A DNA stretch of 64,000 nt from Sphingorhabdus sp. EL138 (GTDB lineage Bacteria > Pseudomonadota > Alphaproteobacteria > Sphingomonadales > Sphingomonadaceae): NCBI RefSeq assembly GCF_900258045.1, contig NZ_OGVD01000004.1, forward strand, positions 1,550,001 to 1,614,000, in the 5' to 3' direction. The notes beneath the pieces were generated by a model. It ran no database searches, was not told the DNA's origin, and saw only the letters and a program-made list of their open reading frames with translations. The translations under genes and the position numbers were made by a program. Of the stretch, positions 1 to 64,000 are shown piece after piece (the first letter of the stretch is position 1; every line of letters starts with the position of its first letter).

Positions 1-916
1 CGAACGCCCTCGATAAAGTCGTGCCGAACCAACACGCGTGCCCCAATGCGATATTCATTGCGCATTTCGTCGGCAAATGTTTCCATCGCCGCCCCTTCTT
101 TCAGTTGACGCAGCGCTACTTTGCAGGTTTGCGGGCTTTTCGTGCCTAGCGTATCCCGTTCTTTCGCGGCCCAATCACTGTCGTCTGCGTCCAAGGCCGC
201 GAGTATCTCTTCATACACATCCGAAGCAAAGAGTTTGTCGATCTTGCCTAGATTGTCAGTAATGCGTGCCGCTGGCACAACGTCAGACAATTGACCCAAT
301 ATCCCGTCTATCCGATCTGGGTTTTCGCTGATCCGTTCTTTCGCTTCTGCAAGTTTCTCGGATTGCAAATAATGCGTCGCCAAACCCACTTCCCTACATT
401 CCGCACCATCAAGCCGCGCACCGGTAAGCGCGAGAAACTGGCCTAAACGCCCTGCGAGCCGCGACAGGAACCAACCGCCACCAACATCTGGAAACAGACC
501 AATACCGGTTTCCGGCATGGCAAAGCGGGTATTTTCTGTCGCAATCCGGTATTTGGCTGGCTGTGAAATACCAACACCACCGCCCATGGTAATACCGTCC
601 ATGAAGGCGATCACGGGTTTTGGATATTCGAACAACAGATGGTTGAGCTGATACTCGGTATAGAAAAATTCCCTGCCCTCTTTTCCGTCTTTTTTACCGG
701 ACGCTTGCAACATAGCGATGTCACCGCCTGCACAAAATCCGCGACCCTCGCTATGATCAATCAACACGGCTTCAACGCTATCGTCATCGCGCCATTCAAT
801 CAGCGTATCACGCATAGCTTCACACATGGCGAGATTCAGCGAATGTATAACTTTAGGGCGGTTCAGGCTGATATGCCCGACACGGCCGGTTTTCCTGATG
901 ATGAGATCTTCGGTCA
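1..916 (-). CDS. 3-hydroxyisobutyryl-CoA hydrolase (HIBCH), 3' end beyond the window
   Basis: Translating the minus strand from the ATG at 914-916 gives an open frame to the window edge (about 305 residues, no stop), so the C-terminus is missing. It begins MTEDLIIRKTGRVGHISLNR and has the crotonase-fold signatures GRGFCAGGDIAML, FMDGITMGGGVGIS and MPETGIGLFPDVGGGWFLSR. The last is the catalytic Glu/Asp segment typical of 3-hydroxyisobutyryl-CoA hydrolases rather than plain enoyl-CoA hydratases. The tail (KSPQTCKVALRQ, EYRIGARVLVRHDFIEGVR) also matches the HIBCH extension. The enzyme hydrolyses 3-hydroxyisobutyryl-CoA in valine degradation. It lies 37 bp downstream of an acyl-CoA dehydrogenase that could supply the preceding oxidation step, so the two are probably one operon. 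Confidence 0.85.
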
Positions 917-953
917 TTTTATCTTTCTAGTTTTGGCCAATCTTGCGATGCGC

Positions 954-2099
954 TTATTGCCTGAGCATTTCACGTGATACAATCATCCGCATGACTTGGT
1001 TGGTGCCTTCAAGGATCGAGTGGACACGCAGATCGCGCCAGAAGCGCTCGATCGGATAGTCCTGCAAATAGCCATATCCGCCAAAAAGCTGCAACGCATC
1101 GTTGACGATCTTTGATCCGTTGTCAGTCGCCAGGCGTTTTGCCATCGCGGCAAATTTGGTTTTGTCGGGGGCACCCTGCGTCACTTTTACCGCCGCCATG
1201 TAAAGCAGAGCACGTGAGGATTCCAGATCAGTAGCCATGTCGGCCAGCATGAACTGGGTGTTCTGGAAGTCGCTGATGCTCTTCCCAAATTGCTTGCGCT
1301 CCTTGGTATAGGCAACAGCCTCATCGAGACAACGCTGAGCTCCGCCTAGTGAACAGGCACCAATATTCAGCCGACCACCGTCAAGGCCTGCCATGGCGAT
1401 GCGAAAGCCCTCACCTTCGCCGCCGACACGGTTTTCAATCGGCACGCGCACATTGTCGAAATTGACCTGAGCGGTTGGTTGCGAATGCCAACCGAGCTTC
1501 TTTTCATTCGCGCCGAAGCTGACGCCTTCCATATCCTTTTCGATGACCAGACAAGTTACGCCACTGGCGCCATCATCCGAGGTCCGCGTCATCGTGACGT
1601 AAAGCTCATTCTCTCCGCCACCGGAAATAAACGCCTTTGATCCGCTTACGACATAGTGATCGCCATCTCTGACCGCTTTGGTCTTCAGCGATGCTGCATC
1701 CGAACCGGCACCCGGTTCGGTCAGGCAATAGCTGGAGATTTTCTCCATGCTGATCAGGTCGGGCAGATATTTGTCCTTCACCGCCTGCGCGCCGAATGTA
1801 TCGATCATCCAGGCCGCCATATTGTGGATGGAGATAAACGCACTGGTTGAAGGACAGCCATAGGCCATGGCTTCCATAATGATCGCGCTTTCCAGCCGGC
1901 CGAGGCCAATGCCGCCGGACTCCTCGGACACATAAATTCCGCCGAAACCCAGTTCTGCGCTTTGTTTGATGACATCGCGCGGAAAGATATGCTCTTCGTC
2001 CCATTTCCCGGCATGCGGAGTAATCGCATCTGCGGTAAATTTCTGGGCCATGTCCTGAATGGCCAACTGGTCTTCGGTTAGGGAAAATTGATCCGTCAT
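954..2099 (-). CDS. Acyl-CoA dehydrogenase, probably isobutyryl-CoA/short branched-chain type
   Basis: 381 residues, the normal size for the family. It shows the FAD-binding signature LTEPGAGSDAAS, the QFGKSISDFQ helix, the QLFGGYGYLQDYPIERFWRD signature near the C-terminus, and SILEGTNQV, which carries the Glu expected to be the catalytic base. It oxidises an acyl-CoA to the 2,3-enoyl-CoA and passes electrons to ETF. Assignment to isobutyryl-CoA is inferred from the HIBCH gene immediately downstream; short-chain or 2-methylbutyryl-CoA specificity is possible. Upstream, a strong hairpin with a T-run separates it from the aldehyde dehydrogenase gene, so it should have its own promoter or depend on readthrough. 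Confidence 0.85.
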   Translation of the reverse strand: MTDQFSLTEDQLAIQDMAQKFTADAITPHAGKWDEEHIFPRDVIKQSAELGFGGIYVSEESGGIGLGRLESAIIMEAMAYGCPSTSAFISIHNMAAWMIDTFGAQAVKDKYLPDLISMEKISSYCLTEPGAGSDAASLKTKAVRDGDHYVVSGSKAFISGGGENELYVTMTRTSDDGASGVTCLVIEKDMEGVSFGANEKKLGWHSQPTAQVNFDNVRVPIENRVGGEGEGFRIAMAGLDGGRLNIGACSLGGAQRCLDEAVAYTKERKQFGKSISDFQNTQFMLADMATDLESSRALLYMAAVKVTQGAPDKTKFAAMAKRLATDNGSKIVNDALQLFGGYGYLQDYPIERFWRDLRVHSILEGTNQVMRMIVSREMLRQ

Positions 2100-2112
2100 T
2101 GTGACTCCATTG

Positions 2113-2142
2113 AAAAGGGCGGCGGATTATGTTCCGCCGCCC
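2113..2142 (-). terminator. Intrinsic terminator after the aldehyde dehydrogenase gene
   Basis: A perfect 10-bp GC-rich stem (GGGCGGCGGA, 2117-2126, with TCCGCCGCCC, 2133-2142) encloses a 6-nt loop. On the minus strand it is followed at once by TTTT. It sits 20 bp after the stop codon of the 2163-3581 gene and just before the start of the acyl-CoA dehydrogenase gene. Confidence 0.8.
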
Positions 2143-2162
2143 GCCATCTCATATCGTATGTG

Positions 2163-3581
2163 TTACGCCAATTTCCGCATCACATCGCCAAACAGGTCTT
2201 CATCCGAGGGCAACTCCTTGAACACTGCGAGTGGTTTGGAGACCCACGTTTCGTTGATCAAGTCACGCCACGTGATATTGTTGTTGGTGCCATTGCCGCC
2301 CCAGCTACCACAGCCGAGCGAGAAAGTCTGGCGCATGCCGTTCCACAAATTGCCGCTGTTCGAGGCCGATTGTGGCTGATTGACCATCACACGGGATGTA
2401 CGGGTTGCATTGGCGAGCTTCATGATATTCTCGTCTGACTGCGAGTAGAGACCACAGCTATGCCCCTGCCCCTGATAGGCCTGAATATTATTGGTCAGCT
2501 CAATCGCTTCTTCAATATCGGTTGCACGATATAGCGCCATGATTACTGTCAGTTTTTCTCCGGAGAATGGAAAGTCCGGGCCGAAACCGGTTTCCGGTAC
2601 CATGAAGAATGTCCGCCCTTCCGGTAAATTGAAACCAGCCATACCGGCGATCTTCTCTGCTGGTTGTGCAACAATTGATGTGTTGAATTTACCATCAGGC
2701 CACAGCGCATCCTGCAGCTTCTGCTTTTCTTCTTCATTCACCAGATAACCGCCCTGATGTTTCAGCTTTTCAACCATCTCGTCGTAAATGGCATCGACCA
2801 GAATCACGCTATTATCTGAGGAACAGCTTGCGGCCAGATCCAAAGTTTTGGAGATGCGGATTTTTTCAGCTGCGTCTTCCAGATCGGCGCTTTCATCCAC
2901 TGTGATAACCGCATTGCCGACACCAACGCCCAAAGCAGGTGTCCCGCTGGAATAAGCTGCGGTAACCATTGCGCCGCCGCCAGTGGCGAGCACGCGATCA
3001 CATTGCCGCATCAGTTCATTGGTTTTCTCGACCGATGGCACATCAATGCTGATCACCAGATCTGCCGGTGCGCCCATCTTTACGATGGCATCACGCATCA
3101 AGTCGCAAATCATTTTGTTGGTCAGTTTCGCCCGGGGGTGCGGTGCAACGATGATCGAGTTGCGGCCTTTGACTGCCGAGATCGCCTTGATCACCGGTGT
3201 GGCTTCCGGATTGGTCGATGGCGACAAGGCACCGATCACGCCGACCGGTTTGGCAATTTTCACGATATTGCGCTCGTGATCTTCCTCGATGATACCAACC
3301 GACTTGTCGTCGATAATATCGAACAAGGTCGCCCGCGTCTTGCGGAAAATCTTCAGATATTTGCCGTCATAATTACCCAACTGCGTTTCATCGACTGTAT
3401 GTTGCGCAATTTTCTCGGCCACGGACTCCTCCGCGACTGCCCACACCATCGCACGGATGAGCTCATCAACCTGTTCCTGTGTGTAATTTTCAATCTGCTG
3501 CTGTGCTGCACGCGACCGCGCAACCAGTTCAGCGACTTCTTCCGCAATCGGATCCTGCGGGTTGGTGGTTGTGTCCAGCAT
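2163..3581 (-). CDS. CoA-acylating aldehyde dehydrogenase (EutE/PduP/SauS-like)
   Basis: 472 residues. It matches the short acylating aldehyde dehydrogenases that turn an aldehyde, NAD(P)+ and CoA into acyl-CoA: it has an ATGGGAMVTAAYSSG motif, a GVGVGNAVI cofactor segment and a catalytic Cys at about residue 253 (AASCSSDNS). It lacks the N-terminal Rossmann layout of methylmalonate-semialdehyde dehydrogenase, so I do not assign it to valine breakdown despite its neighbours. Sulfoacetaldehyde dehydrogenase (SauS) is a close family match by eye, but the window has no sulfonate genes. An AGGAG Shine-Dalgarno lies 7 bp before the ATG. The gene stands alone, with a terminator behind it and a divergent exporter in front. 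Confidence 0.75.
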   Translation of the reverse strand: MLDTTTNPQDPIAEEVAELVARSRAAQQQIENYTQEQVDELIRAMVWAVAEESVAEKIAQHTVDETQLGNYDGKYLKIFRKTRATLFDIIDDKSVGIIEEDHERNIVKIAKPVGVIGALSPSTNPEATPVIKAISAVKGRNSIIVAPHPRAKLTNKMICDLMRDAIVKMGAPADLVISIDVPSVEKTNELMRQCDRVLATGGGAMVTAAYSSGTPALGVGVGNAVITVDESADLEDAAEKIRISKTLDLAASCSSDNSVILVDAIYDEMVEKLKHQGGYLVNEEEKQKLQDALWPDGKFNTSIVAQPAEKIAGMAGFNLPEGRTFFMVPETGFGPDFPFSGEKLTVIMALYRATDIEEAIELTNNIQAYQGQGHSCGLYSQSDENIMKLANATRTSRVMVNQPQSASNSGNLWNGMRQTFSLGCGSWGGNGTNNNITWRDLINETWVSKPLAVFKELPSDEDLFGDVMRKLA

Positions 3582-3807
3582 TTTAAGCTCCTGAAATTAT
3601 TTGTGCTCGAATATCAACGGAAAAGGACTCGTCAACACGGCTTTTTCTTTACCGTTACATATAATTCACCACCGATAAGCATGCAACGCCGCGCGCAATT
3701 AAATTACAAAAGCAACAGAGCGCTGCTGCGATACGCAATTGCATTAACAATCCGATTGCGCCTATCGTCAGCGAAATGAACCGTTTCACCACCACTCTAT
3801 CGGCCCT
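3582..3807. other. Divergent intergenic region between aldehyde dehydrogenase and DMT exporter
   Basis: 226 bp, AT-richer than the flanking genes. It must hold the promoters of both divergent genes. No convincing operator palindrome, sigma-70 hexamer pair or RNA element was found by eye. Confidence 0.5.
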
Positions 3808-4761
3808 ATGACAACTGATGTTTTAGATAAAGCGCCGGTGGAGCCAGCACCCGTTCAACCATCCGTAGCCGGCCAAAACCGGCCGATGGCGGGTATAATC
3901 ACCCGTCTGGCCGCCATGCTTTCGCTTGCGATTATGTTCGCGTTTGTGAAACTGGCCGGGCAACAGGGCGTCCACGTCACCGAAAGCCTGTTCTATCGGC
4001 AGCTAACCGCCATGCCTTTAATTTGTTTCCTGATCTGGCGCAGCGAAGCCGGTTGGCCGGCTATAAAATCTGACAAACACGGATTGCATATCCTGCGTTC
4101 GACGCTCGGTATCTTTGCCATGGGACTAAATTTCTGGGCCATGACCCTGCTACCGCTGGCCGATGCCACTACAATCAGTTTTACCGTACCGATTTTTGCG
4201 ACGCTGTTCGCAGCGCTCATCCTCCGTGAAAAGGTCGGTATCCGGCGCTGGTCCGCCATCCTGATCGGTTTCATCGGCGTTTTGGTGGTTATCCAGCCAG
4301 GCGGCAACCTGATCCCCGCCTTTGGTGCAACCGTAGCGTTGATCGGCGCATTGGTTACGGCGTCGGTTACGCTTGTCATCCGGATGCTGGGTCGCACGGA
4401 AACCAGCATCGTCACCATATTCTGGTTTTCGGTTTACACTCTCCCCGCACTCGCTATTTGCGCTTATATCTATGGCGGTGGGCATGATGCCAAGACCTGG
4501 GCCTATTTGTTCGGCGTAGGTATTTTTGGTGCGATTGGCCAACTTACCATCACCCAGTCGTTGCGCTTTGCACCAGTGTCTACAATCATGCCGATGGATT
4601 ATAGCGCGTTACTCTGGGCGACGATTATTGGCATCATTGTCTTCGGCCAGTGGCCCGGATTCTCCATTTTAATGGGTGCACCAATCATCATCGGGTCCGG
4701 CCTGTTTATCGCCTGGCGGGAGCATGTTCGGGCATCACGAGAAGCAAACAGCGAAAACTGA
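3808..4761 (+). CDS. DMT-superfamily (EamA) membrane transporter
   Basis: 317 residues with about ten hydrophobic helices arranged as two EamA repeats (first repeat roughly residues 30-165, second 175-305). Family features include the early kink in helix 1-2 (FAFVKLAGQQGV), LPLADATTISFTVPIFATLFAALILREK at the end of repeat 1 and PVSTIMPMDYSALLWATIIG in repeat 2. The first 25 residues are a polar cytoplasmic tail (EPAPVQPSV). Such proteins export small metabolites or amino acids; the substrate cannot be told. The amidohydrolase gene starts 54 bp downstream on the same strand and may be co-transcribed. Confidence 0.8.
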   Translation: MTTDVLDKAPVEPAPVQPSVAGQNRPMAGIITRLAAMLSLAIMFAFVKLAGQQGVHVTESLFYRQLTAMPLICFLIWRSEAGWPAIKSDKHGLHILRSTLGIFAMGLNFWAMTLLPLADATTISFTVPIFATLFAALILREKVGIRRWSAILIGFIGVLVVIQPGGNLIPAFGATVALIGALVTASVTLVIRMLGRTETSIVTIFWFSVYTLPALAICAYIYGGGHDAKTWAYLFGVGIFGAIGQLTITQSLRFAPVSTIMPMDYSALLWATIIGIIVFGQWPGFSILMGAPIIIGSGLFIAWREHVRASREANSEN

Positions 4762-4815
4762 TAGCTTGGCAAGTATGTCCAAAGCGCATAGCCTCCTGAT
4801 TAAAGGGAGAGGGAC

Positions 4816-6558
4816 ATGTATAAATTTTGGCATCATTTGGCTGCGCTATTCGCAATATTCACATTTTCAAATATCGCGGCGGCCAATGAACCGCCCCCCG
4901 CCGTTCCCTACCCCAAAGTTACCGTGTACGAAGCGGCCAAAATCATCACCATGGAACCAGGTTTCCCCGATGCCCGCTATGTCGCAACGGCTGACGGTAT
5001 TGTCCTGGGCTTGGGGAAAACCCTTGATGACCTGAACGCCTGGACAGAGGGCCGCGATGTCACGGTGGACCGGCAATTTGCCAAAAATATCCTGATGCCC
5101 GGATTTGTCGAACCGCATATCCATCCGATGCAGACGATCATGATGCTGCCTATCCCCTTCATCAGCCCGGAAAGCTGGGACTTGCCCGGTAAATCCTATC
5201 CCGCAGTGCGCGGCAAGGGGGATTACGAACGCCGTCTGCGCGCGGTTCTTGCGAAAAGCACGGATGAGCTTTTCATCACTTGGGGCCATCACAAGCTGTT
5301 CCACGGTGATATGGATCGCGCGTTGCTCGATCGCATTGCACCTGACCGGGCGGTGGTGATCTGGCAGCGCAGTTTCCACGAAATTATCGTCAACACACCA
5401 GCGATGGAATTGCTGGGCATCGGTACGAAAGATGCCTTTGCCGCCGCCTTCACCAAACCCGGTATCGACCCCAGCCATGCCGATTATGACAGCGGCATCA
5501 TTCATGAAACAGCCCTTTTCAACGGGATTGAAAAGCTACGTCCCTATCTTTTCTCCCCCGAAAAAGTGCAGCAGGGACTAGCTGATATGCGTCAGATGAT
5601 GCTCGAAAACGGAGTCACCACAAGCGCCGACTTGGCCTTTGGCGGCTTTGGTGGGCCGGAGATGGAATCAAAACTGTTCAAGAGCCTTTATGATCAACCG
5701 ACAATGCCATCGCGTATCCTTGCTATTCCGGTCGCTCCGCTGATCACCGGCGATCCCAATGTCTGGCTGAAGGATATGAAGGCTAAATATGACAGCGATA
5801 AATTCTTCTTTTCCAACCGGGTAAAGCTGTTCGCCGATGGCGCGTTTTTCGCGCAATATATGCAGATGAACCCTCCAGGCTATAGCGACGGCCATGAAGG
5901 AAAATGGCTGACCGAACCAGACGAATTGCTGAAACAGACCGAGCGGTTCTGGGATGCCGGCTGGAACCTCCACACCCATGTCAATGGCGACAAAGGCCTG
6001 GATGTGGTGCTTGATATCACAGAGAGGCTATCGGTCAAAAATGGTCAGGATATTGTAATGGAGCATCTCGGCTATTCAACAGAGGCGCAGAACCGGCGAA
6101 TTGGCGAAATGGGTCTCTATGTCTCTGCCCAGCCCAATTATATCCGCATCCTCGGCGATACTTATGCCAAGACCGGGATGGGCCCCGACCGCGCAGCGCA
6201 GATGAGCCGGCTCGGCTCTCTCGAACGCAAAGGCGTCCCGCTCGGTCTGCACAGCGACTTTAACATGGCGCCAATTAATCCGCTCTACCTCGCCTGGGTA
6301 GCAAGCAACCGGATCACGCTGGACGGCAACACCAAGGCTCCTGCCGAACGTCTATCGCTTGACAAGGCTTTGCGTGCCATCACGATTGAGGCAGCTCAAG
6401 TCATCGGGCTTGATGCGATGGTCGGCAGCATTACCACCGGCAAGAAAGCCGATTTCACAGTGCTTGATCGTGACCCTTATGAAGGCGGCGCGACGAAATT
6501 ACAGGAGGTACAGGTCGAAGGCGTGGTGTTTGAGGGCCGCTGGTTCCCGGCGCGATAG
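4816..6558 (+). CDS. Exported amidohydrolase, YtcJ-like (amidohydrolase family 3)
   Basis: 580 residues with an N-terminal signal peptide (hydrophobic stretch about 7-22, likely cleavage after ISNIAAA/NE). The metal-binding start of the TIM barrel is GFVEPHIHPM; later metal-site or catalytic segments are THVNGDKGLD, VMEHLGYS and LGLHSDFNMAPINPL. The composite sandwich domain closes at the C-terminus (ITTGKKADFTVLDRDPYE). Members hydrolyse amide or related bonds in diverse substrates; the substrate here is unknown. A clear Shine-Dalgarno (GAGAGGGAC) precedes the ATG. The signal peptide implies periplasmic action, so the preceding DMT exporter may handle a product or precursor; that link is inference. 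Confidence 0.8.
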   Translation: MYKFWHHLAALFAIFTFSNIAAANEPPPAVPYPKVTVYEAAKIITMEPGFPDARYVATADGIVLGLGKTLDDLNAWTEGRDVTVDRQFAKNILMPGFVEPHIHPMQTIMMLPIPFISPESWDLPGKSYPAVRGKGDYERRLRAVLAKSTDELFITWGHHKLFHGDMDRALLDRIAPDRAVVIWQRSFHEIIVNTPAMELLGIGTKDAFAAAFTKPGIDPSHADYDSGIIHETALFNGIEKLRPYLFSPEKVQQGLADMRQMMLENGVTTSADLAFGGFGGPEMESKLFKSLYDQPTMPSRILAIPVAPLITGDPNVWLKDMKAKYDSDKFFFSNRVKLFADGAFFAQYMQMNPPGYSDGHEGKWLTEPDELLKQTERFWDAGWNLHTHVNGDKGLDVVLDITERLSVKNGQDIVMEHLGYSTEAQNRRIGEMGLYVSAQPNYIRILGDTYAKTGMGPDRAAQMSRLGSLERKGVPLGLHSDFNMAPINPLYLAWVASNRITLDGNTKAPAERLSLDKALRAITIEAAQVIGLDAMVGSITTGKKADFTVLDRDPYEGGATKLQEVQVEGVVFEGRWFPAR

Positions 6559-6578
6559 GTTTTTTTGTTGACCGCAAT

Positions 6579-7136
6579 CTAGTCCGGTTTTCGGTAAACG
6601 CTCATGATGGCGCCATTTCCTGTCGGCCCTGTCTTGACCAGTTTAAGCGTCCCTGTTTCGACATTGCAGTCAAATAGCCGTTTGCCTGCCCCGACAATCA
6701 CGGGAAATGTCCACAGACGAAATTCATCGATCAGGTCCGCCAGCAGCAGGGTTTGGATCAATTGCCAGCTGCCATGAATTTGCAATAAGGGGCCATCCCG
6801 GTTTTTGAGCTTGGTAATCTCCGAAACAGCATCATCCGACAGGAACGTCGTTTTCGGCCATACAGGCTCCGGATTTCCAGATGACATAACATAGACATGT
6901 CCACCATTCGTGCTCGCATCCTGATGGCTAGAAAACATCTCATAGGTTTTACGGCCCAGCAGCATATCATAAGGTTCGGCCATCGCCTCCTTTTGCACCT
7001 GCTCCATAACCGGATCCCAATATTCTGCGGCCCAGCCGCCCGATGTAAAACCGCCAGAGCGATCTTCATCGGGCAGCCGCACAGCTTGCATAACGCCGTC
7101 AAGAGTAACGAACGTCAGTGCTGCGATATTTCTCAT
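6579..7136 (-). CDS. Dihydrofolate-reductase-fold protein (RibD C-terminal domain family)
   Basis: 185 residues from the ATG at 7136. This start is preferred over upstream codons because it overlaps the stop of the preceding gene as ATGA, and because the family begins MRNIAALTFVTLDGV. Visible motifs are LLGRKTYEMF, LKNRDGPLLQIHGSWQLIQTLL (the NADPH-binding region of RibD-like reductases) and DEFRLWTFPVIVGAGKRLF. The family includes stand-alone proteins of unknown reductase substrate often found near stress or YCII-type genes, as here. It is the last gene of a three-gene cluster controlled by, or divergent from, a TetR regulator. Confidence 0.8.
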   Translation of the reverse strand: MRNIAALTFVTLDGVMQAVRLPDEDRSGGFTSGGWAAEYWDPVMEQVQKEAMAEPYDMLLGRKTYEMFSSHQDASTNGGHVYVMSSGNPEPVWPKTTFLSDDAVSEITKLKNRDGPLLQIHGSWQLIQTLLLADLIDEFRLWTFPVIVGAGKRLFDCNVETGTLKLVKTGPTGNGAIMSVYRKPD

Positions 7137-7540
7137 GCGGGTACTTTCGTAAAACGTCGATGAATCAAGCCTAACACATAGCCAAACAGGGTAAATTGGA
7201 TTGTGCTCGCCAATCCCTCTGTGAATATCCATCCAGGGACAGATGGGGCTGCATATTTGGCCGGTTCCGTTACTGCAATATAGAAACCAAGAAACAAACC
7301 GAAGCTGAGCGACACGATCATAGCATCCTTTATCCTTGCCCCCATCGGAGCAATGTAACCCAGCGCCAAGGTCAAAATACTGCCCTGTACGATCATAGTC
7401 AGAAAACCGAGAGCCATTACAGGTTCCGGTCGCGCAAACTCAACATTCGCGTAATGCTCTGCATTGATCACAAAGTGGTTCAATCCCTGAACAGCGAAGG
7501 TGATCAATATAAAAGCAACGATCGACAATGAGTGCTTCAT
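7133..7540 (-). CDS. Small four-helix membrane protein of unknown function
   Basis: 135 residues with about four membrane segments (roughly residues 4-22, 42-64, 74-90 and 105-125). The sequence includes VIVSLSFGLFLGFYIAV-like hydrophobic stretches and a basic C-terminus (RRFTKVPA). I do not recognise a named family with certainty. Its TGA stop overlaps the ATG of the DHFR-fold gene (ATGA), so the two are translationally coupled. It lies 9 bp after the YCII-like gene. Confidence 0.65.
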   Translation of the reverse strand: MKHSLSIVAFILITFAVQGLNHFVINAEHYANVEFARPEPVMALGFLTMIVQGSILTLALGYIAPMGARIKDAMIVSLSFGLFLGFYIAVTEPAKYAAPSVPGWIFTEGLASTIQFTLFGYVLGLIHRRFTKVPA

Positions 7541-7549
7541 GGTCGCCCC

Positions 7550-7867
7550 CTACATCGGCATGTCCATGGCCGGAGCCAGTTCAATAGTGCCGCCAATGTC
7601 GAGGTGGGGCGATTTTTGCGTCATAGCAATGGCGTCATCCTGGTTTTCGGCCTGAATGATTGTGATGCCGGACAACGGGTTTGCGCCACCATCTTCCGTC
7701 ACGCCGTCAGAGCTGACGGTAATCGATTGACCAACAGGGAGGCCGCGATCTACGACCGCATCACCCAAGCCATCCATCCACGCCATCCATTTCTGCATGT
7801 GTTGTTGTCCTTCTTCCGGTGTCATTGAAGTTTTGCCGCCATGATAAGCCAGGATGAATTTCTGCAT
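7550..7867 (-). CDS. YCII-related small protein
   Basis: 105 residues beginning MQKFILAYHGGKTSMTPEE, with a mid-region MTQKSPHLDIGGTIEL. This is the ferredoxin-like fold of the YCII/DGPF family, whose members often sit next to sigma factors or TetR regulators. The segment DGLGDAVVDRGLPVG corresponds to the family's central hairpin. Its biochemical role is unknown. It is the first gene of the minus-strand cluster and faces the TetR gene across a 117-bp gap holding a palindrome. Confidence 0.7.
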   Translation of the reverse strand: MQKFILAYHGGKTSMTPEEGQQHMQKWMAWMDGLGDAVVDRGLPVGQSITVSSDGVTEDGGANPLSGITIIQAENQDDAIAMTQKSPHLDIGGTIELAPAMDMPM

Positions 7868-7920
7868 TTTTGTTCTCCTCTGAAGGTTTGCTGTTTTTCA
7901 AACCATCTTTATTGCGCCAA

Positions 7921-7948
7921 TCTAAATATGTTAAAGAACATTTTTAGA
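7921..7948. promoter_or_regulatory. Candidate TetR-family operator
   Basis: Two 12-bp arms (TCTAAATATGTT at 7921-7932 and AACATTTTTAGA at 7937-7948) match as an inverted repeat at 11 of 12 positions around a 4-bp spacer. The site lies between the YCII-like gene (start 7867) and the TetR gene (start 7985). An adjoining odd palindrome AGAAGTCTTCT follows at 7946-7956. Size and symmetry are typical of operators bound by TetR dimers that control themselves and the divergent genes. Confidence 0.65.
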
Positions 7949-7984
7949 AGTCTTCTATGGTCTTGTGAAACGGAGAGAAATTCA

Positions 7985-8572
7985 ATGCCTTACAGCGCAG
8001 AACATAAGCGGCAGACACGGGCCAAGATCGTTGAGTCCGCGCGGATCCTGTTCAACCGACACGGCTTTCAGGACGTTACGATCGACATGGTGATGGAAAA
8101 TGCAGGGCTTACGCGTGGTGGTTTCTACAATCATTTCAAGACGAAAGAACAGCTCCATCACGCTGCGGTATCCAGCTTTCTTCATGGCCGCGGCGCTGAA
8201 TGGAGAAAAGACGCGGGCGTTGATCCAGGTTCACCAGGAGAAGGCATGGTCCGCCAGATGATATCCGGATATCTGTCGTCGGAACATTTGGGCGATATCG
8301 ATGGACAATGCCCGATGATCGCCTTGCCGTCGGATATCGCACGCTCCAATCCGCAAGTTCAGACGTCCTATCTGCAACTTCTGGAGGCGATGGTTGGACT
8401 GTTTGAAAAGGGTCTTGGTGACAAAGGTGATCAAGGACGGCAACGGGCGTTATCGCTCGCCGCGTTGTGTGTAGGCGGCATGGTTATTGCCAAATCGCTG
8501 CCCGATTCAGAACTGGCGGAAGAGGTTCGTGCGGCGGCGCAGGACTTTGCGTTAGGTCAGTTGACCAACTAG
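7985..8572 (+). CDS. TetR/AcrR-family transcriptional regulator
   Basis: 195 residues from the ATG at 7985, chosen because GGAGAG lies about 8 bp upstream and the helix-turn-helix domain then begins normally (MPYSAEHKRQTRAKIVESA). The recognition region is VTIDMVMENAGLTRGGFYNHF followed by KTKEQL, classical for TetR. The C-terminal ligand-binding part carries CPMIALPSDIARSNPQV, a segment common in TetR_C_33-like regulators of redox or quinone stress genes. It probably represses the divergent YCII/membrane/DHFR-fold cluster through the palindrome at 7921-7948. The inducer is unknown. Confidence 0.85.
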   Translation: MPYSAEHKRQTRAKIVESARILFNRHGFQDVTIDMVMENAGLTRGGFYNHFKTKEQLHHAAVSSFLHGRGAEWRKDAGVDPGSPGEGMVRQMISGYLSSEHLGDIDGQCPMIALPSDIARSNPQVQTSYLQLLEAMVGLFEKGLGDKGDQGRQRALSLAALCVGGMVIAKSLPDSELAEEVRAAAQDFALGQLTN

Positions 8573-8592
8573 GATATCAGGATCGCACATGC

Positions 8593-10179
8593 CTAATTCA
8601 CGCCCCGGTCTTTTCCCTCCCAATAGGGTACACGCAACTCTCTTCTCAAAATCTTGCCGCTAGCGTTGCGCGGTAACTCCGGAATCACATCAACCGATTT
8701 CGGTACCTTGAAACCGGCAATCCGCTCGCGTGCCCAGCTTATTACGCTATCCGCGTCAATCTCGCCTGCATCGGGCTTGGGCGAGACAACCGCCTTGACC
8801 GCTTCTCCCCATTTTTCGTCGGGGATACCGATGACCGCGACTTCGTTCACCTGCGGGTGACCGAAAATCGCGTTTTCGACTTCTGCCGGATAAACATTTT
8901 CGCCGCCGGAGATGATCATATCCTTCACCCGGTCTTTTATGTAAAAATAGCCGTCTTCGTCCATGATCGCAGCATCGCCGGTATAGAGCCAGCTATCACT
9001 GTCCACTGTCTCGGCAGTCTTTTCAGGATTATTGAAATAATGCAGCATGTTAAGACCAGATCGTGTCGCGATTTCTCCGATTGTACCGGGCGGCACTTCC
9101 TGACGCTGCTCATCGACAATTTTCATTTCCACTCCGGGCAGCGGCACGCCGATACCGCGCATCCGCTCGTTGCCATCCGGATCATGATCCTCGGGCGGCA
9201 GGATGCATACTGTGCCGGTGGTTTCGGTCATGCCATATTGCTGACAGAATAAAGCCTGTGGCATCGTCTGGATACACTGGCGCAGCAGCTCCAACGGAAT
9301 CGGCGCCGCACCATAGGTGACCGAACGAACTGTAGAAAAATCCGTTGCCTTTGCCCGCGGCCAGTTGACCAGCATTTGCAACGCCGTCGGTACAAGGAAA
9401 AACTGGTTGAGCCCCTTGTCCACGCAATCCAGCACGCTGTCAGGGTGGAATTCGGGAATGACCATCATGGTGGCGCCATTGTAAAAGGCAATCGGTCCAA
9501 TGCCCGACCCGGCAATATGCGCGCAAGGCATCACTGCAAGCGTGCTGTCGTCAGGGCCAATGTCAATCCAGGCATGTTCCGGCTTGTTCTCGACCAGCGG
9601 ACGCATCTTGAACAGATTGTCGTTGGTCAGCACCGCACCCTTGGGATTGCCGGTGGTGCCAGAGGTGTAGAGTTGCAGTACGCCCTTTGCCGGATCGGTC
9701 TCGGGGAGCTCGCCGGGCTGGGTTTTGACCAGCCACTCATCCAATGCTTGCAGACCATCTGCCTCTCCCGCAACAAGAATGGTTTTCACCGTGCCCGCCT
9801 GTGCAGCCGCCTGTTTGGCGACCTCGGCAAATTCCGGCTCACAGATCAGCAGCGGTGCCTGCGTGTCTTTAAGCACATAAGCGACTTCGGGCGCAGCAAG
9901 GCGCCAGCCGATCGGGGCGATCACGGCGCCTGCGCGGCTCGCAGCTGCAAAGAGGGTGAAATAAAGCGCGCTGTTCTTGCCCAGCCAGCAGACCCGGTCA
10001 CCTTCTTTCAAACCGGAGCCTGTAAAGGCCCGCGCATAGTCAGTGACGATCCGGTCGAGTTCCGCATAGGTCACCACCCCCGCGGCATCATCCAGCGCGA
10101 TATTATCTGGCAGGCGCTCTGCCCAATAGGCGATGGATGATCCCATGCACCGGCGAATTTCTGGCGTTTCGTTTGACAT
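8593..10179 (-). CDS. Long- or medium-chain acyl-CoA synthetase (AMP-binding enzyme)
   Basis: 528 residues from the ATG at 10179, which has GAGGAG 5 bp upstream; a GTG six bases earlier is less likely. ANL-superfamily motifs are present: LYTSGTTGNPKGAVLTN (P-loop), YGMTETTG, YTGDAAIMDEDGYFYIKDRVKDMIISGGENVYPAEVE, and the C-terminal catalytic Lys in PRNASGKILRRELR. It activates a carboxylic acid to acyl-AMP and then acyl-CoA, probably a fatty or aromatic acid. It converges with the TetR gene with 20 bp between them and has no close operon partner. Confidence 0.88.
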   Translation of the reverse strand: MSNETPEIRRCMGSSIAYWAERLPDNIALDDAAGVVTYAELDRIVTDYARAFTGSGLKEGDRVCWLGKNSALYFTLFAAASRAGAVIAPIGWRLAAPEVAYVLKDTQAPLLICEPEFAEVAKQAAAQAGTVKTILVAGEADGLQALDEWLVKTQPGELPETDPAKGVLQLYTSGTTGNPKGAVLTNDNLFKMRPLVENKPEHAWIDIGPDDSTLAVMPCAHIAGSGIGPIAFYNGATMMVIPEFHPDSVLDCVDKGLNQFFLVPTALQMLVNWPRAKATDFSTVRSVTYGAAPIPLELLRQCIQTMPQALFCQQYGMTETTGTVCILPPEDHDPDGNERMRGIGVPLPGVEMKIVDEQRQEVPPGTIGEIATRSGLNMLHYFNNPEKTAETVDSDSWLYTGDAAIMDEDGYFYIKDRVKDMIISGGENVYPAEVENAIFGHPQVNEVAVIGIPDEKWGEAVKAVVSPKPDAGEIDADSVISWARERIAGFKVPKSVDVIPELPRNASGKILRRELRVPYWEGKDRGVN

Positions 10180-10259
10180 GCCCACTCCTCAATCTATTTT
10201 TCACGACGTTAAGCGGTCGCTTAAATCAAGGCAAGAGCATTGACGCTACGGCAACAGGG

Positions 10260-10907
10260 TCAGTCGCGCCGATAAATTAGCGACAGGTTATTGGCTGGCA
10301 TTTCAACAAGGTCGGTACGCGTAAACCCGTTTTTCGTGGCCAGCGCATTCATGTCAGCGACTTCGCGGATACCCCAGCGCAAATTGCGGCTTTTGAGACT
10401 GCGGTCAAAGTCGAGATTGCCTTGCGCCGTTGGCGCATCACCGCGAAAATAAGGCCCATAGAGATAGAAACTGCTGCCTGACTCCAGCAGGAGGGCTGCC
10501 TTCTCAAACAGCCCGATAGACGCCTCCCACGGAGCGATATGAACCATGTTGATGCACAAGATCGCAGAAGGTTTTTCAATATCCCAACGGAGAGCCAGCG
10601 CGTCGAGTTGCAGTGGTGGCAGGACATTGCCCACCCCTGCCCGCTTCGTCCAGGCGGCAATGGAACGGCAACCATCCGGATCGGGATCGCTAGGCTGCCA
10701 TGTCAGGTCCGGGAATTTCTCACCGAAATAGACCGCATGCTCGCCCGTACCGCTGGCAATTTCCAGCACGGTGCCACTATCCGGCAAGACTTCCTGCAGC
10801 ACTGCAATGATCGCATCGCGGTTGCGCAGAGTGGCGGGGGCGTGCTTTTCATCCTCCGGGCCAGCCTGATCGCGGAACCATGGGGTGGAATCGCCCTCAT
10901 TTGTCAT
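10260..10907 (-). CDS. DUF938 SAM-dependent methyltransferase-like protein
   Basis: 215 residues from the ATG at 10907, chosen for the GAGGAG 7 bp upstream and the family-typical start near KHAPATLRNRDAI. The SAM-binding motif is VLEIASGTGEHAVYF. The INMVHIAPWEA and LYGPYFRGD segments are diagnostic of the DUF938 family (eukaryotic methyltransferase-like 26 relatives). The substrate is not known. It overlaps the end of the upstream BASS transporter by 11 bp, so it is translated from the same message. Confidence 0.82.
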   Translation of the reverse strand: MTNEGDSTPWFRDQAGPEDEKHAPATLRNRDAIIAVLQEVLPDSGTVLEIASGTGEHAVYFGEKFPDLTWQPSDPDPDGCRSIAAWTKRAGVGNVLPPLQLDALALRWDIEKPSAILCINMVHIAPWEASIGLFEKAALLLESGSSFYLYGPYFRGDAPTAQGNLDFDRSLKSRNLRWGIREVADMNALATKNGFTRTDLVEMPANNLSLIYRRD

Positions 10908-11882
10908 CAAGGCGCTCCTCGACAGGTTGCCGCCGCCAGATCGCGGCAAGAAAACTGCCAATAACCACATGATAGACCGCTGAGATCGCGCTGGGAACCG
11001 GCGCGAGAGCCGCTTGCATAGGATTTGCAAATTGCGCGGCGAAGGCGGGCGTCGATGCAAGACTGGAACCCAGACCGCTATTTTGCATACCGACCTCAAT
11101 ACTGATTGTCCGTCGTTCTCCCACACCAAAGCCCAAAGCCCGGGTCAGCATATAACCCAGACCGAACCCGAAAACATGAAGCAGCAGCACCGCCAGCATC
11201 AATATACCAAAATGTTCCTGTATCAAGGCTTTAGAATTGGCGATAATGGCACCGACGATCAACACAATCACGATCACTGATGCGAGCGGAGAAACTGTTG
11301 CGATTTTTGCCGTCGCTTTGGAAAAATAACGGTTGAGCAGCACGCCGGCGATCACCGGCAACAGCACGATCGAGACCATGTTGATGAACAGGTTCCACTG
11401 ATCAATCTCGACAAATTTTCCAGCCAACCAGCCGGTAAGCAATGGCGTAGCGACAACAGCGATCAGGGTAGAAGCCATAGTCATCGTTACGGAGAGCGCG
11501 AGATTAGCGTTGGCGAGATAGGCAACGACATTGGACGCGGTGCCGCCCGGACAACAGGACACTAGGATCAACCCAACCGCCAAACCCGTCTCCAGACCCG
11601 CCAGTATCGCTATGGCAATCCCGGCGAGCGGCATCACGGTGAATTGCAAGACAACGCCTACCCCCACGCATTTCGGAATACGGGCAATGCGTTTGAAGTC
11701 TTCAAAGGACAGCGTCAGGCCCATACCCAGCATGATAAACCCCAACATGACGCTGATCAGCGGTTGGCCCAGTGGCCGGAAACGCCCGTCAACCACCCAG
11801 AGAAAATGCTCCGGTAGGACCACGCCCAAGCGGTGCCTATGACAGTCCACAGCGCAAACAGGTTAGTTAAGCGCTGTATCAT
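10897..11882 (-). pseudogene. Bile-acid:sodium symporter family (BASS) transporter with a 1-bp frameshift near the N-terminus
   Basis: The main frame (GTG at 11850 to stop at 10897) encodes helices 2-10 of a BASS transporter: VVLPEHFLWVVDG, VMLGFIMLGMGLTLSFEDF, LVSCCPGGTASNV (the conserved CPGG-x-SN sodium-site motif), IEVGMQNSGLGSSLA. The natural start is in another frame: the ATG at 11882 encodes MIQRLTNLFALWTVIGTAWAW, a perfect first helix, and continues out of frame at TCC-TAC-CGG (plus positions about 11811-11817). One extra C would join WAWSY to PEHFLWV. So the gene has lost one base in a C-run, or the assembly has an error there. If real, the first half of helix 1 is lost and the product is probably inactive. 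Confidence 0.75.
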
Positions 11883-11891
11883 ATTGCCCCC

Positions 11892-11913
11892 AAAAACCGG
11901 CTGTCAGTCAGCC
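11892..11913 (-). terminator. Candidate terminator after gcvPB
   Basis: A GGCTG/CAGCC stem (plus positions 11899-11903 and 11909-11913) with a 5-nt loop begins 1 bp after the gcvPB stop. On the minus strand it is followed by GGTTTTT. The stem is only 5 bp, so termination may be partial; the T-tract lies 9-13 bp before the BASS ATG. Confidence 0.45.
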
Positions 11914-11914
11914 T

Positions 11915-13498
11915 TTACTCGGCTGCTTCAGCATATTCCTCCGGTTCTTTCCAGACCAAAATCGGTTTGCGGGCAGCTTGCGTCTCGTCCAGCCGTCGGC
12001 GCGGAGCAAAATGCGGCGCGGATTTCAGCAGCTCATCACCAGCCTTGGCCCGCTCTGCCACCGACCGCAGAGCGCCGATAAACTGGTCAATCGCCGCCTT
12101 GCTTTCCGTTTCCGTCGGCTCGACCAGCATCGCGCCATGAACCACCAACGGGAAATACATGGTCATCGGATGATAGCCCTCGTCAATCAGGCCCTTGGCG
12201 AGATCTAGCGTGGTCAGGCCGTTGGCGAAACCATTGTCCGAGAACAAGGCCTCATGCATGCATGGCCCTGAATTGGCGAATGGGGCTTCGAGCACGGCCT
12301 CCAGGCTGCGCAGAACATAGTTTGCATTGAGCACCGCATCCTCGGCAACCTGTTTCAGGCCATCGGCACCATGGCTCAGCATGTAAGTGAGGGCACGCGT
12401 GAACATACCCATCTGGCCATGAAAGGCGACCATCCGACCAAAGCTGCTCTCATGATGGTCTTCTGCAGTTTCCTCTTCGACGAGATGGAAATGGCCCTTT
12501 TCGGTTTTTTCAACGAATGGCAGAGGCGCGAAAGGTTCCAGCGCTTCGGAGAATACCACCGGACCGGAACCTGGTCCACCACCGCCATGCGGGGTGGAGA
12601 AGGTCTTGTGCAAGTTGATATGCATCGCATCAATGCCAAGATCACCGGGCCGTACCCGACCCACAATCGCATTGAAATTGGCGCCGTCACAATAAACCAG
12701 ACCGCCGGCCGCATGCACCGCATCGGAAATGGCCTTCATATCCGGTTCGAACAGACCGCAAGTATTGGGATTGGTGATCATCACACCGGCCACATCAGGA
12801 CCGAGGCGTGCCTTTAGGGCGTCAAGATCGACACGGCCATCGGCATTGGCGGGAATATCCTCCACCTTATAACCTGCAAATGCGGCCGTGGCGGGATTGG
12901 TGCCATGGGCGCTTTCTGGAACTAATATGACTTCCCGAGCATCACCGCGTGCTTCAAGAGCCGAACGGATGGCCAGGATGCCGCACAGCTCACCATGCGC
13001 ACCGGCTTTCGGGCTCATCGCCACTGCTGGCATGCCGGTTAGTTTCTTGAGCCACTCGGCGAGCTGGTAAATGGTTTCGAGCGCACCCTGCACACTGTCT
13101 ACCGGCTGTAGCGGGTGGATATCCGAAAAGCCCTTGAGCCGTGCCATTTTCTCATTGAGGCGCGGATTATGCTTCATCGTGCAGCTACCCAGCGGGAACA
13201 GACCGACATCAATGGCATAGTTCTGACGACTAAGTCGCGTATAATGGCGCACAGCCTCCGCTTCGGACAGCCCGGGAATGCTGATGGGTTCGTCCCGGTC
13301 GAGACCGCCCAGACGACTCTCAGCCGCTGGCGCTGCTGGCAAGTCAACGCCACTGCGGTCGGGCGATCCGGTCTCGAAAATCAATGGCTCATCAACCATT
13401 AGCGCACGATTGCCGGTATGGGTCTTCAGCGCACCTGAATCTGGCGCGATGATATTCTCTTCCTGTTTCGTCGGACGACCTTCGGTGAGCATGCTCAT
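11915..13498 (-). CDS. gcvPB: Glycine dehydrogenase (decarboxylating) subunit 2, P-protein beta
   Basis: 527 residues, the usual size of the C-terminal half in two-subunit P-proteins. The PLP-binding Lys lies in [21 protein letters not shown], and the substrate-pocket segment is [13 protein letters not shown]. With GcvPA it decarboxylates glycine and transfers the aminomethyl group to the lipoyl arm of GcvH. Its ATG overlaps the stop of gcvPA by 4 bp (ATGA), so the two halves are translationally coupled in a 1:1 ratio. It is the last gene of the riboswitch-controlled gcv operon. Confidence 0.95.
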
Positions 13499-14853
13499 GC
13501 CAATTCTCCTTCCAGCGCAGTCGCCAGCGTTTCGACATCCTCGTCGCTGGTCGTCTCTGTCACAGCGACAACAAGCCCGTGGGCCAATCCACTTTCATCC
13601 GGATAGAGACGGCCGAGAGACACACCGGCCAGAATTTTTTGATCCGCCAGCTTGCGGACAATTGGCCGTGTATCTTTATCAAGAACCAATGTGAACTCAT
13701 TGAAAAAGCTATCATTCAAAAGCGACACACCCTTGATCTGCGTCAGGCGATCGGCGGCGACAACCGCTTTTTTGTGATTGAGCATCGCGAGGTCACGTAA
13801 ACCTTTTTCGCCAAGCAATGTCATGTGTGCCGTAAAGGCCAGCGCACAAAGCCCGCTATTGGTGCAGATGTTAGATGTCGCTTTCTCACGGCGAATATGC
13901 TGCTCGCGCGTGGACAAGGTCAGCACAAAACCGCGCTTGCCTTCTGCATCGACCGTTTCGCCGCACAGACGTCCCGGCATCTGCCGCACATATTTCTGTT
14001 TGCAGCCAAACAGACCCACATAAGGTCCTCCAAATTGCAGGCCGACGCCAAGCGACTGACCTTCGCCAACGACGATATCCGCGTCCATCTGACCTGGCGC
14101 CTTGATCGCGCCTAGTGCGACAGGTTCTGTCACAACAGCAATCAGCAACGCCTTGTGACTATGGACTTTTTCCGCAAGGGCAGACATGTCAGATATGCGT
14201 CCCAAAATATCAGGATATTGGACAACAACACAGCTGGTATCGTCATCAATCTGGTCGAGCAGATCGACGCCATCGGTCGCCGCGTCTAACGTTGGCGCTT
14301 CGCTAACCAGTTGGTCTTTCGTAAAGCGCGCCATGGTCTTAGCCACCGACACATAATGTGGATGCAGGCCGGAAGAGAGAACCGCCTTGCCGCGTTTTGT
14401 GATCCGTCGCGCCATGACAATCGCTTCCCAGCAAGCAGTGGAACCATCATACATAGACGCATTGGCGACATCGACGCCGAATAACCGCGCAACCTGTGTC
14501 TGGAACTCGAAAAGGGTCTGCAACGTCCCCTGCGCAATTTCAGGCTGATAGGGCGTATAAGCCGTCAGAAACTCGCCACGCTGGATGATGTGATCAACGC
14601 TAGCGGGCACATGGTGGCGATAGGCCCCTGCCCCCAGGAAGAACGGCATATCACCGGCGGCCGAGTTATTTTTGGCCAGCTTCTTCATATGCGCTTCGAC
14701 CGCCATTTCCCCGGCATGCATCGGCAGATCACGAATCGGACCATCCAGCCGCGCATCCTCTGGCACATCGACAAAAAGCTCGTCGATGCTGCTGGCACCA
14801 ATTGTCGCCAGCATATCCTGACGGTCATTTGGAGTTAGCGGTAAATAACGCAT
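13495..14853 (-). CDS. gcvPA: Glycine dehydrogenase (decarboxylating) subunit 1, P-protein alpha
   Basis: 452 residues beginning [19 protein letters not shown], the standard N-terminus of the alpha half. Family segments: [48 protein letters not shown] and RLCGETVD. It is structurally homologous to the beta half but lacks the PLP lysine, and it forms the alpha2beta2 complex. A GAGGAA Shine-Dalgarno precedes the ATG. It follows gcvH by 17 bp. Confidence 0.95.
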
Positions 14854-14870
14854 TTTCTATTCCTCAGTTT

Positions 14871-15242
14871 CTAGAGTCCGTCGACAAAGGCCTTGTAGGC
14901 TTTCTCATCCATCAGATCGTCGAGTTCGGATTTGTCAGACAGCGTCACCCGGAAAAACCAGCCATCTTCTTCGGCGGAGCTGTTGACCAGCGCGGGTTCG
15001 TCTTCCAGTGCATCATTCACTTCGACCACCGTTCCGGAAACCGCGGCATAGACATCGGATGCGGCTTTCACGGACTCGACCACTGCGGCATCATCGCCCT
15101 GTGCCAGTTCTGCTCCGGTTTCAGGCGTTTCGACAAACACAATGTCGCCCAATTGCTCTTGCGCATAATCGGTAATGCCGACGGTCGCGGTCTCACCTTC
15201 GACGTCCACCCACTCATGCTCATCCGTATAATATCGGCTCAT
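14871..15242 (-). CDS. gcvH: Glycine cleavage system H protein
   Basis: 123 residues. It is the lipoyl carrier that shuttles the aminomethyl group from P-protein to T-protein and is reoxidised by dihydrolipoamide dehydrogenase. The lipoylation site is Lys59 in [15 protein letters not shown]. The N-terminus YYTDEHEWV and the ending [15 protein letters not shown] are typical. AAGGACGAG serves as Shine-Dalgarno. It sits between gcvT (29 bp upstream) and gcvPA. No lipoamide dehydrogenase (L-protein) gene is in the window. Confidence 0.95.
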
Positions 15243-15271
15243 AGTCTCGTCCTTTTCCCTCTTCTAATCGT

Positions 15272-16417
15272 CTATAATTTCGGTTTGCGGTGATAGTTAT
15301 GCGGCACAAAGGGCATGTCAGCGACGGTGCAGGGTATCGCTTTGCCGCGTTGTTCCACGGTGATTTCGGTTCCCGTTTCGGCTAGCGCCGTCGGCACATA
15401 AGCCATGGCGATAGGTTTCTGCAGCGTCGGAGAGAAACCGCCGCTGGTGACTGCGCCAATGGCATTGCCATCGGTATCAACCACGCTGGCGCCTTCGCGG
15501 ACGGGCTGACGACCGTCGACGAACAATCCCACACGTTTTTTCTCTGCCCTGTCGGGATATTGCGCCAATACCCGCTCGGCGCCGGCAAAATTACCTTCTT
15601 CCCGCCGCGCTTTCGACAGAGCGAAGTTCAAATTGGCTTCCACCGGCAGGACGTGTGCATCCATATCATGGCCATATAGCGGCAATCCCGCTTCTAGCCG
15701 TAGGCTATCGCGTGCCCCCAAACCAATAGGCTTAATCTCTTCCAAGGCACATAAGGCCGCTGCCAGTTTCTCCGCATGTTCCGCGGGAACGCTGATCTCG
15801 AATCCATCTTCACCGGTATAACCGGAACGGCTAATGCCCAATGGGATATCACCCCACATAAAGGGCCCGGCTTCCATGAAATAAAGATCGGTTGGCACCG
15901 GCCAGTCGGGCTGCATCGGGCTTATGTTTAGCTTTGCCAGTGCTTCGGCAGCTTTCGGTCCTTGCAATGCTAGCAATGCGCTATCTTCCATATGACTCAG
16001 CGTAACATCGGATGGCAGTTGCGCCTCAAAATAGGCGATATCATCATGCTTGGTTGCACCATTGACCACCAGATAGAGATTACGGCCAGTATTGGTCACC
16101 ATCAGGTCGTCCAATATGCCGCCATCCTGCGCCAGCAGTAGCGTATAGCGGATTTTGCCTGCACCCAGGGCAGAGATGTTACCAGGAACAATTGCTTCCA
16201 GCGCGTCTGCCGCACCTTCACCATCCAATTGCACCTGCCCCATATGACTGACATCAAACAAACCGGCATTGTCACGGGTCCACAGATGCTCGGCCATCAC
16301 GCCTTCAAACTGCACCGGCATTTCATAGCCCGCAAAAGGTACCATGCGCGCGCCAAGTCTGCGGTGCCAGCTATCGAGCGGCAATTTATTCAATGTCTCG
16401 GTTTTATCATCACTCAT
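15272..16417 (-). CDS. gcvT: Glycine cleavage system T protein (aminomethyltransferase)
   Basis: 381 residues, the family norm. It starts with LPLDSWHRRLGARMVPFAGYEMPVQF and has GLFDVSHMGQVQLDG, the segment with the catalytic Asp region, then GISRSGYTGEDGFEISVP and LEAGLPLYGHDMD, both involved in tetrahydrofolate and substrate binding. It releases ammonia and forms 5,10-methylene-THF. It is the first gene of the gcv operon; its start is about 50 nt after the second glycine aptamer. Confidence 0.95.
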   Translation of the reverse strand: MSDDKTETLNKLPLDSWHRRLGARMVPFAGYEMPVQFEGVMAEHLWTRDNAGLFDVSHMGQVQLDGEGAADALEAIVPGNISALGAGKIRYTLLLAQDGGILDDLMVTNTGRNLYLVVNGATKHDDIAYFEAQLPSDVTLSHMEDSALLALQGPKAAEALAKLNISPMQPDWPVPTDLYFMEAGPFMWGDIPLGISRSGYTGEDGFEISVPAEHAEKLAAALCALEEIKPIGLGARDSLRLEAGLPLYGHDMDAHVLPVEANLNFALSKARREEGNFAGAERVLAQYPDRAEKKRVGLFVDGRQPVREGASVVDTDGNAIGAVTSGGFSPTLQKPIAMAYVPTALAETGTEITVEQRGKAIPCTVADMPFVPHNYHRKPKL

Positions 16418-16463
16418 TAAAAATTCCGCCCATGCATAAGGTACAGCTCACAGCAAAAGCCTG

Positions 16464-16673
16464 CAAAACTGCCCCCTCTGTCACGGAACCTGAGAGTTTC
16501 ATGGCACTGAATTAGCGGCCACTTACCCCTTCGGTGGCCCGCCATAGCTTTAGCGACGGTGGGCTCTTTCCAGAGTGCTTGTGAAGCTGATGCGGTCCAT
16601 CGGCCTGAGAGTTTCCGGGGCGGTTGCTCCTTCGGCGGCCAAGCTTTTTATGGAGTTTGGCGCTCTCCCGCAT
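16464..16673 (-). promoter_or_regulatory. Tandem glycine riboswitch upstream of gcvT
   Basis: Reading the minus strand, two aptamers follow each other. The first begins GGGAGAGCGCC (about 16669) and has CGAAGGAGCAA and GGAAACTCTCAGGC. The second has CCGAAGGGGTAAG and GAAACTCTCAGG followed by GACAGAGGGGGC (ending about 16466). The repeated CGAAGG and AAACTCTCAGG blocks are the conserved cores of the glycine (gcvT) aptamer. The array lies between the gcv promoter region and the gcvT start, so glycine should switch on its own cleavage pathway. The exact 3' boundary and whether control is at transcription or translation were not resolved. Confidence 0.92.
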
Positions 16674-16779
16674 CGCTTCGTGATCTGTGCCTGCAAGGCG
16701 GCAATCAAAAGCAGCCGAAAGCGTGACCGAGCAGGCCTCGGGAGTCAATGATTCGATAGGTCGAAGGGCTGTAAAAAGT
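16674..16779 (-). other. Promoter region of the gcv operon
   Basis: About 106 bp between the stop of the NAD(P)-binding protein gene and the 5' end of the riboswitch. The gcv transcript must start here unless it reads through from upstream. A TTGATT hexamer is present on the minus strand, but no good -10 element at proper spacing could be named. Confidence 0.4.
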
Positions 16780-17457
16780 TTACGCTGTTTCGCGATCCGC
16801 CCATTTCCATATCTCATCATTTTCGTAGATATTGTCGCCAGCCGCATCTTCGGTGAGGAGAGCCGCAATCGCCGCCGAGACATCCCGCCCATCAATCGAC
16901 CGATAACGCCGCAAGGAACCGTGTAGCAACCGGTCCATCACCGGACTGGCAATGATTGCGAGACTTTCACCCAATCTTGCATCATTAGTCCGCTCCCCGC
17001 GCAACAAACCCGGTCTGATAATATCCAGCCGGTCAAATTGCAGTGCGCGCATCAACTCTTCGGCCTGCCCTTTGACTTTCAGGTAAAATTGCGAGGCCTG
17101 AGCATTTGCCATTGTCGAGGATACGGCAATAAACTGCCTTACCCCCGCAGCCTTGGCGGCTTTCGCAACCGCTCCAACAAGATCGCGGTCAACCGCTGCA
17201 AAAGCCTCTTTCGAGCCGGCCTTTTTCATGGTGGAGCCAAGGCAGGAAACCGCTCGTACAGCTTTGATATCATCAATAATATCAGGCCATTGCTCGGTAG
17301 ACGCGACATGGATAGTGGCCGCACCATAGTCGCCGTCAAGCGGCTTACGAACCAGCAAGTGAAGCCCTTCATCACGTCCATCCGCAATGAGCTTTCGGAC
17401 AAGCAAGTTGCCGATCAGACCAGTTGCTCCAACAATCAAAACGGGCTCGGCCATCAT
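16780..17457 (-). CDS. NAD(P)-binding Rossmann protein (HTATIP2/YwnB-like short-chain dehydrogenase relative)
   Basis: 225 residues. The N-terminus [19 protein letters not shown] is a classical dinucleotide-binding GxxGxxG. Then come [21 protein letters not shown] and [25 protein letters not shown], the second matching the S-Y-x3-K catalytic pattern of atypical SDR proteins such as HTATIP2. The catalytic reaction is unknown. Its ATG overlaps the dgt stop by 4 bp, so it is co-translated with dgt. Confidence 0.75.
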
Positions 17458-18614
17458 GTGTCCCCAAAAATCTCACTATGGCTGTTGCTAGCATAGCGAT
17501 CCGTCATACCGGCCATGAAATCGGCAATATGCCGGATACGGTCCGGTTCCGCCGACGGCAACGCCGCCGCCCAGCTTTCAGGCATCAGATCCGGCTTGTC
17601 CCGATAAGCACCGACCAGATCAGCGACAACAACCCGTGCATTGTCCGCCGCCGCCATCTGCTCGGGATGGTTATACAAATTGGCATACATGAATTTTTTG
17701 AGCGTCCGCTCTTTTGCAGCCATGTCATCCGAAAAACCGCCAATCATCAAGCCGGCACTGCGCACATCATCGGCTGTTTCTATGCCATGCTCCTTGATCC
17801 GTGAGACGGTTGTTTCGATCACATTATTTACCATCAGACCAATTTGATCACGGATAAGTTCCGGAACCAGACGATTCCGCTTAACATCCGGAAAGCGCGC
17901 GCAGATATCACTCCAGCGTTCCGCGATGAACGGTAGTGTTAGCAACTGGTCTATGCTCAGCAAGCCTGCCCTGATGCCATCGTCAATATCGTGATTGTCA
18001 TAAGCGATATCATCAGCAACTGCCGCGATTTGCGCTTCTAACGATGGCCAGCTGTTCAAATCAAGCGCCATTCCGGCATTGGCTTCGGCCATGGCCCAAG
18101 TGGGCTGCGCAATCGGACCATTGTGCTTGGCCAGACCTTCGAGCATTTCCCATGTCAGGTTCAAGCCATTCCAGCGCGGATAGGGGCGCTCCAACTTGGT
18201 CAATGTCCTTATTGTCTGCGCATTATGATCGAAGCCGCCATGATCGGCCAGTGCTTCTTCCAGCGCGTCCTCTCCGGCGTGACCAAAGGGGGGATGACCG
18301 ATATCATGTGCCAGACACAATGCTTCGGTCAGATCTTCGTTCAGCCCCAAAGAGCGCGCAATAGTTCGGCCAATCTGCGCCACTTCCAGACTGTGGGTCA
18401 GACGGACGCGAAAATGGTCACCATCAGGAGCGACAAAAACCTGCGTTTTATGACGCAATCGGCGAAAGGATATCGAGTGGATAATGCGGTCGCGATCCCG
18501 CTGAAAATCATCGCGTGGTCCCCGGATGCTGCCGTCATTGTCAGAACGCCCCTCATCATGGCGCCTGCCGCGGCTTTGACGCGGGTCGCTGGCATAGCTC
18601 GCGTTTTTTACCAT
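17454..18614 (-). CDS. dgt: Deoxyguanosinetriphosphate triphosphohydrolase-like protein
   Basis: 386 residues, the length of the shorter type-2 dGTPase subfamily. HD-domain metal ligands are visible in [28 protein letters not shown] and [19 protein letters not shown] (H...HD), with a later D in [18 protein letters not shown]. It hydrolyses dNTPs to the nucleoside and triphosphate. Its start overlaps the stop of the TPR/SPOR gene (TAATG), and its stop overlaps the next gene. So it belongs to a three-gene operon. Confidence 0.9.
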
Positions 18615-20368
18615 TAGTTCAGCTTGTTCACTTTCGTGCCATCAGCACTGACCCAGGCAAAACCATCTCCGCCGCCTTTGCGGAAACCCGCTTCAAACTT
18701 TTTTGCCGCACTCAAATCGTCAAACGGACCGACCACCAGCCGTTTTGTTTTCCCCCATGGCGACGTCCATCCGCTGGTGGCCGCGAACAGATCAGCGTTT
18801 TTCTTCGACATCCGACGATAGTCATATTTCAGCGCCTTGAGATCAGATCCGGTCGCTATCTGGACCCAATAGCGTTTGGGGTGTTCCGGTGGTTTGGGTT
18901 CAGCTTCCACCTTAGTCACGGCCGGCTTTGGCTTAGCGGGTGTTATTGCGGCTAAATCCACCGGCACCACCCCGGCTTTTTTCTCAGAATCCGGAATCGC
19001 TATAGAACCGATAATGTCAGACAAAGGCCGGCGTGGTGTGGCCCCGGACGCACTATCGCCGGGTGTTCCCGACACAATCGGCGATGGTCCTGATGATCCT
19101 GCCTTTGCAAGGTCAAAGTTCACCAGTTGGACCGGCTTTTTAGACTTTTCTTCACTCGATTTAGCAGGCGCTTTTGTCCCACCGACATCCACTTTTCTGG
19201 CGACGGTTTCGGATACCAAAGGTGCTTTTTTTACAGAACCTCCAACAGCCGTCTCAAATCCAGGAGATGGTGATGACTTGTCTTCCTTCGCCGCATTTTT
19301 GGTCACGGGATCATTGGGCCGCGCTACTGCGGGCTTCACTAGCGGCCTCGCGCTCTTTGGTGTTGGCAGGCTATTTTGCGCCAGCACGGTTTTGTCGCCT
19401 GCGCCTTTGCGATTGGCATTTAACGTCGTTTTCTTGTCGCTACTCTTGGAACCGGGTCGGCGCCGCGGGGAGGTATCGGGCATTGCCAGTACTTTTGGTT
19501 TTTCGACATCCCGCCCCAACGGTTCACCGATGGGAATCAATCCCGCATCAGCACCATCACCGCCCCGCACCGCGTTGCGCGACGCGAAGCGCACCGAGGC
19601 AACATCGACACCGATATTTTCACTGGCCGGGAAATGGCCGAAATGCACCGCGGCCGCCTTTTGCGCTGCAGTCAGCTTTGGCATCCGATCGAAAAACGGT
19701 TTGATCGCTTTCGCCATTTGTTTCTGCATGGTCTGGCGCGCAATTTTGTTGGCCTCTTTTTCCTGACCGTTCATCGCCAGAATGAAAGCCCGGTTACGCC
19801 AAGCATCACGATCACTTTTTTGTAGCAGAGGGTTTAACTGAGCCTCAGCGCCTTCGACATCGCCGCTGATCCCCAGCGAAATCGCATAACGTTTCAACAG
19901 CTTGTCACTTCGGCCATGACTCAAAGCCAGCTGATAGTCTTTTTGCGCATCGGCATTTCGCCCGATCAGATCATAAGCAAGACCGCGATCAATCGCGATG
20001 TCTTTTGCTGCGATACCATTGGCCGTCGCTTCATCAAAATAGCGGATCGCGCCGAAGGGATTTTGCTCAAGCAACAGAGACCGCGCGAGACCAGCTTTTA
20101 CGCGGCCACTGCGGGGATAAATTTCGTTTGCTCTGGCCAGAAAGCCGATGGCGGCACGCGTATCACCAAGCTCCAGCGCCGCCAATCCTGCATCTGCCAA
20201 CGCTGAAGAATCGTTGGAATTACGAGCGATACGGCGAAGCGCGTCCTGCAGATCAGTGTTGCTGGATTGCGCACTTTTCTGGGCCTGGGCCTGGGGTACA
20301 GGCAAGGCGAAACCGGCCAGTGGCAAGGCCGCCAGAATCAAATATTTCGAGATCGTTTTCACCGGCAT
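18614..20368 (-). CDS. Exported TPR- and SPOR-domain protein
   Basis: 584 residues from the ATG at 20368, chosen because a good signal peptide follows directly ([21 protein letters not shown], cleavage near AQAQ). Residues of about 40-240 form TPR-like helical repeats ([25 protein letters not shown]). A long Pro/Ser/Lys-rich low-complexity linker follows, and the last 80 residues are a SPOR domain ([35 protein letters not shown]). SPOR domains bind denuded peptidoglycan at the division septum, which fits its place directly behind ftsZ. The linker is unusually long and is expected to be disordered. Exact role unknown. Confidence 0.8.
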
Positions 20369-20458
20369 ATTAAACGATTTGACCGCGCTGAAATCAAGCA
20401 CAGAAAATAGATTGCAAGGCCAGTCGCCCCCACCAAAAGACAAACCAAAAGGGCGGTC

Positions 20459-20484
20459 AAAAAACCGGAAGCCCCAGACGGTTT
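20459..20484 (-). terminator. Candidate terminator after ftsZ
   Basis: On the minus strand, AAACCG pairs with CGGTTT across an 11-nt loop, and the second arm runs into six Ts (plus A-run 20459-20464). It lies about 38 bp after the ftsZ stop and before the TPR/SPOR gene, and could end the dcw transcript. The stem is only moderately stable. Confidence 0.5.
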
Positions 20485-20521
20485 AAAGGTTGTTACAAGC
20501 GACACATTGATGTCGACGCCC

Positions 20522-22066
20522 CTACTGGTTGTTCTGGCGGTTCAGGAAGCGCGGAATATCGAGCGGATCGCGTGATTCCTCGTCGCCTTCTTCACCTTCT
20601 TCATCGGCTTTATTATTTCCGCGTGTCAGGTTGGACATCCGTTCAAACAATGTACCACCGCCGCTGGCGACCCGTGGTGCTGGCTCGGCTGATGCCGGTG
20701 CTTCTTCTTCCACCGGCTGCATGGCATCACCGCCGAGAACCAGCTCTTCCTCTTCCGGTTCGTCATCACTGACCATACCGGGTGTCAGCGACGCGAAAGA
20801 TGGAGCAGCAGCGGTTTCATCTTCCAGCTCATCATCATCCGAATAAGTAGCCGTCGGAGCGGGAGCAATCTCTGGTTCTGGCTCCGGTTCTGGAGCGGGC
20901 TCTGGTTCAACGACCATTTCCGCCTCAGAAGTTTCAAGGCTTTCTGCCATGTCAAGAACGGGTTCTTCCTGGGCTTCTGCAACCTCTTCAACTTCAGGCT
21001 CTTCCTCTTCTGCAGGAATACTGGATGCGAAGGAAGATGCGGCCGGCGCCGGGCTGCTCATTGCAAAGGACGAAGCCGTCGATGGCGCTGCGACAGAACC
21101 GTCGCTGTCAATGCCCGTCGCCACGACGGACACGCGGATGCGACCATCAAGATTTTCGTTAAATGCACTACCCCAGATAATATTGGCATCGGGATCGACC
21201 AGCTCGCGAATATGATTGGCGGCTTCATCGACTTCCATCAGGCGCATATCTTCACCGCCAGTAATCGAAACGATAACGCCCTTCGCGCCCTGCATCGAAA
21301 CACCATCGAGCAGTGGATTGGCAATAGCTTTTTCTGCGGCTTCCAAAGCACGGCCGTCGCCTTCGGCTTCGCCAGTACCCATCATCGCCTTACCCATTTC
21401 GTGCATCACGGAGCGGACGTCAGCAAAATCAAGATTGATCAGCCCGGGCATGACCATCAGGTCGGTAATGCCGCGAACGCCTTGTTGCAGCACTTCATCG
21501 GCTAGCAGGAACGCTTCCTTGAACGTCGTGTTCGGATTGGCGACGAGGAACAGGTTCTGATTGGGGATAATGATCAGAGTATCCACGTTTTTCTGCAGCT
21601 CTTCGATACCGGCATTGGCCGATTTCATGCGCCGTGTGCCTTCAAACGTGAACGGCTTGGTAACAACGCCCACTGTCAAAATGCCCTTGTCACGCGCCGC
21701 CTTGGCAATAACCGGAGCAGCCCCCGTGCCGGTGCCGCCGCCCATGCCGGCAGCGATGAAGCACATATGCGCTCCGTCCAGAGCCTTCTCAACCAGCTCG
21801 AGCGTTTCTTCCGCTGCTGCGCGTCCGACTTCCGGACGAGAACCAGCACCAAGACCTTGGGTAATCTCAGGTCCAAGCTGAATGCGCTGTTCTGCAGGAG
21901 AGCTGTTGAGCGATTGTGCGTCGGTGTTACTGACGATGAAATCAACGCCTTCCACTTTGGCTGCGATCATATTTGCAATGGCATTGCCGCCCGCACCGCC
22001 AACGCCAATAACGGCGATCCGTGGTTTCAACTCTTCCACTTCAGGTGGGCCAATATTGATGCTCAT
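20522..22066 (-). CDS. ftsZ: Cell division protein FtsZ
   Basis: 514 residues. The tubulin-like GTPase covers about residues 12-320, with the P-loop [13 protein letters not shown] and the tubulin signature [12 protein letters not shown] around residues 107-118. Then follows a linker of roughly 170 residues rich in Glu, Pro, Ala and Ser, and the conserved C-terminal peptide [12 protein letters not shown] that binds FtsA and other partners. Such long acidic linkers are common in alphaproteobacteria and longer than in E. coli. The gene is separated from ftsA by 104 bp, room for a dedicated promoter. Confidence 0.97.
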
Positions 22067-22170
22067 TTTACTGTCTCCCCAGACATAAACTCGATGTGTA
22101 ACATTTGGGTAACGCTTTGCACAAATTTGATGTTGGAATCACCCCAAAAGTTAATTTTTTTCGTAAATTC

Positions 22171-23430
22171 TTAAAAATTCCCCCGGATTGCCGACATCAG
22201 CCGTCCAATTACCGCAGAACCGGCATATTTGTGGACGTTTTGATGGCTGCTGGAAAGCGATCTGAGGTCGACGGGTTCCTGCGCCGCATAAAGCGCCAGC
22301 CCAGCCAAACCGGCGAAGCCCGGACCGCTATGGGCATCGGGCAAAGCTGTTAGTCCGGTAGGGCGACCGATCCGCACGGTTTGACCCAGCGCTGATTGCG
22401 CATAATCCGCAATGCCTTTCAGTTCCGCACCGCCGCCGGTGAGCACAACCTGCCGTCCGACCGGTCCGGTAAACCCGAGTTCCTTTAGCGTCTTGCCGAT
22501 CTCACCGATAAGATGGTCCAGCCGCTGACGGATCACACCGATCAGCTGCGCCTTGGTGATACGGCCATCTTCATCGGCTTCCGGCCCGGTCTGATCCAGT
22601 TGCAGATCGATGACATCGTGGTTGTCACGCGGGCTGGTCGTGGCCGACCCGTGGAAACACTTGATCCGCTCCGCCTGTGCCCGCCGCAAACCAAAGGATG
22701 ATGCAATATCATCAGTAATATCTGCTGCGCCATAGGGCAGCGTGGCAAGACCAACCAGCATCCCGCCGGCAAATAGCGAGACATTGGTAACCTCAGCCCC
22801 CAATTCGACCATCGCGACGCCAAGCTCGCGCTCTTCTTTAGACAGACAGGCTGTGCCCGCAGCAATGGGAGACGCGATTATCGATTTCACGTTGAGATGC
22901 GCGCCGCGCACGCTCATGTCGATATTGCGTACCGGTGATGCGTCGGCGAGAATCACGTGGATATCCACGCCCAGACGGTCAGCATGCAGACCCTTGGGCT
23001 TCTTTACCCCGGCAAGCCCGTCAATCGTATAGAGCGCAGGCTGTGCGTGCAGAACCATCTTGCCCTGCGGATCGATGCTGTTGCGTCCGGCTTTCAGCAG
23101 ATGGTCAATATCCTCCTGCTCAATCCGGTGACCACCCAGTTCTGTTTCGACCGAGGTCAACATGCTGGTCAGGCCGCCAGCAGAAAAACTCACCCACACA
23201 TCATCAATATTGGTACCAGCAATACGCTCGGCCTGCTCCACCGCATCGCGGACATCCAGTTCGGTTCGTTCGGTATCAGCAATATAGCCCCGTTTCACGC
23301 CTTTGCTGGCGCGCTGCCCGGTTCCCAGCACGGTGATATCACCATTGTCCATCCGACCAGCGATCATCGCTGTAATTTTGGACGATCCGATATCCAAAGC
23401 GGTAAAAATCTTTTCTACCCGTGCTGCCAT
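22171..23430 (-). CDS. ftsA: Cell division protein FtsA
   Basis: 419 residues with actin-fold signatures: FTALDIGSSKITAMIAG (phosphate 1), ELGAEVTNVSLFAGG (phosphate 2) and VVLTGGGAELKGI (adenosine motif). The C-terminus SAVIGRLMSAIRGNF looks like the amphipathic membrane-targeting helix that tethers FtsZ to the inner membrane. It lies 72 bp after ftsQ and 104 bp before ftsZ, so ftsQ-A-Z spacing is looser than in the rest of the cluster. Confidence 0.96.
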   Translation of the reverse strand: MAARVEKIFTALDIGSSKITAMIAGRMDNGDITVLGTGQRASKGVKRGYIADTERTELDVRDAVEQAERIAGTNIDDVWVSFSAGGLTSMLTSVETELGGHRIEQEDIDHLLKAGRNSIDPQGKMVLHAQPALYTIDGLAGVKKPKGLHADRLGVDIHVILADASPVRNIDMSVRGAHLNVKSIIASPIAAGTACLSKEERELGVAMVELGAEVTNVSLFAGGMLVGLATLPYGAADITDDIASSFGLRRAQAERIKCFHGSATTSPRDNHDVIDLQLDQTGPEADEDGRITKAQLIGVIRQRLDHLIGEIGKTLKELGFTGPVGRQVVLTGGGAELKGIADYAQSALGQTVRIGRPTGLTALPDAHSGPGFAGLAGLALYAAQEPVDLRSLSSSHQNVHKYAGSAVIGRLMSAIRGNF

Positions 23431-23502
23431 TAGTCTGTTCCCTTATATCCTTTTTGCTGCCTCATGGTGCCCCCAATCGCCCCCATTTTGATAGCGTGTT
23501 GT

Positions 23503-24390
23503 TTAACCCTCTGGTTCCGGCGATGTTTCCACCTTCGGCGGCATCCGCAGATAAGCCCGCTCTGAATCGCGCAGATCGAAATGCACAACCCCGCGTCCCA
23601 GCAAGCGATTAACCCCGTCCATCCGGGCAAAGTTTAACAGCGCCGCCGCTGCTGTCTCTTCGCCTTCCGGCAAGGCCAATGTTTCCCCGCTCTCAAATTC
23701 CAGGTTCCAGCGCCGATTACCGATCCAGGTCGCGCCCGTCACCATCGGACTGAGTGCCGGTGCAACGTCCAGTAGCTTGGTGAGTTCCGGCACGCGTTTA
23801 TTGGCTTTTTTGCCCACGATCACGGGCAGGTCCGGCATTTCTTCCGGCTGTATCTGCTGCAATGGATATCCGGTCTGGTCGATCAGGGACAATTTGCCAT
23901 CGCGCTGCCACACGGCTGCTGGCTCCCGCTCGACAATCTCTACCACCAACGTATCGGGCAAGCGGCGCGAAATCCGGGCATCCTTGATCCAGCCGTTACC
24001 CATCAGATCATCCCGCACCTGATCAATGTCGACCAGCATCATGGAACGGTCTTTCTGTGCCAGGGTGATTTCATAGACTTTCAGTTCGTCGATCCGGTTG
24101 ACGCCTGTGACTTCAACCCGCTTCACCTCAAATCCTGCGGCACCGACGGAGGTTGCAATCTGGCTACTGATCCGCTCGTTGATACCGGTATAGTGAGCGA
24201 CGCTATAGGCGCCCAACACGAACACGCCGACCAATCCCCAGGTCAGACCTTTCTGTACCTGTGCCTCCGTCACCGGCATGGCGCGGAGGATCCTGTCAAA
24301 GATCGACACTTGGCGGACTTTTTTCTTGTTCACCTTGCGGGGTTTACCCTTGGACTTTTTATTTGTCCGCCTGACTGATGCTGCTGTCAT
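23503..24390 (-). CDS. ftsQ: Cell division protein FtsQ
   Basis: 295 residues with a very basic cytoplasmic N-terminus (RRTNKKSKGKPRKVNKKK), one membrane helix (about residues 50-66), a POTRA domain (VEVTGVNRIDELKVYEI) and the FtsQ/DivIB beta domain (VVEIVEREPAAVWQRDGKLSLIDQTG). It recruits FtsB/FtsL and controls septal synthesis. The ATG overlaps the ddl stop (ATGA). The C-terminal 20 residues after LLGRGVVHFDLRDSERAYLR are Pro/Glu-rich. Confidence 0.93.
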   Translation of the reverse strand: MTAASVRRTNKKSKGKPRKVNKKKVRQVSIFDRILRAMPVTEAQVQKGLTWGLVGVFVLGAYSVAHYTGINERISSQIATSVGAAGFEVKRVEVTGVNRIDELKVYEITLAQKDRSMMLVDIDQVRDDLMGNGWIKDARISRRLPDTLVVEIVEREPAAVWQRDGKLSLIDQTGYPLQQIQPEEMPDLPVIVGKKANKRVPELTKLLDVAPALSPMVTGATWIGNRRWNLEFESGETLALPEGEETAAAALLNFARMDGVNRLLGRGVVHFDLRDSERAYLRMPPKVETSPEPEG

Positions 24391-25307
24391 AGCGCTTCCC
24401 TCACAATCATTTCGACCAGTTCTTCATAGCTTATGCCCATTTGCTTGGCCTGTTCCGGCACAAGACTGAGCGGTGTCATCCCGGGCTGGGTATTGGTCTC
24501 CAGTACAAACAAGCCGTCCGCACCCAATTCGTCGTCCCAGCGATAGTCCGTCCGCGACGTTCCCTTGCAACCCAGAACCTGATGCGCGCGCAACGCATAA
24601 TCGAGACAAAGTTTTTCAATCTCCGCCGGAATCTCCGCCGGACAGATATGCTCAGTCAGGCCTTCGGTATATTTGGCGTCGTAATCGTAAAAACCGGCCT
24701 TCGGTTTCAACTCAGTTACGCATAGCGCCTTGCCGCCAACAACCGCGGTTGTCAGCTCGCGTCCCTTGATAAAAGGTTCGGCGAGCAGTTCGTCAAATTC
24801 CTGCCACGGGCCGGATACGTCGCGGCCTATCGGATTGCCATAGTTGCCCTGATCGGTAATGATTGCCACACCCACCGATGAGCCTTCGTTCACCGGTTTC
24901 AGGACATAGGGTCGCGGCAATGGATCGGCTTCAAAAACATCCTTGCTCTTTACCATTTTGCCTTCAGGCATGGGAATACCGGCCGGAACCAATTGCTGTT
25001 TGGTCAGTTCCTTGTCGATAGCAATGACGGAGGTCACGCGGCCGCTATGCGTATAGGGAATCTGCATCAGATCAAACATGCCCTGGACCGTCCCGTCTTC
25101 GCCGGGACAGCCATGCAGCGCATTGAACACGACATCGGGCTTGATGCTATCAATGACCATAGCAACGTTACGATCCATATCGATGCGCGACACCCTATGG
25201 CCGTTTTTCTCAAGCGCATCGGCGACACCGTTGCCGCTCATCAGCGAAACCTCGCGCTCGGCAGACCAGCCGCCCATCAATACCGCAACATGGAGTCTAT
25301 CGGTCAT
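24387..25307 (-). CDS. ddl: D-alanine--D-alanine ligase
   Basis: 306 residues, the DdlB size class. ATP-grasp motifs: VLMGGWSAEREVSLMSG at the N-terminus, NALHGCPGEDGTVQGM, PYVLKPVNEGSSVGV (ATP-binding loop), and the metal-binding VLETNTQPGMTPLSL with SRTDYRWD before it. It makes the D-Ala-D-Ala dipeptide used by MurF. Start and stop both overlap neighbours by 4 bp. Confidence 0.96.
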   Translation of the reverse strand: MTDRLHVAVLMGGWSAEREVSLMSGNGVADALEKNGHRVSRIDMDRNVAMVIDSIKPDVVFNALHGCPGEDGTVQGMFDLMQIPYTHSGRVTSVIAIDKELTKQQLVPAGIPMPEGKMVKSKDVFEADPLPRPYVLKPVNEGSSVGVAIITDQGNYGNPIGRDVSGPWQEFDELLAEPFIKGRELTTAVVGGKALCVTELKPKAGFYDYDAKYTEGLTEHICPAEIPAEIEKLCLDYALRAHQVLGCKGTSRTDYRWDDELGADGLFVLETNTQPGMTPLSLVPEQAKQMGISYEELVEMIVREAL

Positions 25308-26221
25308 ACTTCATCCCCCACGCGCTGAATCTCCCATTGCAGGTCCACGCCGCTATGCTCCTTCACGCGCCGACGCACTTCTTCGCCCAACGCTTCGATA
25401 TCTGACGACGTAGCACCACCGAGGTTGAGCAGGAAATTACAATGCTTTTCCGATACCTGTGCCTGACCGATTTGAAGACCGCGGCAACCGGCTTCATCGA
25501 CCAGCTGCCATGCCTTGTGCCCGTCGGGATTCTTGAAGGTCGAACCGCCGGTTTTGGAACGCAGCGGTTGGGACGCTTCACGCTCATCGGCAATGCGTTT
25601 CATTTCTGCGCCAATGATTTCCGGATCTCCGTCGGTTCCTCGTAGCGTAGCGCTGACCACGATAGCCCCTTCCGGCAACTCAGAATGGCGATAGGTATAT
25701 CCCATGTCCGCCAGCGCAATGGTTTTCAGCTCGCCGGTTCGCAGGACAACGTCCGCGCTTTCCAATATGTCACAGACTTCCCGGCCATAGGCACCGGCGT
25801 TCATCCGGACGGCACCGCCAATTGTGCCCGGAATACCGCGCAAGAATTCCATGCCCGCAATGCCATGATCGCGTGCCATACTGGCAGCGGAAATTCCCGG
25901 CGCGCCGGCACCACAAATCAGTGCATTGTCAATTCCGAACCGTCCCTTGCCGACGGTTTCAATCCCGGCAAAGGCCTTGCCCAGACGGATAGTCACACCA
26001 CGTTTTCCGCCATCGCGAATGATGAGATTGGACCCTAGACCCAGGGGCCAGACGGGAATGGTGGGATCGAGATCGCGGAGAAATTGCTGGAGATCGTCCA
26101 CATCCTTCGGCGCGAAAAGCCATTCTGCCGGACCACCGCTTTTGAACCAGACTAGCGGTGCCAGCGGCGCTTCGGCCGTCAGCTTGCCACGGGTTTCGGG
26201 AAGAGCTGTCGCGACCGTCAT
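25304..26221 (-). CDS. murB: UDP-N-acetylenolpyruvoylglucosamine reductase
   Basis: 305 residues from the ATG at 26221, chosen because it overlaps the murC stop as ATGA like its neighbours; an upstream in-frame codon would give 14 extra residues. FAD-binding segments are [29 protein letters not shown] and [18 protein letters not shown]. The substrate-binding SGSTFKNP-like motif appears as TGGSTFKNP, with the C-terminal [15 protein letters not shown]. It reduces the enolpyruvyl group to form UDP-MurNAc. This is a type I MurB. Confidence 0.96.
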
Positions 26222-27624
26222 GATCGTGCTGCTTTCATGCCATCGGCCAATCCCGCAGCCCATTTGGTAATGTCTCCGGCGCCCAGACAGACAATCATGT
26301 CCTTGTCTTCCGCCACCTCGGCAAGTCGTGCCGTCAAATCCGCTTCATCTGCAACGGTTTCGGCAACTCTGTGTCCACGTTTGCGAAGCCCGGCAGCCAG
26401 TGCTTCGCTGTCCACACCCTCAATCGGTTCTTCGCCAGCGACGAAAACCGGCGTGACATAAACCATATCCGCGTCATTAAACGCTTGCTGAAAATCCTCC
26501 ATATGATCGCGCAACCGGGTGAAGCGATGCGGCTGCACCACTGCGATGACACGTCCCTCCGCGCCTTCGCGAGCTGCGGAAAGCACGGCGCGGATTTCGA
26601 CCGGGTGATGGCCGTAATCGTCGATGATCGAAACACCGTCCACTTCATCCACTTTGGTAAAGCGCCGTTTGACGCCGCCAAAATGATCAAAGCCGCTGGC
26701 TATCTGTTCGTCCGTCATGCCCATTTCGAGGCCCACAGCTACCGCAGCAATCGCATTCTCGACATTGTGCCGCCCCGGCATGGGCAGTGTAATGCCTTCA
26801 ATTGTCCGCGTCTCGCCATCACGATCGCGAACGACCACATCAAAGCGATTGCCGCCGGGAATGGGCGTGACATTGACACCCTTCACATCAGCCTGCGCGG
26901 AAAAACCATAGGTGATCAGCCGCCGGTCGCGAATGCGCGGCAGGATCGCCTGTACTTCGGGATGATCAAGACAAAGGATCGCGGCACCATAAAAGGGCAC
27001 ATTCTCGATAAACTCGACAAAGCTGTCCTTGATCTTGTCGAAACTGCCATAATGATCGAGATGTTCGGGGTCGATATTGGTAACAACCGCAATCGTCCCA
27101 TCGAGACGCAGGAAGCTGCCGTCGCTCTCATCAGCCTCAACGACCATCCACTCGCTGTCACCCAGACGCGCGTTGGAACCATAGCTGTTGATGATGCCGC
27201 CATTGATCACGGTCGGATCAATTCCGCCAGCATCCAGCATCGCCGCAACCATCGAGGTGGTCGTGGTCTTTCCATGTGTGCCAGCAATCGCGATGGTCCG
27301 CTTCAGCCGCATCAGCTCCGCGAGCATTTCCGCACGCCGGACCAAGGGGATACGGTCTTCTAGAGCTTTCTCCACTTCGGGATTGCCGCGTTTCACGGCG
27401 GTAGATGTGACCACCACGGCCGTCCCGACGACGTTCTCGCCATTCTGGCCGATCATCACTTTGATACCCTTGGCGCGCAGGCCTTCGACGATATAGCTAT
27501 CAGCTATGTCGGAGCCCTGCACCTGATAGCCAAGATTATGCATGACCTCGGCAATGCCGGACATGCCGATACCGCCGATGCCAACAAAATGGATTGTGCC
27601 AATATCTGTACCGACACCTTTCAT
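26218..27624 (-). CDS. murC: UDP-N-acetylmuramate--L-alanine ligase
   Basis: 468 residues. N-terminal Rossmann-type UDP-binding [19 protein letters not shown]-binding [16 protein letters not shown], central [12 protein letters not shown] and [15 protein letters not shown], and C-terminal [16 protein letters not shown] (specific to MurC/Mpl) with VVQPHRFTR. It adds L-alanine as the first peptide-stem residue. ATGA overlaps join it to murG and murB. Confidence 0.97.
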
Positions 27625-28820
27625 CGCATGCTTTCTTTCGCGAGATTGTCCTTTGCGAGTGCTGGGCCCGGATTGGGAGCCAGCTGGAGTTTTTCCTTCT
27701 TCACCTTCAGCGTCTTGGAAAGCGGCGATGTTCCAATGCTCTCCACCAGATCGGCCAGATCACTCACCGCATCGGGCCGACCACATTTACGGGCAAAGCG
27801 CGCCGCATTTTGTAGTGCATCCGGACCAAGGGCCATTTTCTGCATCTGTTTGGCCAGTTCCTTGGCCGTAAACTGTGGCTGCGCAATCGCACGCGCACCG
27901 CCGGCGGCGACCATCTCGCGGACATTCTGGGTTTGATGGTCATCTGTCGCAATCGGCAGCGGGATAAGGATCGCAGGACGTCCTGCGGTTGTCAGCTCGG
28001 CGATGGTTGACGCCCCTGCCCGCCCGATCACAAGATGCGACCAACCAAGGCGCTGCGGCAGGTCTGGCAGATAAGTAGCCAGTTCGGCCGGAATGTCATG
28101 CTCGGCATATTTTTCGCGGACCCGCTCGATGTCCTGCTCGCGGCATTGCTGAGTAACCTGCAGCCGGCGGCGTAGATGCATCGGCAACAGAGCCAGTCCA
28201 TCCGGCACGACATCCGAAAGAATGGTCGCCCCCTGACTGCCACCGGTGACCAGCACGCGGAATATACCTTCCCCCGTAAGTGGTGGATAGGGCTCCTCGC
28301 GCAACGCGATAACCTCTTCACGCACCGGGTTTCCGACCAGATGGACCTTTTCCTCATATTTCGGTTTCAGCTTCAGGATATCGGGATAGGACGTGGCAAT
28401 CGCATTAACCGAGCGCGCCGCCAAGCGATTGACCCGGCCTAGCACGGCATTTTGTTCATGGATGATTGTCGGGATATTCTTGCGGTTCGCGGCGAGCAGC
28501 GCCGGAAAGGCGGGATAGCCGCCAAAGCCGACAACAGCGGAAGGCTCGAACGTATCATAAAGCTGCATCGCCATCTTGCGACCCTTCATGATCGCGCGCG
28601 CACCCGATAGCCACCCGCGCGGGTCCTTGGTGATCCGACCGGCCGGCAGTACATGGACCTGACCGTCATCGACCATGCCGGGAATTTTCTCGCCGCGCTC
28701 ATCAGTGATCAGCGCCACACGATGGCCACGCTGGACCAGTTCCTTGCCCAGTGCATAGGCGGGAATCATGTGGCCGCCCGTACCGCCGGCGGCGAGAACA
28801 TAATGTTTCGTAAAGCTCAT
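27621..28820 (-). CDS. murG: Undecaprenyldiphospho-muramoylpentapeptide beta-N-acetylglucosaminyltransferase
   Basis: 399 residues, slightly longer than E. coli MurG because of a Lys/Pro-rich C-terminal tail ([19 protein letters not shown]). GT28 signatures: [18 protein letters not shown] (first glycine loop), [29 protein letters not shown], and the donor-site [24 protein letters not shown]. It converts lipid I to lipid II at the inner face of the membrane. It overlaps ftsW and murC by 4 bp each. Confidence 0.97.
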
Positions 28821-30055
28821 TTGGTCACCATCCCATTTGTGACATAAAGTGAGCGATCTAAATAGGGATTTCTGCGTGTAAAGGCCAGCAGCAGTCCAAC
28901 GCCGAGCGACAGGGCCAGAAAAGAGGAGCCGCCATAGCTGATCAGCGGCAATGTCATGCCCTTGGAAGGAAAGAGCTGCAGATTCACCGCCATATTGATC
29001 AGTGCTTGCCCACCAAATTGCGCCGTCAGACCGGCGACGGCGAGGATGATGAAATTATCCTCCTCATCGAGCAGGCGCAGGAATACCCGTACCACAATGG
29101 CAAGATAGACCAGCGCGATCGCAACGCACGCGAGCAACCCGAATTCTTCGCCAATGACCGAGAAAATATAATCGGTATGCGCTTCCGGCAGTTTGAACTT
29201 CGCGGTACCAAGACCGGGACCTGTACCCAGCAGGCCGCCACCGGTCAGTGCCTTGTGCGCCAGCATCACCTGATCAAATTCATCGCCGCCGAAGAGCCAG
29301 GTATTGATCCGTTGTGTCGCCACCGGATAGAGAAAATAGGCCCCGACCAGTCCACCGATCCCGCCCATACTGATCGCCGCAATCAGACGCGCCGAGAGGC
29401 CGGAAATCATCATCAACACAAACCAGATACCGCAAAAAATCAGTGTTTGACCAAGATTTGGCTGCATCATCAAGAGCAGGGCAATCACCCCGGTTAGCAC
29501 GAAAGACAGTGATATCACCGGAAGTGAAGGGTCCTTGACCCGCAAGGAAAGCAGCCAGGCCAGCGAAACGGCATAAAAGGGTTTGAGAAACTCTCCCGGC
29601 TGGACCGTGGCGAAACCATAGCCGATCCAGCGCTGTGCACCGTTAACCGTCTTACCGAAAATCGGCACCAGAAACAGCAGAGCAAAGGCGGCCACCCCTG
29701 CGATAATCGCAAAGCGCCGCGCCTGTTCCTTGGGTAGCATTGACACCACCAGCATAATGGGAACACCCACTATTACCCAACCGAGCTGACGATAAAAATA
29801 GTAAAGCGGATCAAGCGAAACCGCCGCAGTGCTGTGCTTCAACGCAGATACCGGCGATGCGGCCGCGACCGCGATCAGGCCAATAGCAATCAGCGTCAAC
29901 ATCAAGGCCAGCAACACCCGGTCCAGTTCCCAGAACCAGATTGCCAATGGCGAACGGTCGCTGCGCCCCAGACGCGATTCCAGTTGGAAGCGCTTCTTTT
30001 TCAGGCCTGCCGCAATTTCCGGCAACGGACCTTTAGAGGTTGTTCCATCGGTCAT
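28817..30055 (-). CDS. ftsW: Septal peptidoglycan polymerase FtsW
   Basis: 412 residues with about ten membrane helices (SEDS family). Family motifs are QRWIGYGFATVQPGEFLKP, ALTGGGLLGTGPGLGTAKFKLPEAHTDYIFSVIGEEFG (with the conserved extracellular loop around the catalytic Asp) and LFPSKGMTLPLISYGGSS. A cytoplasmic N-terminal tail of about 40 residues precedes helix 1. It polymerises lipid II together with FtsI, encoded in the same operon. Confidence 0.96.
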   Translation of the reverse strand: MTDGTTSKGPLPEIAAGLKKKRFQLESRLGRSDRSPLAIWFWELDRVLLALMLTLIAIGLIAVAAASPVSALKHSTAAVSLDPLYYFYRQLGWVIVGVPIMLVVSMLPKEQARRFAIIAGVAAFALLFLVPIFGKTVNGAQRWIGYGFATVQPGEFLKPFYAVSLAWLLSLRVKDPSLPVISLSFVLTGVIALLLMMQPNLGQTLIFCGIWFVLMMISGLSARLIAAISMGGIGGLVGAYFLYPVATQRINTWLFGGDEFDQVMLAHKALTGGGLLGTGPGLGTAKFKLPEAHTDYIFSVIGEEFGLLACVAIALVYLAIVVRVFLRLLDEEDNFIILAVAGLTAQFGGQALINMAVNLQLFPSKGMTLPLISYGGSSFLALSLGVGLLLAFTRRNPYLDRSLYVTNGMVTK

Positions 30056-31386
30056 TCTATACTGCCCCCAGCCGCTGTTCCGATTAGATTATTTTCGATG
30101 ACACTTTCTACCGCGTTGCGGAAACATTCGCCGCGCGCTTCAAAATCCTTGAACTGGTCGAACGAGGCACAGGCCGGTGACAGCAAAACCACTTCGCCCG
30201 GTTTGGCATTGGCTGCCGCATGCTGCACGGCGGTCAGGATCATCTCGCAAGGATCAACCGGCATGTGCGGCGCAAGCAATTCACCAAACATCGGCCCGGC
30301 ATCACCAATTGTGTAAGCCTGGACCACGTTACCAAAATAGGGTTCGCACTCTTCAAGACTGTCACTCTTGGGCAATCCGCCAACAATCCAGTGAATTTTG
30401 GGATAGGCGCCAAGCGCGGGGCCGGTAGAAGCCGGGTTGGTTGCCTTGCTGTCATTCACAAACAGCACGCCTTCGGCCTCGGCCATCCGCTCCATCCGGT
30501 GCGGCAGGCCCTTGAAACTCGCCAGCGCGGGACGCCATTGGTGTTCCTTTATGCCCAGCACTTCTGCGGCGACCACTGCTGCAACCGCGTTTTCCAGATT
30601 ATGCGGCCCCTGCAAGGATGGCCAGTTCTCCTGCCCTTCCAGAAAGAAGGCACTGCTGTCCATAATGTTTTTTACCCGGCCTTCCGCGCGTATGAGTTCC
30701 AAGGCAAGCTGTGTTTTTTCATCTGTGCTGCCGAAAATCGCAACATGGTCCGGGTCCATCATGTCGAACAGGCGTACCTTAGCCGCAGCATAGGCATCAT
30801 AACTGTCATAGCGGTCAAGATGGTCCGGACTGATGTTGAGCAACATCGCCACATCGCAATCCAGGCTGTGTGTCAGATCAATCTGATAGCTGGACAGTTC
30901 CAGCACATAGACGCCGCCTGCCGCCAAGGGTTCCTGTGAAAGGATCGGTACACCAATATTCCCGCCCATATGCGTCGGCAGGGCTGCGCTCTGTATGATA
31001 TGATGCAAAAGCGCGGTCGTCGTGGACTTCCCATTAGTGCCTGTAATCCCGACGACACGATGTGGCGGCAGGGACCGCCGTGCCTGAGCGAATAGCTCGA
31101 TATCACCGATAATCTGCACACCGTCATCGGCGGCCTTGTCACGGATCGGGTGGGTGTTCAGCGGCACGCCGGGTGACACGACTATCGCATCATAGTCGCT
31201 AAGGTCCGCTTCCATTGGATCGGCAATAATGGCCTTGTCATTCGCCGCTTCGCGCAATTCTTCACGCGCGTCCCATGCCAATATTCTCGCACCGCTGGCG
31301 TGCAGTGCATCAAGCGTCGCCATGCCGGATCGCGCCAGGCCCAAAATGGCATAGCTCTTGTTGGCAAAGGCGGACGAACGCATCAT
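30052..31386 (-). CDS. murD: UDP-N-acetylmuramoylalanine--D-glutamate ligase
   Basis: 444 residues. N-terminal [17 protein letters not shown]-binding [18 protein letters not shown], central [32 protein letters not shown], and C-terminal [17 protein letters not shown] plus [20 protein letters not shown]. These are the defining Mur-ligase signatures of MurD. It adds D-glutamate to UDP-MurNAc-L-Ala. Coupled by ATGA overlaps to mraY and ftsW. Confidence 0.97.
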
Positions 31387-32453
31387 CTGAGTTTGAGTGT
31401 TGCAAGGCCGGCCAGCGCCAGAACCAAGCTGATGATCCAGAAACGGATCACGACAGTGGATTCAGACCAGCCAAGCTGTTCAAAATGGTGATGAATCGGC
31501 GCCATGCGGAAAACCCGCTTGCCCGTCCGTTTGAAGAAGAAGACCTGAACGATGACCGAGACCGCCTCGAGCACAAAAAGCCCGCCAACAATGGCGAGGA
31601 CAATTTCATGATGGATCGAAACAGCAATAGCGCCCAGTGCGCCGCCAAGGGCTAGGCTGCCGGTATCGCCCATGAATACGGCCGCAGGCGGTGCATTAAA
31701 CCAGAGAAAGGCCAGACAGGCTCCGATGATACAGGCGCAGAAAATGGCGAGCTCACCCGCACCCGCTACAAAAGGAATGCCGAGATATTCGGAGAATACC
31801 GCGTTGCCCGACATATATACGAGAATCAAAAAGGTCGCACTTGCGATCGCCACCGGCATCGTCGCCAACCCATCAAGCCCATCAGTCAGATTCACCGCGT
31901 TGCCCGAGCCGACGATGACAAACATGGCAAAGGGGAAATAGAACCACCCGAGATTGACCTGCACATCGTTGAAAAACGGAACATAGAGATTGGTGCCAAC
32001 CTGTTGGACAATGATCCAGGTTGCAAAACCGGCAACGACAAATTCCATCAACAACCGGACACGCCCGGGAACACCTTTGTGACTGGCTTTGCTGACTTTG
32101 TCGTAGTCATCCATGAAGCCTATCGCTCCGAAACCCAGCGTCACGAAGATACAGACCCAGACAAAAATATTACTCAGATCCATCCAAAGCAAAGTGGAGA
32201 TAACTACCGAAAGCAAAATCATGAGGCCGCCCATGGTCGGCGTGCCTGCTTTTTTCAGGTGAGTAATCGGCCCGTCCTCACGGATAGGCTGACCCTTGCC
32301 CTGTTTCATCCGCAGCATGTTGATGAATCTTGGTCCAATCAACATGCCAATGAACAGTGCGGTTGCAACCGCTGCGCCTGAACGGAAACTCAAATAGCGA
32401 AAGACATTGAACAGGCCTTCAAATTCAAGCCATTGTGCCAATAGATAAAACAT
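31383..32453 (-). CDS. mraY: Phospho-N-acetylmuramoyl-pentapeptide-transferase
   Basis: 356 residues with about ten membrane helices. Diagnostic segments: [29 protein letters not shown] (catalytic Asp pair), [41 protein letters not shown] and [18 protein letters not shown]. It transfers phospho-MurNAc-pentapeptide to undecaprenyl phosphate, forming lipid I. Its start overlaps the murF stop by one base (TAATG). Confidence 0.97.
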
Positions 32454-33874
32454 TAAAACTCCCCACTCACCAAAGCCGATACGACCTTGGAAAGCCCCAG
32501 ATAATTTGACCCCTTGATAAGAAGGATGTCTTCGTCACTGATTTCCCCTGCGACTGCAGCCAGCGCTTCCGAAGAACCCGCGACATGAGATATTTTGAGA
32601 GAGTGATCAAGTTTTTCCGACGATAATTGTTCCAGCCGAGCTTGCGTATGGGCCATCTCGTCGCCAACCAATATGACGGCCTGTGCACCAGAGGTGATGA
32701 TGTCTTCGACCAGTGCCTCGTGATACGCTTGCGCTTTGTCTCCCAGCTCGCCCATTGCGCCCAGAATGACGATCTTTTTGCCACCACAATTTTCGCGCGC
32801 CAACTGCGCCAAAGTAGCTTTCATCGACACGGGATTCGCGTTGTAACTCTCGTCAATCAAAAGCGTTCGCCCGCCATTTTTAAGTTCAATTTGATGGCGT
32901 CTGCCGCGACCATCAAGGCCCTGCAGCTCTGCCAGTGCCAGACCAGCCGCCGCCAGATCGCCGCCGACTGCACGAACCGCTGCCAATATGGCGAGCGCAT
33001 TGGACACCCAGTGCTTGCCCGGTTCTGCAACCGTGAAACACAAGCTGCGATCCCCTTCGCCATCGTCGCTAAAACGGGCCGTTACCAGCGAACCGCCGCC
33101 TTGCGCGGGAACCACATCTATGGCGCGCACATCGGCCTGAGCATCGAAGCCAAAAGTCACGATCTTCTTGGTGCAACGCAGAGCAGCTTTACGAAGCCGC
33201 TGAAAATAATCGCTGTCGCGGGGAATGACAGCAGTCCCCTGGTGGGTCAAACCCTGGAAAATTTCGGCCTTGGCATCGGCTATCGCTTCCACGCCGGAAA
33301 AATGACCGATATGGGCTGGCGCAATCGCGGTGATGATCGCAACATCAGGCCGCACCAGCCGAGTGAGCTGCGACAGTTCACCCGCATGGTTCATACCCAT
33401 TTCAAAAATTCCATATTGGCATTCCGCCGGCATACGCGACAGGCTCAGCGGAACGCCAACATGGTTATTGTAGCTTTTCACCGACCGATGGGACTTTCCC
33501 ATGGACGCACGGTTCAAGGCTGCAAAAAGGGCTTCTTTGGTGCCGGTCTTGCCTACCGACCCTGTAACTCCAATAATCTTCGCATCGGTGCGGGCCCGGG
33601 ATGCGATGGCCAGATCGTTTAACGCCTTCGTGGTGTCCGACACCAATATGTGGGGGCCATCAACCGGCTGGCTGACGACTGCGCCTGCACCGCCCGCGGC
33701 ATAGATATCGTCAACATAAAGATGCCCGTCGCTCTGCTCGCCTTTCAGCGCGAAGAACAGATCGCCGGGACCAATTTCGCGTGAGTCAAAGGCGACGCCG
33801 TGGACTTCAAAATCAACACTGGCGTGTCCGCCGATCGCTTCGGCAATAGCAGAAGATTTCCACAGGGTGGTCAT
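32453..33874 (-). CDS. murF: UDP-N-acetylmuramoyl-tripeptide--D-alanyl-D-alanine ligase
   Basis: 473 residues from the ATG at 33874, which overlaps the murE stop as ATGA; an in-frame start 15 codons upstream lies inside murE and is less likely. Motifs: [18 protein letters not shown] (P-loop), [67 protein letters not shown] and [12 protein letters not shown]. It joins D-Ala-D-Ala to the tripeptide precursor. Confidence 0.96.
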
Positions 33875-35349
33875 GCCGTCGCCTCCGATTGCGGCACGCC
33901 ATTGCTTTCGCGAGCACATTCCCGGGCAACTTCGACATCATCAAACGGAATGACGCGATCGCCAATGATCTGACCCTGTTCGTGTCCCTTGCCGGCCAAT
34001 AATATGATATCATCTGCTCCCGTTAGCCCAATGGCATGGGCGATGGCTGCACGCCGATCACCTACTTCCTGGGCACCCGGTGCACCCGCCATGATATCGG
34101 CCCGGATGGCGGCAGGATCCTCACCACGCGGATTATCATCAGTCACGATGGCAATGTCGGATAGTTCCGCCGCTACCTTGCCCATTTCAGGCCGCTTTCC
34201 TGTATCCCGATCACCGCCAGCCCCGAAAACCGTAATCAACTTCCCTTTGACATGGGGCCGCAGTGCATCAATTGCCGCATGCAGGCCATCGGGGGTATGA
34301 GCATAATCAACGTAAACAGGCGCACCGATTTTCGTAATGACAGCGCGTTCCAGCCGGCCTCGCACGGGCTGGACCCGCTGGAGATGGTCAACCACATCGT
34401 CCAGTGCTCCGCCGGTGGACAGAATAACACCTGCAGCGCACAGCACGTTGGCCGCTTGATAGGCACCGATCAGCGGCAGCGATATACGGTGGGTATTTCC
34501 CTGCGCCTTTACCATCAACACCTGGCCCAATTGGGTTGGCGTGCGTGACAGGAGGCGAAGCGATGTGCCTTGTTCGCCAACGGTGAAGAGGTTCAGCCCG
34601 CGATCCATAGCGCGTTTGATAACGGGAGCTGACCACTCATCATCCGCCCAGATAACTGCCGTACCAGCGTCCTGCACGACCTCGTCAAACAGCCGCATCT
34701 TGGCTTCGAAATAACTATCCATATCGCCATGATAGTCGAGATGATCCCGGCTAAGATTGGTGAACACACCGACATGCACAGGTAAACCTTCGGTGCGATA
34801 TTGTGACAGGCCGTGACTGGAAGCCTCGAATATGGCGTGACTGACACCTTCGCGGGCCAGGCCGGACATGTTGGACAGAAAAGTTACGATGTCGGGCGTC
34901 GTCAGCCCGGTCTTGACCTGTTCATCAGCTGTCGTGACCCCCAGCGTGCCGATCGACGCACTGTTCAAACCGGCCATACGCCATAGCTGACGGGTCATTT
35001 CCGCAGTAGATGTCTTGCCGTTCGTCCCGGTGACCGCTGCAACATGTTGCGGTGTCGGGGTAAAGTAACGGGCCGCAATCAATGCAAAAACACGTCGCGG
35101 TTCTTCGGCAGCAATATGGACAGCGCCTTCAACCTCAGCATCAGGATGCGCCACAATCGCTAGCGCGCCGGCAGAGACTGCGTCTTCGATAAAATCCTCG
35201 CCGTTGACTTTGGTACCTTGAAAGGCGCCAAATATATTTCCCGGCGCGATCTTGCGATGGTCAATCGCAAAACCGGTGACATGAGCCTCACCTTCTTCGC
35301 TTTCCAATGCCGCGTCATTCAGCCCGGCGATAAGAGCAGATAATTTCAT
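33871..35349 (-). CDS. murE: UDP-N-acetylmuramoyl-tripeptide synthetase, meso-diaminopimelate adding
   Basis: 492 residues. ATP-binding AVTGTNGKTSTAEMTRQLW, HAIFEASSHGLSQYRTEG, TNLSRDHLDYHGDM, YVDYAHTPDGLHAAI and VTDDNPRGEDPA. The DNPR motif is the known signature of meso-diaminopimelate specificity, expected for a Gram-negative wall. This gene starts 3 bp after the ftsI stop, the only non-overlapping junction between mraZ and ftsQ. Confidence 0.97.
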   Translation of the reverse strand: MKLSALIAGLNDAALESEEGEAHVTGFAIDHRKIAPGNIFGAFQGTKVNGEDFIEDAVSAGALAIVAHPDAEVEGAVHIAAEEPRRVFALIAARYFTPTPQHVAAVTGTNGKTSTAEMTRQLWRMAGLNSASIGTLGVTTADEQVKTGLTTPDIVTFLSNMSGLAREGVSHAIFEASSHGLSQYRTEGLPVHVGVFTNLSRDHLDYHGDMDSYFEAKMRLFDEVVQDAGTAVIWADDEWSAPVIKRAMDRGLNLFTVGEQGTSLRLLSRTPTQLGQVLMVKAQGNTHRISLPLIGAYQAANVLCAAGVILSTGGALDDVVDHLQRVQPVRGRLERAVITKIGAPVYVDYAHTPDGLHAAIDALRPHVKGKLITVFGAGGDRDTGKRPEMGKVAAELSDIAIVTDDNPRGEDPAAIRADIMAGAPGAQEVGDRRAAIAHAIGLTGADDIILLAGKGHEQGQIIGDRVIPFDDVEVARECARESNGVPQSEATA

Positions 35350-35352
35350 CGC

Positions 35353-37041
35353 CTATCCTTTCGGCGACCAGAGAAGCGGTGTTAGCTCCGATACATCAAC
35401 ATCGCGGTGTTCATCCGGGACGACGCCCAGCATTGGCCCAATCCGTGGAACGACCTTGCGTACAACGGGCGCTGCGGTCCAGCCAGCCGTCCGTTGGAAC
35501 CCGGTTTCCGCATTACCCTTGGGCTCATCCAGCATGGCAATCACAACATAGCGTGGATTGTCCATCGGGAAGGCGGCTGCAAATGTCGAAACAAGTGACG
35601 TCTTGTTGTAACCGCCATTGGATGGTTTTTCCGCAGACCCCGTCTTGCCGCCAATCCGGTAACCTGGCGCATCGGCTTTACGGCCCGTCCCGTTTGACAC
35701 GATCATCCGCAGCAATTGCCGCATCCGCGCACTGGTCGCCGCCTTGAACACGCGGCGCCCTTCAGCTTCCTCGCCTGGTTCCACCTTAAGCAATGTCGCT
35801 GGCCGCCAGATACCGCCATTGACCAGGGCAGCATAAGAGCTGGCCAGATGCAGAGGCGTCACTGCGATTCCGTGACCATAGGCCACCGTCATATTGGTTA
35901 CCCGTCCCCAACGTTGCGGCCAAAGCGGCTTTCCACGCTCCGCCAGCTCGATATGAGGCCGTTCATCAAAACCGAGCCGCCGGATCATGTGCTCCATGCG
36001 CTCCTTGCCCAGATTGTCCGCCAGTCGCGCGGTGACGATGTTGGAACTGTGCACCAGCGTTTCCGGCACGTTGAGATAACGGTTCTGACCATGATCATCC
36101 TTGATCTTAAAGCCTGCAACCTTAATCGGCTCTGTAGCATTGTAGCGCACGGCCAAGTCCGTGACTGTTCCGGCATCAAGCGCAGCAGCGACGGTCAAAG
36201 GTTTGAAAGTCGATCCCAGCTCAAACACGCTCTGTGTCACTTCATTAATCTGATATTTCATCGTCGCTTTGCGGATCTTGTTCGGGTCAAATACTGGCAA
36301 AGAGGCAAGCGCCATTACTTCGCCGGTATGGACATCCAGGACGATACCAGCAGCACCGCGCGCTTCGTGAGCCGTCATCGCGACCATTAGTTCACTTTCG
36401 AGCGCCGCCTGAACCCGGCTATCAATTGACAGGGCAGCCGGCTTGCCGCGAAGGCTTTCATCCTTCAAGCGGTCATTAAGTGCACGCTCCATACCCATAA
36501 CGCCTTCGCTATCGGCATTGACATAACCCAAAACATGGGCCGCCAAATCACGCTGAGGATAAAGCCGTTCATTCTCTCGTGGAAATTCTATGCCGATCTC
36601 GCCAAGCGCATGGACCTGTCGCACTTCATTGGGCAACGCCCGACGGCGAAGGTAAGTCGGCCGAGAGCCCTTTAGCTTGGAAAGAAATTCTGCCTCCGTT
36701 GTATCAGGAAACAGATCAGCCAGTTGGCGCGCCAGCAATTCCTTGTCGCCGAGCACCCGTTCTGGCACCACGCGGATAGCGTAGCCTTTCATCGTTCGGG
36801 CCAACGGAACACCGTTGCGATCTACAATATCACCGCGCGCCGGAACAAAAGCCGAGCTCGACATGCTTGTTGGCTTGGCGTCCTCCAATATACTAAAGCT
36901 GATCAGGCGTCCGACAATAATCGTGAAAATCGCCAGAAACACGAGCAGCAACACCATCAAACGAAAGTGGGCGCTGGCTGCTACCTCCTTACTCTTCCCG
37001 GAAAACTGCATCTTTCTGCTGCTTGCCAGAAGAGTGGTCAT
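35353..37041 (-). CDS. ftsI: Septal transpeptidase FtsI (penicillin-binding protein 3)
   Basis: 562 residues: short cytoplasmic tail, one membrane helix (about residues 28-48), pedestal domain, and a transpeptidase domain with SxxK in FELGSTFKPLT, SxN as SSN in LVHSSNIVTARLA, and KTGS in GGKTGSAEKPSNGGY. It crosslinks septal peptidoglycan as partner of FtsW. Its start overlaps ftsL by ATGA. Confidence 0.96.
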   Translation of the reverse strand: MTTLLASSRKMQFSGKSKEVAASAHFRLMVLLLVFLAIFTIIVGRLISFSILEDAKPTSMSSSAFVPARGDIVDRNGVPLARTMKGYAIRVVPERVLGDKELLARQLADLFPDTTEAEFLSKLKGSRPTYLRRRALPNEVRQVHALGEIGIEFPRENERLYPQRDLAAHVLGYVNADSEGVMGMERALNDRLKDESLRGKPAALSIDSRVQAALESELMVAMTAHEARGAAGIVLDVHTGEVMALASLPVFDPNKIRKATMKYQINEVTQSVFELGSTFKPLTVAAALDAGTVTDLAVRYNATEPIKVAGFKIKDDHGQNRYLNVPETLVHSSNIVTARLADNLGKERMEHMIRRLGFDERPHIELAERGKPLWPQRWGRVTNMTVAYGHGIAVTPLHLASSYAALVNGGIWRPATLLKVEPGEEAEGRRVFKAATSARMRQLLRMIVSNGTGRKADAPGYRIGGKTGSAEKPSNGGYNKTSLVSTFAAAFPMDNPRYVVIAMLDEPKGNAETGFQRTAGWTAAPVVRKVVPRIGPMLGVVPDEHRDVDVSELTPLLWSPKG

Positions 37042-37640
37042 TGAGCGCGGCTCCCCGCTTGTTCGGTATCTGCCCTGGCCGCGAGCTGTTTGATCAACCC
37101 GTCATCGAGCAGCTTGTCCTCCATATCAGCGACGCGCGCGGTTTTCGTTTCGCGCAATTCAGCCGCCGTGGGCTCTTCTCCGATATTGTCATCTTCCCCG
37201 TTTATCGCGACGGGTGACGCATCATTGCTGTCGCTATCGCGCACCTTGGCTGATGCCGTTGGAAAGACCGAACCGATTATGCCCGCTGGCGGAACCTTGT
37301 CCATGGTGCTGATGACAGCCACTTTAACCGGCTTGCGCAAATCCTTGCCACCCAGATTGGCGAGCGCCCGCTCTCCATCCAGATATTGCGAGGCGTTGGG
37401 AGATACATAGCCATATTCCAGTTTGTTCCAGTGCTCCAGCTGCCGCAAATTGGCGCGCGCACTAAACTCTGTTTCGAGATAGCGGATCTCTTTTTTGACC
37501 GACACAATCTTGCTGTCGGTCCGCGCAAGATCACTGCGTAGAGTGGCCACGCTGAGAGACAAGGGATAGAGCAGGATCGCGACGAGAAAAACTAGCGCCA
37601 GCCACCCGATACCTTCAAGACGTTTCACTGCCAGTTTCAT
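37038..37640 (-). CDS. ftsL: FtsL-like cell division protein with a long C-terminal tail
   Basis: 200 residues at the standard ftsL position between rsmH and ftsI. It has an N-terminal membrane helix (about residues 12-31) followed by a coiled-coil-like stretch ([23 protein letters not shown]) and a short [23 protein letters not shown] segment that resembles FtsL ends. The last 100 residues, acidic and Ala/Asp-rich, roughly double the usual length (about 100 residues in E. coli). Identity rests on position and topology more than on sequence. Confidence 0.75.
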
Positions 37641-38602
37641 TGCACGCCTCCTATCTTCGCATGGCTTGGTGCATCGGAACGCACCGCTGATCTGAGGGTG
37701 GCGGAGCGGGCTCGGGGATTAGAGACCTGCTCCGCCCCGGCCGGACGCACCAGTTTGGCTGGTTTATGAAAGGTGGGTGCCGGCCGTGTTTCGGAAACTT
37801 GAGGTAGATGGCGTGAACCAGCGGATTTTTGGCCGCTGCGATCACGCAGGAAATTTTTGACGATACGATCTTCAAGGCTGTGAAAGGTGACGATGGCAAG
37901 ACGGCCACCTGGTTTCAGCAGTCGCTCCGCGGCGACCAAACCATCTTCCAGTTCACCAAGCTCGCGATTGATATGGATGCGAATGGCCTGAAAGGTCCGG
38001 GTTGCTGGGTCTTTCTTGTCGCCAGGCTTTTGACCCAAAGCTTTGCGAACGACGCTAGCCAGTTCGGAAGTGCGGGTTAGCGGGCGCGCATTGACTATCG
38101 CCTTGGCAATTTTCCGCGAACGCCGTTCTTCGCCATAGCGATAGATGACATCGGCAATCTCTTCTTCGTCCGCTTCGTTCAAAAAGTCTGCAGCGCTGGG
38201 GCCATCTTGCGACATACGCATGTCGAGTGGGCCGTCTTTCTGGAAAGAAAATCCGCGCTCCGCCTGATCCAGCTGCATAGAGGACACGCCAATATCCAGC
38301 GTGACACCATCAATATCCTCGCCATCCAGCACGTCGGCCATTTGCGAATAATAGCCATGGTGCAAGATCAGCTTGCCATCTGAAGCCGCAACCAATGACT
38401 GGCCGCTAGCAATAGCATCAGGGTCCTGATCGAAGCCATACACTTTGGCGCCAGCAGCAATCATCGCCATGCTGTATCCGCCAGCACCGAACGTACCATC
38501 GACATGCGTTTCGCCCGGGGTAATGGCGAGCGCATCGATGACTTCGTCAAGCAGGACGGGAATATGAGGCTTGGCTTGGGGTGCGACTTCATTTGGGGTC
38601 AT
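37637..38602 (-). CDS. rsmH: 16S rRNA (cytosine(1402)-N(4))-methyltransferase
   Basis: 321 residues from the ATG at 38602, which overlaps the mraZ stop as ATGA; the longer frame runs back inside mraZ and is rejected. Motifs: [28 protein letters not shown] (SAM binding), [30 protein letters not shown], and [25 protein letters not shown]-like [17 protein letters not shown] near the end. Also called MraW. Confidence 0.96.
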
Positions 38603-39087
38603 TTCTTTTTCCCCAATTCGCTGAGATGAAATTCCACCAGACGCTTGTCCACGGGAACGTCGCTGGTTGTGTCGAGCAGCGCCTGTGGCGCCCATAGGCA
38701 AAATGTCTTGCCAATACCGTGGAAGAGGACGTTGTCTTTCAGGCCGCCAATGGCTTGCAGCATGGGCGGCAGGACAAAGCGGCCACTCGCATCAAAGCTG
38801 AGTTCTTGCAGGGTTGAGAATTTGCGGGCACCAGCGGCATCGCGGTCATAGGGTTCCGACCGCGCGATTGCGATTTCCTCTTCCTTGTCGATTTCCGCGA
38901 GCATGTCGATTTTGCGGCTGAGTCCAAAGCCGACCAGGCAGTCCCATTTTTCATGTTTGCCAAGACACAGAACGCGGCCGTCACTGCTGGCGATCAGGTC
39001 TTTACGCAGGAACGCAGGAACGGACAGGCGACCTTTGTCGTCTATCGCGGAAATTCCCGATCCTGAATAAGCGTAATTGCCTGACAC
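38599..39087 (-). CDS. mraZ: Transcriptional regulator MraZ
   Basis: 162 residues with two AbrB-like SpoVT half-domains, each carrying the DxxGR motif: [17 protein letters not shown] and [17 protein letters not shown]. In other bacteria MraZ forms rings and represses its own dcw operon by binding short GGG-containing repeats spaced 10 bp. An array of that kind lies at 39205-39268. It is the first gene of the dcw operon. Confidence 0.95.
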
Positions 39088-39204
39088 AGCCTCAATCCCT
39101 CAACACTATCGAAAGGCAAATCTTTCCCGTGTGGAGAAGCGCGCAACGAACCACTCCCGAAAAACCAGAATTCCGGACAGGAAATTTACCCCGATAACGA
39201 AACA

Positions 39205-39268
39205 GGGTTAACAGGGGAGAGCTAGGGATGGAAGGGGATTTTACGGGATTTTGCGGGAATTTACGGAG
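39205..39268 (+). promoter_or_regulatory. mraZ: Phased GGGN repeat array, candidate MraZ operator
   Basis: On the plus strand GGGN tetramers start at 39205, 39215, 39225, 39235, 39245 and 39255, with a degenerate GGAG at 39265: seven units at exactly 10-bp spacing. The best units read GGGATTTTAC and GGGATTTTGC. MraZ of other bacteria binds TGGGN-type boxes separated by five bases, the same period. Here the G-rich strand is the one opposite to mraZ transcription. Confidence 0.7.
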
Positions 39269-39302
39269 TATTTTCTCTATCTATTTGATTTAATTGATTT
39301 TT

Positions 39303-39332
39303 ATTTTACCCCCCTTTCGGTAGACGTCGCAA
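39303..39332 (-). promoter_or_regulatory. Candidate sigma-70 promoter for the dcw operon
   Basis: On the minus strand TTGCGA (plus 39327-39332) and TAAAAT (plus 39303-39308) are 18 bp apart, just upstream of the GGGN array. The match is plausible, but the element was found by eye in an AT-rich stretch. Confidence 0.35.
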
Positions 39333-39403
39333 AAACTCGGATTAGTTGTTGGAAACACGGCAAATAAGTGGACTTCAGAGCAGGTGTGGCGCCAGAATCG
39401 AGT

Positions 39404-40174
39404 CTATTTTTGCAAATCAGCGATCAAACTGTCCGTCAATTCCCGTGCATCGCCCGTGTCTTCCCCAATCTGATTTGACCATAGAGCATCATTCAGAAAA
39501 TCAGCGTCAGCGACGATAATCACTGCCCCCTTGCCGACGAAACAGCGTGCCATCACATTGCCAGCACTGAACGCACAGTCGGCATGACTGTCTTCACGCT
39601 CTGCCGCGGCCTTGAAAGTTCCGATACCGACAGTTGATATCCTGGCATTGGGAAATTCGAGTTCCACGCCGCCCGCTCCATCGCCATCAGGTGCCAGCAA
39701 TTCGAGGCCCCAGTGCCCCAGCAAAGGGGATAGCAAACCGGACGTCAGTGGTCTGCGATTATCACCAATGGGAAATTCCGTGTGCCATACCAGCATCGGA
39801 TCGGTCAGGATAATTGCCTTGCCGCCTGCCCGCACCCAGGCGTCAACCGCCGCGATGTCGGCCGGGTCCATTGCGGGTGGCTGGGCCAGCAAGATCAGAT
39901 CGGTATCGGAATTTTCCAGCCCGGCAAAACTGTCCACTGCGGTCAAATCATGTTGCTGCTGCCAATGCGCATAAATCGGGGCTGGAGACGCTTCTCCCGA
40001 AACGATGCTCTTCATTGATGCGCCCTCGCCCCAGACAATCGGCAGACTGGTCATCAGCTGGATCTTGGCGGGGGCAGAATTCTCGTTCTGCAAATTGGTA
40101 GCTGCCGGACTACACTGCGAAAACAGTCCCAAGATTGCTGCGAGGGCCAAACACAAAGCAGTAACCCGCACCAA
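39404..40174 (-). CDS. Exported protein with a DUF4350/GldG-like domain
   Basis: 256 residues. The start codon appears to be TTG (40174) or GTG (40171), both after an AGGAG; no ATG fits. A hydrophobic N-terminus (ALCLALAAILGLFSQC) is a signal peptide, possibly a lipoprotein, although FSQC is a poor lipobox. The body contains SLPIVWGEG, DLILLAQPPAMDPADIAAVDAWVRAGGKAIILTDP and GKGAVIIVADADFLND, the pattern of the glutamine-amidotransferase-like fold seen in DUF4350 and GldG-type ABC auxiliary proteins. Function unknown. It follows the 40178-40558 gene by 3 bp and is third in the cysteine synthase operon. Confidence 0.6.
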   Translation of the reverse strand: MVRVTALCLALAAILGLFSQCSPAATNLQNENSAPAKIQLMTSLPIVWGEGASMKSIVSGEASPAPIYAHWQQQHDLTAVDSFAGLENSDTDLILLAQPPAMDPADIAAVDAWVRAGGKAIILTDPMLVWHTEFPIGDNRRPLTSGLLSPLLGHWGLELLAPDGDGAGGVELEFPNARISTVGIGTFKAAAEREDSHADCAFSAGNVMARCFVGKGAVIIVADADFLNDALWSNQIGEDTGDARELTDSLIADLQK

Positions 40175-40177
40175 TGA

Positions 40178-40558
40178 CTATCGCTCCTGGTCCATAGGCG
40201 CTTCCAGCTTGGGATCGGGTTCCAGGTCAGGAACGACCTGCGCCCGGGAACCCGGTACGGTCGGTACAGGCTGAACCACCTCGTCTTCCGGCACCGGTGC
40301 GGGTGTAATACCCAGTTCCGCCAGTGGTTCGGCCGGAGCAGGCGCCGGTACAGGTGCAACTTCCTGAACCAGTTCCCTTGACCTGTCAGCCGCTTCAGCT
40401 TGGATTTCCTCAATTGCGGATTGTTCGTCACTGGCGCGCTGCAAGACAAAATTGGCGACGCTGACGAGCAAGAGGACTGCCACCAAGCCTACAACACCCA
40501 CCTGAATACGCTGAACCGTATCTTGCCGGTTTGCAGTTTCTTTCTGTTCCTCACTCAT
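40178..40558 (-). CDS. Single-pass membrane protein with a Pro/Glu-rich tail
   Basis: 126 residues from the ATG at 40558, which overlaps the cysteine synthase stop by 8 bp. A short cytoplasmic N-terminus is followed by a helix (about residues 20-40, VGVVGLVAVLLLVSVANFVL), then an acidic, proline-rich periplasmic tail (APVPAPAPAEP). No family recognised. Similar small proteins sometimes occur next to transporters in Sphingomonadales, but the sequence offers no functional motif. Confidence 0.6.
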   Translation of the reverse strand: MSEEQKETANRQDTVQRIQVGVVGLVAVLLLVSVANFVLQRASDEQSAIEEIQAEAADRSRELVQEVAPVPAPAPAEPLAELGITPAPVPEDEVVQPVPTVPGSRAQVVPDLEPDPKLEAPMDQER

Positions 40559-41546
40559 CATCTTCAAGCCACGGGAAAACCGGCAATCCTTTCTCTCTTA
40601 GCCAATTGGCATTGTAGAGCGAGGACAGATAGCGAAAACCGGTGTCGCACAATATCGTGGCGACCTTGCTACCGGGACCAAGCTCTTTGCCAAGTGCAAT
40701 AGCACCAGCTACATTAATCCCGGATGAGAGGCCAAGGCAAAGTCCTTCTTCCTGCAACAGGCGTTCGACCCATTTCATCCCTTCTTCATCGCTGATCCGA
40801 TATTGCGTATCAATTGGTGCATCTTCCAGATTGCCTGTAATCCGTCCCTGCCCGATCCCCTCTGCAACGCTGCTGCCTTCGGATTTCAATTCACCATGCG
40901 CATAATAGTTGTACAGGGCTGCACCATGTGGATCAGCTAGTCCAATCTTCACTTTCTCATTCTTGGCTTTCAGGCCCATGCCCACGCCAGCGATCGTTCC
41001 GCCGGTCCCCGCTGCGCAAACGAAGCCATCGACCTTGCCATCGAGCTGTTTCCAGATTTCTTCCGCAGTCGTTTCAATATGCGCACGGCGGTTAGCGACA
41101 TTGTCAAACTGGTTTGCCCAAACCGCGCCTTCTGTTTCTTCGGCAAGGCGGCGGCTGGTATGAACAAAATGCCCAGGATTGGCATAAGGTGCCGCAGGCA
41201 CCAGAACCAACCTGGCTCCCAAGGCGCGAAGCGTGTCCATCTTTTCCCGGCTTTGAGTCTCCGGCATGACGATTGTTGTCTTGTAACCTTTGGCATTGGC
41301 AACGAGCGCGATTCCAATCCCGGTATTGCCAGCGGTACCTTCCACGATCATGCCACCGGGCTTTAACAGCCCGCGTTCCTCGGCATCCTGCACAATGAAC
41401 AAAGCAGCACGGTCTTTCACCGAAGCGCCGGGATTGGCGAATTCACATTTGCCATAAATGTCGCATCCTGCCTCCGCGCTGGGGCCAGCAAGATGAACGA
41501 GCGGGGTGTTACCGATCAGGTCGAGCGTTTCATTCACTATATTCAT
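40551..41546 (-). CDS. Cysteine synthase A-like PLP enzyme
   Basis: 331 residues from the ATG at 41546, with GGAAGG 4-5 bp upstream. The N-terminus MNIVNETLDLIGNTPLVHLAG is typical of the CysK/CBS family. The PLP lysine lies in FANPGASVKDRAALFIV, the substrate loop in EGTAGNTGIGIALVA, and the phosphate-binding glycine loop in GTGGTIAGVGMGLK. It would form cysteine from O-acetylserine and sulfide. The EGTAGNTGIG form (rather than EPTSGNTGIG) is found in a divergent CysK subgroup, so another beta-replacement substrate is possible. Confidence 0.85.
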   Translation of the reverse strand: MNIVNETLDLIGNTPLVHLAGPSAEAGCDIYGKCEFANPGASVKDRAALFIVQDAEERGLLKPGGMIVEGTAGNTGIGIALVANAKGYKTTIVMPETQSREKMDTLRALGARLVLVPAAPYANPGHFVHTSRRLAEETEGAVWANQFDNVANRRAHIETTAEEIWKQLDGKVDGFVCAAGTGGTIAGVGMGLKAKNEKVKIGLADPHGAALYNYYAHGELKSEGSSVAEGIGQGRITGNLEDAPIDTQYRISDEEGMKWVERLLQEEGLCLGLSSGINVAGAIALGKELGPGSKVATILCDTGFRYLSSLYNANWLREKGLPVFPWLEDDE

Positions 41547-41703
41547 GCGACCTTCCATAGTCCGCGTTGTCAATGGCGACAAGCGCGGACAATTTGCAGG
41601 GACCAAAGACCAGCTTTAGTGGCAGTGATTTGCTGTTGGACCGAAACACTCCTGAACGCTATTTGGAATCGATGGCAACGATTAATCTGAAGGTCCATTC
41701 TGC

Positions 41704-42102
41704 ATGACTTACATCGATAAACTGGCATGGATCCATATTGTAGACAGAAATATTCTGAGTACCCGAACAAGAGGCAGGGACACCTATTATATCCCCGGCG
41801 GAAAGCGAGCAAACGATGAATCAGATGAAGACGCACTATACAGGGAGATAAAAGAAGAACTGTCTGTGGAGCTGCAAAAAGATGGTCTAAAATACATAGG
41901 TAAATTTGAAGCTCAGGCTCATGGAGCAGAGGAAGGCGTTACCGTACGTATGACCTGTTACGAAGGGCCCTACATGGGCACTCTCTCGCCAGACTCTGAG
42001 ATTGCAGAAATGGTTTGGTTTGCACATTCAGATAGAGACAAAAGCTCTCGTGTCGACCAGATTATATTTGACTGGCTAAAGGATAAAGACCTGATCGACT
42101 GA
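41704..42102 (+). CDS. Nudix hydrolase
   Basis: 132 residues. The Nudix box reads GGKRANDESDEDALYREIKE then EL, matching Gx5Ex7REUxEE with Ser in place of the late Gly. Substrates of the family are nucleoside diphosphates linked to another group; the specificity here is unknown. Codon use differs from the neighbours: Arg is often AGA/AGG (DRNIL, RGRD, YREI) and Ile/Leu use ATA and CTA, and the gene is visibly AT-richer. This suggests recent acquisition. The flanking gaps (157 bp upstream, 83 bp downstream) show no mobile-element ends, and the start has only a weak Shine-Dalgarno. Confidence 0.75.
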   Translation: MTYIDKLAWIHIVDRNILSTRTRGRDTYYIPGGKRANDESDEDALYREIKEELSVELQKDGLKYIGKFEAQAHGAEEGVTVRMTCYEGPYMGTLSPDSEIAEMVWFAHSDRDKSSRVDQIIFDWLKDKDLID

Positions 42103-42185
42103 TTATTGCTGGCGATATCCAAGCACCGATAAACACTCGCCGACTTTGATGCCTTGGCATTAAGGACTCCCGTAAAACATTGCTA

Positions 42186-43034
42186 CTAGTCAGGTCGCTC
42201 GGCCAGCAAAGCACGCACCAGAGGTTGCAAATTCTCGTCATAGCGGGCGAGCATCACGTGCTCTTCGGCCGTCTCAAAATGACTGACGAGCTGTTTGCCA
42301 TTCCACCAGTGCAGTGCAATGGCCGGCGGGTCCGCGACAATCATATTGCGGCCATCGGGATTTTCAGGATCAATCGGTTCCAGGTCAAATGCAACCTGCG
42401 GTGCGGTGGACGCACAAATCGAGAGGTTTGTGCCTTCAAAAGACGTTGAAATATTCCGGTGCAGGTGGCCAGTAATCATACCCTTGATCTGGTCATGCCC
42501 TGCGATCGTTTCCGCCAGAACCGACACCCATGGCTCACGCGGATCGGTATTCATCCATGCAATACCCGATTCCACAGGAGGATGGTGCATGATGAGCAAT
42601 GTCGGCTTGTCCGGTTTCTCGGCCAGTCTTTCAGCCAGCCATCGTGCGCGAATGTCGCAAAACGCGCCCCCGTGACGCCCCTCTTCCAGCGTATCCAGAA
42701 ACAGCAAACGCAGCGGGCCATCATCAATCTCATATTGGACAAAGCCATCTGCTGAGGGCACGTCGGGAAACTGCTTTTGGAACGGGCCGCGCAGGTCATG
42801 ATTGCCCAGACACATATAGACAGGAAACGGTAAGTCGGAAAAAGCCTGCTCCAGCCGCATGTAACTATCCTGATCACCGCGATCGACCAAGTCGCCCGTA
42901 GCGAGCAGAGCGTCGGGTCGCGGTGTCATCTCGCACAGGACCTTGAGCGCCTGATCGAGGCGCTTGCGGTTAAATTCCGACGGATTATCTGGGTCGAAAC
43001 CGAGATGGATATCCGTTACCTGCGCCAAGATCAT
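42186..43034 (-). CDS. Class III cyclic-nucleotide phosphodiesterase-like metallophosphoesterase (CpdA/GpdQ type)
   Basis: 282 residues. The five metal-binding blocks of the family are all present: TDIHLG, ATGDLVDRGD, CLGNHDLRG, IMHHPPVESG and ITGHLHRN. This arrangement is that of CpdA (3',5'-cAMP phosphodiesterase) and the related glycerophosphodiesterases. It starts 27 bp after the decahaem cytochrome gene, last in an operon whose first gene encodes two cyclic-nucleotide-binding domains. A role in removing the cyclic nucleotide is therefore attractive, but the substrate is inferred. Confidence 0.8.
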   Translation of the reverse strand: MILAQVTDIHLGFDPDNPSEFNRKRLDQALKVLCEMTPRPDALLATGDLVDRGDQDSYMRLEQAFSDLPFPVYMCLGNHDLRGPFQKQFPDVPSADGFVQYEIDDGPLRLLFLDTLEEGRHGGAFCDIRARWLAERLAEKPDKPTLLIMHHPPVESGIAWMNTDPREPWVSVLAETIAGHDQIKGMITGHLHRNISTSFEGTNLSICASTAPQVAFDLEPIDPENPDGRNMIVADPPAIALHWWNGKQLVSHFETAEEHVMLARYDENLQPLVRALLAERPD

Positions 43035-43061
43035 GGGCGCTTCCTCTCTGTTATGTCGCCT

Positions 43062-44933
43062 CTAACGACTGGCAATCTTCTTCTGCTTTCTTATCTTAAC
43101 TGTCAGCTTGTCGGAAGGCTTAAGCACCTCATTGTCGTTCGCCATCTTGTCAGGCTTTTTCCGTTTGTCCTTCTGCTGCTCCTTGATCAGCCAGGGCGCG
43201 CCGTCATCGGCATGGTAATCATGACACATGGCGCAGCTCGATGGAACATCGGAGCTTTTCTGGAACTCGCCGCCATGACATTCACGGCAGGTTTTGATGC
43301 CGGGCAACAGCAGGTCACGCGCGTTGTCCGATGTCGTCGCTGCGTGGCAGGAGGTGCAATCCTCGTCATTATGCGCTTCATGGCTGAACCAGCCCTTGTG
43401 CATATAACGATCAGTCTGCGTTACCGGCTTGATACCATAGTCAACCCGTCCGCGCGCCGTCGGCGGCGTGACGCCATGGCAATCGAAACAGGCGCCGCCG
43501 CGTGAAAATACCTGCTGAATAGCCAGATTTGCCCGGCTTGGCCGGAACTGGACAGCACGCGCATAATCGCTTGCCACCCTGCTGTCATTTTCTGCGCCCG
43601 GACGCCGCCGCTTCATACCGCCAAGATTAATGGGCCGCGAAGGACCGGTGGAACGATAATAAGCGCGCAGGTCCGCACGCACCATATCGGGCTCGCCATG
43701 CCGCAATGTACGCACCGTGCTGCCAATTTCTTCAAAGGCAAGACTGTGGCACATCGCGCAGTCTTCCTCCATGTCCACGGGCTCAAACCGAACACCGTTC
43801 GAATCCGGCGTATGGCAGTCTGCACAGACCAGCGAATCGCCAAAACCAAATTTCGCCGACAGCCGCCGCCCCATTTGCGCGACCCCGCCGGTTTTTGACA
43901 TATGCACATCATGCGGGAATTTCAGACCATTATATTCAGTGGGCTTCTCATCGAGTGAAACCCGCTTGCGAGGTGGATTTTTGCCGCCAGGCTGGACCAG
44001 CAAAGCAGGACGAAACTGCGGGTGTGAAATCCCGAAATCTGACGCATTTTCAAGCTCTGTATCGGTCAAACGCCCGTCCATTCCCTCGTGACAATCCGCG
44101 CAGAATTTTTGCGCAGTAGGTTCCATAGCACCTGCCCCCTCATGCTCGGTGTGACATTCGACACACCTGCCGGGTGGCTTATTAAAGGCTGACGCAAAAG
44201 CCGCACCTACCTTGGCAAAGCCCTCCGGCTCGCCCATGGCTGTCAGCAGGCGGTCTTTTTTGGCATGATCATGTGCGTCATCTTCATGACAGTTCATGCA
44301 GGTTTTGTCTGTGACAGTCACAAAGGCATCGACATGGCAGGCCTGACAATCACCTTCCAGGCTGTGATGTGCATCGCTCAAAGCACCCGATGACCACATG
44401 GTATCGGCATGGAATCCTTCCGGCCGCTCTTCGACGCCGCGATAGGTGGCCCATGTGTAGATCGGCCAGATCAGAAACGCGGCAAGCATAAGTCCGACAA
44501 AACCCCAAGCGCTGACCCGTTTACCGGGCAGCAGGCCTTTCAATGTGTAGAGCGCGCCCTCGTCCCGCTCTTGTGCGGAATCCGAAAGCGCCTCGACCCG
44601 TTTGACGGTCAGGATCACGTCTTCTTCGTCTTGACTGACCGCTATGACATGGCCGCCAAAACCAATTTCAGCACCGGCGCCGGGATCAATGGTTGCGGAC
44701 ATCTGGTCGCGGCCATCAACCGAGAATTTCTGGCCCGAGATACTTTCAATCTCAATCTGGCCGTCTTCAAGCTGGCGAATGACCGCATGGTCGGGATTGA
44801 CGGCCAGGTCTGGCAGATGGATCGCATTTGCCGTATTACGGCCGATCCCGATTTCAGCATCCGTGAACGGATTGGAGCGGATAATCTCGCGCCCATCAGC
44901 GGTGACGGCAATCTGGCGAACGATAAAGGTCAT
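43062..44933 (-). CDS. FHA-domain decahaem cytochrome c
   Basis: 623 residues. Residues 1 to about 115 form an FHA-like beta sandwich (IGIGRNTANAIHLPDLAVNPDHAVI holds the GR and the xxH positions). One membrane helix follows (about 142-163), then a long periplasmic part. It has ten CxxCH haem motifs starting at residues 196, 212, 257, 278, 370, 392, 482, 526, 549 and 567, with many extra His as distal ligands. The tail is Lys-rich. FHA domains read phosphothreonine, so this would link cytoplasmic phosphorylation to a periplasmic multihaem wire. It starts 15 bp after the cytochrome b gene with a GGGAGA Shine-Dalgarno. Confidence 0.88.
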   Translation of the reverse strand: MTFIVRQIAVTADGREIIRSNPFTDAEIGIGRNTANAIHLPDLAVNPDHAVIRQLEDGQIEIESISGQKFSVDGRDQMSATIDPGAGAEIGFGGHVIAVSQDEEDVILTVKRVEALSDSAQERDEGALYTLKGLLPGKRVSAWGFVGLMLAAFLIWPIYTWATYRGVEERPEGFHADTMWSSGALSDAHHSLEGDCQACHVDAFVTVTDKTCMNCHEDDAHDHAKKDRLLTAMGEPEGFAKVGAAFASAFNKPPGRCVECHTEHEGAGAMEPTAQKFCADCHEGMDGRLTDTELENASDFGISHPQFRPALLVQPGGKNPPRKRVSLDEKPTEYNGLKFPHDVHMSKTGGVAQMGRRLSAKFGFGDSLVCADCHTPDSNGVRFEPVDMEEDCAMCHSLAFEEIGSTVRTLRHGEPDMVRADLRAYYRSTGPSRPINLGGMKRRRPGAENDSRVASDYARAVQFRPSRANLAIQQVFSRGGACFDCHGVTPPTARGRVDYGIKPVTQTDRYMHKGWFSHEAHNDEDCTSCHAATTSDNARDLLLPGIKTCRECHGGEFQKSSDVPSSCAMCHDYHADDGAPWLIKEQQKDKRKKPDKMANDNEVLKPSDKLTVKIRKQKKIASR

Positions 44934-44948
44934 GCTGCTATCTCCCGC

Positions 44949-45830
44949 CTACCAGTAAAAGAAAACGCTGATGATATGCGCCGACAGCGACGCGATCAGG
45001 GCGAAGGTCATCGGTACATGAATGAACAACCAGACCTGCAGCAGCGCTTTCAGCCGAAGATGGCGGCGGACGCGCGCGAGCGTCGCTTCCTTTTTCTCAA
45101 GCAGCGCATCAACCTTGTCGAGCGGATCATCCCCGCCCATGCGAGGCTGATAAGCGCGTTCTCGCCGCAAATCAGCCTGCGCAGCGCGGGTAGCGCAATT
45201 GGGATATTTGCCGGATACCCGTTTCAGAAAACCGCCGCCGAAGGGATCCTGTTCCAGTGATTGCAGCACTAAGGCCGCGTGTTCGGCTGACAATGGCTGT
45301 GCCGCTTCATGCAATTGCCGGTCGAGCGAGCGCAGGCTTTCCAGCATCTGCGTCTCGGTCATCTCGTCGCGATTGTTGGACAGCGCCTGCGGAATGGTTG
45401 CGTAGAAATAGATGCCGACAATGCCAGAGATGATCACGATCATCATGAAGGCATAGGTGGCCGTATGGATGTTCCAGCCAAACTGGAAACCGGTGTGCAA
45501 TGTGCCGATGACAATCAGGCTGAGGCCGAGATAGATATGCGCCGAGGTCCAAGCCTTGAGCGACCATTTGCCCGAGGTCATTGCCCGCTTGCGGACACCA
45601 AGCATGGTGAGCCACAGGATGAGCCCGGCCCCGATCGTGCCGAGCGTATAGCCATACCAGCTGCCGCCATTATGGCGCGGCGAGACGTCGATGAAGAGAT
45701 AGCTGACAATGGATAGCAGCATGATGAAAGAGGCAATTTTCAGCCATTTATAGCCAGCATGTTTTAGAAAACCGTCATGCATGGCGACTTTCTTTTTCGC
45801 GACATCACCGGGAACAGGAACAGAGGCCAT
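44949..45830 (-). CDS. Predicted di-haem b-type membrane cytochrome
   Basis: 293 residues from the ATG at 45830, which overlaps the stop of the upstream fusion gene (TAATG); the longer upstream reading lies inside that gene. Five membrane helices are visible at about 29-47, 62-78, 96-114, 123-145 and 265-290. His98/His112 and His271/His285 form two His-x13-His pairs in helices 3 and 5, the classical layout for two stacked b haems, with His122 in reserve. Residues 150-262 are a charged, helical cytoplasmic insert of unknown role. The protein could carry electrons between the ferredoxin-flavin subunit and the decahaem subunit. Confidence 0.7.
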   Translation of the reverse strand: MASVPVPGDVAKKKVAMHDGFLKHAGYKWLKIASFIMLLSIVSYLFIDVSPRHNGGSWYGYTLGTIGAGLILWLTMLGVRKRAMTSGKWSLKAWTSAHIYLGLSLIVIGTLHTGFQFGWNIHTATYAFMMIVIISGIVGIYFYATIPQALSNNRDEMTETQMLESLRSLDRQLHEAAQPLSAEHAALVLQSLEQDPFGGGFLKRVSGKYPNCATRAAQADLRRERAYQPRMGGDDPLDKVDALLEKKEATLARVRRHLRLKALLQVWLFIHVPMTFALIASLSAHIISVFFYW

Positions 45831-48325
45831 TATGCGTCCTCCTGCTCTAGCTTGGCGACGGTGAGGAATTCTTCTGGCGCGACACGGATCGCGGCACCGG
45901 TGGGACAGGCGCGGACACAGGCCGGGCCGCCGTTGATACCGGCGCACATATCACACTTGATCGCTTTCTTGGGTTTCTCGACATCGGGATCGCTATTTGC
46001 TGCGGCCCATTGCTTGTCGGGCTCACCGGGACCCGGCCCACTACCGAAGAACAGCCAGCTCAGCAGGCCGGGTTTCTTCGGCGGCACCTTGTCCATGCGG
46101 ATCACGCCATAGGGGCAATAACGCTGGCAATTGCCGCAACCGATGCAAGTGTCATCAATAAACACTTCGCCGTCCGCACCGCGGTGGATCGCATCGGGCG
46201 GGCAATCGGACATGCAATGCGGATGCTCGCAGTGCCGGCAGCTTGTCGGGACGTGCAGATGTGCATAGGTCCGGCCTGCTTCCCGGTCGAGACGGGACAG
46301 ACCTTCATGGCTGTCGGCACAAGCTTTCTCGCAATTATCGCAGCCGACGCATAGATTCTCGTCGATAAGCAAAACATCGGTCGCTTCACCGATACCATTG
46401 TCGACGAGGAAATTGGCAACACCAGAATACATGTCGACAACGCCGGAGAAGCTGTCTTTTTTTGCCTCGACAAAGGCATTCACATCCTGACGAGAGGCCA
46501 TTTCCTGCTTGGCCTTGCGCATCAGGTCGGGATGCTTGTCGAGGACCTTCTTAAAGGCATCGCCGTTGATCTTGATGACTTCCGACTTGATCGCCGCCTT
46601 TACAGTCGCGGTCCGCATGCCGCCCGCGATCAGGGTCATTTCCCCGACGTAAGAACCTGCTGGCAGATAGGACAGGAACACCGGCTTGCCACCAATTTCC
46701 TTTTCCACGACCATCGATCCCACGCGAATGACGTAGATATCATTGCCCGCGCTGCCTTCCTCAATAATCGCTTCGCCTGCCCTGACATTCATAATCTCGC
46801 TGCTCTCGACAACCTCAGAGATATCGTCTTTGGTCAGGCCGGAACCAAACATCTGCAGCAACTGGCGTTCCGTGGAGATGCGCGTGATAGCGCGCTTGGC
46901 AGCTGGCACCGAGGCCTGCAGTTTCAACGCCGCCGTGCGGGAAATCTCTACAACGATCAGGTCTTCAGCCGCGTTAATGGTCGCACCGCGGCGGCGACCG
47001 GAAATCAGGCCTACTTCGCCGAAAATCGATCCCTCCTCAATGGGCACCGTGATCGACGGGTCATTGGGATCAATTTCCACCGCCACCGAACCTTCCGCAA
47101 TGGCGAACAGCGATGAGCCCGGTTCATTCTTCTCGAAAGCCACCTCGCCGCGACGATAACGGCGCGGTTCGCTGTCGAGCATGAACTCCCGCATCTGCAG
47201 TGATGATAGCTCGTTAAGAATAGTGACCCGCTCCCGGAAAAATTCCAGCCACTCATCGACCGACTTGCCACCGGGCAGGTCTGCAAATTTCTTCTCGAGT
47301 ATTGGCTCATCCGCTGGCTTCAGGTCTTTGTTACCGTTGATAAATTCAATGACGTCATAGCCCTGGTTCATACAGTGCTTGATCAGTGGATAGCCAGCCA
47401 GCGCACCGATGACATAAATGCCCTTCTTCGTGCTTTCGAAAGCCGGGGTCAGCTTGGGATAAGCCTCCCGATCTTCGCTGGTAAATTCAATTCCGCATTC
47501 TTCGACAAATTTGCGCGGCGGTGCTGATCCCATGCGTGCAATGATCCGGTCGCACTTGATTGTTTCTTGCCCATCGCGGGTTTCGAGCACCAGCTCACCA
47601 TCCTTGACTTCCGCAGGGGTTGTCTCGGTACGGACATCTACCTTGCCCTGCTCGCCGGCTTCCATCAACAGCTTCACGTTGGCCTTTTTTGCACGCGCAA
47701 ATTCCGGCGAGCGATTGAGGATCGTGACAATATTATTCTGAGCCGCATCGGCCGCCAGACCCAGCGCATTCTCAATCCCGGCATCGCCGGAGCCGATCAC
47801 GGTAATATGCTCGTCATAATATTCGCCGGGGTCATCCAACTGATATTGCACCAGCTTGTTATCACCGCCGGGACAGCGCATCAGGTTCGGATTGCCCTGC
47901 GTCCCAATCGCCATGACGATCGTTTCCGCCATCACTTTATCACCGTTTTTCAACGTGATAGTGAAGTTTCCTTCGTCTCCTTCGATCTTCACCGGTTCGG
48001 CATTAAACTGGACATTGACCTCGCAAGCCGCGGTCTGCTTGTCCCAGATCTCCAGTATGGCTTCGCGCTTGCCCGCGTCAAAATCCATGTCCGAACGCAG
48101 CACCAGTTGGCTCGGCGTCGCCATGACATGCTTGCCTTTTTGATATTTGTAGATGGTGTCGGAAAGATGGTCAGTCTTTTCCAGCAGCACATGTTTCAGC
48201 TTCAACTGTGCGGCACGGCCAGCAGCACTCATGCCCGCTGGTCCCGATCCCACGATCACCACTCGAAACTTGTCCGCCACGCGCTTCTTCCCCCTTTTGC
48301 CCTTCTTGGCCCAACGCTCCCTCAT
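45830..48325 (-). CDS. Flavin oxidoreductase - tandem cyclic-nucleotide-binding - four [4Fe-4S] ferredoxin fusion
   Basis: 831 residues. Residues 20-340 form a two-dinucleotide-binding flavoprotein (VVIVGSGPAGMSAAG for FAD, ITVIGSGDAGIENALG for NAD(P)H, and the closing GIYVIGALAGYPLIK), without the CxxC of thioredoxin reductases. Residues of about 380-490 and 505-605 are two cyclic-nucleotide-binding domains. The second has a full phosphate cassette (GEMTL...RTATV, 561-575); the first is weaker (GEVGL...RGATI). Residues 655-815 carry 16 cysteines (659/662/665/669, 696/699/704/708, 727/730/733/737, 791/794/803/807) in the DmsB/NrfC four-cluster pattern. A GTG start at 48280, after AGGGGG, is an alternative that removes a basic 15-residue leader. 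First gene of the redox operon. Confidence 0.85.
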   Translation of the reverse strand: MRERWAKKGKRGKKRVADKFRVVIVGSGPAGMSAAGRAAQLKLKHVLLEKTDHLSDTIYKYQKGKHVMATPSQLVLRSDMDFDAGKREAILEIWDKQTAACEVNVQFNAEPVKIEGDEGNFTITLKNGDKVMAETIVMAIGTQGNPNLMRCPGGDNKLVQYQLDDPGEYYDEHITVIGSGDAGIENALGLAADAAQNNIVTILNRSPEFARAKKANVKLLMEAGEQGKVDVRTETTPAEVKDGELVLETRDGQETIKCDRIIARMGSAPPRKFVEECGIEFTSEDREAYPKLTPAFESTKKGIYVIGALAGYPLIKHCMNQGYDVIEFINGNKDLKPADEPILEKKFADLPGGKSVDEWLEFFRERVTILNELSSLQMREFMLDSEPRRYRRGEVAFEKNEPGSSLFAIAEGSVAVEIDPNDPSITVPIEEGSIFGEVGLISGRRRGATINAAEDLIVVEISRTAALKLQASVPAAKRAITRISTERQLLQMFGSGLTKDDISEVVESSEIMNVRAGEAIIEEGSAGNDIYVIRVGSMVVEKEIGGKPVFLSYLPAGSYVGEMTLIAGGMRTATVKAAIKSEVIKINGDAFKKVLDKHPDLMRKAKQEMASRQDVNAFVEAKKDSFSGVVDMYSGVANFLVDNGIGEATDVLLIDENLCVGCDNCEKACADSHEGLSRLDREAGRTYAHLHVPTSCRHCEHPHCMSDCPPDAIHRGADGEVFIDDTCIGCGNCQRYCPYGVIRMDKVPPKKPGLLSWLFFGSGPGPGEPDKQWAAANSDPDVEKPKKAIKCDMCAGINGGPACVRACPTGAAIRVAPEEFLTVAKLEQEDA

Positions 48326-48554
48326 GCGTTAACGGACCAATGCGGCAAGTTTTCCGGCTCTAGCGCGACCCCAAAAGACTTAACTTACCAGCATCTTACC
48401 AAAAAGCTTTTGATATGCCAGTGGAAAATATCACAGTTTGAACCGCTTTGGTCACTATCGAAAATCTGAAACAAAATGCTTGTCAAAGCGGTACAGTTTA
48501 CGACAATGCGAGGCGATCAACTGGGTCGCACCAGTTAAGGAACGGGTTTTAGAG
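48326..48554. promoter_or_regulatory. Divergent control region of the redox operon and the CcmI-like gene
   Basis: 229 bp. It holds a direct repeat CTTACCA (48384-48390 and 48395-48401, 11-bp period), an AAAAGCTTTT palindrome (48402-48411), a 9-bp inverted repeat ACCGCTTTG/CAAAGCGGT (48442-48450 and 48484-48492, 42 bp apart), and near the plus-strand gene an imperfect palindrome TCAACTGG...CCAGTTAA. No full CRP or FNR consensus was found. The density of repeats suggests regulation by a dimeric factor. Confidence 0.45.
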
Positions 48555-49550
48555 ATGAGCGAGCCACAAGAAACAGCACCATCCGGCAAAAAGGCGACCG
48601 GCAATATCAGTCGTATTGCCCTGATATCTGCCGCCGTCCTGGCAATCGGAGCGGTTGGTGTGCAGGTCTATCGCGGCATGGACGCCGCTGGATCAGGCAG
48701 CAGCGCGGATACCCAAGCGGCGTCTGGTGAAACCGAAACGGCGCCCAGTGTCGATGAAGTCATCGCCGGCCTTGAAAAAAAGCTTCAGGATGACCCCGAA
48801 GATGCTGAAAGCTGGCGCATGCTGGGTTGGAGCTATTTCGAAACCGAAAAATATGCCGAATCCGCCACGGCGATGAAACGCGCGACAACGCTTGATCCTG
48901 ATAATGCCGAATATTGGTCAATGCTGGGCGAAGCGCTGGTCATGTCAAGCGACGGGCAGCAGGTGCCCGGCGATGCCGCGGATGCGTTCAGAAAGGCGCT
49001 GGCCATTGACAAGAGTGATCCGCGCGCGCGCTATTTCCTTGCAGTTCAGAAAGATATTTCCGGCGATCACAAGGGCGCCATCAATGACTGGTTCGCGTTG
49101 CTCGAAGACACGCCGGCAGATGCGCCTTATGCCGCAGATATTCGCCGCGTGATCGGACAGGTTGCCGAAAAGGAAAATATCGACGTGGCCGCGCGGCTCG
49201 CCAAGGTGACGCCAGCAGCGCCCACGGGCGGCATTTCAACCGACGGTCCGCAAGTTGCTACCGCAGCTATCCCCGGCCCCAGCCGCCAGCAAATGCAAGA
49301 GGCCGCCGCCTTGCCCGCCGGTCAGCAGGAAGCAATGATCGCCAATATGGTCGATGGCCTTGATCAACGGCTGCAATCCAACCCCAATGACGCCAATGGC
49401 TGGATCATGCTGATGCGCAGCCGCATGCAACTGGGTCAAACTGCCAAAGCCAAAAAGGCGCTGGCCGACGGATTGGCGGCGTTCAAGAATGATGGTGCAG
49501 AGGCCAAACGGATTCGCGAGGCGGGAATGGCCTTGGGCGTTGGGGGCTAA
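48555..49550 (+). CDS. CcmI/CycH-like TPR protein of cytochrome c maturation
   Basis: 331 residues from the ATG at 48555 (AGGAACGGG about ten bases upstream); an earlier in-frame ATG would add 39 atypical residues. One membrane helix (about 18-38) is followed by an acidic linker and TPR repeats (PEDAESWRMLGWSYFETEKYAESATAMKRA, NAEYWSMLGEALVM, DPRARYFLAVQ). The C-terminal QRLQSNPNDANGWIMLMRSRMQLGQ repeats resemble the CcmI region that presents apocytochromes c to the haem-ligation complex. Its place opposite a decahaem cytochrome operon supports this. No other ccm gene is in the window, so a general TPR role cannot be excluded. Confidence 0.7.
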   Translation: MSEPQETAPSGKKATGNISRIALISAAVLAIGAVGVQVYRGMDAAGSGSSADTQAASGETETAPSVDEVIAGLEKKLQDDPEDAESWRMLGWSYFETEKYAESATAMKRATTLDPDNAEYWSMLGEALVMSSDGQQVPGDAADAFRKALAIDKSDPRARYFLAVQKDISGDHKGAINDWFALLEDTPADAPYAADIRRVIGQVAEKENIDVAARLAKVTPAAPTGGISTDGPQVATAAIPGPSRQQMQEAAALPAGQQEAMIANMVDGLDQRLQSNPNDANGWIMLMRSRMQLGQTAKAKKALADGLAAFKNDGAEAKRIREAGMALGVGG

Positions 49551-49685
49551 ACGCCCGCATCAAGTCTGCAAGCAAGCCAATATCAAAAAGATCACGCAAA
49601 GATACCAAGCTGCCAAGTTGTCCCTCCTCGGCGACTGTGTATCTTCACGTGACCTCTCTCCCGAAACTATAACGCTAGTTCGCCG

Positions 49686-50354
49686 CTATAGCTTGATACC
49701 CAAACCAACACCGACCACGATCGGGTCAAGATTGATCTTTACCCGCTGCGTTCCGGCAGCCGTCGTCCGCAGCGTCGCTGTGGTGTCAACGTCAAGATAT
49801 TTAACGTCAACATTGAACGTAAATCGGTCATTGATGGGAATATCGAAACCGGCCTGCAATGCGTAACCGAAGCTGCTTTTCAGGCTGACATCCGTCTCAC
49901 CCACCGCCGCTTCCAGCGCATCCGAAGCATTTTCGTTATAGAACATCGTGTAGTTGATACCGGCTCCGATATAGGGGCGGATCGCTGCATCAGGCGCAAA
50001 ATGATATTGTGCCGTCAGGGTTGGCGGCAGCACCCAGGTCGATGCCAGACGCCCGATCCCGCCGGTCGTTCCCGACACACCGCTTGCACTGTGCTTGGTC
50101 GTCGCGGCGATCAACTCGAACCCGATATTGTCGGTCGCCATATAGGTAATATCAACTTCCGGAGCGGGACTGTTATCCACGCTGACCTGCTCACCGGGAA
50201 AGGCCGGCAAAATAGAGCCGCTTTCCTCACTTGGCATTACGTTAATGGCCCGAACGCGGACTATTATGTCACCCTGTTCAGCAAAGGCCGGTACAGAGCT
50301 GATCGCCATGCCTGATACCGCTGCCAGCGCCAAAAATTTCACTGTCTTACGCAT
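49686..50354 (-). CDS. ompW: OmpW-family outer membrane protein
   Basis: 222 residues with a signal peptide (MRKTVKFLALAAVSGMA, cleavage near AFA/EQ). OmpW features: GDIIVRVRAINVMPSEESG at the mature N-terminus, GFELIAATTKHSASG, VLPPTLTAQYHFAPDAAIRPYIGAGINYTMFY, FNVDVKYLDVDTTA, and a final Leu (VGLGIKL). It forms an 8-stranded barrel for small hydrophobic molecules. AAGAAGGAT precedes the ATG. An FNR/CRP-like palindrome lies about 83 bp upstream, and OmpW is linked to the aerobic/anaerobic shift in enterics. Confidence 0.9.
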   Translation of the reverse strand: MRKTVKFLALAAVSGMAISSVPAFAEQGDIIVRVRAINVMPSEESGSILPAFPGEQVSVDNSPAPEVDITYMATDNIGFELIAATTKHSASGVSGTTGGIGRLASTWVLPPTLTAQYHFAPDAAIRPYIGAGINYTMFYNENASDALEAAVGETDVSLKSSFGYALQAGFDIPINDRFTFNVDVKYLDVDTTATLRTTAAGTQRVKINLDPIVVGVGLGIKL

Positions 50355-50436
50355 TGGAAAAATCCTTCTTACTTAGTCCCCAATGGTGGTTAGGGAGAGC
50401 CAGAAGGAGCTGCATTGATCCAACGCAACGAATGTT

Positions 50437-50450
50437 TTGACCTAGGTCAA
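50437..50450. promoter_or_regulatory. FNR/CRP-family binding site upstream of ompW
   Basis: TTGACCTAGGTCAA is a perfect 14-bp palindrome with the TTGA-N6-TCAA pattern recognised by FNR-type regulators (FnrL/Dnr in alphaproteobacteria). Its centre is about 90 bp upstream of the ompW start codon. Confidence 0.7.
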
Positions 50451-50563
50451 TGGAACGGTGGACCAGTTTTTCGCTGTCCTACAGGGTGCTGGTTGCGGTA
50501 TGATGGACGTCGGTTTTTTTTGACAACTGAATAGATCGGATATCCCCGCGCACGGGATGAGAA

Positions 50564-50738
50564 TTGTGTGAACTTTGGTATATTGTGGCCGAAAAGAAAG
50601 ACCCCATAGGGATCCGTAAACATTGTAAACTTCACGGAATTGGGCCTGAGATGCAGCGGGTGTGATTTGTGTGAACTTTGGAATAGTGTTTCACACCAAA
50701 AACGCTCAAAAGGACTGTGCACACAATGTAAACTTCGC
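50564..50738. repeat. Imperfect tandem repeat, 103-bp period
   Basis: TTGTGTGAACTTTGG occurs at 50564-50578 and 50667-50681, and TGTAAACTTC at 50624-50633 and 50727-50736; both pairs are exactly 103 bp apart. The motifs are themselves related (TGTRAACTTY), giving four copies at spacings of 57, 46 and 57 bp. The sequence between them has diverged. No coding sense was found. Confidence 0.7.
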
Positions 50739-50756
50739 AGGTTTTCCGGTGTTCTT

Positions 50757-50777
50757 CCTCTCCCCTTGAGGGAGAGG
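50757..50777 (-). terminator. Hairpin after amn
   Basis: CCTCTCCC (50757-50764) pairs with GGGAGAGG (50770-50777) around a 5-nt loop, 10 bp after the amn stop codon. On the minus strand it is followed by AAGAACACC, not a T-run, so it is either a 3'-end stabilising hairpin or part of a dispersed palindromic repeat rather than a classical terminator. Confidence 0.4.
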
Positions 50778-50787
50778 GGGATAGCGC

Positions 50788-52245
50788 CTATCGAAACAGG
50801 GGCTCGCCGAAACTCCGCAATTTACGGCTATGCAAGGTACCGGCATCGGCCTCTTGGGCCAGCAGATCGATTGTCCGTAAACCAATGGCCAGATGCTGCC
50901 CGACCCGTTCCTGATAGAAAGCATCGGCCATACCGGGCAGTTTGATTTCCCCGTGCAGGGGCTTGTCCGACGCACAAAGCAAGGTTCCGTAAGGTACACG
51001 ATAACGATAGCCATTGGCCGCGACGGTTGCGGATTCCATGTCGATGGCGATGGCGCGCGACTGGTTCAGGCGTTTCGCAATCTGCTCAAAACGCAGCTCC
51101 CAGTTGCGGTCGCCAGTGGTAACGACTGTCCCGGTGCGCAAATGCTGTTTGAGTTGCGACTGGTCAATGCCAGTTTCTTCCTGCACCGCCTTGGTCAGCG
51201 CCAGTTGCACCTCGGCGATGGTCGGCAGCGGGATGCTCGGCGGCAAAACGTCATCGAGAACATTGTCATCACGCAAATAAGCGTGCGCCAGGACATAGTC
51301 GCCCAGTCGCTGCGTCCGGCGCAGCGCTCCACAGTGACCGATCATCAGCCAGACATGCGGGCGCAAGACGGCCAGATGATCAGTAATCGTCTTCGCATTG
51401 GAAGGACCGACACCCATATTGACCAAAGTGACACCCGGGCGGCCATCTTTACGGACCAGATGATAGGCCGGCATTTGCGGTGGTTTTGCAATTGGTGGAC
51501 AGGATGGTTTGCCATCGGCACCCGTGACACGGTTGCCTGGCTCAACCAGCATTTCTGCCTTGCCGGACTTCACCTCTTCCAGACCAAATTCGATAAACTC
51601 ATCCACGTAGCGCTGATAGTTGGTAAATAATATGAAGGGCTGGAAATATTCCGGATCGGTCGCGCAATAATGGCGGATACGGTGGAGCGAATAGTCCACC
51701 CGCTCGGCGGTGAAGAGGGACAGCGCGCTATCGACGTGATCCTGAAAAATCTGGCCGCCATCGACGATCTCGTCATTGGTCTTGACCAGATTGGGTGTGT
51801 GGAAATGATTGGGCAACGCATCTTTGCGATCCCGATCGAGCCCGCCAGCGGCATTTTCAATGGCGAAGGCCAATGGGATCGGTGTGTCGGACAGTCCAAC
51901 ATGGATTTTTGCTGTGAACACCCGGTTGATCCGCTCCAGCTGGTCGAGCAAATAGCGGCGATAGAGTTTCGGCTGACTAATCGTCGTGCTGTAGCAATTT
52001 ATGTCGGAAATCCGGCCAGAAGCCAGATTGCTGGTTTCGGTGGCCTGATCGGCTGGAATTTCGACCGAAATCATAGGGTAAACGCCCTGTTCGCGGTCGC
52101 CGTCAGACAAGTCGCCTTTGGCATAGCGAGCAAAACGCGCGGTAATCAGGTCAATTTGTTCTTGGTAGAGTTTTTCGAGAAGAGCGACGGCCTCTGCCGG
52201 GCTGTCGCATAGCGCCAAGGATTGGCGTGGGGAAGAAGTTGTCAT
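50788..52245 (-). CDS. amn: AMP nucleosidase
   Basis: 485 residues, the size of E. coli Amn (484). An N-terminal regulatory domain (about residues 10-185; FARYAKGDLSDGDREQGVYPMISVEIP) is followed by the nucleoside-phosphorylase-fold catalytic domain with DGRPGVTLVNMGVGPSNAKTITDHLAVLRPHVWLMIGHCGALR and IDMESATVAANGYRYRVPYGTLLCASDKPLHGE. It splits AMP into adenine and ribose 5-phosphate, adjusting adenylate pools. It starts 56 bp after the ATP12 gene. Confidence 0.93.
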   Translation of the reverse strand: MTTSSPRQSLALCDSPAEAVALLEKLYQEQIDLITARFARYAKGDLSDGDREQGVYPMISVEIPADQATETSNLASGRISDINCYSTTISQPKLYRRYLLDQLERINRVFTAKIHVGLSDTPIPLAFAIENAAGGLDRDRKDALPNHFHTPNLVKTNDEIVDGGQIFQDHVDSALSLFTAERVDYSLHRIRHYCATDPEYFQPFILFTNYQRYVDEFIEFGLEEVKSGKAEMLVEPGNRVTGADGKPSCPPIAKPPQMPAYHLVRKDGRPGVTLVNMGVGPSNAKTITDHLAVLRPHVWLMIGHCGALRRTQRLGDYVLAHAYLRDDNVLDDVLPPSIPLPTIAEVQLALTKAVQEETGIDQSQLKQHLRTGTVVTTGDRNWELRFEQIAKRLNQSRAIAIDMESATVAANGYRYRVPYGTLLCASDKPLHGEIKLPGMADAFYQERVGQHLAIGLRTIDLLAQEADAGTLHSRKLRSFGEPLFR

Positions 52246-52301
52246 GTAGTCTCCGTTTACAGTTACGGGCCTGTAGCGGAAAATTGCGCAAAAGGGAAAA
52301 A

Positions 52302-53000
52302 CTAAGTGCGGGAAAGTTCAAGAAATTGAGCGGCCACCAGGAATTCGGCCTCTTTGATCGCCCGGTTTTGAGTCGCAAGATCATCCTTGCCCCATTGCTC
52401 TTCCTGCCAAAGTTCTTCGAGATTCATCAGCGGCCAAAGAGCGTCCGTGTCATATGCGCCTTCGATTAATGCCAAAATTGCAACCAGCGAACCGGCAAGC
52501 CCCACCAGCGAAAGCATGGCGGCAAGCGTAAAATCATCTTGCGCCTCGACGGCTTCGGACAGCCGGGCGATCGTTTGCTCTGACTGTGACTTATGCATTA
52601 TGCCGCGGGTCAGAACAAAACTGATATCATAACGGGTCCGTGCCCAATCGAGCAGCGGGTCCCATTTTTCGGCCTGATGATCAGCCAAGGCCTGCTGGCT
52701 ATCATCGCCGCGATAATAGAGCATGTCGCTGTCCGAAAAAGCGGCGATGCGTCCAACAATACGCTCCCGTTCGTGGGTGACCTGGTCCAGCGCGCCTTGA
52801 GCCAGCGCAGTGAGAGGCATTGTGGCCGGGTCAATCTCTTCACCTTGCGCAGCCCATTCCTCCGCAATCGCTTCAGCCAGTTGCGAAGCGGGAAGATGGA
52901 GCGGGTTACGCGCCGGGGTTTTAACCGGGCGACCGTCCAGGTGGATTGCAAAACTACCATCGACCGCAACGCTAGCAGCCTGTTTATAGAATTTTTTCAT
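52302..53000 (-). CDS. ATP12-family F1-ATPase assembly chaperone
   Basis: 232 residues. The N-terminus MKKFYKQAASVAVDGSFAIHLDGRPVKTPAR and then LAEAIAEEWAAQGEEIDPATMPLTALAQGALDQV are characteristic of the Atp12 family, a chaperone of the F1 alpha subunit in mitochondria and alphaproteobacteria. Its presence supports the class assignment of the genome. It overlaps the preceding small membrane protein gene by 17 bp. Confidence 0.9.
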   Translation of the reverse strand: MKKFYKQAASVAVDGSFAIHLDGRPVKTPARNPLHLPASQLAEAIAEEWAAQGEEIDPATMPLTALAQGALDQVTHERERIVGRIAAFSDSDMLYYRGDDSQQALADHQAEKWDPLLDWARTRYDISFVLTRGIMHKSQSEQTIARLSEAVEAQDDFTLAAMLSLVGLAGSLVAILALIEGAYDTDALWPLMNLEELWQEEQWGKDDLATQNRAIKEAEFLVAAQFLELSRT

Positions 53001-53289
53001 CAGCCGCTTCTTTCTCGGCTTCTTCTGTAACCTGCCGCTTGACGAAAGATCGCACCATTACAAAAGGGATTACCCAGGTTTGCGCAAGCCCCAGAACTAT
53101 CAGCACATAGCCAACCGGGGCTGGAATGCCGGCCAGTCTGCCCAGCGCGATGGCTATGCCCAACATCAATATCGCAATGCCAAGCAAACGAATGATACTA
53201 ACCATGAAATGCAGTGTCTTGGCCTGCTTTTCCTTTGCCGGGTCAGCGACATAAATCGGATCGTCATATTTTTCCGGTGGCTTGGTCAT
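52984..53289 (-). CDS. Small two-helix membrane protein
   Basis: 101 residues with two hydrophobic helices (about 30-50 and 57-78) and polar tails (YVADPAKEKQAKT at the start, KEAADEKIL at the end). No named family recognised. It is joined to the HAD phosphatase gene by an ATGA overlap and to the ATP12 gene by a 17-bp overlap, and homologues in this position could assist ATP synthase assembly; that is inference. Confidence 0.65.
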   Translation of the reverse strand: MTKPPEKYDDPIYVADPAKEKQAKTLHFMVSIIRLLGIAILMLGIAIALGRLAGIPAPVGYVLIVLGLAQTWVIPFVMVRSFVKRQVTEEAEKEAADEKIL

Positions 53290-53951
53290 TGGCTCAAAGT
53301 CTCGTATAGTTCATCCATGGTCTCGGCCACGATATGGGCGCCCGCTGTCAGCAATTCGTGACTGTCATGATAGCCCCAATCAACGCCAATTGGCCGCACG
53401 CCAGCGTTAACACCCATTTCCATGTCGAAGCTGGTATCGCCAATCATAGCTGTGGTTTCCGCTGCGGCGCCGGCTTCGGATATCGCAAGCTCCACCATGG
53501 CAGGGTGCGGTTTGGAAGGATGCCGGTCGGCGGTCTGCAAGGTCACAAACCGGTCCATCAGCCCATGCACTTCCAGAACATGGTTAAGTCCCCGATCGGA
53601 TTTTCCGGTCGCCACGCCCAGCATCCAGCCATCGCGTTCAAGTCGATCGATCAATCCGATCAGGCCGTCATAAAGCGGTTCCTGTACTGCACCATCCTCC
53701 CGCATCTTGAAAAAGCCGTCGCGATAAGACTGGGTGACAGCAGCAACCAAGGCATTTTCCTGATCCGGCAATAGCTGACGAACAGCTTCCTGCAGGCTCA
53801 AACCAACAATTCGGCGCGTCTTGTGATGGTCCGGTGGAGTCAAACCGTGCGCAAGGAAAGCCTGATCCATCGAAGCACAAATATTCGCCTGGCTATCGAC
53901 CATTGTGCCATCACAATCGAACAGGGCCAGCTTGTTCATGCCACTGCTCAT
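53286..53951 (-). CDS. HAD-superfamily phosphatase (phosphoglycolate phosphatase-like)
   Basis: 221 residues. HAD motif I is LFDCDGTMVDSQ, motif II the ATGKSDRG region (GVATGKSDR), motif III the Lys of HPSKPHPAMV, motif IV IGDTSFDMEMGVNAG. The cap domain is helical (subfamily IA). Phosphoglycolate phosphatase or a related sugar-phosphate phosphatase is likely. The ATG at 53951 overlaps the stop of the PaiB-like gene; a second Met four residues in is an alternative. Confidence 0.85.
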   Translation of the reverse strand: MSSGMNKLALFDCDGTMVDSQANICASMDQAFLAHGLTPPDHHKTRRIVGLSLQEAVRQLLPDQENALVAAVTQSYRDGFFKMREDGAVQEPLYDGLIGLIDRLERDGWMLGVATGKSDRGLNHVLEVHGLMDRFVTLQTADRHPSKPHPAMVELAISEAGAAAETTAMIGDTSFDMEMGVNAGVRPIGVDWGYHDSHELLTAGAHIVAETMDELYETLSQ

Positions 53952-54583
53952 TTTGGACTAAACTCCCGCATCATATGCGCAACAGCCCGGCGACCCAAAG
54001 CGTCCAGCGCATCGGCGGCATTATCGCGGGCCGCAACTGGTTTATTCTGGCTAAACTTCGCCGTCGGGCGCCAAGCCACAATTTCCATTTCGAAACCGAC
54101 AATCGCATCAACCATTTTGTTAAATTTACCCGCATCCATTTTGTCGCGGTGCCACGGTTTCTTCGGGGCCAGCTTTACTTCATTCTGCTCGGCGAGATCA
54201 TCCAACAGAGCCACAAGGCCCTCTCGCTCCATCTCGCGAACCGAGCCTTCCAATTCCAACGACAGGTAATTCCAGGTCGGAACCTGATCATCCACGCCGT
54301 ACCAGTCAGGACTGATATAAGCATCTGGCCCATTGATAACGCATAAAGCGGTCATTCCTGACAGGTGTTTGGTCAGCGCATTGCCGCGTGAAAGATGGAA
54401 TTGCAGTGCCCCGTCGCCGGTTGAAAAAACCGGTACATGGGCCACGCGCGGTCCATCCGGTGTGGTCGCGAAAATCATGCCGAAGCCGATTTGGGCAATT
54501 AGCGCCTCGAGCGCAGCCCGTTCATCGGCATCATTGTGGTCATTGCCCGATTTGGGCCATCGAAACGCGGGATCTGGATGCAT
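53948..54583 (-). CDS. PaiB-like FMN-binding protein
   Basis: 211 residues in the FMN-binding split-barrel family named after Bacillus PaiB. Typical segments: MHPDPAFRW, IAQIGFGMIFATTPDGPRVAHVPV, LQFHLSRGNALTKHL, YISPDWYGVDDQVPTWNYLSLELEG and KMDAGKFNKMVDAIVGFEMEI. In Bacillus it affects sporulation and degradative genes; in proteobacteria the role is unclear, and haem or flavin handling has been suggested. Its start shares a base with the stop of the pseudouridine synthase gene (TAATG). Confidence 0.85.
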   Translation of the reverse strand: MHPDPAFRWPKSGNDHNDADERAALEALIAQIGFGMIFATTPDGPRVAHVPVFSTGDGALQFHLSRGNALTKHLSGMTALCVINGPDAYISPDWYGVDDQVPTWNYLSLELEGSVREMEREGLVALLDDLAEQNEVKLAPKKPWHRDKMDAGKFNKMVDAIVGFEMEIVAWRPTAKFSQNKPVAARDNAADALDALGRRAVAHMMREFSPK

Positions 54584-55866
54584 TAACGGCCCTTTTGTTT
54601 GACTTTGGCCTTGTGCGGCATGTTTTTCTTATGTGTGGCTTTTCCGGCGTTGGGACGCTCGCGTTTGGTTGGCTTTCCCGCCTTTGTTGGCTTGCCGCTG
54701 GTCTCACCGCGTCCGCGCCGTTCGCCGCGCTTGTCTTTGCGAATTTGCTTGGCATGAGCACGGCCTTGCTTTTTACGCACTGCCTTGCCACCTGGTTTTT
54801 TCTCCTCCAGCGGTAGATCACCCAAGCTGAGATCTAAACCCAGTCCCTCAATCGTCTCGGCAAAATGGGGTGGCAAGTCAGCCTTAACATCCAGCTTGTG
54901 CCCGTCGGGATGATCGATCCGCAGCCGCCGTGCATGCAAATGCATTTTGCGGCTGATAGAACCGGTAAGAAATGCATCCTTGCCGCCATATTTGCCATCT
55001 CCCAATATCGGGTGACCAATGGCCGCCATATGAACACGCAGTTGATGGGTGCGCCCGGTAAATGGCTGCAACTCTACCCAGCAAGCTCGATTTCCCGCGC
55101 GTTCGATAATCCGGTAGCGCGATTTCGCCGCCTGTCCGTTTTCTTCATCAACGTGCATTTTTTCACCGCCGGAACCGGGTTGCTTGGATAACGGCAGGTC
55201 GATCATGCCATCGACAATTTCCGGCACGCCCATGACTAGGGCCCAATAGACTTTTCGGGCCGTGCGTCCCGAAAACCGCTTGGAAAAGAAAGACGCCGCT
55301 CCCGGTGAGCGGGCCAGAAGGATCGCTCCGCTGGTATCCTTGTCGAGCCGATGGACCAACTTGGGCCGGCTTTTTGCATCATAGGTCAGCGCGTCTAGCA
55401 AACCATCGAGATGGGTGGTCGTCTTGCTGCCACCCTGTGTCGCCAACCCCGGAGGTTTGTTGACCACTATGGCAGCCTTGTCCTTGTGAATGACCAGTTC
55501 CTGCGCAAAATCAATCTGGTCTTGCGACAGTTCCGTACGCGGTTTGGCAATGCGGCCCGGCCGTTCAATCTCGGCAGGTGGTACGCGAATGACCTGGCCT
55601 TCATTGATGCGATCGCCGGGGCTGACCCGCTTGCCGTCAAGCCGCAACTGCCCGGTCCGCGACCAGCGCGAAACGACATTAAACGGCACATCTTCCATAT
55701 GGCGTTTGAACCAGCGATCGAGCCGGATATCATCATCATCTGCGGACACAGTAAACTGACGCACATCCAGTGTTTTGAGCGCCTGTTTCTGGTCCTTGAG
55801 CTTGCCCTGACCTTTAGGCTTTTCCTCTTCGGAGCCGCTGTCGGCAGTGGGATCAAAACCGGTCAT
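54583..55866 (-). CDS. RluC/RluD-family pseudouridine synthase with a long basic tail
   Basis: 427 residues from the ATG at 55866 (ATGA overlap with crcB). An N-terminal S4 RNA-binding domain (FTVSADDDDIRLDRWFKRHMEDVPFNVVSRWSRTGQLRLDG) precedes the catalytic domain with the active-site Asp in VHRLDKDTSGAILLARS and the closing GRTHQLRVHMAAIGHPILGD. It modifies 23S rRNA uridines, probably like RluC. The last 75 residues are extremely rich in Lys, Arg and Gly (GKPTKAGKPTKRERPNAG), absent from E. coli RluC, and should bind RNA non-specifically. Confidence 0.88.
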   Translation of the reverse strand: MTGFDPTADSGSEEEKPKGQGKLKDQKQALKTLDVRQFTVSADDDDIRLDRWFKRHMEDVPFNVVSRWSRTGQLRLDGKRVSPGDRINEGQVIRVPPAEIERPGRIAKPRTELSQDQIDFAQELVIHKDKAAIVVNKPPGLATQGGSKTTTHLDGLLDALTYDAKSRPKLVHRLDKDTSGAILLARSPGAASFFSKRFSGRTARKVYWALVMGVPEIVDGMIDLPLSKQPGSGGEKMHVDEENGQAAKSRYRIIERAGNRACWVELQPFTGRTHQLRVHMAAIGHPILGDGKYGGKDAFLTGSISRKMHLHARRLRIDHPDGHKLDVKADLPPHFAETIEGLGLDLSLGDLPLEEKKPGGKAVRKKQGRAHAKQIRKDKRGERRGRGETSGKPTKAGKPTKRERPNAGKATHKKNMPHKAKVKQKGR

Positions 55867-56240
55867 GCCATTGCCCTCACAGCCATAAGCCCGGCAAATA
55901 GCGCGAGCACTGATCCTACCACGGACAGCAATGCATAGCCAAGAGCAATGCCCCAATTTCCGCGTTCGATCATATTCAAAACTTCCAGACTAAAAGCCGA
56001 GAAGGTCGTAAACCCGCCCAGCAAACCGACACCGAGCAGCAACCGCCACGGTTCATCGACAAAATCACTGCGCGCCAGCACTCCAGCCAGCACACCCATT
56101 AACAACCCGCCCAATAGATTGGCGATCAACGTGCCATAAGGAAGGCCCGTTCCACCCCAATGAAAAACTAGTCGCCCCAGATTGTAGCGCGCAGCCGCGC
56201 CTACCGCGCCGCCAGCCATGACAAGAAGGGTTGCGTTCAT
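55863..56240 (-). CDS. crcB: Fluoride exporter CrcB/Fluc
   Basis: 125 residues from the ATG at 56240. Four membrane helices, with the conserved GGAVGAAARYNLGR, PYGTLIANLLGGLLMG (pore Asn) and GFTTFSAFSLEV (the Phe-box) motifs. Fluc proteins are dual-topology dimers that expel fluoride. No fluoride riboswitch is visible upstream; the gene begins 10 bp after the RHH gene. Confidence 0.92.
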   Translation of the reverse strand: MNATLLVMAGGAVGAAARYNLGRLVFHWGGTGLPYGTLIANLLGGLLMGVLAGVLARSDFVDEPWRLLLGVGLLGGFTTFSAFSLEVLNMIERGNWGIALGYALLSVVGSVLALFAGLMAVRAMA

Positions 56241-56250
56241 GCAGGCAGCC

Positions 56251-56514
56251 TTAGTCGGCTTGGACAGAATTTCCAAGCACATCATGCGTCAGCCACAAGC
56301 GGATTGCTGTCGCCAGCCCCGGTGGCTCGTCCGCATCCAGCCGTTGCACATCAATTTGCGCGACCAAAGCATTAATGGGCAGCGCCCGTTTTTCCGATGC
56401 CGAGCGGAGCAGTTCCCAGAACAGAGGTTCCAGAGTGATTGATGTCTGGTGCCCCGCAATTGTGATGCTGCGCTTCACCGGCGGATGAAAAATGTCATCC
56501 GGTTCTAAATCCAT
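56251..56514 (-). CDS. Ribbon-helix-helix domain protein (RHH_4)
   Basis: 87 residues. The core KRSITIAGHQTSITLEPLFWELL then ALPINALVAQID is the RHH_4 pattern, a ribbon-helix-helix dimer that may bind DNA. It is widespread in alphaproteobacteria and without a well-defined target. The start overlaps the end of hemH by 10 bp. Confidence 0.8.
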   Translation of the reverse strand: MDLEPDDIFHPPVKRSITIAGHQTSITLEPLFWELLRSASEKRALPINALVAQIDVQRLDADEPPGLATAIRLWLTHDVLGNSVQAD

Positions 56515-57515
56515 CCGGCCAATTCCCGGCGCATCAGCGTATCGAGCAGATCAATGCCAATAGCGCTGTCATTGAGACAAGGGATATAGGCAAAGCGCTC
56601 CCCACCAGCTTCCTCAAAGTCTTCCTTGCCGCGGATTGCCAGTTCTTCACAGGTTTCAAGACAGTCGCTGGAGAAACCGGGCGCAAAAATCGCGACCTTT
56701 TTCTTGCCCGCTTTTGCAAGTTCCACGAGCGTCAGATCCGTGGCGGGCTCCAGCCATTTTGCCGGACCAAAGCGCGACTGGAAAGCGATGGTCAGATCCC
56801 GCCCCATCGCTTCGGAAAGCAAGCGCGCGGTTTTCTGGCAATGACAATGATAGGGATCGCCCAATTCCAATGTCCGCTTCGGCATGCCGTGAAAACTTGC
56901 AATTACCGCATCCGGTTCAAAATCGAGTGCAGCCAAGCCAGCTTCGACACTGGATTTTAACGCTGCAATATAAGCGGGATCATCATGATATGCTGGCAGC
57001 GTGCGGATGGCTGGATGCCAGCGCATCGATTTGACCGCATCAAACACCGCATCATGCACACTGGCCGTCGTTGCTCCACTATATTGCGGATAGAGGGGCG
57101 CCATCAGTATGCGATCACAACCTGCATCCTTCATTGCCTGCAACCGACTTGCAATACCGGGATTGCCATAACGCATGGCCCAATCAACATGAACATCATC
57201 GCCATATTTCGCAGCCAACGCCTCTGCCTGGCGTCGTGTATATACGGCAAGCGGCGATCCTTCATCCGTCCAGACCAGACCATAAGCATGGGCTGATTTT
57301 TTGGGCCGGGTGTTCAAAATGATCCCGCGCAATATCGGCTGCCAGAGGATGTCGGGTATCTCGACCACGCGCTTGTCCGACAAAAATTCCTTCAGATAGC
57401 GTTTGACTGCCTTTTTGTCTGGCGCGTCAGGGGTTCCGAGATTGACCAGCAACAGGCCAACTTTTCCGGTGGCGACCGGCGGATGCCCCTCAGGCAGGTT
57501 ATCAAGAATCTGCAT
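56505..57515 (-). CDS. hemH: Ferrochelatase
   Basis: 336 residues. N-terminal VGLLLVNLGTPDAPDKKAVKRYLKEFLSDKRVVEIP, metal-site His in IASFHGMPKRTLELGDPYHCHC, then QSRFGPAKWLEPAT and IFAPGFSSDCLETCEELAIRG (catalytic Glu). It inserts ferrous iron into protoporphyrin IX to make haem. The ATG lies 2 bp after the stop of the molybdoenzyme gene. Haem supply is relevant to the multihaem genes about 10 kb away. Confidence 0.95.
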   Translation of the reverse strand: MQILDNLPEGHPPVATGKVGLLLVNLGTPDAPDKKAVKRYLKEFLSDKRVVEIPDILWQPILRGIILNTRPKKSAHAYGLVWTDEGSPLAVYTRRQAEALAAKYGDDVHVDWAMRYGNPGIASRLQAMKDAGCDRILMAPLYPQYSGATTASVHDAVFDAVKSMRWHPAIRTLPAYHDDPAYIAALKSSVEAGLAALDFEPDAVIASFHGMPKRTLELGDPYHCHCQKTARLLSEAMGRDLTIAFQSRFGPAKWLEPATDLTLVELAKAGKKKVAIFAPGFSSDCLETCEELAIRGKEDFEEAGGERFAYIPCLNDSAIGIDLLDTLMRRELAGWI

Positions 57516-57517
57516 AA

Positions 57518-59818
57518 TTAAGATGCCTCTGAAAAAAGCGGTAGCTGACGAAAACGAACGCCGGTTGCGGAAAATAAGGCGTTGGCAATGGCTGGAGCCA
57601 CAGCCGGCACACCGATTTCCTCAACGCCCACCGGTTCCTCTTCGCTGCGAATAAATTCAACCTGTATGGACGGAATTTCCGATAATCTCGGTAACGCCAG
57701 ATCGCTCAATCGCCGGGCACTGGCAATACCGCGATTAAAACGGGTTGACGATCCCAAAGCCATGGCAAGGCCGTAAACAATGCCGCCTTCAATCTGTTGC
57801 CTTGCAATTTCAGGGTGAATGATCCGTCCAACATCGGCTGTGGCAGAAATCCGGCTGACCCGCAGCCCACCTTCGCCGCGACTGGCACTGACAATGACCG
57901 CAATATGGCCGCCACGCATCGAATGACAGGCAAGGCCCATGCCGCTACCATCCAGCCCGCCGTCCCAACCGGCCATAGCGGCCACCCCGGTCAAACAGCG
58001 CGCCAGGCGCGGCCGATCCGTCATCATCGGCATCCGGTATGACAACGGCTCGATTCCTGCTTTTGATGCGAGTTCGTCGATGAAGGATTCGACGAAAAAA
58101 GCATTGTAGCTATGGGCATTGCTACGCCAGTTACCGGTTGGCGCGCCAATATAGGCCGGGTGATGGTCGAGCGAGAAATTGGCGATATTATATTGCACAT
58201 CCGCCCCTTCGACCGCTTTTACATCTGCCTCATCAATCGAGGCGCGCATGGCGGCAATATCATCCATGCCGCGCACGATCCGTTTACTTTGTTCCCTCGC
58301 TGACGCCGGAGCCGCTATCTTGACCTGCAAGGCCTGTATGCGTCCTGCTTTATCGGTCGCAGCATCAAGCCGGGCATGGGCGGGCGCACGATAGTGATCG
58401 TGCATCATTTCTTCTGCGCGCGACCACATCAGCTGTACCGGGCGACCCATTTTTTCTGCTATAATAGCCACTTGTGCCGCGATTTTGCTGTCAAGGTTAC
58501 GGCCGAATGAGCCCCCCGCCAGCATTGGATAAAGCGTTACGCGGTCTGTAGCGATGCCGATCGCCTTGGCAGCGGCCTGCACAGCCGAGGCAGGCGCCTG
58601 TGTCGCCAGCCAGAGCTCTAGCCGGTCATCTTTATAGTCAGCCGCTGCCGTTCGAGTCTCCATCGGCGCATGCACCGCTGCATCCGCCTGATAGCGCGAG
58701 CGAATTGTCTGATATTCATCAAAAGCCGGCTGTGTCTCTCCGCGACTGGCAAACCGGATGCCCGGCCCATCTTCCAAAGCCTCTTCCAAGGCCACATCCA
58801 TCTTTTCGCTGTCTGGCAGCAGTCCGGTTGTTTCAAACATCGGGCTCATTTTGTCGAGCGCGTCATTGGCAGCCCACCAGTTTGTTGCAACGGCGGCAAT
58901 CCATTGATCATGCTCAACCACATCAACCAGACCGATGATCTTGTCGGCTCCCTCACGGTTAAACGACTTGAGGCGCGTCGCTCCAATAGGCCCCTGACGG
59001 ATGGAGGCAAAGACCATATCGGGCAGTCTCACATCACCCGCAAAATTGGCCGAACCATCAAGTTTTGCCGGCAAATCAAGTCGAGGAATATCTTGACCGA
59101 CCAGATTGTTGACCGGATCGGAACGCAGCGGTACCGGATCAGGCAAATCCTGTTTGAGCGCACTGGCGACCAGTTCGCCAAAGCGCATCTTATTATCACC
59201 ATTGGAGATAAATCCATTTTCAGCGATACAGGTTTCCCATTCGACATCCCATTTTTCAGCCGCCGCCTTGCTGAGCAAAATGCGCGCCGCTGCGCCGGCT
59301 TCGCGAAAACTGTCGGAATAAGCAGGAACCGAGGAGGAATCAGCCGTTACAATGAAATCATTGCGGGTCGCGATATTCTTGGCAGCCCAGCTTGCTGCTT
59401 CTTCCTCAGTTAACTTGGCAGCTCCCGGCGGCAGTAATGTCTCGGCCCATTGCTGAGCCAGGAAGTTGTTGGCGTATAACGGGTTGATCGGCGCCGGTTC
59501 GACGGCGATCGTCCGCCAGTCAGCACCCAGTTCATCGGCCAAAATTTGCGGCAAAACCGTGTAGACGCCCTGCCCCATCTCACTTTGAGGTACGACAACA
59601 GTGATTTGCCCCTCTTTCGAAATCTTGAGGTAAGCACCAAAGATTTCTTCATTCTCGGCGGCGCTAATATTGGGCTCGTAAGCACGTGGCCAGATGGCCC
59701 AGGCGACGATCAGCCCGGCCGCTGTTCCGCCCCCGATCAGGAAATTGCGGCGCGTAAACAGCGCGCTTCGTTTTTCCCCCTCGTCCGGTTCTGGATCCGA
59801 TTCCGGTTTAGTCGCCAT
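57518..59818 (-). CDS. Tat-exported molybdopterin-binding subunit, isoquinoline 1-oxidoreductase beta-like
   Basis: 766 residues with a twin-arginine signal (FTRRNFLIGGGTAAGLIVAWA). Segments YLKISKEGQITVVVPQSEMGQGVYTVLPQILADELGADW, MLAGGSFGRNLDSKIAAQVAIIAEKMGRPVQLMWSRAEEMMHDHYRAP and EEIGVPAVAPAIANALFSATGVRFRQLP are those of IorB-type xanthine-dehydrogenase family large subunits, which bind molybdenum cofactor and oxidise aldehydes or N-heterocycles. The usual partner, a small 2Fe-2S IorA subunit, is not in the neighbourhood, and neither is a maturation factor. Substrate unknown. It overlaps the CoA-binding gene by 11 bp. Confidence 0.85.
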   Translation of the reverse strand: MATKPESDPEPDEGEKRSALFTRRNFLIGGGTAAGLIVAWAIWPRAYEPNISAAENEEIFGAYLKISKEGQITVVVPQSEMGQGVYTVLPQILADELGADWRTIAVEPAPINPLYANNFLAQQWAETLLPPGAAKLTEEEAASWAAKNIATRNDFIVTADSSSVPAYSDSFREAGAAARILLSKAAAEKWDVEWETCIAENGFISNGDNKMRFGELVASALKQDLPDPVPLRSDPVNNLVGQDIPRLDLPAKLDGSANFAGDVRLPDMVFASIRQGPIGATRLKSFNREGADKIIGLVDVVEHDQWIAAVATNWWAANDALDKMSPMFETTGLLPDSEKMDVALEEALEDGPGIRFASRGETQPAFDEYQTIRSRYQADAAVHAPMETRTAAADYKDDRLELWLATQAPASAVQAAAKAIGIATDRVTLYPMLAGGSFGRNLDSKIAAQVAIIAEKMGRPVQLMWSRAEEMMHDHYRAPAHARLDAATDKAGRIQALQVKIAAPASAREQSKRIVRGMDDIAAMRASIDEADVKAVEGADVQYNIANFSLDHHPAYIGAPTGNWRSNAHSYNAFFVESFIDELASKAGIEPLSYRMPMMTDRPRLARCLTGVAAMAGWDGGLDGSGMGLACHSMRGGHIAVIVSASRGEGGLRVSRISATADVGRIIHPEIARQQIEGGIVYGLAMALGSSTRFNRGIASARRLSDLALPRLSEIPSIQVEFIRSEEEPVGVEEIGVPAVAPAIANALFSATGVRFRQLPLFSEAS

Positions 59819-60245
59819 CGTCGTTCTTCAACAGACCGAGCCGGGGAATTTCTATTTTGGGGCAGCGATCCATAACAACATCAAGTCCCGCTTCTTCAGC
59901 GCGTTCAACCGCCGGCCTGTTGATCACGTTGAGCTGCATCCATACGGATTTAGCGCCCACCGTTATGGCTTCATCCACGACGCCGCCCGCCGCATTCGAG
60001 TTGCGGAAGATATCGACCATATCGATCGACTTCTCGATGGCTTCGAGAGACGGCGCGACCTCTACCCCGTGCAATTCCTGACCAACCAGTCCCGGATTGA
60101 CTGGCGTGACATCATAACCCTGGTCGAGAAGGAATCTGAGAATACGATTACTGGCGCGCTCTGGCTTGGCTGATGCGCCAACGAGAGCAATATGTTTGGT
60201 TTCGGTCAATAGACGGGCGATGTCTTCATCAGTTTCCAAAAGCAT
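59808..60245 (-). CDS. CoA-binding protein (YccU-like)
   Basis: 145 residues. The Rossmann CoA-binding motif ALVGASAKPERASNRILRFLLDQGYDVTPVNPGLVGQELHGV and VDIFRNSNAAGGVVDEAITVGAKSVWMQLNVIN, then MDRCPKIEIPRLG, are typical of the CoA_binding_2 family. The physiological role is unknown. Preceded by mrp with a 29-bp gap. Confidence 0.85.
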   Translation of the reverse strand: MLLETDEDIARLLTETKHIALVGASAKPERASNRILRFLLDQGYDVTPVNPGLVGQELHGVEVAPSLEAIEKSIDMVDIFRNSNAAGGVVDEAITVGAKSVWMQLNVINRPAVERAEEAGLDVVMDRCPKIEIPRLGLLKNDDGD

Positions 60246-60274
60246 GGCCGGTCTTTCCCTTCGCAGTAAACGAC

Positions 60275-61237
60275 TTATTGTTCATCCAACCACGTCGCGA
60301 GCGTTTTTGCAATATCGTGGAAAGCCTTTCCTTGCAGACTGTCAGAATGAGCTGGCGGCGTTCCACCATCGCTGGATTTGCGAATTTCGATGTCCAGAGG
60401 CACCCGGCCCAAAAACGCCATGCCCATTGTCTTGGCCGCCGCTTCGGCGCCGCCGGCTCCAAAGGGATCGCTAACTTCACCGCAATGCGGACAAATATAA
60501 CCCGCCATATTTTCAATCATTCCGATGATCGGGATTTTCGCCTGTTCAAAGAGATCAACGGCCCGCACGGCATCCATCAACGCAAGATCTTGCGGTGTCG
60601 AAACAATCAACGCCCCGACCGGCTTGTGGTTTTGCATCATGGATAATTGCACATCTCCGGTGCCCGGCGGCATGTCGACGATCAAAAGCTCGGTATCGCC
60701 CCAATGGGCATCAATCAATTGCTCCAGCGCCTTGCCCGCCATCGGGCCGCGCCACGCAATCGCCTGACCCGGCTTGGCGAGATGTCCCATAGACAGCACC
60801 GGAATATCATATTCATTCCGAACAGGGATTAGCTGCTTTCCTTCGGCCTCGGGTTTGCGGCCTTCGCAATTCAAAAGACGCGGCTGGGACGGGCCGTAAA
60901 TATCGGCATCGACCATGCCAACTTTGCGCCCCATTGCTTTCAGCGCAATGGCGAGATTCGTGGACAATGTGGACTTGCCAACCCCGCCTTTGCCACTACC
61001 GACAGCGATCAGACGACGCTGGATCTTCTCGGCCGTCATCACAATGTCGACCTTTTCAACAACATCTAGTTCCAAAAGCTTACCTTTTACGGCAATCTCA
61101 ATCTGTCCGCGCTCGCGAACATCGAGTCCGCTGACATTTAATACTAGCGAAACGCGCCCTTCTTCTAGACGAACAGCGCTAAATCTTCCGCTGGCGACCT
61201 CTTCAAGGGCCGCTTCGATGTTAGAAATATCGGTCAT
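60275..61237 (-). CDS. mrp: Mrp/ApbC-type iron-sulfur cluster carrier ATPase
   Basis: 320 residues. An N-terminal DUF59-like part (FSAVRLEEGRVSLVLNVSGLDVRERGQIEI) precedes the P-loop AVGSGKGGVGKSTLSTNLAIAL, then VDADIYGPSQPRLL and VDMPPGTGDVQLSM. The CxxC in GYICPHCGEVSDPFG is the cluster-binding pair of the family. It carries [4Fe-4S] clusters to target proteins such as the four-cluster ferredoxin module encoded about 13 kb away; that particular pairing is inference. Divergent from hflK. Confidence 0.93.
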   Translation of the reverse strand: MTDISNIEAALEEVASGRFSAVRLEEGRVSLVLNVSGLDVRERGQIEIAVKGKLLELDVVEKVDIVMTAEKIQRRLIAVGSGKGGVGKSTLSTNLAIALKAMGRKVGMVDADIYGPSQPRLLNCEGRKPEAEGKQLIPVRNEYDIPVLSMGHLAKPGQAIAWRGPMAGKALEQLIDAHWGDTELLIVDMPPGTGDVQLSMMQNHKPVGALIVSTPQDLALMDAVRAVDLFEQAKIPIIGMIENMAGYICPHCGEVSDPFGAGGAEAAAKTMGMAFLGRVPLDIEIRKSSDGGTPPAHSDSLQGKAFHDIAKTLATWLDEQ

Positions 61238-61308
61238 TTGTTCCGCATAGTTACACTTTTATCCGATTGACACTGTTTTTCTGACACCACGCTACCTATA
61301 ATGAAAAC
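61238..61308. other. Divergent promoter gap between mrp and hflK
   Basis: 71 bp serving both genes. TTGACA (61267-61272) and TATAAT (61297-61302) are 24 bp apart, too far for a sigma-70 promoter, and the TATAAT is only 6 bp before the hflK ATG. No safe promoter call. Confidence 0.35.
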
Positions 61309-62400
61309 ATGGATAAAAAAATTGACGGGCAAGCGGCCCAAAAAACGTTCTTGGGTTCTATACTGAACATGGCTAGCCCTTGGGGCAATGGCGGCGGAGA
61401 CGATGGCAAAGGCAGTGGTCCGCGTAATCCGTGGGGTAATCCTTCAGGCGGATCTTCTGGTGGTGGCGGCAAGAGCGGATCCGCTTCGCTCGAGGAACTT
61501 TTCAAAAAAGGCACTGGCGGCGGCTTTAAAGGCGGTATCCCGAAACGGCCTGGCGGCCGTCCTTGGTGGCCGATCATCTTGATCGGCTTCATTATTTTGT
61601 GGGCTTTATTGACTTCTATCCACCGGGTGAGCCCGCAGGAACGCGGCGTGGTGACGTTTTTCGGTTCCTATTCACGGACCATGCAGCCAGGCTTGCATTT
61701 CTCGCTTCCTGCTCCGCTGGAGCAAGTGATGAAACTCGATGTGGAAGAAATTCGCACAATCGATATTCCGACCGGTGAATCGGAAAAGCTGATCCTGACC
61801 GGTGATCAGAATATCGTCGACCTGGCCTATTCCGTGCGTTGGAACATCAAATCGCCGGAACTATTCCTGTTCCAGATTGCCGAACAGGAAGAAACGATCA
61901 AGGAAGTCGCTGAATCCGCTATGCGCGCAGCGGTCGCCAATTTCACACTCGATGATACTATCGGTTCAGAGCGTACCGAGATTGAACAACAGGTCGAACA
62001 GAATATGCAGGCTCTGCTCGATGGTTATGGGGCTGGCGTCGTGATCCGTGGTATCGCAATCAAAAAAGCCGACCCGCCCGCCGCCGTGAACGACGCGTTT
62101 AAGGAAGTGTCGGCCGCACAACAGACCGCGCAGACCTATCTCAACGAAGCGCGTGCCTATGCACAACAGTTGACTGCACAAGCGCAAGGTGAATCGGCTG
62201 CTTTTGACAAGGTTTACGAGGAATATCGGCTTGCCCCGCGCGTGACGCGGCAACGCATGTATTATGAAACGATGGAGCGAGTATTGTCGCAAGTCGACAA
62301 AACTATTATCGAGGCAGATGGCGTAACGCCTTACCTGCCACTTCCTGAAATCAAAAAGCGGGCTCAAGCAGCGGCGCCCCAAGTCGTGGAGGCGAAATAA
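61309..62400 (+). CDS. hflK: FtsH protease modulator HflK
   Basis: 363 residues. A Gly-rich, Ser-rich cytoplasmic N-terminus (SSGGGGKSGSASLEELFKKG) leads to one membrane helix (about 82-105), then the SPFH/band-7 domain (GVVTFFGSYSRTMQPGLHFSLPAPLEQV, TGDQNIVDLAYSVRWNI). The coiled-coil part AQQLTAQAQGESAAFDKVYEEYRLAPRVTRQRMYYETME is typical. With HflC it forms the HflKC cage around FtsH. The stop overlaps hflC (TAATG). Confidence 0.94.
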   Translation: MDKKIDGQAAQKTFLGSILNMASPWGNGGGDDGKGSGPRNPWGNPSGGSSGGGGKSGSASLEELFKKGTGGGFKGGIPKRPGGRPWWPIILIGFIILWALLTSIHRVSPQERGVVTFFGSYSRTMQPGLHFSLPAPLEQVMKLDVEEIRTIDIPTGESEKLILTGDQNIVDLAYSVRWNIKSPELFLFQIAEQEETIKEVAESAMRAAVANFTLDDTIGSERTEIEQQVEQNMQALLDGYGAGVVIRGIAIKKADPPAAVNDAFKEVSAAQQTAQTYLNEARAYAQQLTAQAQGESAAFDKVYEEYRLAPRVTRQRMYYETMERVLSQVDKTIIEADGVTPYLPLPEIKKRAQAAAPQVVEAK

Positions 62401-63251
62401 TGAGCAACATCATGAAAAATCCCGTTGCGCTTAGCATCATCGTTTTCGGCTTGATCTTGGTACTGGTCAACACGCTGATCATTGTACCGGAAACCCGTCA
62501 GGGTGTTGTCGTCCGCTTTGGCGAGCCCGTACGGATCATCAATCGCTACCAAGACAATACGCCTTTCGGTCAGACCGGCGCAGGACTGCTGCCCAAATTC
62601 CCTTTCATCGAACAGGTGGAATGGATAGACAAGCGCATTCTCGACGTTGAGATGGAACAGCAACAAGTGCTCTCTACCGACCAGTTGCGTTTGCAGGTCG
62701 ATGCCTTTGCCCGCTTTCGGATCACCGATCCGTTGCGGATGTTCATTGCTGCTGGCAACGAAGCCCGCGTGGCTGATGAACTGCGTCCGATCCTGGGTTC
62801 TGCATTGCGTAACGAGCTGGGCAAACGGCCTTTCGCTGCCCTTCTGAGCCCCGAGCGGGGTCAGGTGATGGACAATATCCGCACCGGCCTGAACCGGGTC
62901 GCCCGTCAATATGGAGCGGAAATTGTAGATGTGCGGATCAAACGCGCCGATCTGCCTGACGGAACGCCGCTTGAAAGTGCCTATCAGAGAATGCGGACAG
63001 CACGTGAACAGGAAGCACGCACGATCAAGGCGCAAGGCGCAAAACAGGCACAGATTATCCGCGCAGAAGCAGATGCAAGTGCAGCTAGGACCTATGCTGA
63101 AAGCTTCGGCAAAGATGCTGATTTTTACGATTTCTACCGTGCCATGAAAAGCTACGAAACAACCTTCCGCAGAGGCCAGGAAGGCGATCCCAACTCGTCT
63201 TTCGTCCTTTCACCGGATAACGAATATCTCCGCCAGTTCCGCGGAAGGTAA
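62400..63251 (+). CDS. hflC: FtsH protease modulator HflC
   Basis: 283 residues. N-terminal membrane helix (about 8-28, SIIVFGLILVLVNTLIIV), SPFH domain (QGVVVRFGEPVRII, DAFARFRITDPLRMF), and the HflC-typical IVDVRIKRADLPDGTPLESAYQRMRTAREQEARTIKAQGAKQAQIIRAEADA helix, ending in FVLSPDNEYLRQFRG. It partners HflK in regulating FtsH. Confidence 0.95.
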   Translation: MSNIMKNPVALSIIVFGLILVLVNTLIIVPETRQGVVVRFGEPVRIINRYQDNTPFGQTGAGLLPKFPFIEQVEWIDKRILDVEMEQQQVLSTDQLRLQVDAFARFRITDPLRMFIAAGNEARVADELRPILGSALRNELGKRPFAALLSPERGQVMDNIRTGLNRVARQYGAEIVDVRIKRADLPDGTPLESAYQRMRTAREQEARTIKAQGAKQAQIIRAEADASAARTYAESFGKDADFYDFYRAMKSYETTFRRGQEGDPNSSFVLSPDNEYLRQFRGR

Positions 63252-63260
63252 ACGACTTTG

Positions 63261-63698
63261 ATGTCCAACCGGGATATCGTGAACGCCTATTATGAGGCGC
63301 TCGCCCGGTTGGACGTCGACGCGTTTGAAGCGCTTCATCATCCTGATGTTATCTATAATGTGTCCGGCAACACCATTATCTCCGGCCGCTATGACAGTTT
63401 CGAGGCACTGAAAACCATATTACCACTGATTTTTGACACTCTCGATTTCGAACAGTTTCAGTTTGCGGAAAACTGGAAGATCATGAATGACGGACCCGAT
63501 GGCACCACGGCAATCATGGAAGCCAAGGGTATTGCAAAAAATGGCAAGCGCTATGATCAACGTTACGCCCATATTTTTACTTTCCGCGATGGCAAGATAG
63601 CGTCCGTCCACGAATTTTTCGATACACAGTTGGCAAATGAATCGCTGGACTTTATCGGTAAGCCGCCTTGTCAAACCGATGGTGATTTCAGGCTGTGA
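63261..63698 (+). CDS. SnoaL-like/NTF2-fold protein
   Basis: 145 residues from the ATG at 63261 (the preceding TTG in frame is less likely). The sequence NRDIVNAYYEALARLDVDAFEALHHPDVIYNVSGNTIISGRYDSFEAL is typical of SnoaL-like ketosteroid-isomerase-fold proteins, with YAHIFTFRDGKIASVHEFFDT as the family's closing strands. Enzymatic role unknown. It follows hflC by about 9 bp and may share its transcript. An intrinsic terminator lies 38 bp downstream. Confidence 0.75.
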   Translation: MSNRDIVNAYYEALARLDVDAFEALHHPDVIYNVSGNTIISGRYDSFEALKTILPLIFDTLDFEQFQFAENWKIMNDGPDGTTAIMEAKGIAKNGKRYDQRYAHIFTFRDGKIASVHEFFDTQLANESLDFIGKPPCQTDGDFRL

Positions 63699-63736
63699 CG
63701 GCATTTCATAAGTAGAAATACGCCAAACCGCAAGCC

Positions 63737-63759
63737 AACGACTACAATTGTCGTTTTTT
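63737..63759 (+). terminator. Intrinsic terminator after the hflKC operon
   Basis: AACGAC (63737-63742) pairs with GTCGTT (63750-63755) around a 7-nt loop, and the second arm runs into TTTTTT (63754-63759). Position and shape fit a terminator 38 bp after the SnoaL-like gene. Confidence 0.65.
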
Positions 63760-63823
63760 CTGCAGAAAGACGAGGTTTTTCGATAAATTGGCTATTTTTG
63801 GCTTGCGAATGCCGTTTGTCACA

Positions 63824-63837
63824 CCCAGATATCTGGG
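63824..63837. promoter_or_regulatory. Perfect 14-bp palindrome
   Basis: CCCAGATATCTGGG is self-complementary over 14 bp, between the terminator and the next gene. It could be an operator for a dimeric regulator. Confidence 0.4.
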
Positions 63838-63948
63838 ACGGGGTCTAAAATCACCTATCTTATAGGCGATCTTAATGATCGACTGTGGTAACATTCAAAT
63901 TCGGTTCATAAATTTTGCGCCAATAATTTATGTAACTTGAAGGATTTT

Positions 63949-63974
63949 GGTATCGAATGTTAATTGTCGATACC
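63949..63974. promoter_or_regulatory. Inverted repeat before a possible downstream start codon
   Basis: GGTATCGA (63949-63956) and TCGATACC (63967-63974) are perfect 8-bp arms with a 10-bp spacer, about 22 bp before the possible GTG at 63997. It may be an operator or a leader hairpin of the next gene. Confidence 0.4.
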
Positions 63975-64000
63975 GTCAAATTGAGAGGAATATATTGTGC

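Follow-up and report, generated by a model that had tools for sequence, protein, structure and literature searches.

Further families of inner-membrane entry points for bacterial extracellular electron transfer have been described since 2018. The part of a survey from that year that is considered here (PMC6295460) names just three inner-membrane families at which bacterial extracellular electron transfer was known to begin or end at that time; all of them act on quinones. In CbcL/MtrH/MtoC, a dihaem membrane cytochrome b and a periplasmic multihaem cytochrome c, which feed an outer-membrane conduit, reside in one polypeptide, and CbcL is proposed to be quinol-fed (both according to the same part of PMC6295460). 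In the systems of Mtr/Pcc type (MtrCAB, OmcB), an outer-membrane barrel is clustered with multihaem cytochromes. NADPH oxidases and ferric reductases (NOX/FRE) pass electrons from NAD(P)H via flavin to two stacked haems b that are held by two helices with His-x13-His spacing; the electrons thus leave the cytoplasm under the control of a regulatory domain, with regulation being exerted by EF-hand or phox subunits.

Composition of the locus in comparison with described systems

The window (the whole analysed stretch of 64,000 nucleotides from Sphingorhabdus sp. EL138) contains four minus-strand open reading frames that span positions 42186–48325 in the order gene 1, gene 2, gene 3 and gene 4 (A1–A4). 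The stop codon of gene 1 and the start codon of gene 2 overlap as TAATG, and the other intergenic gaps measure 15 and 27 nt; this operon-like arrangement on a single strand bears out the operon proposed by the sequence-only reading, and the four-gene set with the domains claimed for it was confirmed by ORF coordinates, Pfam and motifs. A CcmI/CycH-like TPR gene (48555–49550, plus strand; the start is our choice of the ATG of MSEPQ, the ORF list giving 48438) is the divergent neighbour of gene 1, outside the conduit itself, and holds this position in 59 of 75 named loci (best 80 of 529 from a scan of genome contigs).

Gene 1 (831 aa; 45830–48325, minus strand) encodes a FAD/NAD(P) oxidoreductase fused to two cyclic-nucleotide-binding (CNB) domains and a ferredoxin with four predicted [4Fe-4S] clusters, as reflected by Pfam matches to Pyr_redox_3 (E 9.8e-31), to several Fer4 families and, in two stretches, to PF00027 cNMP_binding (E 8.8e-31; 106 bits versus a cut-off of 27.5). 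The GxGxxG glycines of the YpdA-like FAD/NAD(P) domain (residues 20–322; 47360–48268, minus strand; Pfam Pyr_redox_2/3) are invariant in all 81 aligned proteins. Its PDB matches are 7a76, whose label reads thioredoxin reductase, and 7a7b, with the label YpdA/Bdr; the likeness to YpdA/Bdr is a sequence relationship of this domain, and an assignment as YpdA bacillithiol disulfide reductase was rejected with a score far under the family cut-off (TIGR04018 of NCBIfam, 125.2 versus 339.9 bits). CNB domain 1 (residues 388–480, limits approximate; 46886–47164, minus strand) carries the phosphate cassette FGEVGLISGRRRGAT at residues 435–449, CNB domain 2 (residues 513–598; 46532–46789, minus strand) the cassette VGEMTLIAGGMRTAT at residues 560–574. 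The Gly-Glu and Arg of both cassettes (E437, R446, E562, R571) are kept in 81 of 81 proteins; the phosphate cassettes are thus intact, and at sequence level there is no sign of the missing nucleotide pocket that the sequence-only reading had named as a refutation. Placed by its best PDB match, the tandem CNB of a PKA regulatory subunit (E 3.1e-20), the pair shares with the latter the tandem order and the phosphate cassettes, but is joined here to a redox enzyme and not associated with a kinase. The residue following the cassette Arg (position 572) varies, the four commonest among 81 being T (61), S (11), N (3) and V (3), and bacterial CNB domains follow the residue-after-Arg rule for cAMP/cGMP unreliably; position 572 was therefore dropped as a discriminator and no nucleotide is named. 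The genome itself yielded three class III cyclase matches. The DmsB/HycB-like, four-cluster ferredoxin domain (residues 652–827; 45845–46372, minus strand) contains 16 cysteines that are invariant in 81 of 81 proteins.

Gene 2 (293 aa; 44949–45830, minus strand) is a putative five-helix dihaem b-type cytochrome. The two His-x13-His pairs pointed out earlier, His98/112 and His271/285, are retained without exception by the close relatives (77 of 77, counting the window protein) and by a selection of proteins of three divergent types (25 of 25); by their conservation they are the probable haem ligands. The protein has no CXXCH motif. No Pfam family exceeded its cut-off, with Ni_hydr_CYTB (E 0.0097) as the only match at E<=0.1; a PDB profile search returned only noise, and fold comparison gave generic helical bundles only. 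The His pairs agree with the spacing feature of NOX/ferric reductases (about 13 residues, two helices); assignment as a ferric reductase by profile was dropped, there being no match to Pfam Ferric_reduct. Unlike in NOX/FRE, Fe-S clusters would be interposed between flavin and haem, a decahaem cytochrome would be the acceptor, and CNB domains are present instead of EF-hand or phox subunits.

Gene 3 (623 aa; 43062–44933, minus strand) combines an FHA-like, predicted cytoplasmic domain, one transmembrane helix and a predicted periplasmic decahaem c region (43212–44348, minus strand; Cytochrome_C7, E 2.5e-14) with ten CXXCH motifs, a number found in 74 of 74 aligned proteins. The FHA match of the window protein (FHA/YscD-like domain, residues 23–92; 44658–44867, minus strand) is weak (E 0.0017; 19.1 bits versus a cut-off of 20.7); PF00498 was detected at E<=0.01 in 41 of 50 gene 3 proteins scanned, i.e. 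the window protein, 40 of 73 named relatives (best 80 of 529 loci) and nine from class genomes, the best value being 3.9e-8. Phosphothreonine-binding FHA domains are characterized by Gly-Arg and Ser-x-x-His. Gly31, Arg32 and His49 are kept in 74 of 74 proteins, but 64 of the 74 have E, N, T or D at the Ser position; the signature is thus incomplete, classification as a phosphothreonine-binding FHA domain was rejected, and the tuning by phosphothreonine proposed earlier is unsupported because the phosphate-binding Ser is lost. Compared by description with CbcL/MtrH/MtoC, the b- and c-type parts are distributed here over separate genes, gene 2 being free of CXXCH and gene 3 having one transmembrane helix; moreover, unlike in CbcL, the cytoplasmic side comprises a FAD/NAD(P) domain, four [4Fe-4S] sites and two CNB domains.

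Gene 4 (282 aa; 42186–43034, minus strand) encodes a homologue of class III (calcineurin-like) cyclic nucleotide phosphodiesterases (Pfam Metallophos, E 1.1e-17; 65.6 bits versus 21.5). The motifs D-x-H, GD, GNH and GH-x-H, which were read by eye in the window protein, occur in 68 of 68 named relatives among the matches listed; by motifs and profile, the protein fits the class III metallophosphodiesterases (GpdQ/Rv0805 superfamily). It shares the metallophosphoesterase motifs with CpdA, Rv0805, GpdQ and SpdA, whereas a status as CpdA or SpdA equivalog was rejected on scores below the NCBIfam cut-offs (80.8 versus 225 and 138 versus 400 bits). Its presumed substrate may be a 3',5'- or a 2',3'-cyclic nucleotide. 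Only the own family and, among the best 80 of 529, the named loci show it directly after gene 3, and none of 19 class neighbourhoods outside the own family does. In L204, a gene 4 relative is located about 4.7 kb further on.

Gene linkage and the second module

The class sample (289 genomes) includes 27 strong gene-2 genomes, and in 23 of these gene 1 lies beside gene 2. Four differ: G303 carries gene 1 on the same contig and strand, G149 and G207 on other contigs; the fragmented genome G253, in which cytochrome b and multihaem c are present, gave no gene 1 match, and gene 2 may consequently also draw electrons from elsewhere. Where the contig reaches, the named loci (best 80 of 529) contain gene 2 in 76 of 76, gene 3 in 71 of 71 and gene 4 in 66 of 69 cases. 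Linkage among these 80 loci partly reflects common descent. Genes 1–3 also recur jointly, and adjoin each other, in distant families as well as beyond the class, which is the outcome of the genome-neighbourhood search suggested by the sequence-only reading; since gene order and motifs persist across many families, the set is not a chance arrangement. L203 and L206, two genomes that do not belong to the class, encode genes 1 and 2 as one fused open reading frame.

The relatives of type B possess a gene 1 without the FAD domain and, in 11 of 12 loci, a separate gene for an FNR-type NAD/FAD/2Fe-2S reductase; the latter replaces the FAD domain, so that the NAD(P)H-oxidising part would have been swapped while CNB-ferredoxin, cytochrome b and decahaem protein stayed. 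A canonical CNB cassette is retained by 11 of 12 type B relatives. In type C, a Fer4-FAD protein accompanies cytochrome b in two of three genomes; no CNB domain was found in the two type C oxidoreductases scanned.

The four genes probably make up only half of a more extended system, the outer-membrane half of which the sequence-only reading had missed. This second module consists of a tetrahaem cytochrome c (C554-like, c4), an HbpS-like lipoprotein, a probable outer-membrane barrel and a decahaem-LVIVD protein. It occupies a separate locus in this genome and often adjoins genes 1–3 in relatives: In G303 it is encoded on the same strand as genes 1–3, and in L226 seven genes form a single cluster on one strand. 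The protein beside the LVIVD decahaem is the putative barrel: In all 43 type A cases its C-terminal residue is aromatic (Tyr or Phe), a feature of outer-membrane barrels; it matched no Pfam family at E<=0.01 and no PDB sequence. The HbpS-like partner in the own genome carries a lipobox. The LVIVD protein, about 1,250–1,460 aa long where complete, has a non-haem C-terminal region and, in a multihaem stretch of 111 residues, a match to the Mtrc-MtrF_II-IV domain (E 2e-7, 31.1 bits); the PDB sequence search gave no match. If the barrel-like protein is indeed an outer-membrane barrel, its clustering with multihaem cytochromes would resemble Mtr/Pcc. In contrast to the latter, the barrel-like protein is without Pfam or PDB relatives, the predicted surface cytochrome exceeds 1,250 aa and bears LVIVD repeats, and an HbpS-like lipoprotein and a C554-like tetrahaem protein are added.

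Among the sampled genomes, the LVIVD decahaem never occurs without gene 2, including four genomes with unlinked loci (20/20 in the class sample and 11/11 in the phylum sample of 398 genomes, counts that are not fully independent because the samples share genomes). Within the own family, as listed, the LVIVD decahaem and gene 2 stand at 8/8 versus 0/11; among strong gene-2 genomes, 7 of 27 in the class sample lack the former, as do 4 of 15 in the phylum sample. The Fisher values (2.6e-25, 1.6e-18 and 1.3e-5) ignore phylogeny. In a mirror-tree test on the 34 of 80 named loci (best 80 of 529) that hold all six genes, the correlations were 0.80 (A1–A2), 0.82 (A1–A3) and 0.90 (A2–A3), compared with 0.71–0.80 for the neighbouring TPR gene as control; A4 reached 0.75–0.83 with A1–A3, and the LVIVD protein 0.74–0.81 with A1–A3 and 0.80 with the TPR control. 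The trio A1–A3 is thus weakly backed, its excess over the neighbour control being modest, and the link to the LVIVD protein receives no backing from this test.

Proposed electron transfer pathway and alternative explanations

Taken together, the domains, the conserved ligands, the gene linkage, the fusion of genes 1 and 2 and the co-occurrence of the two modules, all read directly from the sequences, probably represent a cyclic-nucleotide-gated, NAD(P)H-fed conduit that takes electrons across both membranes, with the four genes as its putative inner-membrane half. In the cytoplasm, the FAD domain of gene 1 would exchange hydride with NAD(P)H as the presumed donor, and the four [4Fe-4S] clusters would hand single electrons to the dihaem b protein of gene 2, where they would cross the membrane from a haem ligated by His98–His271 on the cytoplasmic side to one ligated by His112–His285 on the periplasmic side. 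From there they would pass to the ten haems of the gene 3 protein, which a single helix would anchor while its FHA-like domain faces the cytoplasm, and the second module would carry them outward to the cell surface and a presumed terminal acceptor. Of the electron path proposed earlier, the order FAD, Fe-S, dihaem b and decahaem c is supported by the fusions and conserved ligands; the FHA-mediated tuning is unsupported. Binding of cAMP/cGMP to the PKA-R-like CNB pair of gene 1 would turn the flow on or off, and gene 4 would clear the nucleotide locally. A wider interpretation is offered tentatively, with some doubt prevailing: quinone-independent extracellular electron transfer through an NAD(P)H-fed multihaem wire, whose entry enzyme is opened and closed allosterically by cAMP or cGMP via a PKA-R-like tandem CNB, and which would be present in numerous ordinary sphingomonads of aerobic lifestyle as well as in further Pseudomonadota. 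If true, an entry point fed by NAD(P)H and having its own second-messenger switch would be added to the quinone-linked families; as gene 1 unites the cofactors and the sensor domains in one protein whose donor is accessible, the gating of electron export would be directly testable in the cuvette.

It appears unlikely that gene 2 acts as quinol oxidase or quinone reductase feeding gene 3, with gene 1 mainly regulating or linking NAD(P)H and quinone: Direct transfer from Fe-S to haem b is favored by the close linkage of genes 1 and 2 and by their fusions, and cytochrome b is accompanied by a pyridine-nucleotide flavoprotein, namely the FAD domain in type A, FNR in type B (11 of 12 loci) and Fer4-FAD in type C (two of three genomes). 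DmsB/HycB-like ferredoxins, on the other hand, often adjoin quinone-reactive subunits, and in the fragmented G253, which has cytochrome b and multihaem c, no gene 1 was detected. The quinone-linked arrangement would also conform to the entry points in the considered part of the 2018 survey, which are quinol oxidases or quinone reductases, and to the HydC/FdnI-like dihaem b part of CbcL (PMC6295460). Electron uptake from an external or periplasmic donor via the decahaem proteins and gene 1 to NAD(P)+ is very unlikely, as the reduction of NAD(P)+ by a typical external donor would be uphill and no energy-coupling subunit was seen. The mainly heterotrophic lifestyle of the hosts speaks against it as well, although the anatomy of the gene set leaves the direction unfixed. 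Multihaem conduits work in both directions in Shewanella, as stated in the same part of the survey (PMC6295460).

The outward pathway might also supply a periplasmic or outer-membrane reductase, i.e. the decahaem-LVIVD or the HbpS-like protein, that acts on a defined soluble substrate or oxidised envelope parts instead of an extracellular solid. The very large LVIVD protein with its non-haem C-terminal region would suit such a function, as would HbpS-like domains, which by family name bind or degrade haem, and the mostly aerobic lifestyle of the hosts. This lifestyle, and the fact that no known extracellular acceptor was found for the hosts, also speak against the conduit proposed above. However, the lipobox of the HbpS-like partner, the terminal aromatic residue of the barrel-like protein and the 24 CXXCH motifs across gene 3, c4 and LVIVD protein suggest long-range transfer over the outer membrane and render this explanation rather unlikely. 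CNB-like folds without ligand exist, gene 4 does not reach the cut-off of either named phosphodiesterase family, and the scanned type C oxidoreductases manage without CNB; the CNB pair could hence be a structural linker exerting no cyclic-nucleotide control, and gene 4 a general phosphodiesterase. The residues retained in both cassettes, the canonical cassette kept by most type B relatives, the PKA regulatory subunit as best PDB match and the phosphodiesterase gene within the operon in nearly all named loci (best 80 of 529) make this improbable.

In the open PMC literature, nothing recognisable as this system was found among the titles and abstract openings covered; LVIVD appears in none of the papers listed for it, so that for this protein the negative result carries little weight. 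The main text of a survey of outer-membrane multihaem cytochromes (PMC11475568) contains neither Alphaproteobacteria nor Sphingo. One annotated plasmid record gives generic names to such genes; the system is apparently unnamed so far, in agreement with the sequence-only reading, which had recognised no named system. Among the matches listed, the hosts include relatives of Sphingobium, Novosphingobium, Sphingomonas and Erythrobacter, which attract interest as pollutant degraders and are seldom regarded as electroactive.

Composition of the four-gene locus

In the 3.66-Mb genome of Sphingorhabdus sp. EL138, the four genes follow one another as ORFs on the minus strand (48325-42186); genes 1 and 2 overlap by stop and start (TAATG), and the later gaps measure 15 and 27 nt. 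Relatives of the locus were taken from the best 80 of 529 candidates for gene 1 (hereafter the best 80 loci; Sphingomonadales by title and taxonomy, except six titled only bacterium, Alphaproteobacteria or Pseudomonadota), the close ones belonging to Sphingorhabdus/Parasphingorhabdus and other Sphingomonadaceae. A CcmI/CycH-like TPR gene (48555-49550, plus strand) diverges from gene 1, with about 230 bases between the starts when the TPR frame is read from the ATG of MSEPQ; a link to cytochrome c maturation is possible. The same divergent place is occupied by this gene in 59 of 75 of the best 80 loci.

The nearest PDB entries to the FAD/NAD(P) domain of the gene 1 protein (831 aa; residues 20-322) were 7a76 (labelled thioredoxin reductase) and 7a7b (labelled YpdA/Bdr), those to its pair of cyclic-nucleotide-binding (CNB) domains the tandem CNBs of PKA regulatory subunits (RI-beta 4din, E 3.1e-20; RI-alpha 1rgs, E 6.4e-19), and that to its four-cluster ferredoxin the formate hydrogenlyase Fe-S subunit 7z0s. 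In an alignment with 80 relatives (the best 80 loci), the GxGxxG glycines of the flavin and nucleotide sites and all 16 cluster cysteines were present in 81/81 proteins. Both CNB phosphate cassettes kept Gly-Glu and Arg in all 81, the remaining cassette positions being variable; at the sequence level, the sequence-only reading is thus not refuted by a missing nucleotide pocket, and binding is putative.

For gene 2 (293 aa), no Pfam family scored above cut-off (top: Ni_hydr_CYTB, E 0.0097). His98, His112, His271 and His285 were invariant among 77 aligned close relatives, the window protein included, and in 25/25 proteins chosen from three divergent types. The structure model (pLDDT 85.4) places long helices at 28-46, 58-81, 91-113, 121-153 and 236-292, with shorter helices between the last two. 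Lys/Arg residues lie in the N-terminal stretch, loop 81-90 and the large segment 147-262, with one in loop 47-57 and zero in loop 114-123, a distribution that fits an N-terminus inside; we therefore infer that His98/His271 face the cytoplasm and His112/His285 the periplasm, as is to be expected of two haems b in series.

The gene 3 protein (623 aa, one TM helix) carries an N-terminal domain recognized as FHA in 41 and as YscD-like in 45 of 50 proteins scanned, and ten CXXCH in 74/74 aligned. The earlier proposal that phosphothreonine tunes the system through this domain finds no support: though Gly31-Arg32 and His49 were retained in all 74, the Ser of the classical FHA signature is replaced by E, N, T or D in 64 of them, so that docking is the more likely predicted role.

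Gene 4 (282 aa) was nearest to 2dxl (GpdQ) and Rv0805 in the PDB, and to the family models SpdA and CpdA, with scores under their cut-offs. The class III metallophosphoesterase motifs were complete in 68/68 relatives from the best 80 loci, and the gene came next in order in 66 of the 69 of sufficient reach (absent: L142, L143, L163).

Conservation of genes 1 to 3 and their divergent relatives

Among 30 relatives, gene 2 matched in 19: the whole genus (18 genomes, counting the own one; G008 through no more than a 40-residue fragment where a contig stops) and, weakly, G026. The class-wide sample gave 41 matches in 289 genomes, 27 strong (type A, E < 1e-50) and 14 weak. Gene 1 adjoined gene 2 in 23 of the 27. 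G303 has it elsewhere on the strand and contig of gene 2, G149 and G207 have it on a different contig, and no match turned up in G253 (450 contigs, 93% complete). A multihaem gene or its start directly followed gene 2 in 27/27, truncated in G253, where the contig stops. Across the best 80 loci, those of sufficient reach had gene 2 after gene 1 in 76/76 and gene 3 in 71/71. The sequence-only reading is not refuted by a lack of neighbourhood in related genomes. In the phylum sample 15 of 398 genomes matched. Five of these belong to other classes, and each has genes 1 and 3, the latter with nine or ten CXXCH. In two of these (G343, G452), genes 1 and 2 form a single ORF of 1118 and 1123 aa, respectively (L203:7350-10703 and L206:3052-6420, both plus strand; roughly 1,120 aa), followed by a nine-CXXCH cytochrome; here gene 2 starts directly behind the cytoplasmic ferredoxin, in agreement with the N-terminus-inside topology.

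The weak matches fell into two additional kinds. Type B comprises 12 loci (L063-L065, L067-L074, L076; L068 and L071 cut by contig ends) and is a sister conduit to which no name was matched: CNB-ferredoxin, cytochrome b and multihaem c occurred in 12/12; 11 loci encode a C554-like tetrahaem protein and 11 a stand-alone FNR-type NAD/FAD/2Fe-2S reductase, and 10 have a pentahaem relative and 9 a barrel-like one. Its CNB-ferredoxins (558-603 aa) contain four Cys quartets in 12/12 and one canonical CNB cassette in 11/12, and the single one scanned (L073) had no FAD domain. Type C (L066/L175, L075, L077) places cytochrome b relatives (L077:5458-13818, L175:1-9350, L075:4223-7678) beside cytochromes of 21 and 33 CXXCH; L077 and L175 additionally encode a Fer4-FAD oxidoreductase that lacks CNB domains, and in L077 a gene for an ankyrin-repeat protein stands between the type C genes.

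The probable outer-membrane module

Outside the own family, the reading covered 19 type A neighbourhoods (L044-L062), each spanning some 20 kb. After genes 2-3, 14 encoded an HbpS-like protein and a protein of about 620 aa with C-terminal aromatic residue, 13 of these also an LVIVD-repeat decahaem protein of about 1,260 aa (the L056 stretch ends inside the barrel gene); three had a pentahaem protein and a different barrel-like gene instead, and two nearby only a tetrahaem gene. In sphingomonads, the HbpS-like, barrel, LVIVD decahaem and C554-like tetrahaem (c4) genes constitute a second operon, which in the own genome lies at C1:191.4-201.1 kb, 1.4 Mb from the window locus along the contig. 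Its HbpS-like protein has the lipobox LTSC, and the last residue of the type A barrel-like proteins is Tyr or Phe in 43/43, as in outer-membrane barrels. In 41 of the best 80 loci an LVIVD match lay inside the locus, 37 of them in opposite orientation; 13 of the remaining 39 loci are truncated no more than 5.4 kb past gene 1 on its downstream side. In G303 seven genes share a single strand (gene 2, gene 3, HbpS, barrel, LVIVD decahaem, gene 1, c4), and contig C11 of G207 shows the tail of this order (barrel, LVIVD, gene 1, c4). In G149 (L055 and L227), cytochrome b, FHA-like decahaem, c4, c5 and a barrel-like gene share a contig, and gene 1 is alone on another.

The LVIVD protein was found in 17/18 genomes of the genus, in 20/289 of the class (E<=1e-30) and in 11/398 of the phylum (E<=1e-20), and every one of these 20 and 11 genomes also has gene 2, the two samples overlapping and the test ignoring phylogeny. 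Within the own family, both were concordant in 19/19 genomes (8 both, 11 neither), and the loci are unlinked in four carrying both (G000, G510, G635, G679); joint gain and loss of this kind, at unlinked loci, is not easily accounted for unless the two share a function. The entire two-operon set also occurs on a 959-kb Sphingobium herbicidovorans plasmid typed conjugative (L211, NZ_CP020539.1, 799960-828799). Together with its patchy occurrence across the family, this points to the set being transferred and lost as one block.

Proposed electron route and known systems

Anatomy, linkage, fusion and co-occurrence of the conduit genes are direct observations; all kinetic aspects we infer. Most likely, electrons would pass from NAD(P)H via FAD, four [4Fe-4S] clusters and two haems b to the ten haems c, and further via the tetrahaem c and the barrel/LVIVD decahaem to the outside, with the CNB pair of gene 1 as the gate and gene 4 as the signal eraser; the own genome has three class III cyclase matches. 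A quinone-linked version is a less likely rival. The best sequence argument for pyridine nucleotide as the cytoplasmic partner is that, between types, one NAD(P)H flavoprotein replaces another with the other parts kept. Electrons might also flow in reverse through the same carriers, or the conduit might feed a periplasmic enzyme. Non-binding CNBs are a further rival, against which the invariant Gly-Glu and Arg speak.

Gene 2 lacks the one-polypeptide architecture of CbcL and was ruled out as a member. In principle the complex would work as NADPH oxidase does, but the Pfam scan of gene 2 gave no match to a ferric-reductase profile. The annotated Sphingobium herbicidovorans megaplasmid carries the whole set under generic names only. 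On these grounds the system is placed as a variant among the known trans-envelope multihaem conduits, with fair odds that a direct NAD(P)H supply and control by cyclic nucleotides take it beyond them.
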